Positions 1-64,000 of a stretch of 64,000 nucleotides of DNA are shown here, in pieces. The stretch is taken from assembly GCF_947501425.1 (NCBI RefSeq), contig NZ_CANMVN010000011.1:1-64000 (forward strand), in the 5' to 3' direction. The stretch's first letter is position 1, and each line of letters starts with the position of its first letter. Source of the DNA: an uncultured Psychroserpens sp. GTDB lineage: Bacteria > Bacteroidota > Bacteroidia > Flavobacteriales > Flavobacteriaceae. The notes under the pieces are model-generated. The model did no database searches. It was given only the letters and a program-made list of their open reading frames with translations, and had not been told where the DNA came from. The translations under genes were made by a program, and so were the position numbers.

Positions 1-956
1 CCATCATCGAAGGTCCAGTTGATTACAAATGTCCCTTGCGTGTTATAGGTCAGTGGATCACTTGTGGTTCCTGTGAGCGTGCCTGAGCAGTTATCCGTTG
101 TGGTTGGTGCTGTAGCTGTGGCTGAACATTCGCCTGTCACATCAGATAAGGTTGGTATCACTGGATCAGTAACATCATCGATAATCACATTCTGGTTTTG
201 AGTACTTGTGTTTCCGTTACCATCATCATAAGTCCATATTACAACTGTAGTACCTTGTGTATTAATAGGAAGTGTTGCATTATTAGTCACAGTAATTGTT
301 CCACCACAATCATCTGTTGCTGTCGGTGCAGTTAAACTTGTGACTTCACATTGGGCTGTAATATCTGAAAGATTTGCAATATCAGGAACTGGAGCCGTAT
401 TATCGACCACTGTAAAAGTCGCTATAAAATTAGCCCCAAAGTTTGAAATAAAATGTGTACCATTACCATCAATTAAAGATTCATAGTTGGCTAATGTATA
501 CACTTCAATAGTATAGGTCCCAGGAGTTAAACCTGCTAAAATATCTATTCCAGCTGCATTGGTTTGCCAATTTTGATCATTACTTGTACCAGCACAATAA
601 TTGAACGTACCAAGATCTGAATTATATAATATTTCAAGCTGACTGAAAGCAGGTGGCGTTGCGCCTTGATAAATTCTATAGTTTAATTCAGAATAACTAA
701 TGTTATGATCACCGCATTTATGTGTTAATTGTTGAGCACCATTTAAAATAAATGTATCTCCGCAATTAAATGGACCAAAAGTATTTCCCTGAAAATTAGG
801 ATTACCAGAATTAAACAGATTAAAGTACTGATTTCCAGATCCGAAATCTAGTATAATATTACTTTCATCAACTGATGATTCATTTTGTGCAAATGACAAA
901 TTAACTCCTACCAGAAGGAGCAAAACGCTAATAATTAAACGACATCCTTTCATCAT
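1..956 (-). CDS. Exported surface protein with Ig/HYR-like repeats, 3' end cut by the window
   Basis: The reading frame is open from an ATG at 956 (a second ATG follows at once) to the window edge, about 318 codons with no stop seen. Residues 1-24 form a signal peptide ending SFAQ. Residues about 25-180 are a Cys-containing beta-rich region. From about 183 there are repeats of roughly 80 residues with the pattern APxxTDDC-SGTxT...LPINTQGTTVVxWTYDDGNG, typical of the HYR/Ig-like repeats of flavobacterial adhesins and sorted surface proteins. Two repeats are visible and the second runs off the edge. Proteins of this build often end in a type IX secretion sorting domain, but that part is outside the window. 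Probable role: cell-surface adhesion or matrix, inferred from the architecture only. Confidence 0.8.
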   Translation of the reverse strand, partial: MMKGCRLIISVLLLLVGVNLSFAQNESSVDESNIILDFGSGNQYFNLFNSGNPNFQGNTFGPFNCGDTFILNGAQQLTHKCGDHNISYSELNYRIYQGATPPAFSQLEILYNSDLGTFNYCAGTSNDQNWQTNAAGIDILAGLTPGTYTIEVYTLANYESLIDGNGTHFISNFGANFIATFTVVDNTAPVPDIANLSDITAQCEVTSLTAPTATDDCGGTITVTNNATLPINTQGTTVVIWTYDDGNGNTSTQNQNVIIDDVTDPVIPTLSDVTGECSATATAPTTTDNCSGTLTGTTSDPLTYNTQGTFVINWTFDD

Positions 957-1190
957 TAATAACTTTTATACACAAGTTAACCTACAAGCACAGTCGTCTA
1001 TCCTAAAATGGAAAAACCACCAAGACTGTAAATTTGCTCATTAAATTTGGGCTATTAATCAATGTAGGGATTATTAAAAGTACATCGAAACAGTGGTGTT
1101 CAACAATTTAATCGTTAAACTACCAAATTTAACTTTTAATGTTGATTTTCAGACATATAATACGTGAAAAACACATGATGGAATAACAAT

Positions 1191-2621
1191 TTAGACCTTA
1201 GTAAGCTTCCAGCGACCTTTTCTAAACCAGATAATGGCTATGATTGAAATGAGAACTTCTGCCAGAACAATAGCCAGGAAAACACCCATTGGTCCGAAAT
1301 CAAAACTGATGGCCATGAGATAGGCAAATGGTAATTGAAACAACCAAAAACAGATAAAATTAATAATGGTTGGTGTAATGGTATCTCCTGCACCATTAAA
1401 AGAATTGATGACCACCATTCCGTAAGCATAGAAAATATAGCCTGCAGCAATGACACGAAGACAAAGGCTTCCGTTTTCAACCACATTAGGCTCTTGTGTA
1501 AACCACGAAATGATCTCTGGTGCAAATACGAGATACGCAATGGATACTAAGCCCATAAAAATGGCACAATACTTTCCGGTTTTCCAAACAGATTGTTCGG
1601 CACGTCCAGGTTGCTGGGCACCCAGGTTTTGCCCAACCAAAGTGGCTGCCGCATTACTCATTCCCCATGCTGGCATAAAGGTAAACATCATCACACGAAT
1701 AGCGATGGTATATCCAGCGAGCACTTCACTACCAAACTCACTCATGATTCGCATGAGAAATACCCATGAGGACGTTCCAATCAGGAATTGCCCAATACCA
1801 CCTAAAGAGACTTTGATCAAGTTAAGCATCACAGCGACTCTCAGAACGACATCTTTGAATCCGACTTTAATTTTACTCCATCCATAGAATAACACTAGTA
1901 ATTGAAAGAGCACTGCAGAACCTCTTCCGATTGTGGTTGCTATAGCAGCACCTTCCACGCCATATGCTGGAATAGGTCCGAAACCAAAAATAAACATCGG
2001 ATCCAGAATAATGTTCAATCCATTAGAGAGGATCAAGGTCCACATGGCAATAGATGCATCACCTGCCCCTCTGAAAACTGCATTAATTAAGAACAGTAAC
2101 ATGATGGTTACATTTCCGCCGAGAAGCACCTGCGTGTAACCGTAACCTTCTTCTATCAAATCGGGTTCGCCTCCCATGAGATCTAATATTTCCTTCGGAA
2201 ATAGGATACCAATAACACTAATAACTGCTGCAACAGCAATACCGAGGAAAATGACCTGTACAGCAGCTTGCGAAGCTCCTTCATTATCTTTTTCGCCAAT
2301 ACGACGCGCTACAATAGCAGTGGCTGCCATGCTGAGTCCGATAGCAACCGCATAAACCAATGTGATGACAGATTCGGTGAGACCAATAGTTGCTACAGCA
2401 TTGACACTCACTTTAGACACATAGAAGATATCGACGACAGCGAAGATGGATTCCATGAGCATTTCGAGGATCATAGGAATAGACAACATAAAGACTGCTC
2501 GTCTGATGCTTCCGGAAGTAAATTCTTGTTCTTTACCAGAAACCGCAAGTTTGAGGTATGAGACAAATTGTTTGAATGATATGTTTGATTTTGACATGAT
2601 TGTTGGCTGTAAAATAGACAT
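1191..2621 (-). CDS. MATE family efflux transporter
   Basis: 476 residues, the usual MATE length, with about twelve hydrophobic segments in two halves. The N-terminal half contains the MATE-like SIPMILEMLMESIF and VVDIFYVSK segments and then TAIVARRIGEKD. The second half repeats the pattern with AAATLVGQNLGAQ. The family exports cationic drugs or metabolites in exchange for Na+ or H+ across the inner membrane; the substrate here cannot be inferred. An alternative start is the ATG at 2597 (MSKSN...), eight codons in. The gene stands alone and is divergent from the repeat block downstream of it on the map. Confident in the family, not in the substrate. Confidence 0.9.
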   Translation of the reverse strand: MSILQPTIMSKSNISFKQFVSYLKLAVSGKEQEFTSGSIRRAVFMLSIPMILEMLMESIFAVVDIFYVSKVSVNAVATIGLTESVITLVYAVAIGLSMAATAIVARRIGEKDNEGASQAAVQVIFLGIAVAAVISVIGILFPKEILDLMGGEPDLIEEGYGYTQVLLGGNVTIMLLFLINAVFRGAGDASIAMWTLILSNGLNIILDPMFIFGFGPIPAYGVEGAAIATTIGRGSAVLFQLLVLFYGWSKIKVGFKDVVLRVAVMLNLIKVSLGGIGQFLIGTSSWVFLMRIMSEFGSEVLAGYTIAIRVMMFTFMPAWGMSNAAATLVGQNLGAQQPGRAEQSVWKTGKYCAIFMGLVSIAYLVFAPEIISWFTQEPNVVENGSLCLRVIAAGYIFYAYGMVVINSFNGAGDTITPTIINFICFWLFQLPFAYLMAISFDFGPMGVFLAIVLAEVLISIIAIIWFRKGRWKLTKV

Positions 2622-2787
2622 GACAACGTGCGCGAAACTCGTTGTAATTTAGGTTATCACTGTGATGTGATATATTCTGAAGTGTGGACTTAAACAATCA
2701 TAAGGCTGTAAAGATGCGATTTTCTTTTTAATTATCAAAAAAAATACTTTTTCATTCAGTTTTAATGATTACACAAAGCTCATTAGA

Positions 2788-3425
2788 TATATATCCAACA
2801 TCGTCAGAATCGCTGTTGGCATTATCATACGTAAAACACATTAAGCATAGCTGAAGCCTTGAAAGCTGTGTAATGTTTTACTTATAGTTACATTGACATT
2901 CAAGTCAATGGAAATACCTTAGACAGTAAAAGACTTTTTTGGTAGCTTTTTTAGTCTTTGAAAAAGTACTTCTAATATATTTCAATACTTTTTTCATTGA
3001 TAAAAAAGTATTCAAAAAATCTAGCCTAAACTTTAAACCTTACCCAAATTAGCATTGAAAGCTAAACAAAAAGAACTCAACTTTACTATTTGTAAAGTCT
3101 CAGACAACTTTTTGTTTTTAACGCTTACTTCTACTTTTGGGTGCCAAGGTTTAAACTTAGGGCGTTTTATGCTATCGTGATTACTCAGGAAGTGAGTAAG
3201 ATACATTTCCGACATCGTCGGAATCTGCTGTCGGCAGTATCATCAATAAAATACGTTAAAAATAGCTGAAGCCTTGGAAGCTATGTAGTGTTTTATTTAT
3301 GGTTTCATTGACATTCAAGTCAATGAAAATACCTTCGACAGTGAAGGACTTTTTTAGTAGCTTTTTTAGTCCTTTAAAAAAGTACTTCTAATATATTTCA
3401 ATACTTTTCGCATTAATAAAAAAGA
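2788..3425 (+). repeat. Dispersed intergenic repeat, locus 1 (X-Y-X modules)
   Basis: The 900-base gap between the MATE gene and the HAD gene is filled mainly by a repeat seen at three loci in this window. Module Y (about 3019-3164) runs from TCTAGCCT to TTAGGGCG. Module X (about 2788-2970, degenerate; and 3194-3385) contains CCGACATCGTCGG, a TAAAA...TTTTA stem flanking ATAGCT/AGCTAT, CATTGAC/GTCAATG, and ends near AAAAAAGTAC. Y has overall dyad symmetry: TTTAAACCTT with AAGGTTTAAA, CCCAAA with TTTGGG, AAACAAAAAG with CTTTTTGTTT, and a central ACTTTAC/GTAAAGT hairpin. A 60-codon antisense reading frame lies in Y but is broken in another copy, so it is not called as a gene. Confidence 0.85.
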
Positions 3426-3549
3426 AGATCATAACACTTCATCGAACTTAAATGTCAATAATCCTATTGTCCTCACATTTGTCTATAGAAACTATTGATT
3501 ATCAAAACCTAATTACATATATTCGTGATGCTAATTAATTCAACCAACA

Positions 3550-4215
3550 ATGTTTAAAGCTGCCTTATTTGATATGGACGGCGTTGTCGTAGACTCCGAG
3601 CCATTACACAATAAAGCCTACTACCAAATGTTTGACGATGTCAACATCGAAGTCTCAGACGAGCTCTATGCCTCATTCACGGGTCAGTCTACTTTAGAGA
3701 TTTGCAAACAACTCATAGACCATTTTAAATTGCCTTTAGGTCCGCAAACCTTAGTCGATATCAAGCGTCATCATTTCAAGCATCTGTTTGATACCGATAC
3801 GTCATTATCGCTTATTGATGGTGTGCATGAGCTTATCAAAGATTATCACAGTCATGGGATGACTTTGGTCCTCGCCTCTTCGGCATCGATGACCAATATC
3901 AATCGCGTGTTTGAACGCTTTGATCTGAATCAATATTTTGTGGCTAAAATCTCAGGTGCCGATTTAAAAGCATCTAAGCCTCACCCTGAAATTTTTGAAA
4001 AAGCTGCAGAACTGTCTGGTCATATCCCAAACGACTGCTTTGTGATTGAAGATTCTACGAACGGAATTGCTGCTGCAAAAGCTGCAGGATTATACTGTGT
4101 AGGCTTTGATAGTTTCCATAGTGAAGATCAGGATTATGACAAAGCCGATCTAGTGGTATCAGATTTTAAAGCGATTCATTATGAGCAATTAGAAGCGAAA
4201 CTGGCGACTGCATAA
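3550..4215 (+). CDS. HAD family hydrolase, beta-phosphoglucomutase-like
   Basis: 221 residues, a normal length for subfamily I HAD phosphatases. Motif I is DMDGVVVD with nucleophile Asp8 and Asp10. Motif II is ASSAS near Ser110, motif III is Lys143 in SKPHPEIF, and motif IV is IEDSTNG around Asp168. The cap domain between residues 15 and 85 is helical, as in beta-phosphoglucomutase and related sugar-phosphate phosphatases. The cytosolic enzyme probably dephosphorylates or isomerises a small phosphorylated metabolite; the substrate is not predictable. It is a single gene between a repeat block and an intergenic inverted repeat. Confidence 0.9.
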   Translation: MFKAALFDMDGVVVDSEPLHNKAYYQMFDDVNIEVSDELYASFTGQSTLEICKQLIDHFKLPLGPQTLVDIKRHHFKHLFDTDTSLSLIDGVHELIKDYHSHGMTLVLASSASMTNINRVFERFDLNQYFVAKISGADLKASKPHPEIFEKAAELSGHIPNDCFVIEDSTNGIAAAKAAGLYCVGFDSFHSEDQDYDKADLVVSDFKAIHYEQLEAKLATA

Positions 4216-4312
4216 GTAAGAAAATTTTTATACCTTTAAATACTTCTCTAAGGCAACTAGGTCATTGGTGAAGTTAATTTTGTTGACGAAAGTGATTTGT
4301 ATAGTTGAGAAT

Positions 4313-4371
4313 ACAAAACACTTTACACATAGTATCACGAAATATACCCAACATTGGGTATGGTGTTTTGT
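4313..4371. other. Nested inverted repeat upstream of the exported protease module
   Basis: The outer arms ACAAAACAC (4313-4321) and GTGTTTTGT (4363-4371) are perfect complements. Inside them ATACCCAA and TTGGGTAT (4344-4361) form an 8-bp inverted repeat with a 2-base spacer. It lies about 50 bases before the 980-codon gene and 100 bases after the HAD gene. It could be an operator, a terminator-like structure or a mobile palindrome; nothing seen here decides. Confidence 0.5.
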
Positions 4372-4423
4372 GTGCTTTGCTATTAATTTTAGAACGTCAA
4401 AATATTAACTAAACCAACCTAAA

Positions 4424-7366
4424 ATGAAATTTCGTTATTATTACTTCTTACTAATCTTGATTAGTTTAAACTTTTCTTATGCTCAGAAATCAGCACCAGT
4501 TGCTGGCGATGCAGCTGCACTAATCGATATTTTAAAAAAAGACTACAATAGTGTAAGTCCAGATAATAGAGCCGAAGAAATCATGAAAGACAGAGCTAAA
4601 GCTATGTCTATTTTTAACTCTTACATGGCTACTGATCTCGATGTAGACATCGACGACGCAAAGCTTATTTCTAAAAAAATCATTAAATCAAGTGGAGATG
4701 ACATTCTAGACATTGACAATATGAATATGGCTAATATAAACACTAATGCTGGTGTATATGATGCTAAACTAAAAGCGTATGAAGAGCAAAAAAATAAACT
4801 TCAGGATATAAAATCGCTTAATATCTCAGGAAATGGAAGTACTATAAGCACCTTAGCGAGAGAATCAAATGCATTACATATAGCCAAGTCTGAATACCTG
4901 AAAGCCAGTTATTATAAAGATGTCAAAAACTTGGTTGCCTTACGGGTTAATTATGATGATAATAATTATATCAAATACTGTATTGAATTATTCATAAAAA
5001 AGTATGCGACTTTACAAAACAATGACATTGATACGTTTGCAGCACAGAATTATCAATCGTCCATTCAAAAAAGTTTACCATTTTTAGGAGGTGATCTCGC
5101 ACTTGAGACCTTAATTGATGGTCTTAGTAGATTCCTTGCAAAACGCATCAAAGAAGAGCTAACAACTTATGTTGTAGATCAAATTAAGGATAATCTTAAT
5201 AACCCAAAGCCTTCGAGTTACCTCAATGAGTTAATGGTATTATTACCAGTTACCACTGACTATATTAAAAGTTTTGAAGCCGATCAGGTTTTAAATTTTA
5301 TTGACGAAATCAAACAATATATAGAAGGTGACTTAAATAATTTATTATCAAACGCAACACATCTTAAAAGTACACCTAGATTTCAGGCTATTCTCAAAAA
5401 ACATCCAGATTTAGATTTTGCATTCGAAGCCTTAGAGATTTATCCAAACATATCAAAAATTAAGAATCCAATAGACTATTTCGATCTCATAGGTTCAAGT
5501 CGAAACATATCTCGATGGTCTGATGTTTCAGAATCCAATAATTTAAAATTCAATTTAGCCAATGGAATTAAACTTTCAAATATGCTTGCGCATAGCTTAA
5601 CAATTACTGAGCAATCTGAAACGAGATTCGTATCAACTGACTTTATTAGTAATTATGGGTCTGAGCTTAATTTTTATTTATTATTCACTGGTTTTCTTAA
5701 TCAGCAAAACATCAAATACTACGATATAAAATTTAAAAACGGAAAAACAACTACTTCTCTGGATTTTAGTAAAATAATGGATGTAATAAGTGCAACAACC
5801 CTTGATGCTACAGAGAAAAAAGCAAGGTTTTTATTTCAGGAGATCTCTCAAATCGCTATCAATGCAGAAAAAATACATAATGACGCTTTAGCTATTAAAA
5901 AAGCAAAAAACAATAGCGATAAAGTTGACATCAAAGATGTTCATGGTCTTATAAAAGGTATTCTTGAAATGGCTCTGGAAACTGTAAAAAGTGCTGATAA
6001 AATCTTAGATACAACGCAACCATTAAAGACTTTAGCTATCACACTACCAAAATCTCTTGAGGCATATACAAGTTCTTATTTCAAAATTGCAAATACTAGT
6101 AATGATATCGTTCTGGATATTCACACCAAGAAATTTAGCAGTGCAATTATTAAAGCAATAGAGCTTCCATCCTATTTCAACTATAATGGATTTGATGCTT
6201 CAAAAATTTACAATCTTCAGCAGCAACTTCTCAATGTGCAACAGTTTAATGTCATCCGAACAGCTTTGGTTGCCACAAAGATTCCTAAAAATAAAGATGA
6301 ACGTCAAATTTTAGAAAGCAATCTATTATTTCTTAAAGCGGCTATTCAGAAAAAAAACAATGCTAATCTCAATACAATTATTACGAGTATTGATACTGCT
6401 ATTGGTTTGGTTCAAACTAATGCATCTAATAAGGCGTATAAAGCGGCCAGAGATCAGGTAGTTAGTCAGTTAAAGACAAATTTCAAGGCAGCGCTTATTG
6501 AGTTCGCCTCAATAAATATTGATAATACAATTACCACACCACTTACAACTTATCTTAACAATACTATTAGTGACCCAACAGTTAGAACACAAATATCGAA
6601 AGTAACAAATACATTTATCGAAAGTCTTTTTTCAAAGGTTATCACTTCAGATACTATTTCATTTAATGAGCTTAAGGATGATGAGCAAGTAAAGGAAGCC
6701 ACACGACAATTCAGAATGTACATCGAAGCTTATTTACCAGAATTAGTTGTAGACACCTTTAGAATTAAAGACCAGAACCTCATTAAGATCATCCATTTTA
6801 TCAATGACATAGCCATTTCAGAAAATGATGAAGACGTAGAAGCGGCGATTTCAGCGTTTGCCTTACCTTCTGGAAGTTATGCCTTAAAGAAAAAACGAGG
6901 TGATTATATTGCTATAAATTCGTTTCCAGGACTTCTTACAGGTTTTGAACAACGCTCTATTAGTGATTTAGAATTTAACACTCTAGCATTTACTGCTCCT
7001 GTAGGTATTTACACCAAATTGAGCAATAAGCACAATCTGGGATTATTTGTTCCAATTATAGACATTGCTGCTCCTGTAAGGTTTAGGTTAGATGATGATA
7101 ATACTACGAATACCTTACCTGAATTTAATTTTAAAAATATCATTGCACCTGGTCTTTATATCACTTGGTCGCCTCTTAAAGGCCCGTTCTCATTCAATTT
7201 TGGTGCGCAATATGGTCCAGAACTTGAAGTGATTGAAACCTTTACTGATCCTATGACAGGAGAAACCTCAACATCTGCAAAGACATTTGACGATTCCTTT
7301 CGAATTGGTATTGGTGTAACACTTGACATTCCTTTATTCAGCATATATAATAGACCTCGTAACTAA
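4424..7366 (+). CDS. Large exported protein of unknown function, helical with a beta-rich C-terminus
   Basis: 980 residues. A signal peptide (residues 1-20) ends NFSYAQ. Residues about 25-800 look mostly alpha-helical, rich in Lys, Asn, Ile and Leu, with many amphipathic stretches and no recognised enzyme motif. Residues about 830-975 change character: alternating hydrophobic segments such as LGLFVPIIDI, APGLYITWSP and FRIGIGVTLDIPLF suggest a small outer-membrane-type beta-barrel or sheet domain. The stop overlaps the ATG of the next gene by one base (TAATG), implying translational coupling to the protease. I do not recognise the family. Inferred role: an envelope-anchored partner or substrate carrier for the two following proteases. 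Confidence 0.75.
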   Translation: MKFRYYYFLLILISLNFSYAQKSAPVAGDAAALIDILKKDYNSVSPDNRAEEIMKDRAKAMSIFNSYMATDLDVDIDDAKLISKKIIKSSGDDILDIDNMNMANINTNAGVYDAKLKAYEEQKNKLQDIKSLNISGNGSTISTLARESNALHIAKSEYLKASYYKDVKNLVALRVNYDDNNYIKYCIELFIKKYATLQNNDIDTFAAQNYQSSIQKSLPFLGGDLALETLIDGLSRFLAKRIKEELTTYVVDQIKDNLNNPKPSSYLNELMVLLPVTTDYIKSFEADQVLNFIDEIKQYIEGDLNNLLSNATHLKSTPRFQAILKKHPDLDFAFEALEIYPNISKIKNPIDYFDLIGSSRNISRWSDVSESNNLKFNLANGIKLSNMLAHSLTITEQSETRFVSTDFISNYGSELNFYLLFTGFLNQQNIKYYDIKFKNGKTTTSLDFSKIMDVISATTLDATEKKARFLFQEISQIAINAEKIHNDALAIKKAKNNSDKVDIKDVHGLIKGILEMALETVKSADKILDTTQPLKTLAITLPKSLEAYTSSYFKIANTSNDIVLDIHTKKFSSAIIKAIELPSYFNYNGFDASKIYNLQQQLLNVQQFNVIRTALVATKIPKNKDERQILESNLLFLKAAIQKKNNANLNTIITSIDTAIGLVQTNASNKAYKAARDQVVSQLKTNFKAALIEFASINIDNTITTPLTTYLNNTISDPTVRTQISKVTNTFIESLFSKVITSDTISFNELKDDEQVKEATRQFRMYIEAYLPELVVDTFRIKDQNLIKIIHFINDIAISENDEDVEAAISAFALPSGSYALKKKRGDYIAINSFPGLLTGFEQRSISDLEFNTLAFTAPVGIYTKLSNKHNLGLFVPIIDIAAPVRFRLDDDNTTNTLPEFNFKNIIAPGLYITWSPLKGPFSFNFGAQYGPELEVIETFTDPMTGETSTSAKTFDDSFRIGIGVTLDIPLFSIYNRPRN

Positions 7367-8625
7367 TGAAATTATGTTGTTTATTCATAGCGATTCTTAT
7401 ATCGTTTAACTGGTGTTCAGCTCAAGATAAGCCGAGTGAACAACAAGTTAAACCGAAAGATTCTGTACAAATAATGAGTCAACAACTAAAAGATTCGACA
7501 GGTACTAGAGTCAATAAGTTAACAGATTCCTTAAAAGTAAAACTCAAAGCACAGGAGGAAAAAAACGAGTTGAAACAATTGAAACTGAACAGGTTTAATT
7601 TCTTTTCACCGCAGAAGGCTGTTCAAACCATTGAAGTGCCGCCTCCACCACCTCAGGCTATAGAAAAAGTAGAGCAAATAGAACTGTATCAGGAGAAACG
7701 GGTTGAAATTATTTTGGAGTCTATGTCGCAAGAGTTTCAACAAGAGTCTGTGATAGTTGATGAAGACTTTGAGGCCGAATACGAAAAAGCTATAATTGAA
7801 GACCTTGACAAGGAAGTCATTTACAATACAGAGCGACTCAGAGGTCCGTCACGTTACGACAGTCGTGTGGAAGTTAGAACCCTTAATCCAGACATCAAAT
7901 GGCAACGCACAATTCTGAAGAAGAACAAGTCGGTAGCCATAATTGTAGAAAAAGAGAAATTAAGTCTTATCAACGAACAGTTTTATCAAATAGATATCTC
8001 TACTTCTTTAGAAAATTTTTATAATCTCTGCGGAAATGTGCCGTTCAAAAACCAGCCTGTTGTAGGTGTAGGAACCGCTTTTATTAGTGGATCAAATCAA
8101 ATGACAACGGCAAAGCATGTCTTTCAGCGTAATTTGGAGCACTATGTAATTGTATTCGGTTTTGAACTGTTAAATAAAAATGGGATTGTAGAAGCTATCG
8201 TTCATAAAAAAAATGTGTACACACCAATTTCAAAAGTATATAATAACGACTATTACGATGTCACTACAGTAGCATTAGACCGTGAGCTTAACAGACCAGT
8301 ATTGACTTGGGAAAACTCTAAATTATTAGATGATAGAACCGAAGTTTATATGATAGGTCATCCTAGTGGAATCCCAAAAAAAATAGCCTTAAACGCCGGG
8401 ATTTTAGACAATTCAAATTCACACTATTTCTATACGACACTTGATAGCTTTCAGGGAAATTCGGGCTCACCAGTTTTTAACAGGCAAACTCATAATGTGA
8501 TAGGCATTCTTGTATCGGGAGAATTAGACTATAAGTTTAACGGGAGTTGCAACGAAATTAATGTGTGTAAACTGCCCTATTGTGAAGGTGAAAAAGTAGT
8601 ACGAATTGATAACATAATGAACTAA
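7366..8625 (+). CDS. Exported trypsin-like serine protease with long N-terminal extension
   Basis: 419 residues. A signal peptide (1-20, ending CSAQ) is followed by a charged, coiled-coil-like region to about residue 155 with a Pro run near 92-96. The protease domain covers roughly 205-400. The catalytic triad can be read as His251 (TTAKHV), Asp298 (YYDVTT) and Ser366 (GNSGSP). The domain resembles the trypsin-like peptidase_2 and V8-like groups. It overlaps the upstream 980-residue gene by one base and is followed 25 bases later by a second protease. It should act in the periplasm, at the outer membrane or outside the cell. The N-terminal extension may tether or inhibit it (inference). Confidence 0.85.
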   Translation: MKLCCLFIAILISFNWCSAQDKPSEQQVKPKDSVQIMSQQLKDSTGTRVNKLTDSLKVKLKAQEEKNELKQLKLNRFNFFSPQKAVQTIEVPPPPPQAIEKVEQIELYQEKRVEIILESMSQEFQQESVIVDEDFEAEYEKAIIEDLDKEVIYNTERLRGPSRYDSRVEVRTLNPDIKWQRTILKKNKSVAIIVEKEKLSLINEQFYQIDISTSLENFYNLCGNVPFKNQPVVGVGTAFISGSNQMTTAKHVFQRNLEHYVIVFGFELLNKNGIVEAIVHKKNVYTPISKVYNNDYYDVTTVALDRELNRPVLTWENSKLLDDRTEVYMIGHPSGIPKKIALNAGILDNSNSHYFYTTLDSFQGNSGSPVFNRQTHNVIGILVSGELDYKFNGSCNEINVCKLPYCEGEKVVRIDNIMN

Positions 8626-8650
8626 TAATTAATTTTTAAATACATTTAAT

Positions 8651-9445
8651 ATGAGAATCAAATTAGCGTGGCTAGTTATATGTGCTTTAAGCACAGTAGT
8701 ATCAGCTCAAAATTTAGACTGCAAACCAGATCCGTTAAATAGGACGCAGATACTTGATAATAATGATCCAAGTTCTTACACATGCTATATGGAAATGCGA
8801 AGAGGATGGACAAACACAACACTAGGAACGGGAATTTTAATTCATCCTAGAGTTGTTCTAACTGCTGGTCACAACACCGCATTTTTTATGTTTAGTAAAT
8901 CTTTTCCATTTGTCTTTTCATCCGTGAAAAATGTCACATTGTATTTCGGCAGTACCGATGAGGACAACTATATCATTAAGCAGAATGTCAGACTTAAAAA
9001 AGGCAAAACAAAATTTTTTAGTGATGGGTATTGGTTATCTCCCAAAATAGAAGATGACTTTTCTATCATCATACTACCCGATGATTCTGTATATAGAGCA
9101 TTAGGTGGTCATTTTATTGTAAAACCAATGACTTCTGAAACTGATATCGATGGTCCAATCAACATTACAGGATCACCTGGAGACAAGGATAAATTCCAAA
9201 TTTGGACTGCTCATACTAATAATTTTGCTGTGAATGGTTCTAAATTATCATACGATATATTCACAGCTCCCAGAAATAGTGGATCACCAATTTGGTTTAA
9301 AAATGCTAACAATGAGTATCAAATTGCGGGTGTGCATTCTAGAGGGACAAAAGGTATAGGTTGTAATTCTGCTGTTTTTATTAATAAAAAAACTTATGAT
9401 ACGATTGTAGAGTGGTGTGCCACTGCAGGAATAGACTTTGAATAA
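8651..9445 (+). CDS. Exported trypsin/V8-like serine protease
   Basis: 264 residues. A signal peptide (1-20) ends VVSAQ. The mature protein is almost entirely a chymotrypsin-fold domain: His74 in LTAGHN, Asp136 in EDDFSI and Ser210 in PRNSGSP form a plausible triad. Cys24, Cys45 and Cys238 could pair in an oxidising periplasm. It resembles glutamyl endopeptidase (V8) type proteases more than its neighbour, which carries an N-terminal extension. It is the third gene of the 4.4-9.4 kb set, same strand, 25-base gap. Target unknown. Confidence 0.87.
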   Translation: MRIKLAWLVICALSTVVSAQNLDCKPDPLNRTQILDNNDPSSYTCYMEMRRGWTNTTLGTGILIHPRVVLTAGHNTAFFMFSKSFPFVFSSVKNVTLYFGSTDEDNYIIKQNVRLKKGKTKFFSDGYWLSPKIEDDFSIIILPDDSVYRALGGHFIVKPMTSETDIDGPINITGSPGDKDKFQIWTAHTNNFAVNGSKLSYDIFTAPRNSGSPIWFKNANNEYQIAGVHSRGTKGIGCNSAVFINKKTYDTIVEWCATAGIDFE

Positions 9446-9507
9446 TAGTTTATCTTGATGAATTAATAATATAAACCAGTTCGGTTAACACACATTCAAT
9501 AAAAACA

Positions 9508-9796
9508 TCTAGCCTGAACTTTAAACCTTACCCAAATTACCATTGAAAGCTAAACAAAAAGAACTCAACTTTGCTCCTCGCAAAGTCTCAAACCCTTATT
9601 TGTTTTTGACGCTTTCTACTGCTTTTGGGTCCCAAGCTTTAAACTTAGGGCGAAGTGTAAGTTTTAATAAAATCGTAGTTATACTAATATCCTATTTATT
9701 TAATATCTGAGTAAGATACATGTCCGACAACGTCGGAATCCGCTGTCGGCAGTATAGGACTTTTTTGGTAGCTTTTTTGGTCCATCAAAAAAGTAC
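9508..9796 (+). repeat. Dispersed intergenic repeat, locus 2 (Y plus internally deleted X)
   Basis: Most of the 390-base gap after the second protease gene is another copy of the repeat described at 2788-3425. Module Y covers about 9508-9652 with the central hairpin ACTTTGC/GCAAAGT. Module X covers about 9709-9796 but lacks the middle hundred bases: the CCGAC/GTCGG hairpin (9724-9736) and GGCAGTAT run directly into AGGACTTTTTTGG. In this copy the antisense frame of Y hits a stop after KNK, arguing against a conserved peptide. The DUF2188 gene starts 40 bases after the repeat ends. Confidence 0.85.
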
Positions 9797-9835
9797 AACT
9801 ACATTTACAACAGTAAGACAAAGTCTCATCAACCC

Positions 9836-10123
9836 ATGCCCAAACAAAACTCAATAGCAAACGACATCCAAAACCTCATTCAAGCCATTTTAAAAGCTTT
9901 GGGTTACAACACCAAACGGAAACGCACCTGGCATCAACATGTGGTGCCCTATCAGGACGGTTGGGCAGTTCGGAGAGAAGGTAACAAACGTATTACGTCT
10001 AAGCACCGAAAGCAGAGCACTGCGATTAATAAGGCTAAGGTATTAGCTAAGCGCTATAAGGCGGATGTGATTATTCATCGGGAAAGTGGTGGGATTCGAG
10101 ATCGTATCAGTTATAAAGAATAA
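9836..10123 (+). CDS. DUF2188 domain-containing protein
   Basis: 95 residues, small and basic. Residues about 33-92 fit DUF2188: HVVPYQDGWAVRREG at the start, an Ala/Lys-rich helix (INKAKVLAKRY), then VIIHRESGGIRDR and a final SYK. The family is uncharacterised, usually 60-95 residues, and found as singletons in diverse bacteria. The gene directly follows the X module of a dispersed repeat. The last 20-25 codons recur in three decayed fragments at 14506-15165, which suggests this gene type has moved or been duplicated together with repeat DNA in this genome. Confidence 0.8.
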   Translation: MPKQNSIANDIQNLIQAILKALGYNTKRKRTWHQHVVPYQDGWAVRREGNKRITSKHRKQSTAINKAKVLAKRYKADVIIHRESGGIRDRISYKE

Positions 10124-10455
10124 TCATAGTTTAACTGCATGGCACACATTCTTAAAATAAAAATTTAGAAATCTATGTAGATTTACTACTAGAGCATTGA
10201 AAGTTTTCAAGATTCGACTCAATCAGAAAAATCACACTTCTTATTGTCAATATATAGTTTGTATTCTTCGAGATACTTTAGGGCAGCACTCCTCTAAATA
10301 CTCTCTAATACTGATATAAATCATTTCATCCGCTTTTTAGTTTCGGTAACTTTAAAATTCAAAATTGGAAGTAAAAAGCTACATAATTTATGCCAGTGGT
10401 TTACGGTAAAAGGAAAAATAAACATCATAAAGCTTAACATATAAAACATCAGATT
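10124..10455. other. Gene-free stretch
   Basis: 332 bases between DUF2188 and a secreted-protein gene. No repeat module, tRNA-like fold or convincing reading frame was seen. The final part is AT-rich and must hold the promoter of the next gene, but no exact TAnnTTTG box was found. A short antisense stretch around 10210-10330 reads like coding sequence for about 20 codons and then breaks (see rejected items). Confidence 0.5.
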
Positions 10456-12030
10456 ATGAAAACCAGAATTCTTATTGCGCTGATTGCTTTTTTTGGGAGT
10501 TTTCTAACTTCTGCACAAAACGTTTACAATATGTATCCTAATTATCAGCCAGGACCTGAAAACGTTATTTACAAACTTACACATGCTTACGACGGAACAA
10601 CTAGAGGAGAAATTTCGCCTGTTATGCCTTTAGAAGTTAATGGTAAACATAGGCAAGGTTCTGTATTGAGTAAATGGCCAAATCACAATGATGCAGATAT
10701 TGATTTGTATGAGATTAAAGTGGTTAACGAAGGTGTTTTATCCATTGTAGCAAATCCTATTGCATATAATGAAAAAGGAACCTTATCACTACGTATTTAT
10801 GGCAATGATAATAGAACAGAGGACGGTTTAGTTCTTAAGAAACTCAGTATTAAAAGTTATGATAGCTATAGAAGAGATGACGGTTGGAATGTTACAGATA
10901 GTGCTTCTTTTTATGCTTATCCTGGTACTTATTATTTAGTAGTTGTTGGAAAATATGGTGAAGGCCAAGGTAAATATTTACCATTAACGTATCAAGTTGG
11001 TGTGATACAAGATCTTAATGTTAACAGTTATAGTGGAAATTTAGGAACAAACAGAGGCGCGTACAATCCTAATGTTAGTGCAGGCTATCCCATTGATTTA
11101 GGAATGACGGCATTAAATAATAATAGTATTAACGTTGTGAGTTCTTTAAATATTGAAACATGGATGCGTAGATCAGAAAACAATAGACTTGCAAAAAAAT
11201 CTGCCTATACACATAATAACTCAAGAGATGTCTTATGGTTTACTCCTAGTGTCTCAGGGAAAGTGTATTTTCATCTCGAAGCATTTTCGTTAGATGCTAT
11301 GGACGTTTGGCAAAGGGCTTGGCGGAAATTTAATACAAAAGATGTTTCAGAATACCCTTTATTTAAAGTATTGGTCATGCATAAAGGGGTAAAAACTTCG
11401 ACATTGGTTGATTACAAATCAGATTTTAAAGGTCATATGGATGTTGTTGCTGGTGGAGAATACCAAGTAAGCATTAGTAGTAAGGGCAATCGTCCTGCGT
11501 ATTACCGTATGTACATCAGTTATAGTGAAAAGATACCGCCTTTAACTATAGGTGCTAACAATACCTTTAATAATGACCAAAGTCCTGATGATATATATGA
11601 AAATGTGGATATTTTTGAAACTTCACCTGATGATAATAATCAAGATAATGGTAATATAAATGACCGCATTGAATTATTTGATGACTCACCTAACGACATA
11701 AGAAATAATGAACTTAGCGGTATTTGGGGCAATAATTATATTGCGTTTCAAATAGACAGTAACAATGCGAGTTTGTTCCAAACAACGGATATAAACTATT
11801 GGCAAAATTATAATATTGATAAAGGCAGTCTCATATTAAAAAATATTCAAAAAGCAGGGAACAATAAGTGGCGATGTGAAGTCATGTGGCTATTCCCAAA
11901 TACATCATATGTACTATGGATGTCAGGAATTATTGAAATGAGTAGCGATGGAAACTCCATTACTATTATCAAAAAGAATCCATGCGATGGAAGTCTTGCA
12001 TATCAAACGTTAAATAGACGGATTAATTAG
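10456..12030 (+). CDS. Secreted protein of unknown function with C-terminal lipocalin-like domain
   Basis: 524 residues. A signal peptide (1-21) ends FLTSAQ. Residues about 25-365 are beta-rich with many aromatic residues (for example YYLVVVGKYGEG and YYRMYISYSE), resembling paired jelly-roll or pre-peptidase-type domains. Residues about 375-420 are an acidic Asn/Asp linker with a loose repeat (FETSPDD, LFDDSPND). The last hundred residues start with LSGIWGNN and look like a small lipocalin-type barrel. No catalytic motif is evident. The gene stands alone with its own leader. Extracellular or outer-membrane location is inferred from the signal peptide; the role is unknown. Confidence 0.7.
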   Translation: MKTRILIALIAFFGSFLTSAQNVYNMYPNYQPGPENVIYKLTHAYDGTTRGEISPVMPLEVNGKHRQGSVLSKWPNHNDADIDLYEIKVVNEGVLSIVANPIAYNEKGTLSLRIYGNDNRTEDGLVLKKLSIKSYDSYRRDDGWNVTDSASFYAYPGTYYLVVVGKYGEGQGKYLPLTYQVGVIQDLNVNSYSGNLGTNRGAYNPNVSAGYPIDLGMTALNNNSINVVSSLNIETWMRRSENNRLAKKSAYTHNNSRDVLWFTPSVSGKVYFHLEAFSLDAMDVWQRAWRKFNTKDVSEYPLFKVLVMHKGVKTSTLVDYKSDFKGHMDVVAGGEYQVSISSKGNRPAYYRMYISYSEKIPPLTIGANNTFNNDQSPDDIYENVDIFETSPDDNNQDNGNINDRIELFDDSPNDIRNNELSGIWGNNYIAFQIDSNNASLFQTTDINYWQNYNIDKGSLILKNIQKAGNNKWRCEVMWLFPNTSYVLWMSGIIEMSSDGNSITIIKKNPCDGSLAYQTLNRRIN

Positions 12031-12098
12031 GACACTGAAGGCTCTTTTTAAAATCGAACTTCAATCGGGTCAAATAGAAAACCTTACTATGTAAAAGA

Positions 12099-12142
12099 TT
12101 AACTCCTTAGCCGCAGGAAGGCTCAACAAATCACGGAGTTAA
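12099..12142. terminator. Possible bidirectional terminator between convergent genes
   Basis: TTAACTCC (12099-12106) pairs with GGAGTTAA (12135-12142), and inside it AGCC pairs with GGCT. The structure lies between the ends of two convergent genes (12030 and 12161), where a shared terminator is expected. The U-tract is weak, so confidence is modest. Confidence 0.4.
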
Positions 12143-12160
12143 AACTATAAGAAGCGACAA

Positions 12161-13891
12161 CTACCAGCCGCCTCCACCGCCTCCGCCTCCGCCGCCACCA
12201 GAGAATCCGCCGCCGCCAGAACCACTACCACTACTCGATGGTGGTGTTGCAGACCTGCTAATAGAATTAGATAATGACGAATTTAAGGTATGGTTAAAGG
12301 TTGAGAAGTTGGTCACACGACCATCGTACCATGTTGGCTGATAACTTTGGTCAACCATAGCTGTGTTGATGAGCTTCTGAAATTTTTCGCCCCAGACATC
12401 TTCAGCTCCCAATACAATAGCATAAGGTAAGAGCTTTTCAAAAATTTCTGGTGTCAAATCTGGCGGATTAAAATGTGCTATTTGCTTATCCTCGGCAGCA
12501 CTCATGTACATTTTAAAGCCTTCAATCAATGATTTAAGTTTCAACTTTTCTAAACTAGGTTTTCTGATTAAATATTGATAGATCAAAAAGCAAATAATAT
12601 TAATCACCAAAAACACACCGAATATCAAGCCATCATTATCGCCTTCAAAGTATCGTGAAGCAAGTATAACAAATGACACAACATATGCCACTATAGTAAA
12701 CAATGGAATTAACCAAAATTTGTAATTAAAGCCTTCATAAATTAATCCGTGATGCTGTTGTTTTAGTGAGCTTCTAAATGCTGTAACAGCACTTAGTATT
12801 TTAGAATCGTATTTCCCATTTAAGGTGATTTGGTCTTCGTCAGAGAATAACTTCGAGAACAGTACGCGCTCTTCGTTATTAAGCATCCCTGTATCTTCCT
12901 TTAATTTATGAATGATAAACGTTTGACTTTTAAACAAGCCAAACACATAGTCTTGTGTTTCTTCTTTAATTTTAAGATAGCCTTTTACAGCTAAATTTAA
13001 AATCGTGCCTGTAATTAAGTCGCCATGATAGCGCTGTTTATCTAACATCCCTATAGAAGCAGGTGTCATTTGACGTGGCACTTCAAACTGTGGAATCACG
13101 GTTGGCTTTGGTGGATCGATACCAAATCTCAACCAGGTGTATCCGTAATACAGCAAGAGTAATAAACTAATACATGAGCTTAAAATGAGCGCTCCAAACT
13201 TTTGAAAAAATGTTGGCGGCGGAGGTGGTGGCGGTTGGTTCACGCTCCCTTTACCAAACCCTACCGCAACAGTTAAGTTTTCGCCAGCCCTTAAATCATT
13301 AGCACTAAAACGTATGCTATTCTCAGATAGTAATGTTGCACTACAGTTGGTACTACTGCTACCATAGCGTCCTGTATAACACGCATTTTGTATAATGTGA
13401 CCTGTTGATGGCAATGTGATGTTACAGGACACCTCACCAAACGCTAAGTCCCAATCAAACCCATTGACATTCCAGTAGAGTTCATCATAGGTTTCAAAAA
13501 AGCGAATTTGTCGACTCATGCTATACGTAATGGTATAGTCATAGGTCCCTTCAGTTAAAAACACATCCTTATCACCTACATAGATGGTGGTAGTCCCACT
13601 GCCTCTCTCGGTGTGATAGTTTGATGCACTACCATCTCTTTCTACAGAAAGAATTTTAAAATCGTGTCTTAGCTTGTTACCAGCACTATCCACACTTACC
13701 GTTGGGAGAGTTCGAGTAATGCCTCTTTTAAAAATAGTGCCATTGGCATAAATTTTAATCGACTCTTTTACCGTAATGGCACTTGAGGTATCGACTACAA
13801 TAGCTGAATGAAAAGACAGCACGCTTTCACTTTGCGAAAACAAAGCATAAGAGTTGCTAACCAGGAGTATGATGCATAAAAGTTTCTGCAA
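12161..13891 (-). CDS. DUF2207 domain-containing membrane protein
   Basis: 576 residues. A signal peptide or TM (1-20) is followed by a beta-rich extracytoplasmic DUF2207 domain to about residue 215, including TYDYTITYSM and YWNVNGFDWD. A Pro run (PPPPPP near 218-223) leads to a TM segment (about 235-255). After a cytosolic region there are two more TMs near 395-445. The C-terminus is an extreme Gly-rich tail (GGGGFSGGGG). DUF2207 proteins are commonly paired with LemA, and here lemA lies four bases upstream on the same strand, so the two form an operon. Function is not established; an envelope stress or assembly role is only a guess. Confidence 0.88.
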   Translation of the reverse strand: MQKLLCIILLVSNSYALFSQSESVLSFHSAIVVDTSSAITVKESIKIYANGTIFKRGITRTLPTVSVDSAGNKLRHDFKILSVERDGSASNYHTERGSGTTTIYVGDKDVFLTEGTYDYTITYSMSRQIRFFETYDELYWNVNGFDWDLAFGEVSCNITLPSTGHIIQNACYTGRYGSSSTNCSATLLSENSIRFSANDLRAGENLTVAVGFGKGSVNQPPPPPPPTFFQKFGALILSSCISLLLLLYYGYTWLRFGIDPPKPTVIPQFEVPRQMTPASIGMLDKQRYHGDLITGTILNLAVKGYLKIKEETQDYVFGLFKSQTFIIHKLKEDTGMLNNEERVLFSKLFSDEDQITLNGKYDSKILSAVTAFRSSLKQQHHGLIYEGFNYKFWLIPLFTIVAYVVSFVILASRYFEGDNDGLIFGVFLVINIICFLIYQYLIRKPSLEKLKLKSLIEGFKMYMSAAEDKQIAHFNPPDLTPEIFEKLLPYAIVLGAEDVWGEKFQKLINTAMVDQSYQPTWYDGRVTNFSTFNHTLNSSLSNSISRSATPPSSSGSGSGGGGFSGGGGGGGGGGGW

Positions 13892-13894
13892 CGC

Positions 13895-14455
13895 TTAGAA
13901 TTTTACTTGTGGATTTTCTCGTTCTTCAGAACTCTCAATTTCAAAAAATTCGGCTGTCTTAAAGTTGGTCATCCCAGCAATAATATTTGAAGGAAACGAA
14001 TCAATTAAAATATTATAATCGCGTGTGGTGCCATTATAGTAACGTCTGGATTTTTCAATATCACCTTCAATCACCGATAATTCGTTTTGCAGATTTAAGA
14101 AATTTTCGTTGGCTTTGAGCTCAGGATATTGCTCAGCCACAGCATATAGGTTAATCAACGCCTTGTTTAACTGATTTTCAGCAGCTTGTTGTTCATTAAC
14201 AGTAGTTGCATTTTGAGCTTGGCTTCTCGCTTTAGTCACATTCTCAAAAGTATCTTTTTCGTGTTTGGCGTAGCCTTTTACAGTTTCTACGAGGTTGGGA
14301 ATTAAATTATAACGTTTTTTTAATTGCACGTCAATACCACTCCAGGCTTCACTGACTAGGGTCTTTAATTTTACCAATCTGTTATAAATGCCAACACCGT
14401 AAAATGCGGCTAACACTAGAAGACCAATTAATACATACAATGCTTTCATAATCAC
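13895..14455 (-). CDS. lemA: LemA family protein
   Basis: 186 residues. An N-terminal TM (MKALYVLIGLLVLAAFYGVG) is followed by the LemA core: SEAWSGIDVQLKKRYNLIPN near residues 38-57, then VETVKGYAKHE and paired long helices ending in SRRYYNGTTRDYN. The N-terminus has two candidate ATGs, at 14455 and 14449. The first gene of a two-gene unit, it reads into the DUF2207 gene after three bases. The LemA fold is a four-helix bundle outside the membrane. Its molecular role is unknown, though the LemA/DUF2207 pairing is common. Confidence 0.93.
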   Translation of the reverse strand: MIMKALYVLIGLLVLAAFYGVGIYNRLVKLKTLVSEAWSGIDVQLKKRYNLIPNLVETVKGYAKHEKDTFENVTKARSQAQNATTVNEQQAAENQLNKALINLYAVAEQYPELKANENFLNLQNELSVIEGDIEKSRRYYNGTTRDYNILIDSFPSNIIAGMTNFKTAEFFEIESSEERENPQVKF

Positions 14456-14505
14456 TTATTTTAATATGAACTAAAGGTATTGAAAAATTAGTAAAATGAT
14501 ATCAT

Positions 14506-14589
14506 GCCAATGTAATTATTCATCGTGAAAGCGGTGAGATTTGGGATTGGGTGAGTTATAGAGATTTATGTAGGTTTTCAATGTTATAA
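14506..14589 (+). pseudogene. DUF2188 3'-end fragment 1
   Basis: The frame reads VIIHRESGEIWDWVSYRD and then stops at 14587-14589. This matches the C-terminus of the intact DUF2188 protein at 9836-10123 (VIIHRESGGIRDRISYK). No upstream part of the gene is left. First of three such fragments in the tandem array. Confidence 0.75.
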
Positions 14590-14779
14590 ATTAGATTTAA
14601 TCTTTTTTGCATTGATCAAAAAAGATTCAAAAAAATCTAGGCTGCACTTTTAGTTCTTGAAAACCTGTCAACAAGGTTTATCATGCGCATGGCAATCGCT
14701 GCGCTAGGCCATGCTCCTCTGCCCTCCACTTACCTTGCCTTGATGTTACTACAAACCAAAAACGGATACCACCTGTAAA

Positions 14780-14884
14780 ATGAAAGTCAAATGCTATACT
14801 ACCAATGTCATTATTCATCATGAAAGCGGTGGGATTTGGTATTGGATGAGTTATAGAGATTTATTTAGGTTGTCAATGTTATAA
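14780..14884 (+). pseudogene. DUF2188 3'-end fragment 2
   Basis: An open stretch from an ATG at 14780 reads KVKCYTTNVIIHHESGG and continues to a stop at 14882-14884. It aligns with LAKRYKADVIIHRESGG of the intact gene, so about twelve codons more survive than in fragment 1. Only 34 codons, lacking the N-terminal half of the domain. Confidence 0.75.
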
Positions 14885-15078
14885 ATTAGATTTAATCTTT
14901 TTTGCATTGATCAAAAAAGATTCAAAAAAATCTAGGCTACATTTTTAGTTCTTGAAAACCTGTCAACAAGGTTTATCATGCGCATGGCAATCGCTGCGCT
15001 AGGCCATGCTCCTCTGCCCTACACTTACCTTGCCTTGGTTTTACTACGAACCAAAACTGATGCCACCAATAAAATAAA

Positions 15079-15165
15079 ATGTATACCAAGCGCTATAACT
15101 CTGATGTCATTATTCATCGTGAAAGCGGTGGGATTTGGGATTGTATAAGTGATGGCAACGACTAG
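15079..15165 (+). pseudogene. DUF2188 3'-end fragment 3
   Basis: 28 codons from an ATG at 15079: YTKRYNSDVIIHRESGG followed by IWDCISDG and a TAG at 15163-15165. This is the closest in wording to the intact gene (AKRYKADVIIHRESGG). The tandem unit ends here; hsdR starts about 120 bases later. Confidence 0.75.
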
Positions 15166-15288
15166 CTTGATACAGCAAGGTCTAGCCTTACTATTTTTAC
15201 TGTAAAATCCCTTGCCCACTCCAAGGCTTTTTTTATCTTTAAACTCTCCCTTTTAGATTAATATCAATAGCACTTGATATAGACTTTT

Positions 15289-18066
15289 GTGAACGAAAAA
15301 CAAACCAGAAAACAAATTATAGATAAAAATCTGCTTTCAGCGGGCTGGAATATCAGTGACCAAACTCAAGTGGTCATTGAGTCGACTTTGGGCTCTAATT
15401 CATTAAATGAACCAGAAAAAGACTACTCAATTCAATTCAATGATTATGTTCTTTTAGGCAAAGACGGTAAACCATTGGCTGTTGTTGAGGCAAAGAGAAC
15501 ATCCAAAGATGCAGAATTAGGCAGAGAGCAAGCTAAACAATACTGCCTAAATATTGAGCAAGAAACTGGAACCCTACCATTTTGTTTTTATACCAATGGA
15601 CACGAAACGTATTTCTGGGATTTAGGAAACTATCCACCAAAGAAAGTAATAGGATTCCCAACACGCGATGATTTAGAACGCTATAAATTTATTCGTAAGA
15701 ATAGAAAGAAGCTTGCACAAGAATTAATTAACGTAGACATCGCTGGTCGAGATTATCAAATACAAGCCATTCGTTCAGTAATGGAAGGCATGGAAAAGAA
15801 ACGCCAAAAGTTTCTTTTGGTTATGGCAACAGGTACAGGAAAAACGAGAACTTGTATAGCGTTAGTCGATGGACTAATGCGAGCAGGTTGGGCTGAGCGT
15901 GTCTTGTTTTTAGTAGATAGGATTGCATTACGGAATCAAGCCTTGGATGCTTTCAAAGAACATTTGCCTAACGAACCTCGTTGGCCAAAAGTTGGTGAGA
16001 AAAGTATCGCGACAGATAGACGTATTTATATATCTACCTATCCAACTATGTTGAATATTATTAGAGATGACATCGATACATTATCACCTCACTTTTTTGA
16101 TTTAATTGTTGTTGACGAATCGCATCGTTCCATATACAATACCTATCAAGAAGTACTAAATTATTTTAATACAACTACTCTAGGTTTAACGGCAACTCCA
16201 ACCGATGTTATCGACCATAATACGTTTAAGTTATTTAACTGTGATGATGGTTTACCTACGTTTGCCTATTCCTATGAAGAAGCTGTAAATAATATTCCGC
16301 CATATCTATGCAATTTTCAGGTGATGAAACTGCAAACGAAATTTCAATCTGAAGGAATTAGCAAACGGACTATAAGTCTAGAAGACCAAAAACGCCTAAT
16401 TCTTGAAGGGAAAGAAGTTGCTGAAATAAATTTTGAAGGTACGGAACTCGAAAAAGCGGTCGTCAATAAAGGTACTAATGTTACCATTGTAAAACAATTT
16501 ATGGAAGAGTGCATCAAAGACCCAAATGGTGTGCTTCCTGGTAAGACGATTTTCTTTTGTTCTACGATAAGCCATGCAAGGCGAATTGAAAAAATATTTG
16601 ACGCTTTATATCCTGAATATACTGGCGAATTAGCTAAAGTCATGGTTTCTGATGACCCAAGGGTTTATGGTAAAGGAGGCTTATTACATCAATTTACCAA
16701 TAATGATATGCCTAGAGTGGCAATAAGTGTTGATATGCTCGATACTGGTATCGATGTGCGTGAGCTAGTGAATTTGGTATTTGCAAAACCTGTCTATTCT
16801 TATACTAAGTTTTGGCAAATGATAGGGCGAGGCACTCGTCTTTTAGAGCCTGCCAAAATGAAGCCTTGGTGTCCAGAAAAAGATGTGTTTTTAATTTTAG
16901 ATTGTTGGGACAATTTTGAATATTTTAAACTCAACCCAAAAGGTAAAGAACTAAAAGCTCAAATTCCATTACCTGTACGTTATTTTGGTCTAAGACTCGA
17001 TAAAATCGAACTCGCGCTAGAACTGGATAAAAAAGATATTGCTCTTAAAGAGATTAATATACTTAATGAGCAATTAGCGACATTACCAAAGCAATCTGTA
17101 GTAATTCAAGATGCTCAATCTGATTTGGCTAAACTTAAAACCAAAGATTTTTGGAATAACTTTGGCCTAGAGCAAATTGAATTTTTACGTTATCAGATTC
17201 AACCCTTATTTAGAACTGTATCTCAATCCGATTTTAAAGCCATGCGCTTTAGAAAAGATGTTCTGGAAACATCTGTAGCACATATGACAGAAGAAGCCGA
17301 GCAATTTGATGCACTCAAAGAAAACATTAAAACCTTAGTAGAAGAACTACCTTTGTCTATCAATAGTGTTTCCAAGCATAAACCATTCATCAATAAAGTG
17401 CTGAGCAATCATTACTGGAGTGTTATTGATGATGTCGGATTTGATGAATTAGCAGATACCATTGCACCTTTAATTCATTTTAGGGAAACCAAAAAGACAG
17501 GGCAATCGTCAAGCTTTGATTTTAAGGATATCTTACTGACAAAGGAGTTTGTGGAGTTCGGTCCAGCAAATGAAGCTGTAAGCATTTCTAAGTATCGTGA
17601 AATGGTAGAACAGCGCATCAATGAATTGACAAAACGGAATCCTATTCTACAAAAACTTAAAGTAGGACAAAGCATTACAATCGAGGAAGCAGAGCTATTG
17701 GCAGAAGAGCTCTACGAAGAAGATCCTCACATTACTGAAACCTTATTACGCAAGGTTTACAATCATCAAAAGGCAACCTTAGTACAATTTGTAAAACATG
17801 TTTTAGGTATTGAAATTCTGGAACGATTTGATGATCAAGTGAGTAAAGCCGTGCAGCAATTTATTGCAGAACACAATACTTTAAGCACACATCAAATTGA
17901 GTTTTTGCATTTACTACGAGATTACATTATAGAAAAAGGTACTATTGAAAAGCGTAATTTAATAGAAGCGCCTTTTACTATCATTCACCCAAAAGGGATA
18001 CGTGGTGTATTTTCACCAAATGATATCAAGGAAATATTAGTGCTAACTAAAAAAATTGTCGCATAA
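15289..18066 (+). CDS. hsdR: Type I restriction enzyme R subunit
   Basis: 925 residues, starting at a GTG. Residues 1-140 form the N-terminal nuclease: a PD-(D/E)XK-like core with VVEAKR (Glu67, Lys69) and a downstream QAKQY. The superfamily 2 helicase motor follows: Walker A TGTGKT (181-186), DESH (276-279), GLTATP, and IGRGTRLL for motif VI. The C-terminal helical region (about 600-925) binds the methylase core in this family (EcoEI/EcoKI-type R C-terminus). HsdR translocates DNA and cleaves when HsdS-HsdM finds unmethylated sites. First gene of a seven-gene co-oriented operon; the next ORF starts two bases after its stop. No frameshift or lost motif seen. Confidence 0.95.
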   Translation: MNEKQTRKQIIDKNLLSAGWNISDQTQVVIESTLGSNSLNEPEKDYSIQFNDYVLLGKDGKPLAVVEAKRTSKDAELGREQAKQYCLNIEQETGTLPFCFYTNGHETYFWDLGNYPPKKVIGFPTRDDLERYKFIRKNRKKLAQELINVDIAGRDYQIQAIRSVMEGMEKKRQKFLLVMATGTGKTRTCIALVDGLMRAGWAERVLFLVDRIALRNQALDAFKEHLPNEPRWPKVGEKSIATDRRIYISTYPTMLNIIRDDIDTLSPHFFDLIVVDESHRSIYNTYQEVLNYFNTTTLGLTATPTDVIDHNTFKLFNCDDGLPTFAYSYEEAVNNIPPYLCNFQVMKLQTKFQSEGISKRTISLEDQKRLILEGKEVAEINFEGTELEKAVVNKGTNVTIVKQFMEECIKDPNGVLPGKTIFFCSTISHARRIEKIFDALYPEYTGELAKVMVSDDPRVYGKGGLLHQFTNNDMPRVAISVDMLDTGIDVRELVNLVFAKPVYSYTKFWQMIGRGTRLLEPAKMKPWCPEKDVFLILDCWDNFEYFKLNPKGKELKAQIPLPVRYFGLRLDKIELALELDKKDIALKEINILNEQLATLPKQSVVIQDAQSDLAKLKTKDFWNNFGLEQIEFLRYQIQPLFRTVSQSDFKAMRFRKDVLETSVAHMTEEAEQFDALKENIKTLVEELPLSINSVSKHKPFINKVLSNHYWSVIDDVGFDELADTIAPLIHFRETKKTGQSSSFDFKDILLTKEFVEFGPANEAVSISKYREMVEQRINELTKRNPILQKLKVGQSITIEEAELLAEELYEEDPHITETLLRKVYNHQKATLVQFVKHVLGIEILERFDDQVSKAVQQFIAEHNTLSTHQIEFLHLLRDYIIEKGTIEKRNLIEAPFTIIHPKGIRGVFSPNDIKEILVLTKKIVA

Positions 18067-18068
18067 TT

Positions 18069-18446
18069 ATGATAAAAGATATCAGATACAAATTGATTGA
18101 ACTTGCAAGACAAAAAACGACTTGGACATATTCTCAATTAAATGAGCAATTAGAACTTGGGCTAAATTTCAATAATGTTTTAGATAGAGATTTAATTGGT
18201 GAATGGTTAGGTGAAGTTTCAGTTCATGAATATAGTAAAGGAAGACCTTTGCTTAGTGCCTTAATTACTCATAAACTTGGAAAGCGAGAACAAGGTGATG
18301 GCTTTTATAAACTTTGTGAGAATTTGTTAGGCAAAGATTGGGAAGATTTAAAGGCAGATAAAAACTGGGAGAATAAAATGATAGCAGACTGCTATACATT
18401 TTGGTTAGAACTAGATAATTATAAAAAGTATAAAAACGATTACTAA
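18069..18446 (+). CDS. Small protein between hsdR and hsdM
   Basis: 125 residues, soluble. Residues 1-35 look like a small winged-helix or HTH (ARQKTTWTYSQLNEQLELG). The middle carries the striking VHEYSKGRPLLSALITHK, followed by GDGFYKLCENLLG, and the C-terminus is charged and aromatic. I recall similar small proteins with a GRPLLSALV segment beside restriction or nuclease genes, but cannot name the family. It lies two bases after hsdR and nine bases before hsdM, so it is surely co-transcribed. Possible roles: control protein, assembly factor or a DNA-binding accessory (inference). Confidence 0.8.
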   Translation: MIKDIRYKLIELARQKTTWTYSQLNEQLELGLNFNNVLDRDLIGEWLGEVSVHEYSKGRPLLSALITHKLGKREQGDGFYKLCENLLGKDWEDLKADKNWENKMIADCYTFWLELDNYKKYKNDY

Positions 18447-18455
18447 ACTATTACA

Positions 18456-20090
18456 ATGAGCTTAATAAGCAGTAACCCACAAATAGCATCAAAAATTAAT
18501 GACCTCTGGAACAAATTCTGGTCTGGTGGTATATCTAATCCACTGACAGCCATAGAGCAGATTACCTATCTGCTTTTTATGAAAAAGCTAGATGAGAATG
18601 ATTTGAAGAAGCAATCTGATGCTGAATTTACCGGTGATGATTATGTTTCAATATTTCACGGTGTATTCTATGCAACAAAGCAAGACGAAGAAAAGCAACA
18701 AAATGGTGTTGATAAACAAAGTTTAAGATGGAGTTCATTCATACGTAAACCAGCAGATGAAATGCTGCAACATGTTCAACGATTTGTATTTCCTTTTATA
18801 CAGAGATTAGATTCAAATGAGTCTCCATTTGTTAAGCATATGGCGAATGCTGTATTCATAATCCCTAAACCGTCTCTACTTGTTGAAGCCGTAAAAAGTA
18901 TAGATAGTATTTTCAAAGAAATGGAAAAGGATGCTCAGGAAAAAGGGCACGATTTCCAAGACATACAAGGTGATGTCTATGAAATGCTACTAAGCGAAAT
19001 CGCTTCTGCTGGTAAAAATGGACAATTCCGTACACCTAGACATATCATCAAATTGTTGGTAGATATGGTAAATCCGCAATTAGGGCAACGCATTGTAGAC
19101 CCAGCTTGTGGTACAGGTGGATTTTTGTTAGGAGCCTATCATCATTTAATTACCAATTTAAATAAGGACAACTCTAATGTAGAACCCGATGAAGATGGGT
19201 TTAGATTAACGGGAAGAAGTTCTAAACTTACAGAAGACGTTAAGGAAATTCTCGGTAAAAGTTTGCAGGGTTATGACATTGACCAAACCATGGTGCGTTT
19301 AGGTTTAATGAACCTCATGATGCATGGTATAGACAGCCCACAAATAGACTATAAGGACACCTTGAGTAAAAGCTATCACGAAACCAGTGAATATGATGTG
19401 GTGTTGGCAAATCCACCTTTTACAGGTAATATAGACAAAGGAGACATTAATGAAGAACTCACCTTAAGGACCACTAAAACCGAACTATTGTTTATAGAGC
19501 GTATTTACAACATGCTAAAAATGGGAGGAACAGCAGGTATTGTAATCCCTCAAGGTGTGTTGTTTGGTTCTGGTCGTGCCTTTGTAGACGCACGAAAAAT
19601 AATGATAGAAAAATCACAGTTAAAGGCTGTGGTCACTTTGCCGAGTGGCGTTTTTAAACCGTATGCAGGTGTAAGTACAGCTATTTTAATATTTACCAAA
19701 GGTGGTGAAACCGACAAGGTGTGGTTTTACGATATGGAAAGTGATGGCTACACTCTAGATGATAAGCGTAACAAACTGACAACAAAAGATAATAAGAATG
19801 ATTTTGGAGACATCCAAGACATACTTATTAAGTATAAAAGTAAAAAACCGGATAGCGAAAACGACCGAAAGCGCAAATACTTTACCGTGCTTAAAAAGGA
19901 AATTGTAGATGAAAAATACGATTTAAGTTTTTCGCGCTATAAGGAAGAAGTTTTTGAGGAAATAGAATATGAAAAATCAGAGGTGATTTTAGCCAAGCTA
20001 TTAGGAGGTAAAGACGAAAACGATAATGAAATAAAAGGTTTGGAAAAAGAGATTTCTGAAAAGTTAAAGGAGTTAAAAGAGTTGTTTTAA
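18456..20090 (+). CDS. hsdM: Type I restriction-modification DNA methyltransferase M subunit
   Basis: 544 residues, typical for HsdM. An N-terminal helical domain (to about 150) with ISNPLTAIEQITYLLFMKKL precedes the N6-adenine methylase domain. The SAM-binding motif I is DPACGTGGF (215-223) and the catalytic motif IV is NPPF (319-322). A charged C-terminal region follows from about 450 and contacts HsdS in this family. It methylates adenine in the site chosen by HsdS and supplies the core of the restriction complex. The stop overlaps the hsdS ATG (TAATG), a classic coupling for M and S stoichiometry. Confidence 0.95.
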   Translation: MSLISSNPQIASKINDLWNKFWSGGISNPLTAIEQITYLLFMKKLDENDLKKQSDAEFTGDDYVSIFHGVFYATKQDEEKQQNGVDKQSLRWSSFIRKPADEMLQHVQRFVFPFIQRLDSNESPFVKHMANAVFIIPKPSLLVEAVKSIDSIFKEMEKDAQEKGHDFQDIQGDVYEMLLSEIASAGKNGQFRTPRHIIKLLVDMVNPQLGQRIVDPACGTGGFLLGAYHHLITNLNKDNSNVEPDEDGFRLTGRSSKLTEDVKEILGKSLQGYDIDQTMVRLGLMNLMMHGIDSPQIDYKDTLSKSYHETSEYDVVLANPPFTGNIDKGDINEELTLRTTKTELLFIERIYNMLKMGGTAGIVIPQGVLFGSGRAFVDARKIMIEKSQLKAVVTLPSGVFKPYAGVSTAILIFTKGGETDKVWFYDMESDGYTLDDKRNKLTTKDNKNDFGDIQDILIKYKSKKPDSENDRKRKYFTVLKKEIVDEKYDLSFSRYKEEVFEEIEYEKSEVILAKLLGGKDENDNEIKGLEKEISEKLKELKELF

Positions 20091-21607
20091 TGGCTGAATT
20101 TAATTGGAAAAAGGTTGAAGACTTTGCTGATGTAATCACCGGTGGAACACCATCAAGAAGAGTAAAGGAGTATTGGGATGATGGAACAATTCCTTGGTTG
20201 AATTCAGGTGAACTTAATCAAGACATCATTACCTACACACGTAATTATATAACAGAAAAAGGTCTTAAAAATAGTTCTGCGAGACTTATGCCAGCTGATA
20301 GTGTGCTTATTGCATTAACTGGCAGTACAACAGGGAAAAGCGCATACTTAACATTTGAGGCTTGCGCAAATCAGTCAGTAACAGGTATTTTACCTTCAGT
20401 TAACCACGACTCTCAATATTTATATCAATTTTTCAAAACTCAAAAGGAGGCTATTTTTAGAAAAGCTTGGGGAGGAGCACAACCGCATATCAGTCAGAAG
20501 TTTGTGAAGGAATATAAAGTTCCTTTACCATCTCTGGATGAACAAAAACGCATTGCCAAGGTATTAAGTGATTGTGAAGCTTTAATAGCCAAACGTAAAG
20601 AAAGTATTGCACTTTTAGATGAGCTCTTAAAATCTACTTTTTTAGAGATGTTTGGGGATCCTGTTAGGAATGAAAAGGGTTGGGATTTAAAAACTATAGA
20701 AGAATTTTCTAAAAAGGAAAAGCATTCAATTAAAAGAGGTCCATTTGGAGGAGCTTTAAAAAAGGAAATATTTGTTAATGATGGATACTTGGTGTATGAA
20801 CAATATCATGCATTAAATAATGACTTTACCTTTGCTAGATATTATATAGATGAAAAAAAATATAAAGAGTTAGAGGCTTTTTCTATTAAGCCTGGTGATA
20901 TTATTATTAGTTGTTCTGGAGTAAATTTGGGTAGGTTAGCGATAATTCCTGACAATTCTAAAAAAGGTATAATTAATCAAGCCTTACTTAAAGTTACTCT
21001 TAATCAAAAATTAATGTCAAACATCATGTTTGTACATATATTCACTAATCCACATTTTAAACAAAAGTTTTTTGGAAATGTTCGAGGAAGCGGTGTTCCA
21101 AATTTTCCACCAATGTCTTCCTTTAAGAGATTTAAATTTATTTGTCCACCAAAAGAACTTCAAAATAAATTTGTCGGAATAGTCGATAAAATTGAAAACA
21201 TCAAACATCTCTACCAAACCCATTTACAAGAATTAGAAAACTTATACGGTAGTTTAAGCCAAAAAGCTTTTAAAGGAGAGCTGGATGTGAGTAAGGTAGA
21301 TATTTTTAATTATCCTGATAAATCACAATCTACGAATTATACAACTACAGTAAAAGAAACACAAGATAATCATACAAGCAAGCTGGACTCATTGAATGTT
21401 GAAATGATTTTAGATAAAATCATAAAAAACGATATTAAAAAAGAACTATTTGGTTTAAATGAAATTGAAGAAATCTTAAGGCTGAAAAAAATCAATATTA
21501 ATAATAGCTTAATAAAAGATTTTTTAAGAAAATCTATGTCAGATAATTCAATAGAACAAAAATATAGTGGAGAAACTCGTTCTGTACTATTTAAAATCAA
21601 GAAATGA
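20090..21607 (+). CDS. hsdS: Type I restriction specificity subunit S with C-terminal extension
   Basis: 505 residues; most HsdS proteins have about 400-450. Two target recognition domains are visible: TRD1 at about 1-150 (PWLNSGELNQ near the start and GGAQPHISQKFVKEYKVPLP at its end) and TRD2 at about 195-370 (GSGVPNFPPMSS). Each is followed by a long helix of the spacer type (LDEQKRIAKVLSDCEALIAKR and its second copy near 375-395 ending LSQKAFKGEL). After the normal end at about 400 there is an extra hundred residues, Ser/Thr-rich then helical (EEILRLKKI...IKDFLRKS), resembling a small winged helix. Overlaps hsdM by one base and the ATPase gene by four (ATGA). Confidence 0.93.
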   Translation: MAEFNWKKVEDFADVITGGTPSRRVKEYWDDGTIPWLNSGELNQDIITYTRNYITEKGLKNSSARLMPADSVLIALTGSTTGKSAYLTFEACANQSVTGILPSVNHDSQYLYQFFKTQKEAIFRKAWGGAQPHISQKFVKEYKVPLPSLDEQKRIAKVLSDCEALIAKRKESIALLDELLKSTFLEMFGDPVRNEKGWDLKTIEEFSKKEKHSIKRGPFGGALKKEIFVNDGYLVYEQYHALNNDFTFARYYIDEKKYKELEAFSIKPGDIIISCSGVNLGRLAIIPDNSKKGIINQALLKVTLNQKLMSNIMFVHIFTNPHFKQKFFGNVRGSGVPNFPPMSSFKRFKFICPPKELQNKFVGIVDKIENIKHLYQTHLQELENLYGSLSQKAFKGELDVSKVDIFNYPDKSQSTNYTTTVKETQDNHTSKLDSLNVEMILDKIIKNDIKKELFGLNEIEEILRLKKININNSLIKDFLRKSMSDNSIEQKYSGETRSVLFKIKK

Positions 21608-23241
21608 AATTAAAGAAGTTAAAACTACTTTCTAAATTTAGAGGCCTTCCAAAGGGTTACGAAATTAATTTTTCTAATCATAAGAATGACGAATTAGCCA
21701 TTAACCCAATTTGTTTTATTGGGCTAAATGGATCAGGCAAATCCAATTTATTAGAGTTAATATCAGAAGTATTCTATTACTTAGAAAACTTCAATAGAGC
21801 TTCGACAAAAGAATTAGGAAGGTTAAAAACTAGTTTTGGATTTGAAATAGAATATTCGCAATCAAAAATTACATTGTACGAGAATGGTTTTTACTTATCA
21901 GATTTGGCTAAAGAATTAATCGATGATAAAGATGTCATAAAAATAGTATCAATTAATAAGAAACCCGATGAATTACCAGAGTTTAAAGTAAGCTTTGATG
22001 CCAATAAGAGAAAAATTAAATTAGAAGACGAGGCACAAATTTTTGCAGTATTACCTAGGTATGTTTTAGGATATTCATCAGGTATGAATGAACTATTGAG
22101 CAATCCATTTATAAAAATGGATTTCGATTACCTTAAAGAAATAAACCAAAAAACAACTGAAGCCAAAAGATCTACACTCGAAATAAACAGATTGTTTTAT
22201 CTTAATTATAATTCAAGTAAATTGGTGACTATTTGTAACTTAATTTTTGACCTTGAAAATATTAAATCTTTTAAGGACGAATTGCAAATCAAAAAACTAA
22301 ATTCATTTTCAATTAATATTAAACAAGAGAAAACAAAAGACAATAGAGATTATTTCCCTTCAGAATTAAATTTAGCAATTAATACCTTTCAGAGTCTAGA
22401 CCCTTTTTTTGACAAAAAAGAAAAGACAAGTCTAAAGTATAAAGATATAGTAGAATATCATTTCAATTTCACCTTGAATAGTGCTGTAATTGAAGGTTTT
22501 AAGAATGAGTTTAAGACACCCATTAATCTGTTTAGAATCCTATATAATTTCCAGATTTTAAACCTTGATTTAGTTGGAAGAAAAACAGTAAATAGAATTA
22601 AAAACACATCTGCAAAATCTAAAAATAATTTATCAGATTTAATTCCAAAAAAAGAAAAGGATCAATTAGTTTTCTCGATAGACAGTATAGCCTTAAAAAA
22701 AGAAAAAGTAAAGGATTCTGTTTATTTTAAACAATTGTCTGATGGTGAACATCAAATGCTTCAGGTCCTTGGCAGTATAGCTCTATTTAACAACAAGAGT
22801 ACTTTATTTTTATTAGATGAACCTACTACACATTTTAATCCAGAATGGCGTTCTAAATTTATTTATTTAATGAATCAAAGTGTTGGTGAAGATGAACGAG
22901 AACAAGAGGTTTTACTTACTACCCACTCACCATTTATTGTGTCAGACTCTAAAAAAGAGAATGTAATAAGAACAATTAATGGCAATAAAAAAACATTCGA
23001 ATATCCATCGGAAGAAACTTATGGAGCATCAGTAAGAATTTTATTAAGTAAATTATTCAATCAAAAGAAAAGTATAGGTGAGTTTTCATACGGTGACTTG
23101 TTCAAGCTCTATGAAAAGGTAAATTCTATTAAAAATGAAGAAGATATACAATTTATAAAAGATGAATCCTTAAAGTTTGGTGATTCCCCTGAAAAAATAA
23201 TGCTATTCCATTTGCTTTCTCAAAAAATAAAATCTTTTTAG
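21604..23241 (+). CDS. Restriction-associated AAA ATPase, Septu PtuA-like
   Basis: 545 residues, SMC/ABC-type ATPase. Walker A is GLNGSGKS (40-47), the signature-like LSDGEHQ is near 378, Walker B is LFLLDEPTT near 400-409, and the H-loop is TTHSP near 438. The long insert between Walker A and the signature is helical, as in OLD, RloC and PtuA ATPases. NCBI has a family for restriction system-associated AAA ATPases which this gene probably fits. It is read through from hsdS by a four-base overlap and ends three bases before an HNH nuclease gene. The ATPase plus HNH pairing is the layout of Septu defence (PtuA/PtuB). Probable role: sensing phage or restriction failure and triggering the nuclease (inference). 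Confidence 0.85.
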   Translation: MKLKKLKLLSKFRGLPKGYEINFSNHKNDELAINPICFIGLNGSGKSNLLELISEVFYYLENFNRASTKELGRLKTSFGFEIEYSQSKITLYENGFYLSDLAKELIDDKDVIKIVSINKKPDELPEFKVSFDANKRKIKLEDEAQIFAVLPRYVLGYSSGMNELLSNPFIKMDFDYLKEINQKTTEAKRSTLEINRLFYLNYNSSKLVTICNLIFDLENIKSFKDELQIKKLNSFSINIKQEKTKDNRDYFPSELNLAINTFQSLDPFFDKKEKTSLKYKDIVEYHFNFTLNSAVIEGFKNEFKTPINLFRILYNFQILNLDLVGRKTVNRIKNTSAKSKNNLSDLIPKKEKDQLVFSIDSIALKKEKVKDSVYFKQLSDGEHQMLQVLGSIALFNNKSTLFLLDEPTTHFNPEWRSKFIYLMNQSVGEDEREQEVLLTTHSPFIVSDSKKENVIRTINGNKKTFEYPSEETYGASVRILLSKLFNQKKSIGEFSYGDLFKLYEKVNSIKNEEDIQFIKDESLKFGDSPEKIMLFHLLSQKIKSF

Positions 23242-23244
23242 TTT

Positions 23245-24288
23245 ATGAGGCAACAATTTGTTTTCAAATCATCAAAATTAGATGATTTAAATAATCAATT
23301 AATATTTTTCTTTGAAGCTATTTACTTTCAAAGCTTAACTGCAGATGTTGCTTGGAATGATAATTTTATCCACTATAAATTAAAACCAATTTATGATAAG
23401 TGTACTAAATTAAGAACTCTTTTAAAAGCAGTTCATTCAAACTTTGTACTTTCTTCAAGTAATAACAAATTAAAAGTATATAATGCTGCATTAAATAGCT
23501 CAAATATAGAAGCTATTTGTAATACAACTATTAATAGTTTAAACAAGAAAGACTTAAGCCAGAACGTTGGAAATGCAATACATGATTTATATAAATACAT
23601 GTATTATCAACTTCCTCAAACAAAGATATTTAAAAGTATTTATGGAGAGTTAATAGACCATTATAAGGCTTTAAAAAACGCCACGAGAATTAAAATGTGT
23701 CCTTTTTGCGGTTTAGAGCCAATAAAACCACTTAAATCAAAGGTTAAACAAACGTATGATCATTACTTAGCTCTATCTGAATACCCATTTCATGGCATTT
23801 GTACAAAAAATTATGTGCCTACGTGTAGGACTTGCAATGAAGACTATAAGCATAGCAAAGATTCACATTATTTAAACCCGCAAAGAACAATTAGAAGAAA
23901 ACTATTTTATCCATACGGAACATATAATTACCAAGTAACTTTAAATCTTCTAAATATAAGTTTGGATAACACTAATTTAAAAATAAATAATTGTAATGTT
24001 TCTGTTAATTGCAGTGATTCAACTTTACAGAACGAAGTTAATTCCTGGATAGATATTTATGAAATAAATACACGATACAAAAATATAATTGAAGATGATT
24101 CTGATAATTGGTATGTGGAATTTTTTGATTTTCTAACACTAAAAGTAAATGATGGAACCTATGTGAGCACACCTCTTACATATAATGATTATTTAGATTC
24201 ATTATCTGTTCAGGAGTCTACCAATAATTCTTTTTTGAAAAAGTCATATTTTGAAAATATTAGACCGTTAACCACAGTTTTTAATTAA
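23245..24288 (+). CDS. HNH-type endonuclease, PtuB-like partner of the ATPase
   Basis: 347 residues. The N-terminal 140 residues are helical and unassigned. A zinc-bracketed HNH core follows: Cys152-x-x-Cys155 (CPFCG), Asp172-His173 (YDHYLALSEYPFHG), Asn189, and Cys194-x-x-Cys197-Asn198 (CRTCNEDYK). These are the elements of the beta-beta-alpha-metal nuclease fold. The C-terminal 130 residues have no recognised motif. It follows the AAA ATPase gene by three bases, as PtuB follows PtuA in Septu, and precedes a GIY-YIG nuclease gene by two bases. The region is visibly more A+T-rich than hsdR/hsdM, which may mark it as a separately acquired module. Confidence 0.82.
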   Translation: MRQQFVFKSSKLDDLNNQLIFFFEAIYFQSLTADVAWNDNFIHYKLKPIYDKCTKLRTLLKAVHSNFVLSSSNNKLKVYNAALNSSNIEAICNTTINSLNKKDLSQNVGNAIHDLYKYMYYQLPQTKIFKSIYGELIDHYKALKNATRIKMCPFCGLEPIKPLKSKVKQTYDHYLALSEYPFHGICTKNYVPTCRTCNEDYKHSKDSHYLNPQRTIRRKLFYPYGTYNYQVTLNLLNISLDNTNLKINNCNVSVNCSDSTLQNEVNSWIDIYEINTRYKNIIEDDSDNWYVEFFDFLTLKVNDGTYVSTPLTYNDYLDSLSVQESTNNSFLKKSYFENIRPLTTVFN

Positions 24289-24290
24289 CT

Positions 24291-25133
24291 ATGACCGTAA
24301 AACCACAAACCATACAAATATTTTTACCAGACGGTTCACCAACCAGTATTCGTGAAGCTGAGTTAACTAACCGATTAGTCAAAGCAATATTATTTCCAAG
24401 AAATAAAATGCAAGAAGCCGCCAAACGTGAGTTGGTAAATTTTACTGGAGTATATTTTTTATTTGGCACTAATGAAGATAGTACAAAATCAAAAGTCTAT
24501 ATCGGTGAAGGTGAAGATTGTTTTAAACGCATCCAATCTCACAATCGTAATAAAGATTTTTGGACACATTGCATTATTATATCCACAAAAACGGACGAGT
24601 ACACCAAAACAGATGGGAAATATTTAGAACACCATTGTCTTCATAAAGCTCAAGAAATAGGTCGATATGAAATTGATAATGATACGGGATCTAAAAAACC
24701 TTCAATTTCAGAAAGTAGAGAATACGATTTACTAGATAATTTTGAAACAGCTAAAATTTTATTGGCAACCCTTGGTTACCCTATTTTTGAGGAAAAACGA
24801 AAGGCGAAAAGCAACAAAGAAATCTTTTACTGTAAAAGCAAAGATGCTGAAGCACAAGGAGAACTCATCGATGATGGTTTTCTGGTTCATCAGGGTGGGA
24901 AATGTAAAATTAATGAAGCTAAAGGTCTTGGTACTTGGGTTTCTAGATTAAGAAAGCAGTTATTAGAAGATTCAATTTTAAAAGAAGAAAATGGAGCCTA
25001 TGTTTTTCAATCAGATTATATATTTAATTCATTAAGTGCTGCTGCTGCAACTATCCTCGCGAGATCTGCTAATGGTTGGACATCTTGGAAAGATAAAAAT
25101 GGAAAAACCTTAGATGAGTTAAAAAGAAAATAA
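24291..25133 (+). CDS. GIY-YIG nuclease with C-terminal DUF4357
   Basis: 280 residues. The GIY-YIG core lies at about 50-150: GVYFLFG (Gly53-Val54-Tyr55), VYIGEGEDCFKRI (Tyr70-Ile71-Gly72, Arg80) and the probable catalytic Glu in KYLEHHC near 114. The C-terminal part fits DUF4357, ending NGWTSWKDKNGKTLDELK. Proteins of this build often neighbour type I restriction loci. It is the last gene of the defence operon, two bases after the HNH gene; the next gene is convergent. A third nuclease in one operon (HsdR, HNH, GIY-YIG) is notable. Whether it acts with HsdR or as an independent effector is unknown. Confidence 0.88.
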   Translation: MTVKPQTIQIFLPDGSPTSIREAELTNRLVKAILFPRNKMQEAAKRELVNFTGVYFLFGTNEDSTKSKVYIGEGEDCFKRIQSHNRNKDFWTHCIIISTKTDEYTKTDGKYLEHHCLHKAQEIGRYEIDNDTGSKKPSISESREYDLLDNFETAKILLATLGYPIFEEKRKAKSNKEIFYCKSKDAEAQGELIDDGFLVHQGGKCKINEAKGLGTWVSRLRKQLLEDSILKEENGAYVFQSDYIFNSLSAAAATILARSANGWTSWKDKNGKTLDELKRK

Positions 25134-25161
25134 ATCGCTTATATTATAATTCAAACCCAAA

Positions 25162-25692
25162 TCACTCCATAACCTCTCGATCTCCCTCAATAGACACCGC
25201 AGGTGTAACGCCAATATCTGCTGCCACCACCACACGTAATTGATACACCACAGACGGCTGGTAGGCTGCGCCTAAACCTTGCCATAAGACCGATTGCCCT
25301 TCTAAGGTTTGGGAATAAGCTTCTGTTGTGATACGCTCGATGTGCTTTGGGAGGTTGACATAGGTTTGCTGACTAAAGACTTCATGGCTTTCAAACCAGG
25401 CCATAGCCTCCTCTAGATACCTGATCCCCTCGTCATAGGAGAGTTCAGGATTTGCAGAGATCAGTACGAAAAGTTTTTTGTGCGTTGGTGTACTACTCCC
25501 AGAACGTTGCCTACTGATAGCCACATGTTGGGTATGCTCTGCGTCAATATTAACTAAAGATAAGCGCAATGGTGTTTTGCTGGTTGTTGACGTGACGCCT
25601 GCAATACTAATCATAGCATCTCTGGACTTAAATGTGTGTTTTAAAGCTGTATCTAAAGTGAGATGAATAAAACGAAGCGTGTCTAATAGCAT
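25162..25692 (-). CDS. Orphan DUF4255 (Pvc16 N-terminal) protein, contractile injection system type
   Basis: 176 residues. The order of conserved segments fits DUF4255/Pvc16_N: an N-terminal helix (LDTLRFIHLTLD), then LRLSLVNIDAE, KLFVLISANPELSYDEGIRY, AMAWFESHEVFSQQ, and the diagnostic SVLWQGLGAAYQPSVVYQLR. In Afp/PVC/MAC-type extracellular contractile injection systems this protein is the tail terminator. None of the other eCIS genes (sheath, tube, baseplate, AAA ATPase) is in this window, and the neighbours are a defence operon and small membrane proteins. It may be a remnant, a component of a system encoded elsewhere, or repurposed. The region looks G+C-richer than the defence operon next to it. 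Confidence 0.8.
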   Translation of the reverse strand: MLLDTLRFIHLTLDTALKHTFKSRDAMISIAGVTSTTSKTPLRLSLVNIDAEHTQHVAISRQRSGSSTPTHKKLFVLISANPELSYDEGIRYLEEAMAWFESHEVFSQQTYVNLPKHIERITTEAYSQTLEGQSVLWQGLGAAYQPSVVYQLRVVVAADIGVTPAVSIEGDREVME

Positions 25693-25755
25693 ACCTGTGG
25701 TTTAATAATGAACATATCTGTGTTGTGTTGATCTTTCAGATGATGAGCACACGCC

Positions 25756-25869
25756 TCACCTATCATTTCGGTCGACTTTATCGTAAGCACGAATTAACCA
25801 AATGGCCCAAAGCACGACGCAAACGGACACAAAAATCGAGAAATATAATACGATGTCGTTAGCGTCCAT
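25756..25869 (-). CDS. 37-residue single-TM membrane peptide
   Basis: ATG at 25869 to TGA at 25756-25758. The peptide begins MDANDIVLYFSIFVS, has one hydrophobic span (about residues 6-27) and a charged C-terminus (RAYDKVDRND). The start overlaps the end of the upstream 61-codon gene by 11 bases, which suggests translational coupling. Too short for normal gene calls. Charge distribution puts the C-terminus in the cytosol. Function unknown. Confidence 0.6.
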   Translation of the reverse strand: MDANDIVLYFSIFVSVCVVLWAIWLIRAYDKVDRNDR

Positions 25870-26044
25870 TTTTGATTTGTTTTAAAAAGATCACAATGCC
25901 TATAAGCGTTGGTGCCCAAAGTCCTACAAAAATCCCATGGAGCTCGTCTCCTGAGAGGAATAAATATTCGGCTACTACAATGATCAATGCACACATGGTG
26001 AGCATAAAGAGATTGGAAGGGCCTAATTTTTTAATAAAATTCAT
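25859..26044 (-). CDS. Small two-TM membrane protein
   Basis: 61 residues starting MNFIKKLGPSNLFML with two hydrophobic segments (about 12-30 and 38-56) and a basic end (LKQIKNGR). I recall similar short proteins in other Flavobacteriaceae. It is co-directional and overlapping with the 37-residue peptide, so the two probably form a small membrane pair. It is divergent from the DUF2452 gene. No function assigned. Confidence 0.65.
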   Translation of the reverse strand: MNFIKKLGPSNLFMLTMCALIIVVAEYLFLSGDELHGIFVGLWAPTLIGIVIFLKQIKNGR

Positions 26045-26122
26045 TAATTGCTGATTGGTTATTCCTCTAAGGTAGAAAAAAAATTAACATCGTCTTAACT
26101 TTCACCACAATTAAATGCGCTT

Positions 26123-26130
26123 TATCTTTG
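26123..26130 (+). promoter_or_regulatory. -7 promoter box TATCTTTG of the DUF2452 gene
   Basis: Exact match to the Bacteroidota TAnnTTTG -7 consensus, 17 bases before the ATG at 26148. The spacing implies a very short leader. Confidence 0.65.
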
Positions 26131-26147
26131 CATAAAGCTCAAACGCT

Positions 26148-26555
26148 ATGTCTACAGACAAAAAACCAGATCAGGTCGTCTTTGACGAGAACACCCAACG
26201 CTACGATGCAGCATTAAAACCTTATGCGACTAATGTTGGTGCGCCTGCGATTCAAACCTCTGGTAATTCGACCTGGAAAAACCGAAATATCCATAGGGCC
26301 AATCAGCAGATACAAGCGAAATACTTAGAGCTCAAAGCCGAGTATGAGAAAATGATGGAAGCGCTGGAATACAATAATCTGGTCTATAATTCGCGCTATA
26401 ACTTCGAGCCTATTGTTGGTGAGACCTATCACCTCTATCGTGATAAAAACGAAAAACCGTTCTTGTCGATTATTGCGCCTTCCGACTGCAACTTTGATTT
26501 TATTGGGAGCTTTGCATTGAATAGTGAGTTTGTGTGGAGGAAAGTGGAGAATTAA
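26148..26555 (+). CDS. DUF2452 domain-containing protein
   Basis: 135 residues, soluble, no signal peptide. Conserved segments of DUF2452 are evident: GNSTWKNRNIHRANQQ near 39-54, a long helix (KYLELKAEYEKMMEALEYN), then the aromatic FEPIVGETYHLYRDKNEKP and the C-terminal DFIGSFALNSEFVWRKV. The family is common in Bacteroidota and uncharacterised. It has its own promoter and is followed by a repeat block, so it is monocistronic. Confidence 0.8.
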   Translation: MSTDKKPDQVVFDENTQRYDAALKPYATNVGAPAIQTSGNSTWKNRNIHRANQQIQAKYLELKAEYEKMMEALEYNNLVYNSRYNFEPIVGETYHLYRDKNEKPFLSIIAPSDCNFDFIGSFALNSEFVWRKVEN

Positions 26556-26628
26556 CTTTTATTATATTCTTTTTTCCATTGATGAAAAGAAGAACTTCAT
26601 TATAAGTTATCCTATTTTTAAAGACTGA

Positions 26629-26720
26629 AGTTTAAACTTAGGGTGTTTTATACCATCATGACTACTCAGAAAGTGAGTAAGATACATTTCCGACATCGTC
26701 GGAATCTGCTATTGGTAGTA
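26629..26720 (+). repeat. Partial copy of the dispersed repeat
   Basis: Contains only the end of module Y (GTTTAAACTTAGGG), the spacer with GACTACTCAGAAAGTGAG, and the first part of module X (CCGACATCGTCGG and a degraded GGTAGTA). The rest of X is missing. First element of the 1.1-kb gene-free stretch 26556-27644. Confidence 0.75.
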
Positions 26721-26820
26721 ACTCTTACTTTATAATTTGACTTCCCAAAACCGACCTTAAGATTTGGCAGGCGAGTTGTTTCAATTCTTTTTTCCATTGA
26801 TGAAAAAAGAACCAAAAAAA

Positions 26821-27164
26821 TCTAGCCTGAACTTTAAACCTTACCCAAATTAGTATTGAAAGCTAAACAAAAAGAACTCAACTTTGCTACACGCAAAGTC
26901 TCAAACAGCTTTTTGTTTTTAACGCTTCCTGCTACTTTTGGGTCCCAAGCTTTAAACTTAGGGCGCTGTAAAAGTCATTTGATTGATTTCCGACATCGTC
27001 GGAATCTGCTGTCGGCAGTATAATAAGTAAAATACGTTAAGAATAGCTGAAGCCTTGGAAGCTATTTAGTGTTTTACTTATGGTTTCATTGACGCTCAAG
27101 TCAATGAAAATACCTTCGACAGTAAAAGGGTTTTTGGTTCGTTTTTGACCTCTCAAAAATGAAC
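26821..27164 (+). repeat. Dispersed intergenic repeat, locus 3a (Y-X unit)
   Basis: Y covers about 26821-26965, with the central hairpin ACTTTGC/GCAAAGT and a TACAC loop. X covers about 26984-27164 with CCGACATCGTCGG, the AAGTAAAA...TTTTACTT stem, ATAGCT/AGCTAT and CATTGACGCTCAAGTCAATG. The end of X differs from loci 1 and 2: GGTTTTTGGTTCG followed by CAAAAATGAAC. Confidence 0.85.
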
Positions 27165-27214
27165 ATAAAGTTTATTATAATACTTTTTTCATTGATAAAA
27201 AAGTATTCAAAAAA

Positions 27215-27575
27215 TCTAGCCTGAACTTTAAACCTTACCCAAATTAGCATTGAAAGCTAAACAAAAAGAACTCGACTTTGCTCCTCGCAAAGTCTTAAAC
27301 AGCTTTTTGTTTTTAACGCTTCCTTCTGCTTTTGGGTCCCAAGGTTTAAACTTAGGGCGTTGTAGACTATTATGATTATTAAAATGAGTAAGATACATTT
27401 CCGACATCGTCGGAATCTGCTGTCGGCAGTATAATAAGTAAAACACGTTAAGAATAGCTGAAGCCTTGGAAGCTATTTAGTGTTTTACTTATGGTTTCAT
27501 TGACGCTCAAGTCAATGAAAATACCTTCGACAGTAAAAGAGTTTTTGGTTCGTTTTTGCTCTGTCAAAAATGAAC
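27215..27575 (+). repeat. Dispersed intergenic repeat, locus 3b (Y-X unit)
   Basis: The second unit of a direct tandem pair with 26821-27164, spaced about 395 bases. Y covers about 27215-27359, with central stem GACTTTGC (27274-27281) and GCAAAGTC (27287-27294). X covers about 27386-27575, with the long stem AAGTAAAACAC (27436-27446) and GTGTTTTACTT (27480-27490). A 72-codon antisense frame spans Y and the start of X; it is treated as non-coding because it is broken at locus 2. Confidence 0.85.
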
Positions 27576-27606
27576 AAACACTATTTGAATTTAATAGCAT
27601 AACATC

Positions 27607-27614
27607 TATATTTG
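27607..27614 (+). promoter_or_regulatory. -7 promoter box TATATTTG
   Basis: Exact TAnnTTTG match, 30 bases before the ATG at 27645. An upstream in-frame start at 27612 would sit inside this box, so the ATG at 27645 is preferred. Confidence 0.65.
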
Positions 27615-27644
27615 AGATATAACTCTGCTATTAATCAACATACA

Positions 27645-28058
27645 ATGACCTTTGAACTAGCTCGCGTGATTATCGATTTCGGATTGGTTGTTCTGATATG
27701 GATGGTCCAACTCATTATATATCCCAGCTTTTTGTATTACACAGATAAAGCGCTGGTGAGTTGGCACAAACGTTATACCTTTAATGTATCACTTATTGTG
27801 ATTCCGTTAATGACCTCGCAACTCGGACTCTATATTTATCAGGTACTGGGATCTCAAACGGTGTTTACTGTCTCCGGACTCAGTATAACAATCATCGCCT
27901 GGATGTCGACCTTTGTGCTTTTTGTGCCTTTACATCAGCAAATTGCCAACAGGCAACACACCGAGTTCATGCTGAAACAATTGGTCTTAAGAAATTGGCT
28001 CCGAACATTACTATGGACAGGTTTGTTTATTTGGAGTCTTAATGATTATCTGACTTAA
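27645..28058 (+). CDS. Four-TM integral membrane protein
   Basis: 137 residues from the preferred ATG (MTFELARVIIDF). Four hydrophobic helices are visible, with IWMVQLIIYPSFLYY after TM1, a WHKRYTFNVSLIVIPLM segment and a final LLWTGLFIWSL. The pattern WxVQxxIYPxF...WHxRY is shared by a family of small uncharacterised bacterial membrane proteins. It ends three bases before the convergent mscL stop. No substrate or partner can be named. Confidence 0.75.
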   Translation: MTFELARVIIDFGLVVLIWMVQLIIYPSFLYYTDKALVSWHKRYTFNVSLIVIPLMTSQLGLYIYQVLGSQTVFTVSGLSITIIAWMSTFVLFVPLHQQIANRQHTEFMLKQLVLRNWLRTLLWTGLFIWSLNDYLT

Positions 28059-28061
28059 GTA

Positions 28062-28508
28062 CTACACTGACTTAGATCTTAAGAGTTCATTTTGTTCTTC
28101 CATAAGATCATTAAGTTTTGATAATAACTCAATATCTTTTGGCGTCACTACCACTTCATTTTTAGGATCCTGAGCTTTACTGCGCAGTCGATTCATTGCC
28201 TTAACCACCAGAAATACTGTTAGACCAATAATTATAAAGTCCAGAAAAGTTTCAAACAACACACCGTACTCCATAGCTACTTCCTGAACGATCACCTCGC
28301 CTTCTGAATTTGTAACCGACTCCCTCACCACATACTTTTGGTCCTGAAAATTAAGTCCATCAGTCATTAAAGACAATGGCGGCATGAAAATCTTTTTGAC
28401 CAGTACATCGATCACTTTATTAAAAGCAGCACCAATGATGATTCCTATGGCCATGTCCATCATATTCCCTTTGACTGCAAACTCTTTGAATTCCTTTAAA
28501 AACTTCAT
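28062..28508 (-). CDS. mscL: Large-conductance mechanosensitive channel
   Basis: 148 residues, normal for MscL (about 130-150). The N-terminal amphipathic helix MKFLKEFKEFAVKGN is followed by TM1 MMDMAIGIIIGAAFNKVIDVL, the pore-lining helix, a periplasmic loop with the usual PPLSLM segment, TM2 (FLDFIIIGLTVFLVVKAMN) and a cytosolic helix (ELLSKLNDLMEEQNELL). The pentameric channel opens at near-lytic membrane tension and releases solutes on osmotic downshock. Single gene, convergent with its neighbour. Confidence 0.96.
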   Translation of the reverse strand: MKFLKEFKEFAVKGNMMDMAIGIIIGAAFNKVIDVLVKKIFMPPLSLMTDGLNFQDQKYVVRESVTNSEGEVIVQEVAMEYGVLFETFLDFIIIGLTVFLVVKAMNRLRSKAQDPKNEVVVTPKDIELLSKLNDLMEEQNELLRSKSV

Positions 28509-28600
28509 TGTATTGTGTTTTGGTTGAAAGAGCCAAAGGTATTTGAATTGAGGATGAAATACAATGGTTGTGGTGATAAGCCGAACTAATTTTATAAAAC

Positions 28601-28954
28601 TTATTGAAATTTACTAATAATTTGATTTAGAACAGTTTCTATATCTTCAAATACCAACTTATTCTCAAACCTAATAAGTTTGAATCCAAGACGTTCTAAT
28701 ATTTTAGTCCGTTCAAGATCATAATTATGCTGGACTAAATCAGAATGATAAGCTCCATCTAACTCAATAATAAGTTGCTCTTGCGGACAATAAAAATCAA
28801 CTATAAAATACAGTATACTATGTTGTCTTCTGAATTTACGCCCTTTTAATTTTCTTTTTTGCAAACTTTTCCAAAGCACTGATTCTGCTGCAGTTCCATT
28901 TCGACGTAACGCCTTTCTTTTAGCTTCTAATGTCTTATAATTATGGATTTTCAT
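28601..28954 (-). CDS. DUF559 (Vsr/PD-(D/E)XK-like) endonuclease-domain protein
   Basis: 117 residues, almost exactly one DUF559 domain. Key segments are the basic NGTAAESVLWKSLQKRKLKG, the core KFRRQHSILYFIVDFYCP with Asp in VDFY, and LIIELDGAYH (Glu-x-Asp-Gly). They match the very-short-patch-repair nuclease fold. The mRNA leader and upstream DNA (28955-29207) hold a dense cluster of short palindromes, a setting often seen with DUF559 genes. Role unproven: DNA repair, mobile-palindrome maintenance and restriction-like activity are all possible. Confidence 0.88.
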   Translation of the reverse strand: MKIHNYKTLEAKRKALRRNGTAAESVLWKSLQKRKLKGRKFRRQHSILYFIVDFYCPQEQLIIELDGAYHSDLVQHNYDLERTKILERLGFKLIRFENKLVFEDIETVLNQIISKFQ

Positions 28955-29000
28955 ATTTACAAATTAAGAAAATTTTCTATACTATTCTAAAAAACCCTAC

Positions 29001-29120
29001 TGTCCTTCGGACATCTTCCCTTACTAAGGGAAGAAATTGAAGTCTGTTTAACTAAAAAAGACAACTATAATTAATAAGAAAATCTATCAATTAAAGATTC
29101 TCCTCCTTAATAAGGAGGAG
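29001..29120. repeat. Palindrome cluster upstream of the DUF559 gene
   Basis: Three perfect short hairpins lie within 120 bases: TGTCCTTCGGACA (29001-29013), CTTCCCTTACTAAGGGAAG (29015-29033) and CTCCTCCTTAATAAGGAGGA plus G (29100-29120). A conserved-looking tail, GTGGATTCTGAGTAG and GACGAGGTGGTT, follows. Such palindromic intergenic elements are frequent beside DUF559 genes in many bacteria (from memory, not searched). Confidence 0.8.
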
Positions 29121-29207
29121 TGGATTCTGAGTAGTTTAAACTCGGAAGACGAGGTGGTTTATAATATAGGTGAATTCTGAATTAATAAAACCCTAAGAGA
29201 ACTTAGT

Positions 29208-32200
29208 TTACTTCCTATAATACTTCGCATATTTACGATACGCGAAGAAGCCAATAAGTGTTATAATCACAAGTATGATTGCAATATACTGATAGCTTAA
29301 AATCTGTTGTCCAGATTGGTACGAATGTAGTCCAGACAGATAGAAATTCACACCAAAATAGGTAAATAAAATACTAGAAATGGCTAAAACAGACGCGAGG
29401 TTAAATCCGTAGCGACCACGAAGACCAGGAATTAATCGCATATGAATGACAAAGGCATAGATCATGATACTAATCAGTGCCCAGGTTTCTTTAGGGTCCC
29501 AGCCCCAATAACGTCCCCAACTTTCATTAGCCCACATACCACCTAAGAAGTTTCCAATCGTCAACATCACCAAACCAACAGTTAATGCCATTTCATTAAT
29601 CACTGTGAGCTCCTTAATATTCAAGTCCATTTTGACTTTATTCTCTTTGGTAGTAAAGATCATCAATAACAAGACGGTCAGTCCTAAGATCATTCCTAGT
29701 GCAAACGGACCATAACTTGCTACAATCACAGCAACGTGAATCATTAGCCAATAACTGTCTAATACAGGTTGTAGGTTGGCAATAGCAGGATCCATCCAAT
29801 TCCAATGCGCCACCATTAAAATCATTGAGGTAACAAAAGCTGTTGCAGCAAGTGTTAACATACTTTTTCGTCCGAATGCCAATCCGAAGAACATCGTTGC
29901 CCAAGCCACATAAATCATAGATTCGTAAGCATCACTCCATGGTGCATGTCCTGAAATGTACCAACGCACGATGAGTCCTGCAGTGTGCACCAAGAACAGC
30001 ACAAGAATACTAAAGGCAAATACCTTAATAATGGTGTCTAGTTTCTTACTATTTGCTGAAAAAATCTGAACAATAAGCAATATAAATAGGATAGCACCAA
30101 TAATCATATAAAAAGCAAACAGTCTTTGGAAGATATCATACTTATTGTACATGATCTCCATATCTATCTTTTTGTCAGACAACATCACATTAGCACCTTG
30201 TTGCTGCTGGTTCTTCTTAAAACCATCCAACAAGCGATTAGCAGTTGTAAAGTCGTTACTTTGTCTAGCTTTTGAAAGTTCTCCCAAATAGTATCCAAAA
30301 CTGTTTTCTATAAATTTTCCGTAGAGCGTATCACCTACTTTGGTTCTGTAATCCTCTTTGTATTCTACTGAAGAAATCCAAGTATCCTTGTCATCACCAG
30401 GCACAGGATAGATTTTCATCGAGCGACCGTCTAAGGTATTATACAATAAGCTCATGCGATCATAAGCTTCTTTGAATTCTTTCTGAAATCCGTTAGGCAC
30501 CTCAGCACTGTAAGCCTCTTGAAGATAAGGACCTAATTTGTTTCGTCCGTCTTCTGTTAGGAAATCAACTAGCGCCACATATTTCTGGTCTTTTTCAATT
30601 CCTATGATTTTTCTAATCGAATCCCCTTTCCGCTTTGCGAGATAAATGATGGGCACATTGTACCAAAATAACGGACTCTCTTGCATGGATAGCAAGACCT
30701 GATTAGCATCAAACTCTTCGTAATGATCACTCTTACTTAATTTTCGGAGAATTTCCGAAGCAAAGGTATTCATTGGCATCATTCGTCCGCTATAATCCTG
30801 AATCACTAATTTCCCAAACGCATCAGAATGTGCTTTAGGCGTGATATTAGCTCTAATGACCGAATCGATAGTTGTTTTCTTAGGTTTCTCAAAAGCTACT
30901 TTCGCACTGTGATCATGACCATCTCCTTCAAAATGTGCTTCTTCCTGAGTGGTTGTACCATGATTGTGACCATCATCTTCAGAATGTTCCTGAGCAAAGC
31001 CTGTGAGACTAAAACACAGAAGTAGTACAGTTAATAACTTTGATTTCTTATCCTTGATTTTGTCTAACATACGCTTCAAATCTGCAAAACGTGTTTTACG
31101 ATCAAATAGAATAGCCATTAATCCGAAGTACAAGAGAAAATAGCCAAAATAGGTGACCCAAGTTCCCCATTGATCATGATTGACCGATAGTTTGGTGCCT
31201 TTCTCATCTGGAAAGAAACTCGCCTGAAAGAAACGATAGCCTTCTTCATCAAGAATATTATTCATAAAAATACGATAATCGTATGGTGTTTCTTCAGGTT
31301 TTATAACCGTAACTTCACTGGCAAACGAGGAAAAATTATCTTCAGTACCAGGATAACGTTCTGCTACGAAATCATTGAGTTTGATACTAAATGGTAATTC
31401 TTTCACTATAGAACCATACTTCACTGCCACATCAAGTCCGCCAACATTAACTTGTTGAAAACGACCATTGACATAGAGACCTCCCAACAGGTTGACTGTT
31501 TTTGTTTCGCCATTTGCAGTCACATCAACTACAACACCATCTTCACGACTTCGGAGTAATTGCGACTTCTTCACTACGCCGAAATCACCTTGAATAACAG
31601 GCTTTGGAAACACCATTGACATGGTTCCAATTTGATATCGGGAACGCAAAGCTAAAGGCTGAATAGAATCCTTAACTAATGTTCCTGTAACTTGTGTTGC
31701 CATGGTCATGTATTCACCTTCAAAAGGTGACTCAATAAATAACTGATCATCTTTTGTAGTAATATTAATAGCACCTGGCTTAGGATTATTAAGCGTAAAT
31801 ACCACATTATGAATCAACTCATCATCACCATCTTTAATGAAATGACTATGCGAGGCTTCATCTCCAGCTTCAACCAGTTTTAAATAAGATTCACCAGTAT
31901 CATTAGGAATGATATCTAATTCGGCATCTTTGACAAATTGCTTCACCTCAATAGTTACAGGCGTACCGTTGTATTCGCTGGTCACTTCAAAATCGTTGTC
32001 TAAACGTTCTGAAAAATCAACACGCTCCTGCACTACTCTACGTTGTTGTTGTCCGTCAACTATCAAATCACCATCAATAAAAGCCGTTAGATAAATATCT
32101 CTGGTAAGAAAAGAGTTTTCAGTTTCACCTTCTCTAATTGGCATCCAACCTTCATACCCTATGTATCTTGTAATTCCAGCGCCAAGGAGAATAAAAATAA

Positions 32201-32465
32201 ATGCTAAGTGCAAAATGAGAGTTGCCCATTTTTCTTTTCTAAGGAGTCGGTATCTAAAAATATTTCCAATAAAATTGATCATGAATAACACCATAATGGC
32301 CTCAAACCACCACGCATTATAGATGTAATGTCTAGTAAAAGGAGTTGGTGATGTCTCTTGTCCGGCATCCAGAAACGTACCAGCAATCATAGCTGCTGCA
32401 TAAACAATAAATAAAATACCAGTAAGACGTGTAGAAAATAAAAAGTTAGCAAGTTTCTTTTGCAT
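29208..32465 (-). CDS. ccsBA: Fused cytochrome c biogenesis protein CcsBA (ResB-CcsA)
   Basis: 1085 residues from the preferred ATG at 32465 (MQKKLANFLF). The ResB/CcsB half (about 1-480) has four TMs and a large periplasmic beta domain. The CcsA half (about 780-1085) carries the haem-handling WWD motif around WGRYWGWDPKETWAL and several TMs. Between them a TM resembling a signal peptide (LLLCFSLTGFAQ) is followed by a His/Asp-rich stretch (DDGHNHG and GDGHDHS). The fused protein delivers haem and ligates it to apocytochrome c in system II. An upstream TTG start at 32495 would overlap the -7 box and is rejected. Confidence 0.95.
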   Translation of the reverse strand: MQKKLANFLFSTRLTGILFIVYAAAMIAGTFLDAGQETSPTPFTRHYIYNAWWFEAIMVLFMINFIGNIFRYRLLRKEKWATLILHLAFIFILLGAGITRYIGYEGWMPIREGETENSFLTRDIYLTAFIDGDLIVDGQQQRRVVQERVDFSERLDNDFEVTSEYNGTPVTIEVKQFVKDAELDIIPNDTGESYLKLVEAGDEASHSHFIKDGDDELIHNVVFTLNNPKPGAINITTKDDQLFIESPFEGEYMTMATQVTGTLVKDSIQPLALRSRYQIGTMSMVFPKPVIQGDFGVVKKSQLLRSREDGVVVDVTANGETKTVNLLGGLYVNGRFQQVNVGGLDVAVKYGSIVKELPFSIKLNDFVAERYPGTEDNFSSFASEVTVIKPEETPYDYRIFMNNILDEEGYRFFQASFFPDEKGTKLSVNHDQWGTWVTYFGYFLLYFGLMAILFDRKTRFADLKRMLDKIKDKKSKLLTVLLLCFSLTGFAQEHSEDDGHNHGTTTQEEAHFEGDGHDHSAKVAFEKPKKTTIDSVIRANITPKAHSDAFGKLVIQDYSGRMMPMNTFASEILRKLSKSDHYEEFDANQVLLSMQESPLFWYNVPIIYLAKRKGDSIRKIIGIEKDQKYVALVDFLTEDGRNKLGPYLQEAYSAEVPNGFQKEFKEAYDRMSLLYNTLDGRSMKIYPVPGDDKDTWISSVEYKEDYRTKVGDTLYGKFIENSFGYYLGELSKARQSNDFTTANRLLDGFKKNQQQQGANVMLSDKKIDMEIMYNKYDIFQRLFAFYMIIGAILFILLIVQIFSANSKKLDTIIKVFAFSILVLFLVHTAGLIVRWYISGHAPWSDAYESMIYVAWATMFFGLAFGRKSMLTLAATAFVTSMILMVAHWNWMDPAIANLQPVLDSYWLMIHVAVIVASYGPFALGMILGLTVLLLMIFTTKENKVKMDLNIKELTVINEMALTVGLVMLTIGNFLGGMWANESWGRYWGWDPKETWALISIMIYAFVIHMRLIPGLRGRYGFNLASVLAISSILFTYFGVNFYLSGLHSYQSGQQILSYQYIAIILVIITLIGFFAYRKYAKYYRK

Positions 32466-32492
32466 AGCTAGAAGGCTTATTTTTTTGTTGTG

Positions 32493-32500
32493 CAAAGATA
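32493..32500 (-). promoter_or_regulatory. -7 promoter box TATCTTTG of ccsBA
   Basis: Exact TAnnTTTG match on the minus strand, 27 bases before the ATG at 32465. The competing TTG start uses the last three bases of this box. Confidence 0.7.
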
Positions 32501-32571
32501 ACCATTTTAGTTTGTTTAGCTAAGCAGATACGGTCTCAAAAATCTGTTAAATAATACCCGTTGCAAATTAG

Positions 32572-32982
32572 TTAGGTATCACTTGAATATTGTCTGGCTT
32601 CAAATAATTTCAGATAGATGAATGTTCCCATTTTACGCGCTCTTCGTTTCGCATTTTCAACCACCTCTCCTTCAAACAATTCTTCTAAGGTTTCATACCA
32701 TAGATTGAGCCAGATTCCGAAGTGCATTTCAGTAATACTATGATTGAATTGCTTATCAACCTTAACATGAGCTTCGAGAGGATTTCCCTGATATTTATGT
32801 TCCAGTTTTCTGGTCATGAACAGGCTGGATTCCCAAAACGTGGTTAGATGCTCTAAATGAGTATCCCAATCTTTAATAGTTTCATTAAAAAAAGGACCAA
32901 GCGTCTCATTAGCTCTAACTTTCTCGTAGAATTTAGTCACTAACAACAATATATCGTCTCTGGTATGGATGTCATTTTTCAT
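32572..32982 (-). CDS. Group III truncated haemoglobin
   Basis: 136 residues from MKNDIHTRDDI. The truncated globin pattern is clear: an N-terminal RDDILLLVTKFYEKVR helix, GPFFNE, the long WDTHLEHLTTFWESSLF helix, and HFGIWLNLWYETLEELF, as in group III proteins. A haem-binding oxygen/NO or peroxide protein is expected. A -7-like TACATTTG lies at 32988-32995, only five bases before this ATG, so the mRNA could be nearly leaderless; the alternative ATG at 33000 would add six residues. Divergent from the DUF2520 gene. Confidence 0.9.
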   Translation of the reverse strand: MKNDIHTRDDILLLVTKFYEKVRANETLGPFFNETIKDWDTHLEHLTTFWESSLFMTRKLEHKYQGNPLEAHVKVDKQFNHSITEMHFGIWLNLWYETLEELFEGEVVENAKRRARKMGTFIYLKLFEARQYSSDT

Positions 32983-33058
32983 TAGCACAAATGTAGTCAT
33001 ATCAATTAAATTTAGGACTGATAATTCTCATTTCTGAATTCTATTGTATTTTAGCGCT

Positions 33059-33817
33059 ATGATTTCAGTTGTTATTTTAGGAGCAGGTAACGTGGCTCAC
33101 CATTTATATAAAGCCTTTTATTCCTCGGAAAACGTAACGATTAAGCAATGGTATAATCGGAATATTGAACGCATCTTATCCTATAAAAATGAGGTAGCTA
33201 TTACTGACGACCTATCGCAACTCACTGAAGCTGATATTTATATCATTGCAGTAAGTGATGATGCCATAGGCGAGCTTTCGCAACAATTACCTTTTGAGGA
33301 ACGTTTTGTGGTACATACCTCAGGAAGTGTAAGTGCCTACGATCTGGATAAAAAGAATAGACGTGGTGTGTTTTATCCGTTACAGACCTTTTCTAAATCG
33401 GCTGATATTGATTTTTCTCAGGTACCTATTTGTTTAGAAACTCTAATGAAAAAAGATTACATGCCTCTAAAGAACTTGGCAACATCAATCTCTTCAATCA
33501 CTAAACGTGTCAATAGCGATCAACGTGCTGCATTACATTTGGCTGCTGTTTTTGTAAATAATTTCACCAATCAACTGTACAGAGTAGCTCACGAAATCAC
33601 AGAATCTAAAGGTGCTGAGTTTGATCTGTTAAAACCTTTGATCTTGGAAACCGCTATAAAAGTTCAGGAGCTTTCACCTTTTAAAGCACAAACTGGTCCA
33701 GCAAAGCGCAATGATAAGAAAACGATTAAACGACACTTGAAATTACTAGATAACGAACATCACAAAGACCTATATAAATTGCTAACTACATCAATTAAAC
33801 AAACTCATGGACGATAA
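33059..33817 (+). CDS. Rossmann-like and DUF2520 domain protein
   Basis: 252 residues from ATG 33059 (MISVVILGAGNVAHHL). The N-terminal half is an NAD(P)-binding fold with GAGNVA and a second-strand IYIIAVSDDAI. The C-terminal half (about 140-250) is the helical DUF2520 domain with AALHLAAVFVNNFTNQLY, a dimerisation-type segment, and LSPFKAQTGPAKRND. It resembles ketopantoate or F420-dependent NADP reductases, but the substrate is unknown. It overlaps the next gene by 11 bases, so it leads an operon with the KdsC-like phosphatase. An upstream TTG start at 33044 is less likely because it lies in the promoter region. Confidence 0.88.
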   Translation: MISVVILGAGNVAHHLYKAFYSSENVTIKQWYNRNIERILSYKNEVAITDDLSQLTEADIYIIAVSDDAIGELSQQLPFEERFVVHTSGSVSAYDLDKKNRRGVFYPLQTFSKSADIDFSQVPICLETLMKKDYMPLKNLATSISSITKRVNSDQRAALHLAAVFVNNFTNQLYRVAHEITESKGAEFDLLKPLILETAIKVQELSPFKAQTGPAKRNDKKTIKRHLKLLDNEHHKDLYKLLTTSIKQTHGR

Positions 33818-34337
33818 AAGTTATAAAGAATACCTAGCAGATATTACCACTTTCATTTTTGATGTAGATGGTGTACTCACTGACGGCACAGTGACTATTA
33901 TGACCAATGGTGACATGCTACGACGTATGAATATCAAAGATGGTTATGCACTCAAAACCGCTAAAGATGCAGGTTTTAATATTTGCATCATCTCAGGAGG
34001 CACCAATCTTGGTGTGCAAAAACGTTTGGAAGGTTTAGGTATCACTGACATCTATCTTGGTGCACATCATAAAATCAATCAATACAATGAATATCTCAAT
34101 AACAACAATATTGACTCAAAACAGGTGTTATATATGGGAGATGATATTCCTGATATTCCTGTAATGAAATTAGTTGGTCTACCCTGTTGCCCGCAAGATG
34201 CTGCTATTGAAACTAAAGCTATTGCAAAATATATCTCCCATAAAGACGGTGGAAAAGGAGCTGTAAGAGACATTATTGAGCAGGTAATGAAAGTTCAGGA
34301 TAAATGGGATGGAAATTTTGACGCGAAGTACGATTAA
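33807..34337 (+). CDS. kdsC: KdsC-like 3-deoxy-D-manno-octulosonate 8-phosphate phosphatase
   Basis: 176 residues, typical for the cap-less HAD phosphatases of the KdsC group. Motif I is FDVDGVLTDG (near residues 16-25), motif II is CIISGGTN, and motif IV is MGDDIPDIPVM. Basic residues near the end (HKDGGKGAVRDIIEQVM) fit KdsC, whose C-terminal tail enters the active site of a neighbouring subunit. It removes phosphate from KDO-8-P in lipopolysaccharide core synthesis. It overlaps the preceding gene by 11 bases. NeuB/N-acylneuraminate-phosphatase-like alternatives cannot be excluded. Confidence 0.88.
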   Translation: MDDKSYKEYLADITTFIFDVDGVLTDGTVTIMTNGDMLRRMNIKDGYALKTAKDAGFNICIISGGTNLGVQKRLEGLGITDIYLGAHHKINQYNEYLNNNNIDSKQVLYMGDDIPDIPVMKLVGLPCCPQDAAIETKAIAKYISHKDGGKGAVRDIIEQVMKVQDKWDGNFDAKYD

Positions 34338-34401
34338 TGCATAATGATCTCACTTTAACACTATATTTTACTAACCAATAACCATTAACAACTCAACCAA
34401 A

Positions 34402-35313
34402 TTGCACATTCTAAATCTTATTCGTTGGAAAAACCTTATCATGATCATCATTGCGCAAGTACTCGTAAAATATGCGCTTTTTGAACCATTCAACGTCCTA
34501 ACCACATTAAGCACAATAGGATTTATCCTTTTAGTTATTGCCACGATATCTATAGCTGCAGCTGGAAATATTATTAACGATATTTACGATATTGAAACTG
34601 ATAGTGTCAATAAGCCAAAAAAGATCATTATTGGAAAGCAGGTTTCAGAAAAACTAGCCTATAACTTGTTTTTTATATTGAATATCATTGGAATTATTAT
34701 TGGTTTTTATTTATCGCATAGCGTTGGAAACCCCTCTTTCTTTTCCATATTTGTTATTATTTCTTTAGCGCTTTATGTTTACGCCTCTTATCTCAAAGGC
34801 ACTGTTCTTTTTGGCAATTTGCTCATTTCATTTTTGGTGGCTATGAGTCTTATTATTGTTGGCATATTTGATATTATTCCAGCTATTGTATCAGATAATA
34901 GAACATCACAATTGGTCTTTTTTGATATCGTTGTAGATTACGCTGTTTTTGCATTATTAATCAATCTTATCAGAGAAATCATTAAAGACATACAAGATGT
35001 AGATGGCGATTATAAAGCGGGATTAAACACCTTACCTATTGTGCTTGGCAGAGAACGTGCTAATAGAATTGCCTTTATCATCAGTATGATTCCTATTGGT
35101 GCTGTTATCTATTTTGTAGTGACGTATCTTTACAAACAGCAACTGGCTATTGCTTATTTTTTAATCTGTATCATTGCACCATTGATTTATGCAACAATTA
35201 AAATTTTTGGAGCAAAACACAACGATCATTACAAACATATAAGTGATATCTATAAACTGGTGATGTTACTTGGGATTTTATCATTACTCGTTTACCCTTT
35301 AATACTGAAATAG
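34402..35313 (+). CDS. UbiA family prenyltransferase (geranylgeranylglycerol-phosphate type)
   Basis: 303 residues with about eight TMs. The two Asp-rich motifs of UbiA enzymes are present: NDIYDIETD (near residue 55) and DIQDVDGDYKAG (near 195), the Mg-pyrophosphate binding sites. The start is a TTG at 34402; the N-terminal LNLIRWKNL is conserved in relatives, so a later ATG at 34441 would remove family sequence. Bacteroidota homologues are often named geranylgeranylglycerol-phosphate geranylgeranyltransferase, but the substrate here is inferred by analogy. It lies in the run kdsC-like, UbiA, Maf. Confidence 0.85.
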   Translation: MHILNLIRWKNLIMIIIAQVLVKYALFEPFNVLTTLSTIGFILLVIATISIAAAGNIINDIYDIETDSVNKPKKIIIGKQVSEKLAYNLFFILNIIGIIIGFYLSHSVGNPSFFSIFVIISLALYVYASYLKGTVLFGNLLISFLVAMSLIIVGIFDIIPAIVSDNRTSQLVFFDIVVDYAVFALLINLIREIIKDIQDVDGDYKAGLNTLPIVLGRERANRIAFIISMIPIGAVIYFVVTYLYKQQLAIAYFLICIIAPLIYATIKIFGAKHNDHYKHISDIYKLVMLLGILSLLVYPLILK

Positions 35314-35320
35314 TACACAA

Positions 35321-35908
35321 ATGCTCAACGACAAGCTTAAAGCATATCATCTTATTCTAGCTTCTGGATCTCCACGACGTCAGCAATTCTTCAAAGATCT
35401 TGGACTAAGCTTTGAGGTACGCTTAAAGCCTGTTGCCGAAGAATATCCAAACCGTCTCAGACATTTTGAGATTAGTGATTATCTGGCGCAACTTAAGTCC
35501 TTACCTTTTAAAGACGAATTACAAGAAAACGACATTCTTGTTACGAGTGACACCATTGTTTGGCATGACGAAAAAGCTCTAGGCAAACCAAGACATGATG
35601 TTGAGGCATTTGATATGTTATCCTCAATGAGTGGTAAAACTCACGACGTCATTACATCTGTATGTTTTACTACAAAAACACTTCAAAAAACAGTCAATAG
35701 CATCACCAAAGTGACTTTTAAAACACTTACTGAGGACGAGATCAATTACTACATTGACACCTGTCAGCCTTTTGATAAAGCTGGTGCATATGGTATTCAG
35801 GAATGGATTGGACAAATTGGTATCACCAACATTGAAGGTTCTTATACCAATGTAGTTGGCTTACCAACACACCTCGTTTACAAAACGTTAAACAGCATGG
35901 TTGTATAA
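35321..35908 (+). CDS. maf: Maf family nucleotide pyrophosphatase
   Basis: 195 residues, normal for Maf. The N-terminal LILASGSPRRQQFF is the family signature. Other conserved segments are VTSDTIVWHD, LGKPRHDVEAFDML, MSGKTHDVITSV, DKAGAYGIQEW and NVVGLPTHLVY. Maf proteins hydrolyse non-canonical or modified nucleoside triphosphates to monophosphates and can arrest septation when overproduced. It starts seven bases after the UbiA stop and precedes a lipoprotein gene. Confidence 0.94.
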   Translation: MLNDKLKAYHLILASGSPRRQQFFKDLGLSFEVRLKPVAEEYPNRLRHFEISDYLAQLKSLPFKDELQENDILVTSDTIVWHDEKALGKPRHDVEAFDMLSSMSGKTHDVITSVCFTTKTLQKTVNSITKVTFKTLTEDEINYYIDTCQPFDKAGAYGIQEWIGQIGITNIEGSYTNVVGLPTHLVYKTLNSMVV

Positions 35909-35945
35909 GATATGGGTTGTAAATTTGTAGTATAAAACTAACGCT

Positions 35946-36905
35946 ATGAATTCCATCTTTAAAGAATACAATTACAAGGTTTTAACCATTTTACTCTTCG
36001 GAATATTCCTCTCTTGCCAAGATGATAAAACACCAAAAGATCAAGCTTTACATACTGAGCCTATTTCCGAAGCTAAAAACAATAGTTCAGATACAGATGC
36101 CTTCGAACAATCTGAAGATTTTAAAAATTACTGGTATAAAGGTGAAGCCGAAATATCATCCTACAAACTAGAACAAGCACGTTACGGAGAACTCCGTGAT
36201 GGCAATGCTGTTCTGGTGTTTGTTACCGAAGATTTCCGTCCTGAAAAGCAAGTGAAAGCAGATCGCTATAGCTCTAAAAATATTCCGGTGATAAAGTTAA
36301 ATGCAACCAAAAGCTTCAACACTGGGATTTATCCGTATTCGATAATGCAATCGACATTCTATCCTGTGAGTAATAACAAACATGCCATTAAAGTGAGTAG
36401 TTCTATTCAGGAATGGTGCGGACATGTATACTCGCAGCTTAACAACAGAGAATTGTTTGAAATCACTTCACACAGCTACTTTGAAAGCGAAGCCGATCAA
36501 GACTTTAAATTAGATAAAGCTATTCTTGAAAACGAACTGTGGACACAATTACGATTAGATCCAAAAAGTTTACCAACAGGAGATTTAAACATTATACCCT
36601 CTCAGGAATATATCCGATTAAAGCATATTGAATTTAAAGCCTATTCGGCTAATGCTAAAATTGATACCGACAAAGGACATTACACACTTAATTATCCAGA
36701 ATTAGAACGCTCTCTGGTCATACAATTCAATCCAAACTTCCCTTATGATATTTTAAGTTGGGTAGAGACTTTTAAAAGCGGTTTCGGAATCAATGCAAAA
36801 ACATTATCGACTAAAGCAACAAAACTGAAAACCATAAAATCTGCCTATTGGAGTAAGAATTCTAATGCAGATGAAGGACTACGAGAAACTCTTCAATTAA
36901 AATAA
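35946..36905 (+). CDS. Predicted lipoprotein of unknown function
   Basis: 319 residues. The N-terminal hydrophobic stretch ends in the lipobox-like FGIFLSC, then an Asp/Lys/Ser linker, so it is likely a lipoprotein. The mature part contains AEISSYKLEQARYGELRDG, LVFVTEDF and a Trp-Cys-Gly segment (IQEWCGHVYSQ). In databases relatives are sometimes labelled septum formation inhibitor Maf, probably by propagation from the neighbouring maf gene; the sequence has none of the Maf motifs. The gene follows maf by 37 bases on the same strand. Function unknown; periplasmic or outer-membrane inner-leaflet location inferred. Confidence 0.75.
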   Translation: MNSIFKEYNYKVLTILLFGIFLSCQDDKTPKDQALHTEPISEAKNNSSDTDAFEQSEDFKNYWYKGEAEISSYKLEQARYGELRDGNAVLVFVTEDFRPEKQVKADRYSSKNIPVIKLNATKSFNTGIYPYSIMQSTFYPVSNNKHAIKVSSSIQEWCGHVYSQLNNRELFEITSHSYFESEADQDFKLDKAILENELWTQLRLDPKSLPTGDLNIIPSQEYIRLKHIEFKAYSANAKIDTDKGHYTLNYPELERSLVIQFNPNFPYDILSWVETFKSGFGINAKTLSTKATKLKTIKSAYWSKNSNADEGLRETLQLK

Positions 36906-36926
36906 TATAGTGTTAAAATTCTAGTG

Positions 36927-36934
36927 TATATTTG
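36927..36934 (+). promoter_or_regulatory. -7 promoter box TATATTTG
   Basis: Exact TAnnTTTG match 21 bases before the ATG at 36956. A TTG start at 36932 would use the end of this box and is therefore rejected. Confidence 0.7.
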
Positions 36935-36955
36935 AACTACACTAAATGCAAACTT

Positions 36956-37498
36956 ATGTTTTTTGAGAGCTACAAAACCGAATTAATCACAACAGCTGTT
37001 ATTCTTGTTATTGTATTGATCTTACGTTTTTTAAGTCATGCGCTCGTTAGAAGCATTGGAAGAAAAAGCGGAATCAATGATGCTCGTATTCAGTTAATTT
37101 GCAGATATATAACAGTTACTTTGTTAATCATTGCTTTAATAATTGAAGCCTTTGTGTTTGGTGCAGAATTAAAAGACATGACCTTTATTGTGTCCTCTGT
37201 TTTTGCTGTAATCGGGATTGCCCTTTTTGCCATCTGGTCTATTCTTAGTAATGTCACTTCTGGCATTATAATGTTCTTTTCGTTTCCTTACAAAGTTGGG
37301 GACAAAATTCAAATCCATGATAAGGATTTTCCTATTGAAGCCATTATTGAAGATATTAGAGCTTTTCAATTACACTTAAGACTAGATAATGGAGATCTGG
37401 TCACTTATCCAAATAATCTGATTCTCCAAAAAGCAGTCACCTTAGTAGAAAAAGATGCCATAGAAGGTTTTATGGACGATGGCAGTGATTCTCTTTAA
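36956..37498 (+). CDS. Small MscS-type mechanosensitive channel
   Basis: 180 residues from MFFESYKT. Three TMs are followed by the MscS beta domain. The pore helix is AIWSILSNVTSGIIMFFSFPY and the signature FPYKVGDKIQI follows directly. The C-terminal cage domain of E. coli MscS (286 residues) is missing, so this is a short form. It should be a pressure-gated channel of the inner membrane. Own promoter; an RDD-family gene follows 11 bases after the stop and a VOC gene after that. Confidence 0.9.
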   Translation: MFFESYKTELITTAVILVIVLILRFLSHALVRSIGRKSGINDARIQLICRYITVTLLIIALIIEAFVFGAELKDMTFIVSSVFAVIGIALFAIWSILSNVTSGIIMFFSFPYKVGDKIQIHDKDFPIEAIIEDIRAFQLHLRLDNGDLVTYPNNLILQKAVTLVEKDAIEGFMDDGSDSL

Positions 37499-37509
37499 AA
37501 CACAACATA

Positions 37510-37965
37510 ATGGAAGATAGTATTTTCGCTAAAGATTTTGAAAATAGGTATGAACTTGCAAAAATTAGATATAGAATCTTAGCTTTTCTAATAGACTTTA
37601 TCATATTCTGGAGTATTGCTATGGTATTTGGCACTTTCTATGGAGAATCTTTAGAAGGTAGTTACGGATTTTCAATTTCTGGATTTCCTGCACTCATTGT
37701 TATGGTTATAGGTTTGTTTCTATGGCCAATTAGTGAAGGCTTATTTGGTCAAACCATTGGCAAGCGTTTTCTAAACCTGAAAGTCGTCAGAGAAAATTTT
37801 GAACCTATTGGTATTGGTGAAGGTTTTGCTAGATTCTTTTTAGGACTCATAGATTATATCTTTTTGATCGGTATCATAATAGCAGCCACAAACAAAAAGA
37901 AGAAGCGTATTGGAGATATGGTAGCTGATACAATTGTAATTTCTACGAAATCAAATCAAAACTGA
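37510..37965 (+). CDS. RDD family membrane protein
   Basis: 151 residues. The RDD pattern is recognisable: a basic start (YELAKIRYRILAFLIDFIIFW) with Arg and Asp in TM1, a middle SEGLFGQTIGKRFLNLKVVRE, and a C-terminal KKKRIGDMVADTIVIS. About four hydrophobic segments. RDD proteins are mostly uncharacterised; some act as Na+/H+ antiporters. It is co-directional with the MscS-like gene (11-base gap) and the VOC gene (one-base gap). Confidence 0.88.
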   Translation: MEDSIFAKDFENRYELAKIRYRILAFLIDFIIFWSIAMVFGTFYGESLEGSYGFSISGFPALIVMVIGLFLWPISEGLFGQTIGKRFLNLKVVRENFEPIGIGEGFARFFLGLIDYIFLIGIIIAATNKKKKRIGDMVADTIVISTKSNQN

Positions 37966-37966
37966 A

Positions 37967-38314
37967 ATGGACACTAATAACAACCACATTAACTACGTTG
38001 AACTTTATGCTAATGATCTAGAGATTGTCAAATCATTCTATCATAATACTTTTGGTTGGACATTTACAGACTACGGACCAAATTATACAGCATTTTCTAA
38101 TAGCGGACTTGAAGGTGGATTTGAAAAAACAGAGAACCCCATCACCAATGGCGCATTAGTTGTTTTATATCACAACGACCTCAAAAACATTAAAAGTAAA
38201 GTGATTGAATGTGGAGGTAAAATTTCAATAGATATCTTTTCATTTCCTGGTGGAAGTCGCTTTCATTTTACAGATCCCTCAGGCAATGAATTGGCTGTAT
38301 GGTGCGATAAATAG
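37967..38314 (+). CDS. VOC family protein (glyoxalase/bleomycin resistance fold)
   Basis: 115 residues, one VOC domain of paired beta-alpha-beta-beta-beta modules. It begins INYVELYANDLEIVKSFY, continues with FGWTFTDYGPNYTAF and GGFEK, and ends FHFTDPSGNELAVW. Metal ligands typical of the fold would be the early Glu/His and late Glu. The substrate is not predictable. The gene starts one base after the RDD stop, so the three genes from 36956 form an operon. Confidence 0.88.
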   Translation: MDTNNNHINYVELYANDLEIVKSFYHNTFGWTFTDYGPNYTAFSNSGLEGGFEKTENPITNGALVVLYHNDLKNIKSKVIECGGKISIDIFSFPGGSRFHFTDPSGNELAVWCDK

Positions 38315-38358
38315 ATAACCGTTCATCGAATACATATCATTTAGAGCGCTAACTTTAC

Positions 38359-38366
38359 TATATTTG
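38359..38366 (+). promoter_or_regulatory. -7 promoter box TATATTTG
   Basis: Exact TAnnTTTG match 20 bases before the ATG at 38387. Confidence 0.65.
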
Positions 38367-38386
38367 AGTAACATAATTATTACAAG

Positions 38387-38803
38387 ATGAAAACGAAATT
38401 TCAACTATTGTTCCTATTCTTACTCACAACCACACTCGTAACAGCTCAAAAACAAACCGATTTTCTTGGAAAATGGCTCGGTGATGATGGTAGCGAAATT
38501 GGGTATCTCATTTTTGACAAAGAAGGTTATGCTGCCTTTGAAACTCAAGGCCAGCTCATAGGTGGTAAAGAATTTGTGATGAATGGAGAAAAAGGAAAAA
38601 TGACCTACTCAATCAATACAGAGGCAAGTCCGATTGAGATTGATCTAACAATTACAAAGATGTCCTCTGGTGAAAGTAAAGTCATTCGCTGTATCGCTCA
38701 ATTTGAAGAGAAAGATGTCATGAAATTTGCTCTAGCCTTTGATGCTGAAAGACCTAAAAACTTCGAAGGAGACAATGCTATTATGCTTAAACGGGTAAAA
38801 TAA
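38387..38803 (+). CDS. Small exported lipocalin-like protein
   Basis: 138 residues. A signal peptide (1-20) ends LVTAQ. The mature part begins DFLGKWLGDDGSEIGYLIFD, with the G-x-W motif of lipocalin-like barrels, and continues with alternating strands ending in MLKRVK. Likely a periplasmic or secreted small barrel; ligand unknown. It has its own promoter and a strong terminator follows, so it is monocistronic. Confidence 0.75.
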   Translation: MKTKFQLLFLFLLTTTLVTAQKQTDFLGKWLGDDGSEIGYLIFDKEGYAAFETQGQLIGGKEFVMNGEKGKMTYSINTEASPIEIDLTITKMSSGESKVIRCIAQFEEKDVMKFALAFDAERPKNFEGDNAIMLKRVK

Positions 38804-38835
38804 CTACGTTTCTTTAGTAAAACTAAAATGATATC

Positions 38836-38859
38836 AACGCTCCTTTTTGGAGCGTTTTT
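38836..38859 (+). terminator. Rho-independent terminator
   Basis: AACGCTCC (38836-38843) pairs with GGAGCGTT (38849-38856) around a five-T loop, followed by more Ts. It sits 33 bases after the lipocalin-like gene. Confidence 0.85.
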
Positions 38860-38906
38860 AACGTTAAAGAAAATCTAAAAACTAGTACTGCCCTAGCTTA
38901 CTTCAT

Positions 38907-38914
38907 TATATTTG
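38907..38914 (+). promoter_or_regulatory. -7 promoter box TATATTTG of the PIG-L operon
   Basis: Exact TAnnTTTG match 21 bases before the ATG at 38936. It follows the terminator and so begins a new transcription unit. Confidence 0.7.
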
Positions 38915-38935
38915 ATCAGAACTAACTAATTTTTT

Positions 38936-41461
38936 ATGCAGACCAGACTACGCTTACTGTTTCTATTTATTCTTTCAGCAGGATTACTCTCAGCGCAACA
39001 ACCAAAAAAGCCAACAGCTTCAGAAATTCACGAATCGATAAAAAAGTTAAATTTCTTAGGATCGGTTTTATATGTTGCTGCGCATCCAGATGATGAGAAC
39101 ACCAGGCTCATCTCTTACATGTCTAATGAAGTTAAAGCTAGAACAGCCTACCTCTCTCTGACACGTGGTGATGGCGGTCAAAACCTAATCGGACCTGAAC
39201 TCAGAGAATTATTGGGTGTTATAAGAACACAAGAATTGCTTGCTGCACGACGAACCGATGGTGGCGAACAACTGTTTACAAGAGCTAACGATTTTGGATA
39301 TTCAAAACATCCTGATGAAACCTTAGCCATATGGAATAAAGAGGAGGTACTTAGCGATGTGGTTCTCGCCATTAGGAAGTTCAAGCCAGACGTGATCATC
39401 AATCGATTTAACCATAGAAACCCTGGAACTACTCATGGCCATCATACAAGTTCAGCAATGCTGAGTATTGAAGCCTTTGATCTGGTTGGCGATAAAAATG
39501 CGTATCCTGATCAATTAAGGTCTGTAAATACCTGGCAGCCAAAACGCTTGTTTTTTAACACCTCATGGTGGTTCTACGGAAGTCGTGAGAAATTTGAGGA
39601 AGCAGATAAATCTAATCTGTTAGAAATAGATACTGGTGTCTACTTTCCTGGTCTGGGATTAAGCAACCCAGAAATTGCAGCTTTAAGTCGAAGTCAGCAT
39701 AAATCACAAGGGTTTGGAAGCACAGGAAGTCGAGGATCTCAGATTGAATACATAGAACTTATTAAAGGCGATCTGCCAACAGATAAAACCAATATATTTG
39801 AAGGTATAGACACTTCATGGAATCGTGTTGAAGGTGGTAAAGCTATTGGAACCATTCTGGATGATGTACAAAAGAATTATGATTTCAAAGCCCCTTCAGC
39901 ATCAATACCCAATCTTTTAAGAGCTTACAAACTCATTCAAACACTCAAAGACGACCATTGGAAAACTGTCAAAACAAAAGAAATAAAAGATATTATTGCA
40001 GCTTGTGCTGGTTTATATATAGAAGCAACAGCCAATACAAATCATTCAAGTGCTGGCTCTGATATTAACCTTAACATTGAAGTTATTAACCGCAGTAATA
40101 CTAACATCACATTATCTAATCTCATCACACCAAATGGTATTAGAATTGATAAGAATTTAAAACTCGATAACAACACGCGCTTTAATTTCAAAGAAACGTT
40201 AAAGATCAGTGCTAATCAAAAAGTATCAACACCTTACTGGCTTACCAAAAAAGGCACACTGGGAATGTATACTGTTAAAGACAAAAGCCTGATAGGTCAA
40301 CCTGAAACTCCCAGAGATTTAAATGTGACGTTTAATTTAAATGTAGAAAATCTAGCCATTCCTTTTACAAGACCCATTGTTTATAAGATGAATGATCCTG
40401 TTAAAGGCGAAGTTTATAAACCGTTTGAAATTGTACCTGAAGCTTCAGCTAGAATTTCGGAGAAGGTCATTATTCTCGATTCTGATACGCAACGTGATAT
40501 TGAAGTTATAGTTAAAGCTGGACGTGATAATCTGGAAGGTTACGTACAAATAGCCTACCCTAACGATTGGCAGGTTTTTCCTGAAAAACAAAAAATAAAT
40601 ATCGCCAACAAAGGTCAGGAACAACGTCTTATATTCACAGTTATACCTCCAAAAGAACAAAGTGAAGGCCTAATGACGCCTATGGTTCATATTGGTGAGA
40701 ATATCTACACAAGAGAGCTTATAGAGATCGATTACGATCATATTCCGTTTCAAACCATATTATTGCCTAGCGAAAGTAAAGTGGTAAGACTAGACATTCA
40801 AAAACGTGGTGAAAACATTGGATATATTGAAGGTGCAGGAGATGTAGTTCCTGAGAGTTTGAGGCAGATAGGTTACAATGTCGCCATTATAAAACCTGAG
40901 GATATTTCCGCAGAACATTTAAGTCGCTTCGATGCTATAGTTGTTGGCATAAGAGCCTACAACACGGTTAATGAATTAAAATTCAAGCAACAGCTACTGT
41001 TTGATTATGTAGCACAAGGTGGTAATATGATTGTGCAGTACAATACTAATCGCCGACTTAAAGTTGATCAAATTGCACCTTATACTCTAAAATTATCAAG
41101 AGATCGTGTCACCGATGAAAATGCTCAGGTTAGTTTGATTGCAAAAGATCATGAAGTATTAAATTTTCCAAATAAAGTCACAACGAACGATTTCGAAGGA
41201 TGGACACAGGAACGCGGTTTATATTTCCCTAATGAATGGGCCGATGAGTTCACACCTATACTTTCTATGAATGATAAAGGCGAGTCACCAAAAACCGGAA
41301 GCTTACTGGTTGCAAAACACGGCAAAGGTTATTACATATACACAGGTTTGAGCTTTTTTAGGGAGTTTCCCGTAGGTGTTTCTGGTGCATACCGACTTTT
41401 TGCCAATATGCTCTCACTTGGAAAAAACGACTTCAATACCACTAATCAAATCAAAAACTAA
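38936..41461 (+). CDS. Exported PIG-L family deacetylase with C-terminal GATase-like domain
   Basis: 841 residues. A signal peptide (1-21) ends LLSAQ. The PIG-L (LmbE-like) domain covers about 38-290: VAAHPDDEN gives the zinc-binding His50 and Asp53, followed by TRGDGGQN and a later HGHHTSS. Residues about 290-600 are Ig-like strands. The C-terminal part (about 610-835) has the alpha/beta fold of a ThuA/GATase-like domain (AIVVGIRAYN, GNMIVQYNTN). The family removes N-acetyl groups from sugars such as GlcNAc conjugates. It heads an operon with a small membrane peptide, a sodium symporter and a Gfo/Idh/MocA enzyme, pointing to use of a GlcNAc-like compound (inference). Confidence 0.9.
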   Translation: MQTRLRLLFLFILSAGLLSAQQPKKPTASEIHESIKKLNFLGSVLYVAAHPDDENTRLISYMSNEVKARTAYLSLTRGDGGQNLIGPELRELLGVIRTQELLAARRTDGGEQLFTRANDFGYSKHPDETLAIWNKEEVLSDVVLAIRKFKPDVIINRFNHRNPGTTHGHHTSSAMLSIEAFDLVGDKNAYPDQLRSVNTWQPKRLFFNTSWWFYGSREKFEEADKSNLLEIDTGVYFPGLGLSNPEIAALSRSQHKSQGFGSTGSRGSQIEYIELIKGDLPTDKTNIFEGIDTSWNRVEGGKAIGTILDDVQKNYDFKAPSASIPNLLRAYKLIQTLKDDHWKTVKTKEIKDIIAACAGLYIEATANTNHSSAGSDINLNIEVINRSNTNITLSNLITPNGIRIDKNLKLDNNTRFNFKETLKISANQKVSTPYWLTKKGTLGMYTVKDKSLIGQPETPRDLNVTFNLNVENLAIPFTRPIVYKMNDPVKGEVYKPFEIVPEASARISEKVIILDSDTQRDIEVIVKAGRDNLEGYVQIAYPNDWQVFPEKQKINIANKGQEQRLIFTVIPPKEQSEGLMTPMVHIGENIYTRELIEIDYDHIPFQTILLPSESKVVRLDIQKRGENIGYIEGAGDVVPESLRQIGYNVAIIKPEDISAEHLSRFDAIVVGIRAYNTVNELKFKQQLLFDYVAQGGNMIVQYNTNRRLKVDQIAPYTLKLSRDRVTDENAQVSLIAKDHEVLNFPNKVTTNDFEGWTQERGLYFPNEWADEFTPILSMNDKGESPKTGSLLVAKHGKGYYIYTGLSFFREFPVGVSGAYRLFANMLSLGKNDFNTTNQIKN

Positions 41462-41556
41462 TGGAAAAGTACAAATGGAATAAGATGTATACACTAGTAC
41501 TCTGTGCAAACATCATCTACATCATAGCGTTTTACTTCATTACTAAAGCCTTTTAA
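41461..41556 (+). CDS. 31-residue membrane peptide between PIG-L and the sodium symporter
   Basis: The ATG at 41461 overlaps the PIG-L stop by one base (TAATG), and the stop at 41554-41556 is three bases before the symporter ATG. The peptide begins MEKYKWNKMYTLV and has one TM (about residues 9-28) with a short Lys/Phe tail. It is too short for normal gene calls. Its tight placement before the transporter suggests a small accessory subunit, as seen with some SSS-type carriers (inference). Confidence 0.7.
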   Translation: MEKYKWNKMYTLVLCANIIYIIAFYFITKAF

Positions 41557-41559
41557 AAA

Positions 41560-43263
41560 ATGCAGACATTAGATTGGATTGTACTTATTGGCACCTTGCT
41601 GCTTATTGTTGTCTACGGAACTTACCAATCCAGAGGCAGTAAAAATGTTCAGGACTATTTAAAAGGTGGAAACACTTCAAAGTGGTGGACTATAGGTTTA
41701 TCGGTTATGGCAACTCAAGCCAGTGCCATCACATTCTTATCAACACCTGGTCAAGCCTTTAATGACGGAATGGGATTTGTGCAGTTCTACTTTGGTTTGC
41801 CAATTGCTATGGTGGTAATCTGTATGGTGTTTATTCCACTATATCACAGACTAAAAGTTTACACAGCATATGAATTTTTAGAAAATAGATTTGATCTTAA
41901 GACCAGAACACTAACAGCCATTTTATTCTTGATACAACGCGGTTTAGCCGCTGGAATTACCATTTTTGCTCCTGCCATTATATTATCTGCAGTTTTAGGC
42001 TGGAACTTACTCTTACTCAATGTGATCATTGGCGTACTAGTCATTATTTATACCGTTTCAGGAGGAACAAAAGCTGTAAACGTCACTCAAAAACACCAAA
42101 TGGTAGTTATATTTACAGGCATGCTTATCGCCTTCTTTTTAATTATAGATAAGCTCCCTGAAGGCATTACTTTTTCTAAGGCTCTTGATATTGCTGGTGC
42201 AAGTGGTAAAATGGAAGTTCTCGATTTTTCTTTTGATTTCAATAATCGCTATACGGTTTGGAGCGGACTTATTGGTGGTACTTTTCTTATGCTTTCTTAT
42301 TTCGGAACAGATCAGAGCCAAGTACAACGTTACCTTTCAGGTAAATCGTTAAAAGAAATGCAGATTGGTATGATGTTCAACGGACTCCTAAAAGTTCCAA
42401 TGCAATTCTTTATTTTATTGGTTGGTGTTATGGTCTTTGTGTTTTATCAATTCAATCAGGCTCCTGCTAATTTTAATCCTACAGCAACAGAAGTTGTTCT
42501 AAATTCTGAATATGCAGATGAGTACAAGGACATACAAGAAAAACAACTCTTAAATCATACTGAAAAGGAAAAAATTATCAATGATTTTGTCAGCAATAAT
42601 AATGTTGATGCTGCCAAAGGGATTGCAGTTTTAAATTCAATAAATGATGAATTGAGAGCTAATGCCAGATCACTCATAGAGAAAGCAGGTGACGCTCAAA
42701 ATATAAAAGTTGAAAGTAACGATAAAGATTATGTGTTTATTCATTTCATATTAAACAACTTACCTCGCGGACTCATAGGTTTGCTGCTTGCGGTTATATT
42801 AAGCGCAGCCATGTCTAGTACCTCAAGCGAGTTAAATGCTTTAGCCAGTACTACAACTATGGATCTCTACAAACGAAACACCAGTGAAAAATCGGAAGCT
42901 GAAATGGTTAAAGCTTCACGGTTATTTACTTTAGGTTGGGGAATTGTTGCTATTGGTGTAGCCTGTGTCGCTAATCTTGCCGAAAATCTGATTCAATTGG
43001 TAAATATTATCGGATCCATTTTCTACGGAAATGTACTTGGGATTTTCCTTCTGGCATTCTTCTTTAAGTTTGTGAGAGCAAACGCTGTGTTCACAGCAGC
43101 ACTGATTACACAAGTTCTGGTCATTGGACTATTTTTACTCAACGAATACGAAATCATCAACCTGCCCTTCTTATGGTTAAACTTTGTAGGATGTGTTATC
43201 GTAATTGCAATTGCTTGCCTATTACAATCACTGAATTCTAATAGTAACTATGCAGAAGCCTAA
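41560..43263 (+). CDS. Sodium:solute symporter (SSS family)
   Basis: 567 residues with about 13-14 TMs. Family segments include WWTIGLSVMATQASAITFLS near 45-65, the sodium-site region, GTDQSQVQRYLSGKSLKEM and ILSAAMSSTSSELNALAST late in the protein. A hydrophilic insert at about 305-385 is longer than in SGLT/PutP relatives. The substrate is probably a sugar or sugar derivative given the PIG-L and Gfo/Idh neighbours. Its 3' end overlaps the next gene by 14 bases. Confidence 0.93.
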   Translation: MQTLDWIVLIGTLLLIVVYGTYQSRGSKNVQDYLKGGNTSKWWTIGLSVMATQASAITFLSTPGQAFNDGMGFVQFYFGLPIAMVVICMVFIPLYHRLKVYTAYEFLENRFDLKTRTLTAILFLIQRGLAAGITIFAPAIILSAVLGWNLLLLNVIIGVLVIIYTVSGGTKAVNVTQKHQMVVIFTGMLIAFFLIIDKLPEGITFSKALDIAGASGKMEVLDFSFDFNNRYTVWSGLIGGTFLMLSYFGTDQSQVQRYLSGKSLKEMQIGMMFNGLLKVPMQFFILLVGVMVFVFYQFNQAPANFNPTATEVVLNSEYADEYKDIQEKQLLNHTEKEKIINDFVSNNNVDAAKGIAVLNSINDELRANARSLIEKAGDAQNIKVESNDKDYVFIHFILNNLPRGLIGLLLAVILSAAMSSTSSELNALASTTTMDLYKRNTSEKSEAEMVKASRLFTLGWGIVAIGVACVANLAENLIQLVNIIGSIFYGNVLGIFLLAFFFKFVRANAVFTAALITQVLVIGLFLLNEYEIINLPFLWLNFVGCVIVIAIACLLQSLNSNSNYAEA

Positions 43264-44230
43264 AACTATAAATTGGGGAATTATCGGACTTGGAAAAATT
43301 GCCAATAAATTTGCTCAGGACCTAATTAACCTTGAGCATGTTCAACTCTATGCAGTTGCATCTCGCAATCAGGAGAAGGCAAATGATTTTGCCAAACTAT
43401 ACAATGCTAAAGTCGCATACGATAGCTATCAGGCATTAGCAGAAGACTCTAATATAGATGCGGTTTATATTGCCACACCACACGTTTTTCATAAAGCACA
43501 TACAATCTTGTGCCTCAACCATAGTAAAGCCGTTTTGTGCGAGAAACCTTTTGCAATGAATTATCATGAAGTACAAGAGATGATTGCTACGGCAAAAGCA
43601 AAGAAGACCTTATTGATGGAAGCCCTATGGACATACTTTCTTCCACATTACCAATTGGTACTCCAGCATATTACTAATGAAACATTTGGAAAAATCATAA
43701 AAATCGAAGCAGATTTTGGATTCCAACCTGAGATTGACCTATCATCTAGAGTATTTAAAAAATCTCTGGGAGGCGGAAGTTTACTCGACATTGGCATCTA
43801 CCCTATTTTTGCAGCTTTATCTACACTAGGAAAACCCATTCACATAGAATCTAAAGCTACATTTTTTGATAATGAGGTTGATTCCTCTTGTCTAATGGTA
43901 TTTAGTTATAACAATGGTGTTGAAGCACACTTAAAAAGTACACTTCTAAAAAACACACCAACAGAAGCTATTTTTCACTGTAAAAAAGGAACAATTAAGA
44001 TCAATTCAAGATTCCAAGAGCCTACTAATGTGACGCTCATTTCAGAAGAAAAAGAACGTACCATAAATTTTGATTACAGCACTAATGGCTATAGTTTCGA
44101 AATTGAGCATTTTAATGAATTGATACGACAAGAAAAAACTGAAAGTGATGTGATGACATTTGCTTTTAGTAGAGACCTTATTGAACTTCTGGACACTGTA
44201 AGATCGCAAATAGGTTTGAAATACGAATAA
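43250..44230 (+). CDS. Gfo/Idh/MocA family oxidoreductase
   Basis: 326 residues. The N-terminal Rossmann fold carries WGIIGLGKIANKFAQDL, YIATPHVFHK and the family hallmark VLCEKPFAMN with the catalytic-type Lys near residue 96. The C-terminal beta-sheet substrate domain includes GGGSLLDIGIYP. It oxidises or reduces a sugar or cyclitol with NAD(P). The 14-base overlap with the symporter indicates coupled expression. Last gene of the PIG-L operon; a terminator follows immediately. Confidence 0.92.
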   Translation: MQKPKTINWGIIGLGKIANKFAQDLINLEHVQLYAVASRNQEKANDFAKLYNAKVAYDSYQALAEDSNIDAVYIATPHVFHKAHTILCLNHSKAVLCEKPFAMNYHEVQEMIATAKAKKTLLMEALWTYFLPHYQLVLQHITNETFGKIIKIEADFGFQPEIDLSSRVFKKSLGGGSLLDIGIYPIFAALSTLGKPIHIESKATFFDNEVDSSCLMVFSYNNGVEAHLKSTLLKNTPTEAIFHCKKGTIKINSRFQEPTNVTLISEEKERTINFDYSTNGYSFEIEHFNELIRQEKTESDVMTFAFSRDLIELLDTVRSQIGLKYE

Positions 44231-44263
44231 AAAAAAGACCGCTTGAATAAAACGGTCTTTTTT
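44231..44263. terminator. Bidirectional rho-independent terminator
   Basis: AAAAAAGACCG (44231-44241) pairs with CGGTCTTTTTT (44253-44263), giving a T-tract in both directions. It separates the convergent Gfo/Idh and DUF2911 genes. Confidence 0.9.
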
Positions 44264-44282
44264 AAGTCAAATACTAATAATA

Positions 44283-45131
44283 TTACATGGCTCCCCATTC
44301 TTTTAGAGACGCCATATTCTGCTTTACATAGTTTTGGTTATCAGCTTCTTTGGCAGCAGCCATAGATTGTTTAGCTAATTCAATAGCTTTCTTCTTATCA
44401 CCTGCAGCAGCATAGATTAACGATTGTTGTCTTAATTGCCAATATTTTGGATCTTCAGTCATAGACATTGCTTTATCCATCCACTCTTTTGCTTTTCCAA
44501 TATCTTTACCTGTATTTAAATAATATACTGCAGACGCATAGTAATCGTTAGCACTAGGCCCTGCCATTATTTTATCAATTGCAGTTGTAACTGATTTGTC
44601 TGTTGGCACAGTAAAAGGGATTGCTGCATATGATTTCTCCCAAATAATATCAATAGTTCCACTATTTGTTGTAATGTTATTAATATCAATGGTCATTGTT
44701 TCTACATTAAAAGGAATAGCATTCACATCTACCTTAGCAGTTGCAACTACTTTACTGTCATCCCAATTTCTAGGTGCTCCCCAATTGTTAGTATCATTGT
44801 AGAACATGACGTCCCACTGTGTAGCTGAATTTAATTTTGTAAACATTGCATACGATCCTGCTTTAATCTCCTGTCCAGCTATAGTAACATCATCACTAAA
44901 AGTGATTATAGTATTTTTATTAGCTCCAGTTCTCCAAATACCTCCGAAAGGTTCTAAATCTCCAAATATTGTTCTTCCCTTAACACCTGGACGAGAATAT
45001 TCGATAGTAATATCAGTTAATCCAACCTTTTGTTCCACTTTAGAGAGCGGGCTAGGTTGTGGTGTTTCAATTTGTGCATATGAAGCGAAAGTCATTGCAA
45101 ACACTGCAAACACTAATAGTAATCTTTTCAT
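44283..45131 (-). CDS. DUF2911 domain-containing exported protein
   Basis: 282 residues from the ATG at 45131; the signal peptide MKRLLLVFAVFAMTFASYAQ is the natural N-terminus. An upstream TTG at 45185 would only add an unrelated stretch. The DUF2911 core (about 25-175) has VTDITIEYSRP-like wording (LTDITIEYSRPGVKGRTIFG), PFGGIWRTGANK and GSYAMFT. The C-terminal hundred residues are helical TPR-like repeats (AKEWMDKAMSM, KKAIELAKQSM). Periplasmic, function unknown. Monocistronic, convergent with the PIG-L operon. Confidence 0.9.
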   Translation of the reverse strand: MKRLLLVFAVFAMTFASYAQIETPQPSPLSKVEQKVGLTDITIEYSRPGVKGRTIFGDLEPFGGIWRTGANKNTIITFSDDVTIAGQEIKAGSYAMFTKLNSATQWDVMFYNDTNNWGAPRNWDDSKVVATAKVDVNAIPFNVETMTIDINNITTNSGTIDIIWEKSYAAIPFTVPTDKSVTTAIDKIMAGPSANDYYASAVYYLNTGKDIGKAKEWMDKAMSMTEDPKYWQLRQQSLIYAAAGDKKKAIELAKQSMAAAKEADNQNYVKQNMASLKEWGAM

Positions 45132-45482
45132 TGTATTAGTTTTAATGATTAGTTTTAAATTCCATGTAAATTTACAAACAAGCAAACCCTTTGTTTGTTA
45201 AGAAAACCTTAAATTAGAAAAACTGTTCATTAATCTCCCTTGTCAATCAACAAATAATACTATGGTTGGTGTTATTCTATAAAAAGCTAGGTTTCCTAGT
45301 ACAAAGCCTAAAGCATCCATAAATCCCATAAGATCCTCTACTCCTACCTTAGTCACAGGACATCTAAGATATTGAGCCTAACTCAAAACACTATGTACAG
45401 ATGCTTTACTGGCTGTTGTTAGCTGAGCTGGTTAATGACTATGAATGCTCTTAAACCATTTATAATAATGTCTTGTTAAATT
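45132..45482. other. Gene-free stretch before the photorepair island
   Basis: About 350 bases between divergent genes (413 including the operator region). It must contain the DUF2911 promoter. No repeat module, tRNA-like fold or convincing reading frame was seen. The last part leads into the operator described next. Confidence 0.5.
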
Positions 45483-45513
45483 TTGTTTAATCATAATTAA
45501 ATATGGTTAAACA
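45483..45513 (+). promoter_or_regulatory. Candidate operator of the TetR-led operon
   Basis: Half-sites TTGTTTAA (45483-45490) and TTAAACAT (45507-45514 region) form an inverted repeat. Between GTTTAA and GTTAAACA there are exactly 15 bases. The same pair with the same spacing occurs at 54059-54090. The downstream half ends about five bases before the -7 box, a position suited to repression. Confidence 0.65.
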
Positions 45514-45518
45514 TTTTG

Positions 45519-45526
45519 TATCTTTA
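45519..45526 (+). promoter_or_regulatory. -7 promoter box TATCTTTA of the TetR operon
   Basis: One mismatch to TAnnTTTG, 18 bases before the ATG at 45545, directly after TTTTG. It aligns position for position with TATATTTG at 54095-54102 downstream of the twin operator. Confidence 0.6.
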
Positions 45527-45544
45527 CAGCACAATTTGACAATC

Positions 45545-46201
45545 ATGGCAAGAAAGAAAAACATTACAAGTAACGACATTATTACATTTTACATGGATTA
45601 TGTGCTAGAGTACAACGAGCAACCTAAAACCATTTATGCTTTTGCAAAAGCTAATAACTTTGAAGAACAAAAATTCTATGAGTTTTTCGGATCTTTTGAA
45701 GCTGTAGAAAAGCATGTGTTCAATGCTTTTTTTGACAATAGTATAAAGGTTTTAGAACAAAGCGAAGATTATAATTCATTTGATGCGCGAAATAAATTAC
45801 TCAGTTTTTATTTCACATTCTTTGAGAACTTAACTGCCAACCGAAGCTATGTAAAATACGCACTCGAGCATCACAAAAACAGCCTTAAAGGTTTAAGTCT
45901 ATTATCAGAATTAAAGTCATCCTTTACCAGTTACATAGAACATTTGGGCATTGAACTCATAGACATCAAACAGGAGCAAATTGACAGAATCCAAAGACGT
46001 GGCCTTAAGGAAACGGCATGGTTACAACTCTTATTAACCATGAAGTTTTGGATAGATGACACGTCGGCTGGATTTGAGAAAACAGATATTTTCATCGAAA
46101 AGTCTGTTAACACTAGTTTTGATGTACTTAATGTTGCTCCAGTAAGAAGCCTCATAGACTTTGGAAAATTTATTTTCAAAGAAAAAATTCACATGAATTA
46201 A
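45545..46201 (+). CDS. TetR family transcriptional regulator
   Basis: 218 residues from MARKKNITSND; an upstream in-frame start at 45503 would include the operator and promoter, so it is rejected. The N-terminal HTH is recognisable (TIYAFAKANNFEEQKFYEFF, ending in the F-G-S-F-E-A segment typical of TetR helix 3-4). The C-terminal ligand-binding region is helical with TRP/LEU-rich WLQLLLTMKFWIDD and fits the TetR_C group seen in Bacteroidota. First gene of an eight-gene run to 53982. Its own promoter holds the inverted repeat, so autoregulation is likely. In other bacteria similar gene sets are run by MerR-type LitR/CarH photoreceptors; none is seen here. Confidence 0.85.
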   Translation: MARKKNITSNDIITFYMDYVLEYNEQPKTIYAFAKANNFEEQKFYEFFGSFEAVEKHVFNAFFDNSIKVLEQSEDYNSFDARNKLLSFYFTFFENLTANRSYVKYALEHHKNSLKGLSLLSELKSSFTSYIEHLGIELIDIKQEQIDRIQRRGLKETAWLQLLLTMKFWIDDTSAGFEKTDIFIEKSVNTSFDVLNVAPVRSLIDFGKFIFKEKIHMN

Positions 46202-46210
46202 TTTGTTCCA

Positions 46211-47521
46211 ATGAAAACTATAGACAAAATACCAACATCCAAAATACAAAGAGCCACAAAATTAGTTTCCACAGGAGCTAAGGTTGGTGTTAATTATCTC
46301 AAGTATTATGGAGATAAATTGACAAAAACCGAAACTGAGGCTAAAGAGCGTTTAAACCAAAATAATGCAGAAGACATTTATGATGGTTTGAAACAGCTTA
46401 AAGGTAGCGCACTCAAAGTTGCACAAATGCTCAGTATGGAGAAAAGTATATTACCTCAAGCCTATGTAGAAAAATTTTCATTGGCACAATTTTCTGTTCC
46501 TCCTTTGTCACCTCCATTAGTGATAAAGACTTTTAAAAAATATTTTGGGAAATTACCAAATGACATATATGATACCTTCAATGCAACTTCTGTGAATGCT
46601 GCAAGTATTGGACAAGTCCATATTGCAGAAAAAAATGGGAAAAAACTTGCTGTGAAAATCCAATATCCAGGAGTTGCCGAAAGTATCGCATCAGATCTTG
46701 CTATGGTTAAACCTATAGCGATGAGTATGTTCAACATTAAAGGAAAAGATTCTGATAAGTACTTTAAGGAAGTTGAAGGTAAATTAATTGAGGAGACAAA
46801 TTACATTTTGGAAGTTGAGCAAAGCAAAGAAATAGCTAAAGAATGCGCTCATATTCCAAACCTTTTGTTTCCTCAATATTATGAAGAGCTATCCTCAGAA
46901 CGTATTATCACCATGGATTATATGGTTGGTGAGCACCTTTCTGAATTTGTAGCTCACAATACTAATCAAACGTATTCCAATCAATTAGGTCAAGCCCTAT
47001 GGGATTTTTATATGTTTCAAATTCACAGATTAAAAAAAGTACACGCAGATCCACATCCAGGAAATTTTCTAGTGTCTGAAGACGGGCAATTGATTGCACT
47101 AGATTTTGGATGTATGAAAACTATTCCGGAAGAATTTTATGTACCTTATTTTGAGCTAGCTGAAAAAGACAACATCAACAACCGTGAGTATTTTGTTGAA
47201 AAACTTTATCAACTTGAGATCTTAAGAGAAGATGATAGTCCTAAAGAAATTGCATTTTTCACCGAAATGTTTCATGAAATGTTGAGTTTGTTTACCCAAC
47301 CATTTCATGCTGAAACTTTTGATTTCTCAGATGGTGATTTCTTCGGAAAAATAGCTGAATTGGGCGAACGTTATTCTAAAAGCACAGAGTTAAGAAAGAT
47401 GAATGGCAATCGTGGATCCAAGCACTTTATTTATATCAACAGAACGTTTTTCGGACTTTATAATTTGATGTTTGATTTAAAAGCAAAAGGCATCAAAATC
47501 AATAATTTCAATACATTATAA
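46211..47521 (+). CDS. ABC1/AarF/UbiB family atypical kinase
   Basis: 436 residues. The ABC1 core is clear: KGSALKVAQMLSME (the KxGQ-like N-terminal motif region), AASIGQVHIAEKNGKKLAVK with the nucleotide-binding Lys, the EETNYILEVEQ segment, HADPHPGNFLV as the catalytic loop and LDFGCMK as the DFG equivalent. ABC1 proteins support quinone or lipid metabolism; plant members respond to photo-oxidative stress, which suits this photorepair context (inference). It starts nine bases after the TetR stop and its stop overlaps the next ATG by one base. Confidence 0.9.
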   Translation: MKTIDKIPTSKIQRATKLVSTGAKVGVNYLKYYGDKLTKTETEAKERLNQNNAEDIYDGLKQLKGSALKVAQMLSMEKSILPQAYVEKFSLAQFSVPPLSPPLVIKTFKKYFGKLPNDIYDTFNATSVNAASIGQVHIAEKNGKKLAVKIQYPGVAESIASDLAMVKPIAMSMFNIKGKDSDKYFKEVEGKLIEETNYILEVEQSKEIAKECAHIPNLLFPQYYEELSSERIITMDYMVGEHLSEFVAHNTNQTYSNQLGQALWDFYMFQIHRLKKVHADPHPGNFLVSEDGQLIALDFGCMKTIPEEFYVPYFELAEKDNINNREYFVEKLYQLEILREDDSPKEIAFFTEMFHEMLSLFTQPFHAETFDFSDGDFFGKIAELGERYSKSTELRKMNGNRGSKHFIYINRTFFGLYNLMFDLKAKGIKINNFNTL

Positions 47522-48135
47522 TGACACACATTAGTAATGAACAACTGGACAATTTTCATCATCTCTACCGCATCAACTTAATCAACAGTTGTTCTGGCTA
47601 TAAATCTGCTAACTTACTAGGCACAAAATCTCCTGATGGTATTGAAAACGTTGCTGTATTTAGCTCAGTAACTCACATAGGCTCTAATCCGCCAATGCTA
47701 GGCTTTTTTCTGAGACCAACTACAGTAATGAGAAATACCTATGAAAATTTAAAAGCCTCTGGCTATTATACCATCAATCATATTCATCAAAACATATTAG
47801 AAGATGCGCATCACACCTCGGCAAAGTACGATGCTGAGATCTCTGAGTTTGACAAAACCAGGCTCATTTCAGAATATAAAAATAAATTTCAAGCACCTTT
47901 TGTAAAACATGCGCCAATACAATTGGCAATGGAATATGTTGAGGAATATGATATTAAAGCTAATAATACCATTCTAGTTGTAGGGAAAATTGTAGGTTTA
48001 TATATTAAGGATGATATACTTGAAGATGATGGCTTTATAAATTTATCTAAAGCTCAGGTAGCCACAATAAATGGTCTTGATGGCTATGCAGTACCAGAAT
48101 TAAAAACACGTTTTGGTTATCAAAGACCCAAATAA
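47521..48135 (+). CDS. Flavin reductase family protein
   Basis: 204 residues, the split-barrel FMN-binding fold. Segments SCSGYKSANLLGTKSPDG, NVAVFSSVTHIGSNPPMLGFF and TVMRNTYENLKASGYYTINH match the flavin reductase-like domain. It starts within the stop of the ABC1 gene (TAATG). It may supply reduced flavin or bind FMN for another reaction; in an operon of FAD photolyases a flavin role is attractive but not shown. Confidence 0.88.
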   Translation: MTHISNEQLDNFHHLYRINLINSCSGYKSANLLGTKSPDGIENVAVFSSVTHIGSNPPMLGFFLRPTTVMRNTYENLKASGYYTINHIHQNILEDAHHTSAKYDAEISEFDKTRLISEYKNKFQAPFVKHAPIQLAMEYVEEYDIKANNTILVVGKIVGLYIKDDILEDDGFINLSKAQVATINGLDGYAVPELKTRFGYQRPK

Positions 48136-48143
48136 CTCAACAC

Positions 48144-49568
48144 ATGAAAATTCTTGTAACAGGTGCAACAGGTTATATTGGCAAACGGTTAATTCCGTTG
48201 TTAGCCAATGATGGCCATCATATTGTTTGTGCAGTTAGAGATAAACTACGCGCAGATAAAAGCTATGCTGAAGATGACGAAATCGATGTTGTTGAAGCCG
48301 ATTTTCTTAAACCTGAAACACTACAAAATATCCCTGAAGATATCGATGTAGCCTTCTACCTGATACACTCCATGTCAAATTCTTCAAAGGATTTTGAATC
48401 TCTAGAAGAGCGATGTGCGGTTAATTTTAAAGACCGTATTAAACACACCAAGGTGAAACAAGTAGTTTATCTTAGTGGCATTACTAATGAAGACAATCTG
48501 TCTAAACATTTGCAATCACGTAAAAATGTTGAAGACATATTAAAATCTGAACATTACGCATTCACCATTTTTAAAGCTGGTATTATTGTGGGTTCTGGTA
48601 GTTCATCTTTTGAAATCATAAGGGATTTGGTTGAAAAACTCCCATTTATGATTGCTCCAAAATGGCTAAATACCAAAACACAACCTTTAGCAGTAAGAGA
48701 TGTGTTAGCTTTTTTACATCGCAGTGTTGGACGTGAGGAATTGTACAACAAATCATTTGATGTCTTTGGTCCAGAAATTTTAACCTACAAGCAAATGCTT
48801 TTACAATTTGCTGAAGTAAGAGGCTTAAAACGATATATATTAACTGTTCCTGTGATGACACCAAAATTATCATCATATTGGTTATACTTTGTAACCTCAA
48901 CATCATACAAACTAGCGTCTTCATTGGTGGATAGTATGGGAGTTCAAATTATTGGTAAGCCAAGTAATATCAATGAACTTCAAGATGTAAATCCACTAAC
49001 CTACAAACAAGCTGTTGAATTGGCTTTTGAGAAAATAGAGCAAAATAGTATCATCTCAAGTTGGAAAGACTCTATGGTGAGTAGTGGTAGATTAAGAAAG
49101 AGTTTACATAAATATATCAATGTCCCAAAGTATGGCTGTTTCACAGACTACAAAGAGCGTCCAGTAACTAACGTCAAAAAGACCATAGATAAGATTTGGA
49201 GTATTGGAGGTACAAATGGTTGGTACTACGGAACGTTTCTCTGGAAAATACGAGGTAATCTCGATAAATTATTTGGTGGTATTGGCTTACGTCGCGGACG
49301 CACCAGTCCAACAGAGTTAGATGCAGGAGACGCGCTAGACTTTTGGCGTGTAATCTTTGCTGATAAATCTCAGCAAAAACTACTGCTCTATGCCGAAATG
49401 CGATTACCTGGTGAAGCATGGCTGGAATTTAAAATTGAAGACAAGTTATTAAAACAAACAGCTACATTCAGACCACGCGGACTTTGGGGTCGTTTATACT
49501 GGTACAGTGTATTACCTTTTCATGGATTTATATTCAGAGGAATGATAAACAAGCTAGTAGATGTCTAA
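48144..49568 (+). CDS. NAD(P)H-binding SDR-type protein with C-terminal DUF2867
   Basis: 474 residues. The N-terminal Rossmann fold (1-290) starts [16 protein letters not shown] and includes AFYLIHSM and [11 protein letters not shown], an extended/atypical SDR. The C-terminal part (about 330-474) fits DUF2867, with [35 protein letters not shown] and [19 protein letters not shown]. The combined architecture is frequent near photolyase genes. Its last eight bases overlap the start of a DUF2256 gene. Enzymatic substrate unknown. Confidence 0.87.
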
Positions 49569-49704
49569 ACATAAAAAACAACATCTACCCGAAAAGGTAT
49601 GTAAAACCTGCGGCTTACCATTTGCCTGGAGAAAAAAATGGGAAAAGAATTGGGATCATGTTAAATATTGTAGTGAAAGATGCAGAAGAAACAAAACAAC
49701 ATAG
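49561..49704 (+). CDS. DUF2256 zinc-ribbon peptide (47 residues)
   Basis: ATG 49561, stop TAG 49702-49704. The peptide has [19 protein letters not shown] and later [10 protein letters not shown]: two Cys pairs (C14xxC17 and C38xxxC42 spacing) as in DUF2256, a family almost always found beside photolyase or cryptochrome genes. It overlaps the upstream gene by eight bases and the cryptochrome gene by 25, so all three are translationally linked. A longer open frame at 49484-49720 in another frame is a shadow. Confidence 0.88.
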
Positions 49705-50990
49705 CACTCGTTTGGTTTAAAAACAATTTGAGAGTTCAGGATAATACGGTTTTAAATGAAGTCATTCGCAATCACAAATCTGTAATTGCATGCTATTGCT
49801 TTGATCCTAGACATTATGAGACCTCTAAATTTGGCTTTAAAAAAACCGAACAATTCAGAGCTAAATTTTTAATTGAAAGTATTGAGGATCTAAAAAAGAA
49901 TTTAAAAGCATTAAACATTGATTTGTTTTTAACTACCAAAACTCCAGAAACGGCTATTCTATCACTCACAGAGCAATTTAACATTAATTGGATATATTCT
50001 CAAAAAGAATGGACTAGTGAAGAAACCAAAGTCTCAGACCGTTTAAATTCTATCTTGCCAGATGATGTAAAACTCATTGAGATTTATGATCAATTTCTTT
50101 TCCATCCAGCCGATATATCCATGGGGTTTCAGGCCATTCCAAATGTGTTTACAGTCTTTAGAAAAAAAGTTGAGAAGTATAGTAAAGTCAGACCTTCACT
50201 AAAAAATCATTCCGCAGAAAAAATCAAATCCATTGTAAATGATACTGAAATTCCAACACTCAAAGACTTAGGCTTTGAAAATTTTGAAACACATCCAAAT
50301 TCGGCATTTCCGTTTAAAGGCGGAGAAACTGCAGCTTTAGATCGTTTAAAAGATTACTTTTTTGTCACCAAAAAATTAGGTGTATATAAAAAAACCAGAA
50401 ATGGATTAGTAGGTAAAGATTTTAGCTCTAAATTCTCTCCATGGTTGGCTAACGGCAGTATTTCGGCAAGGACTATCTATTGGCAAATCAAAACATTTGA
50501 AAAGGTTCATTTTGAGAATCAATCTACCTACTGGCTCATTTTTGAATTAATTTGGAGAGATTATTTCAAGTACATTTCATTAAAATACCAAAATAACATT
50601 TTCAAAATCGGAGGTATTCTACGTAAGGATTACGATTGGAAAACTAATGATGTCCTGATACAAAAATGGATCAATGGTGAAACCCGTTCATCATTTGTTA
50701 ATGCCAACATGATTGAATTAAAAAAAACAGGCTGGATGAGCAATAGAGGTCGCCAGAATGTCGCCTCATTTTTCGCGAAAGAATTACTGTTGGATTGGCG
50801 TATAGGAGCTGCCTATTTTGAGGCTATGCTTATCGATTATGACGTGCACAGTAACTACGGAAATTGGATGTACGTTGCTGGTGTTGGAAACGACCCACGA
50901 GACCGTAAATTTAATGTAGACCTTCAAGCTGAACGCTATGACGCTAACGGAAAGTTTCAGCAACTATGGTTACAAGAACAATTATTCTAG
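49680..50990 (+). CDS. Cryptochrome DASH (photolyase/cryptochrome family)
   Basis: 436 residues. The N-terminal photolyase alpha/beta domain starts [15 protein letters not shown]. The FAD-binding C-terminal domain has [36 protein letters not shown], then the DASH-type [40 protein letters not shown] and [19 protein letters not shown]. These favour cry-DASH over classical CPD photolyase. DASH proteins bind FAD and an MTHF antenna and repair CPDs in single-stranded DNA or act as light sensors. It starts inside the DUF2256 gene and its stop directly abuts the next ATG. Confidence 0.93.
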
Positions 50991-52523
50991 ATGAAAACAC
51001 TCAGACTCATACTAGGTGATCAACTCAATATCAAACACTCATGGTTTAAAGACACCAATGAAGATATCGTGTATTGTATGTTTGAAATGCGTCAGGAAAC
51101 TGATTATGTAAAACATCATATTCAAAAAGTGATTGGTGTTTTTGCTGCAATGCGAGAGTTTTCTGAACACCTTAATGCTCTTGGTCATAACACAATCTAT
51201 TACAGAATCAATGATAAAGAGAATACACAAAATTTAGTTGACAATATATCTTCGTTATTGAAAGAACATAGCATTGAGCGTTTTGAATACATCTATCCTG
51301 ATGAATATCGATTAGATTCACAACTCAAATCCTTTTCTGAGAATTTAGACATATCAACATCAGTCGTTTCAGCAGAACATTTTTATACTGAACGCAATGA
51401 TCTAAAAACATTTTTTAAGGGTAAAAAGCAATATCTCATGGAGAACTTCTATCGAGACATGCGTAAAAAACACGACATCTTAATGATTGGTGGTCAACCA
51501 GAAGGTGGCAAGTGGAACTACGATAAAAGTAATCGAAACAAATGGAAAGGAGAGGTTGACATACCGAATTACAAATTGTTCAAAAATGATATTTCCGAAG
51601 TATTAGAAGATATTAAAACTGCTGATATAAAAACTATAGGTAGATTCCAAACAAAGACATTTTCATACCCAATTTCGAGGCCTCAAGCACTGGAACAGCT
51701 CAAATACTTTTGTGAAGCGCTTCTCATACATTTTGGCGACTATCAGGATGCTATGCATACTAATGAAGTGTATTTGTTTCATTCCAGACTGTCGTTTGCT
51801 ATGAATCTGAAATTAATATCTCCAAAAGATATTGTTACCACTGTCATGAATTATTACAGGAAACACGGTGATGATATTGACATCTCACAGGTTGAAGGTT
51901 TTGTGAGACAGATTATTGGTTGGCGCGAATATATGAGAGGTATGTATTGGGCTTTCATGCCAGATTACAAAGAAAAAAATGCCTTAGACAATCATAATAC
52001 ATTAGCTGACTTTTTCTGGACAGGAGACACAAAAATGAATTGTCTGAAGCACGCTATAAATAACTCATTAGATAATGGATATGCACATCATATTCAGCGT
52101 TTAATGATTACAGGTAACTACGCCTTATTAACGCAAACGAATCCAGATGAAGTTGACGATTGGTATCTAGGAATTTATATAGATGCTATTGAATGGGTAC
52201 AATTAACAAATACCAGAGGTATGAGTCAGTTTGCAGATGGCGGACTCATAGCTACTAAACCCTATGTTTCATCTGGATCATATATTAATAAAATGAGTAA
52301 TTATTGTAGTGATTGCCATTACAAAAAAAACAAAAAGTTAGGTGATGACGCTTGTCCGTTTAATAGTCTTTACTGGAACTTCCTCGACGACAAACGAGAA
52401 CAACTAGGTAATAATTTCAGAATGGGAATGATGTATAGCCTACTGGATAAAATGGATAAACAAGACCTTCAGCAAATAAAAGAAAAAGCACAACACATAA
52501 TTGAACATCAAGATGACTACTAA
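50991..52523 (+). CDS. Fe-S bacterial photolyase/cryptochrome (PhrB/CryB type, (6-4) class)
   Basis: 510 residues. It starts KTLRLILGDQLN, the hallmark of the photolyase-related (DPRP) family. Four cysteines at 351, 439, 442 and 455 (MNCLKH, YCSDCHY, ACPFN) match the [4Fe-4S] ligands of Agrobacterium PhrB (350, 438, 441, 454) almost number for number. GWREYMRGMYW and ITGNYALLTQTNPDEVDDWY also fit. Such enzymes repair (6-4) photoproducts using FAD and a ribityl-lumazine antenna. The gene begins one base after the cry-DASH stop and overlaps the next gene by 11 bases. Confidence 0.95.
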   Translation: MKTLRLILGDQLNIKHSWFKDTNEDIVYCMFEMRQETDYVKHHIQKVIGVFAAMREFSEHLNALGHNTIYYRINDKENTQNLVDNISSLLKEHSIERFEYIYPDEYRLDSQLKSFSENLDISTSVVSAEHFYTERNDLKTFFKGKKQYLMENFYRDMRKKHDILMIGGQPEGGKWNYDKSNRNKWKGEVDIPNYKLFKNDISEVLEDIKTADIKTIGRFQTKTFSYPISRPQALEQLKYFCEALLIHFGDYQDAMHTNEVYLFHSRLSFAMNLKLISPKDIVTTVMNYYRKHGDDIDISQVEGFVRQIIGWREYMRGMYWAFMPDYKEKNALDNHNTLADFFWTGDTKMNCLKHAINNSLDNGYAHHIQRLMITGNYALLTQTNPDEVDDWYLGIYIDAIEWVQLTNTRGMSQFADGGLIATKPYVSSGSYINKMSNYCSDCHYKKNKKLGDDACPFNSLYWNFLDDKREQLGNNFRMGMMYSLLDKMDKQDLQQIKEKAQHIIEHQDDY

Positions 52524-53982
52524 TACGCCAGATATTAATGTTGTTTGGTTAAAACGTGATCTGAGGCTCGAAGACAATGAAGCTATCTTCAATGCACTAG
52601 CATCAGGTAAACGAACACTCCTACTCTATACTTTTGAAAGAATGCTTATAGACGATGGTCATTATAGTGAGCGTCATTGGAATTTTATAAAAGAATCAAT
52701 AAGAGATCTCAATGCTCGACTAAAGCCATATAACACCAAAGTATTAACACTAGAAGCAGATATTATTTCTGCTGTTAATCAATTAATGGAACGTTACACG
52801 ATAAGAGATATTTATTCACATCAGGAAACTGGTATTTTAGTGACCTATAATCGTGATAAATTGTTTAAACGGTTTTGCAAAAACAATTTAATTACCTGGC
52901 ATGAAAATATAAATAATGGTGTACAACGCGGATTAAAGGATCGAGAGTTATGGCAAGAACGATGTAATGCGTATTTTGAAATAGAACCTTTATTATTTGC
53001 GCCTTCAAATAATCAGTTGCTTTCAATTGAAGATATTGAAGAATTGGAGACACTTGTACATGTTCCTAGTCTTGACACTCCAGATGACAGTCCTTTTCAA
53101 AAAGGAGGTCGCACAATGGGATTAAGATATTTGGAGTCCTTTCTAGACAAACGGTATGTCAATTATATGTTTCACATTTCTAAACCAGAATTAGCAAGAA
53201 CGGGTTGTAGTAGAATTTCACCATATCTCGCATGGGGAAACTTATCAATTAGAGAGGTATATCGTAAAGCTTTTTTTCTGAAGAAAACGTCAAAAAACAA
53301 AAAACCTTTGGAAGCATTCATGTCACGTTTACGATGGCAAGCACATTTCATTCAAAAGTTTGAAATGGAACACACCATGGAACAAGAAAGCATCAATAAG
53401 GGATTTCAAAAGCTAAAAAAGGACATTTCTGAAAACTATCAAAAAGCTTGGAAGACTGGTCAAACTGGCTATCCGCTTATAGATGCCTGCATGCGTTGTC
53501 TTAATGAAACAGGATATTTAAATTTTAGAATGCGAGCTTTAGTTGTATCGTTCTTTACGCATAACCTCTGGCAACCATGGCAAGCCGCTTCACAACATTT
53601 ATCACAAATGTTTTTAGACTTTGAGCCTGGAATACATTTTCCTCAATTACAAATGCAAGCAGGCGAAACAGGAACCAATATGCTTAGAATTTACAATCCG
53701 ATAAAAAATAGTCTTGAGCATGATCCTGATGCTACATTCATAAAGAAATGGGTACCTGAACTTCGGAAACTAGAAACTCATTTTGCTCACGAACCTTATT
53801 TAATGACAGAAATGGAACAGCAACTTTATGAGTTTCATCTTGGTAAAGATTATCCGTTTCCAATTGTAGATATAGATAAGACGAGAAAAAAAGCAAGTGA
53901 TACACTTTGGAATCTCAGAAAAAATAAAAAGGTACGTGAAGAAAGTAAAAGAATCTTAAAAAAACACACACTTCGCAGCTAA
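52513..53982 (+). CDS. Third photolyase/cryptochrome-family FAD-binding protein
   Basis: 489 residues from ATG 52513 (MTTNTPDINVVWLKRDLRLEDN); a TTG at 52501 is a less likely start. The N-terminal photolyase domain is followed by an FAD domain with CSRISPYLAWGNLSIREVY, TGYPLIDACMRCLNETGYL and NFRMRALVVSFFTHNLWQPW. Its end differs from CPD photolyases (GIHFPQLQMQAGETGTNMLR), so it belongs to a separate family branch whose lesion or signalling role is uncertain. It overlaps the Fe-S photolyase gene by 11 bases and closes the first operon. Confidence 0.88.
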   Translation: MTTNTPDINVVWLKRDLRLEDNEAIFNALASGKRTLLLYTFERMLIDDGHYSERHWNFIKESIRDLNARLKPYNTKVLTLEADIISAVNQLMERYTIRDIYSHQETGILVTYNRDKLFKRFCKNNLITWHENINNGVQRGLKDRELWQERCNAYFEIEPLLFAPSNNQLLSIEDIEELETLVHVPSLDTPDDSPFQKGGRTMGLRYLESFLDKRYVNYMFHISKPELARTGCSRISPYLAWGNLSIREVYRKAFFLKKTSKNKKPLEAFMSRLRWQAHFIQKFEMEHTMEQESINKGFQKLKKDISENYQKAWKTGQTGYPLIDACMRCLNETGYLNFRMRALVVSFFTHNLWQPWQAASQHLSQMFLDFEPGIHFPQLQMQAGETGTNMLRIYNPIKNSLEHDPDATFIKKWVPELRKLETHFAHEPYLMTEMEQQLYEFHLGKDYPFPIVDIDKTRKKASDTLWNLRKNKKVREESKRILKKHTLRS

Positions 53983-54058
53983 AAACTACAACACAAAGCA
54001 CTCATTAACAGCTATTTGACTTAATTATAGATGAAACCTATAGTATTATGTTAATTTT

Positions 54059-54090
54059 TTGTTTAAGTCTTATTACAAAAAGTTAAACAA
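54059..54090 (+). promoter_or_regulatory. Candidate operator of the second photorepair operon
   Basis: Inverted repeat TTGTTTAA (54059-54066) and TTAAACAA (54083-54090). GTTTAA and GTTAAACA are 15 bases apart, exactly as at 45485-45513. A further TGTTAA element lies just upstream at both sites. Best explained as a shared regulator binding site. Confidence 0.7.
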
Positions 54091-54094
54091 TTTG

Positions 54095-54102
54095 TATATT
54101 TG
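54095..54102 (+). promoter_or_regulatory. -7 promoter box TATATTTG of the second photorepair operon
   Basis: Exact TAnnTTTG match following the operator by four bases, 20 bases before the GTG start at 54123. Confidence 0.75.
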
Positions 54103-54122
54103 AATCACAAGAACAAACAGAA

Positions 54123-54551
54123 GTGATTTTAAATTCAACCCATACTAATAAAGAGCATAAGCAGATCATCAATGATTTGGTTGGTAAGCCATATTCATTT
54201 ATGGAATCTTTTAAAATGGGTGGTGTAGGATCAAAACGAATGATCATAGAAAATGTGAGTCCGAATATGAACCAATACCTAAATCTTGTTTCAGATATTA
54301 ACTATGCCAATATAGAGATGCGATCTGGAGGTATTATAATTTACATTAACAAAGGACTAAAAAACTTCTCTTGGATCATTCCGTTCTATCAGTTGGTGAT
54401 TTACAAAACCAACGGAACGAGTATACACGCACAAGGTAAATTTATTCACTTCAGAAATAATAAAACGTTTAAAGAAAATAAATCATTCTTTGATAAATTA
54501 TTAAATGCTAAAGTAGAATATGACGAACGATTTAGTTTTCAAGGCATATAA
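54123..54551 (+). CDS. Small conserved protein of the photorepair island
   Basis: 142 residues, starting at a GTG placed 20 bases after the -7 box. The sequence has no signal peptide or clear motif. Segments PYSFMESFKMGGVGSKRMI and LKNFSWIIPFYQLVIY suggest a small alpha/beta protein, possibly with a membrane-facing strand. It leads the second operon (with TIGR03643, folE and a small gene) and has the operator in its promoter. Function not recognised. Confidence 0.7.
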   Translation: MILNSTHTNKEHKQIINDLVGKPYSFMESFKMGGVGSKRMIIENVSPNMNQYLNLVSDINYANIEMRSGGIIIYINKGLKNFSWIIPFYQLVIYKTNGTSIHAQGKFIHFRNNKTFKENKSFFDKLLNAKVEYDERFSFQGI

Positions 54552-54554
54552 TGT

Positions 54555-54827
54555 ATGGAGTTAGATATTAGAACGACAGATAGAATAATAGAAATGGCCT
54601 GGGAAGACAGAACCACATTTGAAGCTATTGAATTTCAGTTTGGTTTAAAAGAACAGGACGTGATTGAACTCATGAGAAGAGAAATGAAACCAAAAAGTTT
54701 CAGAATGTGGCGCAAGCGAGTTCAAGGAAGAAAAACAAAACATGAAAAACTAAGGACTTTTGAAAAAGGCCGTTTTAAATGTTCAAGACAAAAGCAAATT
54801 ACCCATAACTCAATATCAAAACGATAA
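54555..54827 (+). CDS. TIGR03643 family protein
   Basis: 90 residues. The sequence RIIEMAWEDRTTFEAIEFQF with GLKEQDVIELMRREMKP and FRMWRKRVQGRKTKH matches TIGR03643, a small family found next to photolyase and cryptochrome genes. It looks like a basic HTH-type DNA or RNA binding protein (inference). It starts three bases after the preceding gene. Confidence 0.88.
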   Translation: MELDIRTTDRIIEMAWEDRTTFEAIEFQFGLKEQDVIELMRREMKPKSFRMWRKRVQGRKTKHEKLRTFEKGRFKCSRQKQITHNSISKR

Positions 54828-54881
54828 CGTGCTTTGTTCATGGAGATGAGTTCCTGAGACAGCACACTAAAAAGACAATAC

Positions 54882-55577
54882 ATGAGTACAAACACATTAG
54901 AAATTAAAAAAAATGGCCAAAAACTAAACGGTTTTACACCTTCTGAAATTGGAGATGACCATTTATATACAGGTTTAGAAACACCTATGAAAGCAGATGC
55001 TTTCAAACTGAGTGATGAAGAAAAGAAAGAACGTATCGCCATTTTATTTGAAGAGATTATGGATGTCATTGGATTAGACCTTACTGACGATTCACTCAAA
55101 GGCACACCTAAACGTGTAGCGAAAATGTATATTGACGAGATATTCTCTGGACTCAATCCTGTAAATAAACCAAAAGTAGCATTGTTTGATAATAAGTATC
55201 AATACAATCAAATGTTGGTAGAAAAGAATATTACATTCTATTCCAACTGTGAGCATCATTTTGTACCTATTATCGGAAAAGCTCATGTAGCTTACATTTC
55301 CTCTGGAAAAGTGATTGGACTTTCAAAATTGAATAGAATCGTACAATATTATGCCAAACGTCCACAAGTACAGGAGCGATTGACTAATCAGATTGCTGAA
55401 GAGTTAAAAGCCATATTAAATACTGAGGATGTTGCAGTAATAATTGATGCCAAACACTTGTGTGTATCATCAAGAGGTATCAAAGACGATACATCAGCTA
55501 CCGTTACAACATTTTACGGTGGACAATTTAATACACCAGAAAAAATCACTGAATTACACAACTATATAAACAATTAA
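54882..55577 (+). CDS. folE: GTP cyclohydrolase I
   Basis: 231 residues, a normal FolE length. Zinc ligands Cys123, His126 (NCEHHF) and Cys194 (KHLCVSSRGI) are present, as are GLSKLNRIVQYYAKRPQVQE and the C-terminal TSATVTTFYGGQF. It makes 7,8-dihydroneopterin triphosphate, the first step to folates. Photolyases of the CPD and DASH type use the folate MTHF as antenna, so a FolE in this island may raise cofactor supply under light stress (inference). Probably a second copy besides a housekeeping folE elsewhere. Confidence 0.96.
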   Translation: MSTNTLEIKKNGQKLNGFTPSEIGDDHLYTGLETPMKADAFKLSDEEKKERIAILFEEIMDVIGLDLTDDSLKGTPKRVAKMYIDEIFSGLNPVNKPKVALFDNKYQYNQMLVEKNITFYSNCEHHFVPIIGKAHVAYISSGKVIGLSKLNRIVQYYAKRPQVQERLTNQIAEELKAILNTEDVAVIIDAKHLCVSSRGIKDDTSATVTTFYGGQFNTPEKITELHNYINN

Positions 55578-55581
55578 CATT

Positions 55582-55806
55582 ATGGAATTAATAAACAGAG
55601 CCTTAGAATTTGAGCAGAGAAAAATGAGATCACTGTCAACTAGCGATCGTGTTAAAATTTCTCGTGAAGCAAAAGCGTTAATCCTTGATTTAAATCAAAT
55701 TTATAAAGAACAAAAAGATCAAAAAATCATGGATATTATGAAGCGTTTAACTGTAATAAAAAGAAAAGTGGAAAAACGCTTAAAAGGTGCACCTTTAACA
55801 GCATAA
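55582..55806 (+). CDS. Small basic helical protein
   Basis: 74 residues, all-helical by composition: MELINRALEFEQRKMRSLS, SREAKALILDLNQIYKE, then a Lys-rich LTVIKRKVEKRLKG. It starts four bases after folE and ends before a hairpin-forming inverted repeat, so it closes the second operon. I recall similar short proteins next to folE in Flavobacteriaceae but know no function. DNA or RNA binding is possible from its charge. Confidence 0.7.
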   Translation: MELINRALEFEQRKMRSLSTSDRVKISREAKALILDLNQIYKEQKDQKIMDIMKRLTVIKRKVEKRLKGAPLTA

Positions 55807-55830
55807 TCCCAAATTTACTCTATTTTAATG

Positions 55831-55874
55831 TCGAGCGTAATGGATAGCGTTTATCGTAATTCTGTTACGCTCGA
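55831..55874. other. Perfect inverted repeat between second and third photorepair operons
   Basis: TCGAGCGTAA (55831-55840) and TTACGCTCGA (55865-55874) are a perfect 10-bp pair with 24 bases between. It lies in the 89-base gap after the small helical gene and before the SDR gene. It may be a terminator-like stem (no clear T-tract) or an operator for the third operon. Confidence 0.6.
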
Positions 55875-55895
55875 TTAAATATAAACACTAATAAA

Positions 55896-56579
55896 ATGAA
55901 AACATACATAGTTGTAGGTGGTAGCAAAGGTATAGGTAATGCTATTGTAACCACTTTATTAGACCAACATAAAGTCATCAACCTAAGTAGAACCGCTCCA
56001 GAACAATCACACGATAACCTGACACATTATAATTGTGATGTGCTCAACGATGAACTTCCTGATATTGATTCAGCTGACGGATTGGTCTATTGTCCAGGAA
56101 GTATCAACCTCAAACCTATAAGCAGATTTAGTTTAGATGAATTTCGTGAAGACTATGAAATCAATGTCATTGGTGCTGTTAAAGCAATACAGAAATACTT
56201 AAACGTCATTAAGAACGGCCAAAATCCGTCCATAGTTCTATTTAGTACTGTAGCTGCAAAACTAGGAATGCCATTTCATGCCAGTGTTGCCGCTGCGAAA
56301 TCTGGTGTTGAAGGTTTAGTTAAATCACTTGGAGCAGAGTTAGCAACAACATTAAGAATCAATGCTATTGCTCCAACAGTAACGAACACTGAATTAGCTT
56401 CAAAACTGCTGAGGAACGAGAAAATGATTGAAAACATTACAGAGCGTCATCCAATGAAGAAGTTTTTAGAACCTTCAGATGTTGCAGGTATGGCAGAGTT
56501 CCTCCTATCAGATAAATCTAGTTCAATCTCAGGACAAATATTTGAAATGGACTGTGGAATTGTTAGCTTTAAAATCTAA
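55896..56579 (+). CDS. Short-chain dehydrogenase/reductase
   Basis: 227 residues. The N-terminal YIVVGGSKGIGNAIV holds the G-x-x-x-G-x-G motif. The active site shows Ser in FSTVAAK and the HASVAAAKSGVE segment where a Tyr-x3-Lys is usual (here His-Ala-Ser...Lys), so the catalytic Tyr seems replaced; this should be checked by alignment. The C-terminal GMAEFLLSDKSSSISGQIFEMDCG is classical SDR. First gene of the third photorepair operon. Confidence 0.87.
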   Translation: MKTYIVVGGSKGIGNAIVTTLLDQHKVINLSRTAPEQSHDNLTHYNCDVLNDELPDIDSADGLVYCPGSINLKPISRFSLDEFREDYEINVIGAVKAIQKYLNVIKNGQNPSIVLFSTVAAKLGMPFHASVAAAKSGVEGLVKSLGAELATTLRINAIAPTVTNTELASKLLRNEKMIENITERHPMKKFLEPSDVAGMAEFLLSDKSSSISGQIFEMDCGIVSFKI

Positions 56580-56582
56580 TTT

Positions 56583-57122
56583 ATGAATCCTATAAAAATG
56601 TTTTTAGGCACTTTATTCTCAAAATCAAGTTCTTCGGAAACCATCGAAAAAACTTCATTGTACGATATAGATATCAATGGATTACACGGAAAACCTCTAA
56701 ACCTCTCAGATTTTAAAGGAAAACACCTACTGTTTGTCAATGTAGCTTCCAAATGCGGTTTTACACCTCAATACAAAGACCTACAGAAACTTTCTGATTC
56801 TTATCAAGATAAACTTGTAATTATTGGTGTACCTTGTAATCAGTTTGGTAATCAAGAACCTGGAGACGCTCAGGAGATTGAAACATTTTGCGAAATCAAT
56901 TATGGTGTCACATTTCCTATAACTGAAAAAGTAAATGTCAAGGGAACTCAACAGCACCCACTATATAATTGGTTAACCCAAAAGCATAAAAACGGTGTAA
57001 AAAGTTCAAAAGTGAAATGGAACTTCCAAAAATACTTAGTTAATCCAAATGGAGAGCTTATTGACTATTTTTATTCAATGACCTCACCATTAAGCTCAAA
57101 AATTACTAAACATTTAAATTAA
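56583..57122 (+). CDS. Glutathione peroxidase-family thiol peroxidase
   Basis: 179 residues with an N-terminal extension of about 25. The peroxidatic Cys58 is in NVASKCGFTPQY; the codon is TGC, not a selenocysteine TGA. VPCNQFGNQEPG carries the catalytic Gln and KVKWNFQKYLVNP the Trp and Asn of the tetrad. Bacterial members reduce peroxides with thioredoxin more than glutathione. Its place among photorepair genes fits protection from photo-oxidation. Three bases after the SDR stop. Confidence 0.93.
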   Translation: MNPIKMFLGTLFSKSSSSETIEKTSLYDIDINGLHGKPLNLSDFKGKHLLFVNVASKCGFTPQYKDLQKLSDSYQDKLVIIGVPCNQFGNQEPGDAQEIETFCEINYGVTFPITEKVNVKGTQQHPLYNWLTQKHKNGVKSSKVKWNFQKYLVNPNGELIDYFYSMTSPLSSKITKHLN

Positions 57123-57127
57123 AGATC

Positions 57128-57295
57128 ATGTTCGGACTATTTAAAAAAACTTCTGAAATAGATAAACTTCAGAAGACTTATGAAAAGCTAATGAAAGAAT
57201 GGCACGCTTTATCCACGACCAATAGAGCTGAAAGCGATAAAAAATATGCTGAAGCACAAAAAATACAAGAAAGAATAGAACAGCTGCAAAAGTAA
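57128..57295 (+). CDS. Lacal_2735 family small protein
   Basis: 55 residues, ATG 57128 to TAA 57293-57295. It begins MFGLFKKTSEIDKLQKTYEK and continues LSTTNRAESDKKYAEA with a helical end. This matches my memory of the Lacal_2735 family, short proteins of flavobacteria typically near photolyase or SRPBCC genes. All-helical; function unknown. It is too short for many gene callers and fits exactly between the peroxidase and TspO genes. Confidence 0.85.
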   Translation: MFGLFKKTSEIDKLQKTYEKLMKEWHALSTTNRAESDKKYAEAQKIQERIEQLQK

Positions 57296-57301
57296 TTCCT
57301 C

Positions 57302-57763
57302 ATGAAATTCCTGAAGGCATTTATCAGTTTTCTTATCATCAATTTTGGTGCTCTTGGAATTGGCTCATGGTTAATGGCCGAAGGTCCGCAAGGCAATTGG
57401 TACACGCAATTAGAAAAAGCGCCCTGGACGCCCGAGGGTTGGGTATTTGGAGTAGCATGGACTATAGTAATGATCTGCTTCTCTACCTATATGGCTTTTC
57501 TATATTTAAAACGCCCAACGCACAAAGTACTCACGTTGTTTATCGTACAGTTTGTACTTAATGTCAGCTGGAATTTCATATTCTTCAATCAGCAGCTTAT
57601 TGATCTAGCCTTGGTAAACATTATTTTGTTGTTAATTATTGTAACTGCTTTATTATTTACCTACATAAAAGATTTACATGGAAAAACCATTCTTATTTTC
57701 CCTTATGTAATCTGGCTATCAATTGCTACATCTCTTAATCTATACATTTACATTTATAACTAA
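57302..57763 (+). CDS. tspO: TspO/MBR family protein
   Basis: 153 residues with five TMs. PQGNWYTQLEKAPWTPEGWV and FGVAWTIVMICFSTYM are the conserved TspO segments. Trp-rich loops and FVLNVSWNFIFFNQQ complete the family pattern. TspO proteins bind tetrapyrroles such as protoporphyrin and protect from photo-oxidative damage by degrading or exporting them, in keeping with a light-stress island. Six bases after the Lacal_2735 stop. Confidence 0.93.
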   Translation: MKFLKAFISFLIINFGALGIGSWLMAEGPQGNWYTQLEKAPWTPEGWVFGVAWTIVMICFSTYMAFLYLKRPTHKVLTLFIVQFVLNVSWNFIFFNQQLIDLALVNIILLLIIVTALLFTYIKDLHGKTILIFPYVIWLSIATSLNLYIYIYN

Positions 57764-57784
57764 AATTCACTTTGTGAGCTTATC

Positions 57785-58252
57785 ATGAAAATATACCGAC
57801 TTCACAAAAAACAAAACTTACCAATTACCATTGATACTGCTTGGGACTTTTTATCAGATCCTAAAAACCTGAAGACCATAACACCAGATTATATGGGATT
57901 CAATATTTTATCAGGAGCAGACAGGCCAATGTTTGCTGGACAAATCATTCAGTATATCGTCACACCTATTATGGGTATAAAAACCAAATGGGTTACTGAG
58001 ATCACGCACGTGGTACACAAACATTATTTTGTAGATGAACAGCGTTTTGGACCATATTCATTATGGCATCATAAACACTTTATTAAAGAAATTGATGGTG
58101 GTGTTGAAATGGAAGATATTATAGATTACAAAGTTCCCTTCGGAATATTAGGTCAACTCTTTCATCCTATTCTTGTGAAGCCTAAATTAGAAGAGATTTT
58201 TAATTATCGTACTCAAAAATTAGAAGAATTATACGGAACTTACAACAAGTAA
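57785..58252 (+). CDS. SRPBCC family protein (ligand-binding START-like fold)
   Basis: 155 residues. The N-terminal YRLHKKQNLPITIDTAWDFL and DPKNLKTITPDYMGF are typical of the cyclase/dehydrase-like SRPBCC group. Later segments GPYSLWHHKHFIKEIDGG and MEDIIDYKVPFGILGQLFH fit the same family, which is frequent beside photolyase genes. It presumably binds a hydrophobic ligand in the cytosol. Located between TspO and the CPD photolyase (14-base gap). Confidence 0.88.
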   Translation: MKIYRLHKKQNLPITIDTAWDFLSDPKNLKTITPDYMGFNILSGADRPMFAGQIIQYIVTPIMGIKTKWVTEITHVVHKHYFVDEQRFGPYSLWHHKHFIKEIDGGVEMEDIIDYKVPFGILGQLFHPILVKPKLEEIFNYRTQKLEELYGTYNK

Positions 58253-58266
58253 AAGTTTGACACTTT

Positions 58267-59571
58267 ATGAAACAACCGCTTAACATTTTTTGGTTTAGAC
58301 GTGATTTACGATTAGATGATAATATAGGCTTCTTCCAAGCTTTAAAAAGTGATCACCCAGTACTACCCATTTTTATTTTTGATTCTGAAATTTTAAAAAA
58401 ATTACCTGAAGATGATGCCAGAGTAACATTCATACACAACACACTGCAAAAGATGCGCTCTACGCTTCAGGATGAACACGATAGTAGCATTGCAATGTTT
58501 CATGGAAAACCTATTGACATATACAAGGAATTAACTGAAACATATGACATCAATGCTGTATATACAAATCATGATTACGAGCCCTATGCAAAAGAGCGCG
58601 ACAATGAAATAAAAGCCTTTCTATCTGAACACGACATTGAATTTAAAACGTTTAAAGATCAGGTCATATTTGAAAAAGACGAGGTGGTAAAAAAAGATGG
58701 CGATCCTTATGTTGTGTATACACCATACATGAGAACATGGAAAGACAAGTTTAAAGATCATGATCTGAAAATCTATTACACTAACGATTATCTTGATAAT
58801 CTGGTAAAGCACTCACGATTACCAAATTTAGAACTTTCAGATATTGGATTTAAAGCCTCTAGTCAGCCTATTGCTGATTATACAGTTACTCCAACGCTTA
58901 TTCAAGAATATGAAGATACCAGAAACTTTCCAGCTAAAGACGCCACATCTCGATTAGGACCACATCTTCGCTTTGGCACAGTGAGTGTACGCAAAATGAT
59001 AAAAAAAGCCATTGCCGAAAAGAATGAAATATTTTGGCAGGAATTAATTTGGCGTGAGTTTTTTATGCAAATCTTGTGGCACTTTCCTCATACTACTAAA
59101 GAATCGTTCAAGTCAAAATATGATCGAATTGAATGGCGAAATAATGAAGACGAATTCAAAAAATGGTGCGAAGGAAAAACAGGCTACCCACTCGTAGATG
59201 CTGGTATGAGACAACTTAACGAAACTGGTTTTATGCACAATAGAGTAAGAATGCTGGTAGGTAGTTTCCTATGTAAACACTTACTTATTGACTGGCGTTG
59301 GGGCGAAGCATATTTTGCTGAGAAACTCCACGATTATGAAATGGCAAGTAATGTTGGTAACTGGCAATGGGTTGCTGGTTCTGGTGTTGATGCCGCTCCT
59401 TATTTCAGGATCTTTAATCCTACAACACAAATTGACAAATTTGATAAAGATCGAAAATATATTAAAACGTATGTACCTGAATTTGATACTGAGGATTATG
59501 TGGAGAAAATGGTTGATCACAAAATGGCCAGAGAACGCTGTTTAAAAACTTATAAAGAGGCTGTTAGCTAA
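58267..59571 (+). CDS. phr: Class I CPD photolyase (deoxyribodipyrimidine photolyase)
   Basis: 434 residues. The antenna domain starts NIFWFRRDLRLDDN. The catalytic domain contains SRLGPHLRFGTVSVRKM, the FAD-binding WQELIWREFFMQIL, GKTGYPLVDAGMRQLNETG and the signature MASNVGNWQWVAGSGVDA plus PYFRIFNPTTQ. These fit class I CPD photolyase closely. It splits cyclobutane pyrimidine dimers using FADH- and light. Fourth photolyase-family protein within ten kilobases and the last gene of the third operon. Confidence 0.95.
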   Translation: MKQPLNIFWFRRDLRLDDNIGFFQALKSDHPVLPIFIFDSEILKKLPEDDARVTFIHNTLQKMRSTLQDEHDSSIAMFHGKPIDIYKELTETYDINAVYTNHDYEPYAKERDNEIKAFLSEHDIEFKTFKDQVIFEKDEVVKKDGDPYVVYTPYMRTWKDKFKDHDLKIYYTNDYLDNLVKHSRLPNLELSDIGFKASSQPIADYTVTPTLIQEYEDTRNFPAKDATSRLGPHLRFGTVSVRKMIKKAIAEKNEIFWQELIWREFFMQILWHFPHTTKESFKSKYDRIEWRNNEDEFKKWCEGKTGYPLVDAGMRQLNETGFMHNRVRMLVGSFLCKHLLIDWRWGEAYFAEKLHDYEMASNVGNWQWVAGSGVDAAPYFRIFNPTTQIDKFDKDRKYIKTYVPEFDTEDYVEKMVDHKMARERCLKTYKEAVS

Positions 59572-59648
59572 CTCAAGATTAACATTCTTTTAAAGTTTAC
59601 CATCACATTTTTAATTAATTTTAAATACTAATCCTAAAATCAATTAAA

Positions 59649-60008
59649 ATGAATACAAATGACGTTGCAAAAAAATGGACACAAATGTGCAGAGAAGGCA
59701 AAAACCTAGACTGCATCGAAGAACTTTATGCCGAAAATGTAACAAGTAGAGAAATGCCGGGAATGCCTGGAGAAATTATTTCTGGAAAACAAAACGTTTG
59801 GAACAAAAACAAAGAATGGCTAGACAATGTAGCAGAATGGCATGGTGGTGAAATTAGCGAACCTATTGTTGCCGATAAACATTTTACAACGAAAATGACT
59901 TTTGATGTTACGTTTAAAGATCGCGGACGCCAACAAATGGAAGAAGTTGTTGTATTTGAAGTTGATAACGGAAAAATTGTAAATGAGCAGTTTTTCTATT
60001 CTATGTGA
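59649..60008 (+). CDS. NTF2-like (SnoaL-type) protein
   Basis: 119 residues, one NTF2-like cone-shaped domain. It starts with the helix DVAKKWTQMCREGKN and continues with YAENVTSREMPG, MTFDVTFKDRGRQQM and a terminal strand VVVFEVDNGKIVNEQFFYS. Family members bind small molecules or act as isomerases; no active-site assignment is made. A separate unit 77 bases after the photolyase. Confidence 0.8.
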   Translation: MNTNDVAKKWTQMCREGKNLDCIEELYAENVTSREMPGMPGEIISGKQNVWNKNKEWLDNVAEWHGGEISEPIVADKHFTTKMTFDVTFKDRGRQQMEEVVVFEVDNGKIVNEQFFYSM

Positions 60009-60018
60009 CTTTTTTATT

Positions 60019-60414
60019 ATGAAAGCATGTATTCTGATTGTATTATTATCATGTAGTTTGAGTTTTTCTCAAACAGAAGAAAAGATTTCTAGTATGGACT
60101 TTGTTCAAATTCAAAATAATAATATTGAAGAAGCCATGTATTACTACCATAATAATTGGAAAAAGCTGAGAATAAAAGCTTTAGAAAAAAACTATATTGA
60201 TTCATATCAGCTATTGGAAAATGAATATAGTGAAGCAGCACCTTTTCATATCATTTTAATCACAACTTATAAGAACAAGACACAATTTGAAGCACGAGAA
60301 AAACACTTTCAGGAACTTATTGATGGTCATGGTGAACTCATGTTATTAAATAATAAAACTCCTAAGGAATTTAGAAAAACAGTATTTGGAACAGATGCAA
60401 AACACTTGAATTAA
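60019..60414 (+). CDS. Small exported protein of unknown function
   Basis: 131 residues from ATG 60019, which gives the signal peptide MKACILIVLLSCSLSFSQ. A start at 59983 would overlap the previous gene and hide the signal peptide. The mature part is mixed alpha/beta with aromatic and acidic residues, for example AMYYYHNNWKKLRIKALE and APFHIILITTYKNK. No family recognised. Ten bases after the NTF2-like gene, probably co-transcribed. Confidence 0.7.
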   Translation: MKACILIVLLSCSLSFSQTEEKISSMDFVQIQNNNIEEAMYYYHNNWKKLRIKALEKNYIDSYQLLENEYSEAAPFHIILITTYKNKTQFEAREKHFQELIDGHGELMLLNNKTPKEFRKTVFGTDAKHLN

Positions 60415-60426
60415 AACTCTAAATGC

Positions 60427-61020
60427 ATGGTCAAATATTACAAGAGCTTTAGAGTTGAAATCATTGATGAATTAGACTCAGGACTTGATACTTTTGAACT
60501 TGAAGCACTGTATCAAAATCAATACCCAAAAGATTTAATGATTCCTGAGCAAAAATTTAAGCCAACATCAATACATGGTATTAATATTAGTACTAATGGA
60601 GTGCAAATAGTTAATGCATTATTATCTGAAACTGCCGGAAAAACGATTATTTCTGAAGACTCTTTCATTATAAAGCATGACTATTTATATATCATTTGTT
60701 CAAATTATGTGTATTGTTTAGATATTAAGACCCTTTCGTGTAAATGGAGAAACCAATTTGATTGGGCAACATGCTTTGGTATTTATGAATTTGCTGATGC
60801 AATGGTGGTTCACGGAGAATCTACCATAACGATGATAAACAGCAAAGGAAACACAATATGGAGCTTTTCTGGTGATGATATATTTCTAAATACTGAAGGA
60901 GAACAAGCCTTTAAAATTCATAATCATCAGATTCAACTGGTAGATTTCAATAGTAATCATTATACATTGAACGCAAATGGAGAACTAATTAAAAAAGCCT
61001 CGAATTACCGAGGCTCTTAA
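60427..61020 (+). CDS. PQQ/WD-like beta-propeller fragment protein
   Basis: 197 residues, soluble. The second half has a short series of strands in the pattern YLYIICSNYVYCLDIKTLSCKW, MVVHGESTITMINSKGNTIW and IQLVDFNSNHYTL, resembling two or three PQQ-type propeller blades. Too few for a closed propeller, so it may dimerise or be a different fold. The last codons lie inside the hairpin that ends murA transcription. Function unknown. Confidence 0.65.
   Translation: MVKYYKSFRVEIIDELDSGLDTFELEALYQNQYPKDLMIPEQKFKPTSIHGINISTNGVQIVNALLSETAGKTIISEDSFIIKHDYLYIICSNYVYCLDIKTLSCKWRNQFDWATCFGIYEFADAMVVHGESTITMINSKGNTIWSFSGDDIFLNTEGEQAFKIHNHQIQLVDFNSNHYTLNANGELIKKASNYRGS
60991..61015 (-). terminator. Rho-independent terminator of murA, overlapping the opposite gene end
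   Basis: On the minus strand GCCTCG and CGAGGC (60997-61014) pair and a run of six Ts follows. It serves murA but lies within the last ten codons of the convergent plus-strand gene ending at 61020. Confidence 0.85.
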
Positions 61021-61043
61021 TCTATGTTATTTTGAGAAATCAT

Positions 61044-62360
61044 CTAATTCCCTTCTACTCTCTCAATATGTGCTCCAATAGCACGTAAACGTTCATCAAT
61101 ATTTTCGTAACCACGATCAATCTGTTCAATATTATGTATTGTAGATGTTCCTTTTGCTGATAGTGCAGCAATCAATAGAGATACTCCCGCTCTAATATCT
61201 GGAGATGTCATGGTCGTTGCTTTTAATTGCGACTTAAAATCATGACCAATTACTGTAGCTCTATGCGGATCGCAAAGAATGATCTTAGCTCCCATATCAA
61301 TTAATTTATCTACGAAAAACAATCGGCTTTCAAACATTTTTTGATGAACTAATGCACTTCCTCTAGCTTGAGTTAAAACTACCAGAATAATACTTAATAA
61401 ATCTGGTGTAAATCCAGGCCAAGGCGCATCTGAAACTGTTAATATTGAACCATCAATATAACTTTGAACTTCATATCCATCTTTATGCGCTGGAATATGA
61501 ATATCATCTCCTTGTCGCTCAACAGTAATTCCTATTTTTCTAAAAACATTCGGTATCAGACCAAGATCATCCCAACTTACATTAGTGATGGTTAATTCAC
61601 TCTTGGTCATTGCAGCAAGACCTATCCAACTTCCAATTTCAATCATATCAGGAAGCATCCTATGTTCTGTACCACCAAGAGTATCAACACCTTCAATAAT
61701 TAACATATTAGAGCCAATACCTTTGATCTTTGCTCCCATTCTGTTAAGCATTTTACAAAGTTGCTGTAAGTAAGGCTCACAAGCTGCATTGTATATGGTT
61801 GTAGTACCTTCAGCTAATACTGCTGCCATAACAATATTGGCAGTTCCTGTAACCGAAGCTTCATCGAGTAACATATAAGTTCCTTTGAGCTTATCTGCTT
61901 CTACACCATAAAAATGATCTTCTTTATTGTATCTGAATTTTGCTCCCAAATTAATAAACCCTTCAAAGTGAGTATCTAAACGACGACGACCAATCTTGTC
62001 ACCTCCTGGCTTTGGAATATAACCTCTACCAAAACGTCCAAGCAACGGACCAACAATCATGATAGATCCTCTTAGTCCTTTTCCGTCTTCTTTAAAAGCT
62101 TCAGATTCTAAATATTTTAAGTTAACCTCATCAGCCTTAAAGGTATAAGAACCTTTTCCAATCTTGTTGACCTTAACTCCTAGTTTTTTTAGTAGCGCAA
62201 TAAGCTTATTGACATCAATAATATCGGGAATATTATGTATTGTAATTTCTTGGTCAGTAAGTAGAACTGCACATAAAATTTGTAAAGCTTCGTTTTTTGC
62301 TCCTTGAGGCTGTATGTTACCTTTTAATTGGTGACCTCCTTCAATAATAAATGTTGACAT
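61044..62360 (-). CDS. murA: UDP-N-acetylglucosamine 1-carboxyvinyltransferase with Asp in place of Cys
   Basis: 438 residues. The two-domain EPSP-synthase-like fold is evident, with GNIQPQGAKNEALQILCA near the start and GPLLGRFGRGYIPKPGG before the active-site loop. The loop reads GGDKIGRRRLD where E. coli MurA has the catalytic Cys115; here it is Asp121. The Cys-to-Asp change makes MurA enzymatically active but insensitive to fosfomycin, known in other phyla and common in Bacteroidota. It catalyses the first committed step of peptidoglycan synthesis. Nine bases after the DUF4290 gene, same strand. Confidence 0.97.
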   Translation of the reverse strand: MSTFIIEGGHQLKGNIQPQGAKNEALQILCAVLLTDQEITIHNIPDIIDVNKLIALLKKLGVKVNKIGKGSYTFKADEVNLKYLESEAFKEDGKGLRGSIMIVGPLLGRFGRGYIPKPGGDKIGRRRLDTHFEGFINLGAKFRYNKEDHFYGVEADKLKGTYMLLDEASVTGTANIVMAAVLAEGTTTIYNAACEPYLQQLCKMLNRMGAKIKGIGSNMLIIEGVDTLGGTEHRMLPDMIEIGSWIGLAAMTKSELTITNVSWDDLGLIPNVFRKIGITVERQGDDIHIPAHKDGYEVQSYIDGSILTVSDAPWPGFTPDLLSIILVVLTQARGSALVHQKMFESRLFFVDKLIDMGAKIILCDPHRATVIGHDFKSQLKATTMTSPDIRAGVSLLIAALSAKGTSTIHNIEQIDRGYENIDERLRAIGAHIERVEGN

Positions 62361-62369
62361 GAAATCTTA

Positions 62370-63011
62370 TTAGTAGCGTTTTCTATTTCGGTTAGAACCT
62401 TTTTTGTGATGCGATTTTTTCCCTCCGGAATACTTCTTTTTATGTCGCATTAAACTGGTAGAATCTGATAGATCCTCATCACTGGTTTTAAGATTAATCT
62501 TACCACCAGACAACTCATATAAATGCTCAAAGATTACACCATCTTCAACAGTGTCTTTATTCCAGTTGAGGAAACATTTTTTCATATGGTTTGCAATAGT
62601 ATAAACCAAAGCCTCTTTCAAGTCGCCTTCTTCCCAGGTATTAGCCACATCAATCATGGTCTTAATATTATTTCCGTAAAAACGATATTTCGGATGATTT
62701 TGTGGATACTTTAATGGCTCTGGACCTTCAGAGAGTTCTTCCTTAGAAGGCATAGGATATGGAGAATCAGCATCCAATTCAAAATCAGACATGATGAATA
62801 ATTGATCCCATAATTTGTGTTGAAAATCTGGAACATCACGAAGGTGTGGTTGTAAATTTCCCATCACATTGATGATAGATTTTGCTACTTTATTTCGCTC
62901 TTCTTTTGTTGGTAATTGTTTAGCGTAATTGATCATTTTTTGAAGATGTCTTCCATATTCAGGAATAATCAAATGTTCACGCTCTGTGTTGTATTCTAAA
63001 TCGTCTATCAA
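62370..63011 (-). CDS. DUF4290 domain-containing protein
   Basis: 213 residues from a TTG start at 63011, which gives LIDDLEYNTEREHLIIPEYG, the family N-terminus. The open frame continues upstream to 63077 but that section has a TATTTTG promoter-like box and no family similarity. Other segments are FRHLQ-like GRHLQKMINYAKQLP and CFLNWNKDTVEDGVIF; the C-terminus is very basic (KKKYSGGKKSHHKKG). Function unknown, Bacteroidota-specific. It is transcribed before murA. Confidence 0.88.
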   Translation of the reverse strand: MIDDLEYNTEREHLIIPEYGRHLQKMINYAKQLPTKEERNKVAKSIINVMGNLQPHLRDVPDFQHKLWDQLFIMSDFELDADSPYPMPSKEELSEGPEPLKYPQNHPKYRFYGNNIKTMIDVANTWEEGDLKEALVYTIANHMKKCFLNWNKDTVEDGVIFEHLYELSGGKINLKTSDEDLSDSTSLMRHKKKYSGGKKSHHKKGSNRNRKRY

Positions 63012-63101
63012 AATATAAATTTGTGTAGTATGTTTATTAATGCATGAAGTACATCTGCATATGGATGCAAAATACAAAAAAATAGTTACCGAAACTGCTT
63101 T

Positions 63102-63395
63102 TTACAAAGAAATAACACCTTCTACTTTTAGAGCAACTTCTTTATATTTAGCAATGACCGCATCAGGATCTTTCATCTTCAAATTTACAGATACACTAGT
63201 ATAGGTTCCTTTTCCTGAAACTTTAGTTGTAATTACAGCTCCTAAATTATTAAACAATTCTTCTATCTGACGTATCTTTTCTGTGTTAGTTGGCACTATA
63301 AATTTGTACAAATATAAGGAGGGCCAACTTGCAGTTTCATACAATTGACCTCTAAGTTTCCTATAGAATTCTTCTGATTTTTTCTCTGGACTCAT
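63102..63395 (-). CDS. DUF493 domain-containing protein (YbeD-like)
   Basis: 97 residues from ATG 63395 (MSPEKKSEEFYRKLRGQLYE). The ACT-like fold of DUF493 is seen in YLYKFIVPTNTEKIRQIEELF, GKGTYTSVSVNLKMKDPDA and a final strand GVISL. The upstream in-frame start at 63473 would overlap a -7 box and is rejected. E. coli YbeD is small and uncharacterised, possibly regulatory for lipoylation. Divergent from the edge NTPase gene. Confidence 0.87.
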   Translation of the reverse strand: MSPEKKSEEFYRKLRGQLYETASWPSLYLYKFIVPTNTEKIRQIEELFNNLGAVITTKVSGKGTYTSVSVNLKMKDPDAVIAKYKEVALKVEGVISL

Positions 63396-63414
63396 ATTAT
63401 TTTTTCTTCGGAAG

Positions 63415-63422
63415 CAAAGATA
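63415..63422 (-). promoter_or_regulatory. -7 promoter box TATCTTTG of the DUF493 gene
   Basis: Exact TAnnTTTG match on the minus strand, 19 bases before the ATG at 63395. Confidence 0.7.
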
Positions 63423-63485
63423 CATTTTACTTTGCATTTTGCTTTGCCTAATTATTGTTAATTTTACAACCAAAACCTTGCCAAA

Positions 63486-64000
63486 TTGAATATAAAACGA
63501 ATTGTCATAACTGGTGGTCCCGGAACAGGAAAGTCTTCAATAATAAACGAACTTATTAAACGTAACTACACGGGCTTTGAAGAAATATCCAGACAGGTAA
63601 CCTTAGACGCTAGAAAGGACGGCATTGAGCAGTTATTCTTAACTGAACCTCTACTCTTTAGTGAGCTACTACTAAAGGCAAGGACTCAACAATTTAAAGA
63701 TGCAGATTCTATTAAAAAAGACATGGTCTTTTTAGACAGAGGTATTCCAGACGTTTTGGCGTATATGGATTATGCAAAAAGTGAGTACCCTAATTATTTT
63801 AATGAGGCTTGCGAAAAATACGTGTACGACCAAATATTTGTATTAGCACCATGGCAGGAAATTTTTGTAAGTGATAGCGAGCGTTATGAAAACTTTGATC
63901 AAGCTGTTCAAATACATCATGCCTTATTAGATACCTACCGACGTTTTAGCTACGAACTTATCGATGTTCCATTTGGCAACATTGAAAGTCGTGCAGACTT
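63486..64000 (+). CDS. P-loop NTPase (AAA_28-like), 3' end cut by the window
   Basis: 171 codons visible, open to the edge. The start is a TTG at 63486, giving NIKRIVITGGPGTGKSSII with Walker A GGPGTGKS just inside. Later segments FEEISRQVTLD and VFLDRGIPDVLAYMDYAK, and YDQIFVLAPWQEIFVSDSER, match a small AAA_28/ATPase family of nucleoside-kinase-like proteins. The substrate is not known. Divergent from DUF493. Because the C-terminus is missing, full length cannot be judged. Confidence 0.82.
   Translation, partial: MNIKRIVITGGPGTGKSSIINELIKRNYTGFEEISRQVTLDARKDGIEQLFLTEPLLFSELLLKARTQQFKDADSIKKDMVFLDRGIPDVLAYMDYAKSEYPNYFNEACEKYVYDQIFVLAPWQEIFVSDSERYENFDQAVQIHHALLDTYRRFSYELIDVPFGNIESRAD

Follow-up and report, generated by a model that had tools for sequence, protein, structure and literature searches.

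A predicted winged-helix tail on the specificity subunit of a type I restriction cassette diverges with a PtuA-like ATPase encoded beside it

A type I restriction operon in which hsdM and hsdS are followed by genes for a PtuA-like ATPase and an HNH-type nuclease was identified in an uncultured Psychroserpens sp.; the window analyzed comprises 64,000 nucleotides. The new observation is that, as far as sequence comparison and modeling indicate, the HsdS proteins of such cassettes are long and end in a predicted winged-helix tail, which diverges with the ATPase and not with HsdM. As the best reading we propose, with somewhat better than even confidence, that a PtuAB (Septu)-like effector is held on HsdMS by this tail.

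The operon occupies positions 15289 to 25133 of the plus strand and consists, according to the list of open reading frames, of hsdR, orf125, hsdM, hsdS and the ATPase, HNH and GIY-YIG genes. The intergenic spacings are, in this order, 2, 9, -1, -4, 3 and 2 bases; hence, the seven tightly packed genes of the original prediction are indeed present, all on one strand with gaps or overlaps between -4 and 9 bases. The features are as follows:
15289..18066, + strand: hsdR, 925 aa, EcoEI/EcoAI-like (type IB-like) restriction and translocation subunit
18069..18446, + strand: orf125, 125 aa, no family match
18456..20090, + strand: hsdM, 544 aa, N6-adenine methyltransferase subunit
20090..21607, + strand: hsdS, 505 aa, specificity subunit with its body at about residues 1-400
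21278..21604, + strand: hsdS C-terminal tail, about residues 397-505, linker and predicted winged helix; proposed docking domain for the ATPase-HNH pair
about 21389-21604, + strand: predicted helices and strands of the tail, within hsdS
21604..23241, + strand: ABC/AAA-type ATPase, 545 aa, TIGR04435 "restriction system-associated", PtuA-like
23245..24288, + strand: HNH-type nuclease partner, 347 aa, PtuB-like
24291..25133, + strand: GIY-YIG/DUF4357 protein, PDC-S14, 280 aa, facultative neighbor

By its predicted domains the locus belongs to the type I systems, with HsdR (nuclease and translocase domains), HsdM and HsdS (two target-recognition domains) encoded together. HsdR matched Pfam ResIII, EcoEI_R_C and HSDR_N and PADLOC REase_I (539 bits), and scored 267 of the 550 bits set for the EcoAI/FtnUII NCBIfam equivalog, i.e. 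below the cut-off. HsdM matched Pfam N6_Mtase (205 bits) and HsdM_N as well as PADLOC MTase_I (547 bits), and HsdS matched Pfam Methylase_S in two stretches.

The ATPase scored 369 bits against NCBIfam TIGR04435, above the curated cut-off of 300. The name of this family, "restriction system-associated AAA family ATPase", already records the link to restriction and is silent on the HNH partner, the HsdS tail and loci lacking HsdR; a full-text literature search retrieved no paper under this name. The ATPase also matched PADLOC PtuA1 (PDLC00293) with 195 bits over residues 1-491, a model for which PADLOC gives no curated cut-off, and more weakly PDC-M62A (68 bits). The columns of Walker A, the LSDGEHQ signature and Walker B were invariant among 12 relatives. 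The PrrC family was absent among the matches listed (Pfam, NCBIfam and the best 25 of 54 PADLOC rows).

The 347-aa protein encoded downstream had no Pfam match. It was labeled HNH from the columns C-x2-C, D-H, N, C-x2-C-N and K, invariant or nearly so in relatives (C152, C155, D172, H173, N189, C197, N198 and K202 were invariant among 12), and from the PADLOC models PDC-M62B and PDC-M01B. No PADLOC PtuB model was matched by the window protein at E ≤ 0.001; PtuB1 was matched by 10 of the 12 relatives. A structural model (mean pLDDT 78, 10 sequences) gave 43 hits in the PDB at E ≤ 10, the best with E 1.8, and is uninformative on the fold; a sequence profile of the relatives found no convincing match in the PDB. 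The pair resembles Septu, which consists of the ATPase PtuA and the HNH protein PtuB and also occurs in retron-Eco7, in its PtuA1 match and in the HNH gene directly following. It differs in that the HNH protein is longer and nearer to PDC-M62B/M01B, and the cassette always lies in type I loci, with no free-standing copy among the 37 loci described below. The name Septu was not assigned, because the window HNH protein matches no PtuB model, although the ATPase matches PtuA.

A sample of 37 cassette loci, comprising the window and 36 others chosen by ATPase family, was compared. One locus with an ATPase under the TIGR04435 cut-off (L175, 253 bits) was retained, L052-L057 were left outside as below this cut-off, and L104 and L109 were excluded as weak ATPase-scan matches (21-27% identity) with no hsd genes found nearby. 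Each of hsdM, hsdS and the HNH gene was present in all 37 loci, the HNH gene immediately 3' of the ATPase gene, and the reading frames usually overlapped or nearly abutted. The order M-S-ATPase-HNH was repeated in Bacteroidota, Pseudomonadota, Bacillota and Cyanobacteriota; given this recurrence across phyla, chance is no concern for the core. The predicted linkage of the ATPase-HNH pair to type I genes was thus borne out, hsdM and hsdS flanking the ATPase gene and the HNH gene following it in 36 of 36 other loci; a separation of the pair from hsd genes was looked for and not found in the TIGR04435 ATPase family.

The pair could also be an ordinary Septu-like ATPase-HNH module that merely travels downstream of hsdS as a loose neighbor in a defense island. 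Good PtuA/PtuB or PDC-M62 pairs do adjoin type I genes (L054-L057, L208, L226), some of them with a short HsdS, and related PDC-M62-like pairs occur without nearby hsd genes (L052, L053). The linkage of TIGR04435 in 37 of 37 loci, with gene overlaps and across phyla, speaks against this explanation, as does the absence of the cassette HsdS tail from control proteins; moreover, it does not predict a tail diverging together with the ATPase. We consider it quite improbable.

A conserved unit of seven genes, as originally proposed, did not hold up. A relative of the GIY-YIG gene was found in four of the 37 loci, at varied positions, and orf125 in one, and the seven-gene composite was rejected on these counts; both genes were also found elsewhere on their own and are optional neighbors. 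The 280-aa protein matched DUF4357 (84.6 bits, cut-off 38.4) and PADLOC PDC-S14 (360 bits), and scored 28.4 bits against RAMA, under the cut-off of 35.2. Pfam models for GIY-YIG gave no match at E ≤ 0.001, and the protein was so named from plasmid homologs carrying this annotation (about 29-41% identity) and a motif read by eye. Among further GIY loci (23 of 26 labeled by script), at least two hsd genes lay within 9 kb in four (L119, L120, L125, L131), and a single weak or distant hsd gene was found in two (L116, L126). With the thresholds applied, the orf125 protein had no family match in Pfam, NCBIfam, PADLOC or PHROGs. Relatives occurred in three other genomes of 395, with no hsd genes nearby by phmmer; none was found in the other 36 cassette loci, and a profile search of viral contigs gave no relative.

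HsdR was present in 23 of the 37 loci, which had been chosen by their ATPase; none was found in 11, and three could not be scored. Absence was called with phmmer, using five HsdR queries, and Pfam on 17 large adjoining ORFs, and refers to the flanking 5-10 kb. Presence and absence changed at least six times on the ATPase tree. Near L088 and L103 lies a helicase that Pfam does not identify as HsdR. Most genomes with HsdR-less loci carry other type I loci, and an HsdR encoded elsewhere in the genome could serve them. As HsdR is patchy and HsdM, HsdS and the HNH protein are constant, the ATPase-HNH pair is tied to the HsdM-HsdS core and not strictly to HsdR. The proposal that the extra nucleases respond to inhibition of the type I enzyme was thereby weakened: a trigger requiring inhibition of HsdR cannot be general, since no HsdR was found near 11 loci, and inhibition of HsdMS may still be the trigger.

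The window HsdS carries a C-terminal extension; several full-length PADLOC Specificity_I models stop at residues 396-410. The median HsdS length was 515 aa in cassettes (n = 35; the split or decayed HsdS of L090 and L102 were omitted) versus 417 aa in controls (n = 39; Mann-Whitney p 1e-10). Controls were taken from the same genomes, among them R-M-S loci of related types, and include one duplicate (L119/L216, the same gene), two fragments <200 aa and one protein of 858 aa. The tail was not recognized by its profile in any of the 39, and the long controls (two other HsdS >498 aa) and L211 likewise lacked it. In leave-one-out tests, in which rows at least 45% identical to the tested tail were also removed, 30 of 35 cassette HsdS outscored every control, the best of which reached 10.5 bits in any run; the profile missed L088, L089, L098, L101 and L170. 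The window tail, when left out, scored a modest 12.7 bits versus 7.2 for the best control. A profile of all 35 tails, searched against the ORFs of cassette and control loci, matched only cassette HsdS ORFs, including those of L090 and L102, which were absent from its building set. The tail profile also hit a 106-aa ORF in L055 (E 0.0015), and the domain may therefore occur outside HsdS as well. GC content in the window is 25-27% in the tail, ATPase and HNH genes versus 36% in hsdR and hsdM; it is already low (28%) across HsdS residues 201-396, and the tail boundary is therefore not marked by GC.

An AlphaFold2 model of the tail, built from 10 sequences 9-18% identical to the window tail, showed the order H-H-H-E-E with pLDDT of about 86-91 from fragment residue 41 onward. 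Foldseek matched it to winged-helix proteins with a probability near 1 and a best E of 0.025, nothing being found at E 0.001 or better; the tail profile gave chance-level matches in the PDB (best E 0.049). The top Foldseek matches, F93, PadR, FurB and CodY, are DNA-binding winged helices, and the modeled domain could bind DNA rather than the ATPase. They favor a further explanation, in which the tail is an extension that binds DNA or HsdM and has no relation to the ATPase, the two occurring together by an accident of type I family descent.

Comparison of distances bears on this point. The tail correlated with the ATPase given HsdM (partial r 0.65 for all pairs, 0.46 for 23 representatives), but not with HsdM given the ATPase (-0.06 and 0.05). 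The reverse applied to HsdS residues 306-380, with partial r of -0.03 and -0.02 for the ATPase given HsdM versus 0.48 and 0.43 for HsdM given the ATPase. For pairs below 50% ATPase identity the tail-ATPase value fell to 0.30, and adjacency with recombination as one block may be the sole cause of the shared divergence. Two results speak against an unrelated extension: after correction for the ATPase, the tail keeps no residual correlation with either HsdM or the HsdS body, and it is missing from same-genome control HsdS, including those of related-type R-M-S loci; we regard such an extension as unlikely. Judged from these comparisons, the HsdS tail appears to belong with the ATPase-HNH pair. 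A literature search found no paper describing a winged-helix tail of HsdS or type I loci that carry PtuAB pairs, which does not prove that none exists.

The cassette was also compared with other known systems. Its methyltransferase, S subunit and AAA ATPase are similar in sequence to MAD2, MAD5 and MAD3 of MADS; however, the window proteins score far below the NCBIfam cut-offs (MAD2 132/720, MAD5 66/400, MAD3 21/420 bits), and identity with MADS was rejected for this reason. The PADLOC candidates PDC-M62 (ATPase-HNH) and PDC-S14 (GIY-YIG/DUF4357) have models matched by the window HNH and GIY proteins; where PDC-M62 pairs lie beside hsdRMS, in L208 and L226, HsdS does not match the tail profile. 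From PrrC of EcoprrI, whose nuclease domain is an anticodon nuclease, the cassette differs in carrying an HNH protein, in consisting of two proteins encoded after hsdS, PrrC being encoded before hsdM, and in often lacking HsdR. Both have in common an ABC-type ATPase effector encoded within a type I operon, as described for PrrC in PMC3874165 and PMC11555353.

PrrC is the precedent for a guard, in which the ATPase-HNH pair would be silenced on the type I enzyme and released when a phage anti-restriction protein binds, so that the cell is killed or stalled. According to PMC3874165, the enzyme keeps PrrC sequestered until T4 infection sets it free. PMC11555353 states that the PtuAB of retron-Eco7 targets tRNA-Tyr and PrrC tRNA-Lys, and tRNA-Tyr cleavage is given in PMC13096335 as the mode of action of one Septu system. 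The window protein P0005 also matches models of the PARIS ATPase AriA, and PARIS-like modules are linked to anti-restriction proteins in a BREX review (PMC12839542); the AriA match is, however, weak and partial. The HsdS tail would tether such a module, but guarding of HsdR cannot be general, with no HsdR found in 11 of 34 scorable loci. We consider a guard possible, though not probable, and prefer a second restriction arm that is recruited directly, to which we give about an even chance.

HsdM and HsdS form the established DNA-recognizing methyltransferase core of type I enzymes. In the mechanism preferred here, the HsdS C-terminus would add a winged-helix domain on a linker, and this tail, given its cassette specificity and shared divergence, would tether the PtuA-like ABC ATPase and the HNH protein to HsdMS. 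Once HsdMS encounters unmethylated foreign DNA, or a phage protein blocks HsdMS, the ATPase may release or activate the HNH nuclease, which would cut the invading DNA, or tRNA as some PtuAB pairs do. Where present, HsdR would act alongside; as no HsdR was found near 11 loci, the module probably can work with HsdMS alone. Tentatively, and with less than even confidence, we suggest a putative, hitherto unrecognized restriction class in which HsdMS provides target recognition for a PtuAB-like effector docked by a dedicated HsdS tail and which would be able to restrict independently of HsdR.

The cassette suggests that a toxic ATPase-nuclease may be physically tethered to a DNA-recognition enzyme by a small exchangeable adaptor ending the specificity subunit. 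If this hypothesis is true, HsdR would not be the only partner for which HsdMS provides a recognition platform, the annotation of HsdR-less loci as "solitary methyltransferase" would be wrong for the cassette group, and the targeting or triggering of Septu-like nucleases would become addressable through the HsdS tail.

The tightly spaced seven-gene operon on one strand that had been predicted was borne out by ORF calls and family matches, with spacings of 2, 9, -1, -4, 3, and 2 bases:

15289-25133, + strand: hsdR, orf125 (a 125-aa ORF), hsdM, hsdS, ABC/AAA ATPase gene, HNH-type gene, GIY-YIG/DUF4357 gene (GIY).

The ATPase reached 369 bits against NCBIfam TIGR04435 (curated cut-off, 300); the link of this family to restriction is already known, as its name contains it. 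A Pfam search gave no match for the HNH protein; it matches PADLOC PDC-M62B and PDC-M01B, and C-x2-C, DH, N, C-N, and K are kept in 12 relatives. The GIY protein has matches to DUF4357 and PDC-S14 and none to a Pfam GIY-YIG model at E ≤ 0.001; its plasmid homologues carry the annotation GIY-YIG nuclease. GC content is 25-27% in the ATPase and HNH genes and in the part of hsdS encoding its C-terminal extension (the tail, 21278-21604), as compared to 36% in hsdR and hsdM; it is also low for HsdS residues 201-396 (28%).

Searches assigned no family to orf125 (18069-18446). In a sample of 395, three other genomes, all of a single genus within the same class, encode relatives of about 37-41% identity that make up an unnamed family with it, and a Citricoccus plasmid encodes a more distant relative; the ORF comparison used for the cassette loci (below) revealed no hsd genes near any of these. 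At one other cassette locus, L045, the slot between hsdR and hsdM is occupied by a Schlafen AlbA_2-domain protein (4924-6432). Just upstream of hsdR, a 272-bp non-coding repeat is present in two direct copies (14490-15056) that share 93% identity and lie 295 bp apart; a third copy, at 15075-15153, is partial. Within the window its core motif occurs only at the two full copies, each of which has a promoter-like site, no more than expected by chance.

Loci were gathered by the ATPase alone and comprised, with the window, 37 in total: seven other genomes above the TIGR04435 cut-off from a 395-genome sample of the phylum, 15 others from a 397-genome sample of the family (one below the cut-off), four plasmids (Priestia, Hymenobacter, Kovacikia, Sphingobium), six named genomes among the matches listed (Pedobacter, Ramlibacter, Stutzerimonas, Chryseobacterium, Niabella, Flavobacterium), and four viral-collection contigs. 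Genes were labelled by comparing ORFs with proteins of the window and its relatives. HsdM and HsdS were found in all 37 loci, and the HNH gene lies immediately 3' of the ATPase gene in every one. The usual order is M-S-ATPase-HNH; S-ATPase-HNH-M occurs in Chryseobacterium and Flavobacterium. Relatives of GIY were detected in four loci (window, L168, L175, and L091, the last 26% identical), at a different position in each, and orf125 in the window only. Of the seven-gene unit first described, the association of HsdM, HsdS, and HNH with the ATPase stands, and GIY and orf125 drop out. The PDC-S14 GIY-YIG/DUF4357 gene recurs beside type I genes without being a fixed part of such loci: on plasmids of Alteromonas and Acinetobacter it also occupies the space between hsdS and hsdR (L096, 4286-11290; L097, 4188-10834).

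HsdR was found in 23 of the 37 loci (L107 having it as two pieces), undetected in 11 (L050, L051, L088, L089, L101, L103, L167, L169, L170, L171, L172), and unscorable in three (L047, contig edge; L100, IS66 transposase upstream; L102, decayed). Large ORFs near the HsdR-less cassettes matched Pfam TonB receptors, peptidases, lectin-like, RHS, TPR, patatin, RecJ, and similar families; the L103 cassette has a ResIII helicase about 5.5 kb away on the opposite strand, and the L088 cassette a Schlafen-type helicase upstream. At least six changes between presence and absence of HsdR are required on a quick maximum-likelihood tree of 35 ATPases (33 labelled), and L168, unlike its sister L167, has HsdR. 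The module is therefore tied to HsdMS and not to HsdR. Most genomes with an HsdR-less cassette hold other type I loci, and HsdR from elsewhere in the genome may act in trans.

Cassette HsdS proteins extend beyond the end point of ordinary HsdS, with a median of 515 aa (n = 35) versus 417 aa for controls (n = 39; Mann-Whitney p = 1e-10). The controls were drawn from 33 stretches of these genomes that hold other type I loci, and from four further loci; among them are a duplicate, two fragments, and a protein of 858 aa. For each test, a profile was rebuilt from the C-terminal 95 residues, leaving out the tested row and rows ≥45% identical to it. Thirty of the 35 cassette HsdS scored above every control (highest control in any run, 10.5 bits), the window tail reaching 12.7 bits against 7.2 for its best control; L088, L089, L098, L101, and L170 were missed. 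Among ORFs of the 37 cassette, 37 control, and four other loci, the profile of all 35 tails matched cassette HsdS only, including those of L090 and L102, which were not used in building it. An AlphaFold2 model based on ten tails has a disordered linker and, beyond it, three helices followed by two strands; pLDDT is 86-91 starting at residue 41 of the 105-residue fragment. Foldseek returned nothing at E ≤ 0.001; its top matches were winged-helix proteins (F93, PadR-like, CodY, FurB, LmrR; probability near 1, best E 0.025).

Pairwise distances across 35 loci correlated between tail and ATPase (r = 0.74), HNH (0.65), HsdM (0.48), and the remainder of HsdS (0.35). Partial correlations of the tail were 0.65 with ATPase given HsdM and, given ATPase, -0.06 with HsdM and 0.03 with the HsdS body. 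For residues 306-380, directly before the tail, the pattern was opposite (ATPase given HsdM, -0.03; HsdM given ATPase, 0.48). Both persisted in 23 representatives below 60% ATPase identity (tail, 0.46 and 0.05; residues 306-380, -0.02 and 0.43); in 552 pairs below 50% ATPase identity, the tail-ATPase value fell to 0.30. Therefore, HsdS seems to consist of two evolutionary units, a body going with HsdM and a tail going with the ATPase. Part of the shared divergence could stem from the 3' end of hsdS being physically linked to the ATPase gene, without protein contact.

Other ATPase-HNH pairs were also analyzed. Type I loci L054-L057 hold PtuA/PtuB-matching pairs or members, and L208 and L226 hold PDC-M62 pairs; none of their HsdS matches the tail profile, and HsdR was not found in L054 or L056. 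L052 and L053 carry PDC-M62-like pairs with no hsd gene found nearby. The HsdS of L054 (7708-9255, 515 aa) and L056 (11112-12785, 557 aa) are long, with C-terminal ends winged-helix-like by eye that the profile does not match; tails of this adaptor type may have evolved repeatedly. When ten loci, new or already covered, were searched later with the tail profile, it also matched a 106-aa ORF in L055 that is not HsdS (17202-17522; E 0.0015), possibly a free-standing relative of the tail.

In the part of the literature that was searched, neither the HsdS tail nor the cassette turned up. ABC ATPase-nuclease pairs in RM-like systems have been noted in general (PMC12839542), PrrC provides the precedent for a type I enzyme holding an ATPase effector (PMC3874165), and a Septu system works via tRNA-Tyr cleavage, requiring both Walker and HNH residues (PMC13096335). 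With gene content, conservation, the cassette-HsdS tail, its predicted fold, and the shared divergence established, we propose that the ATPase-HNH pair would dock on HsdMS through the tail. Unmethylated foreign DNA, or a block of HsdMS, might activate the HNH nuclease, which would be under ATP-dependent control.
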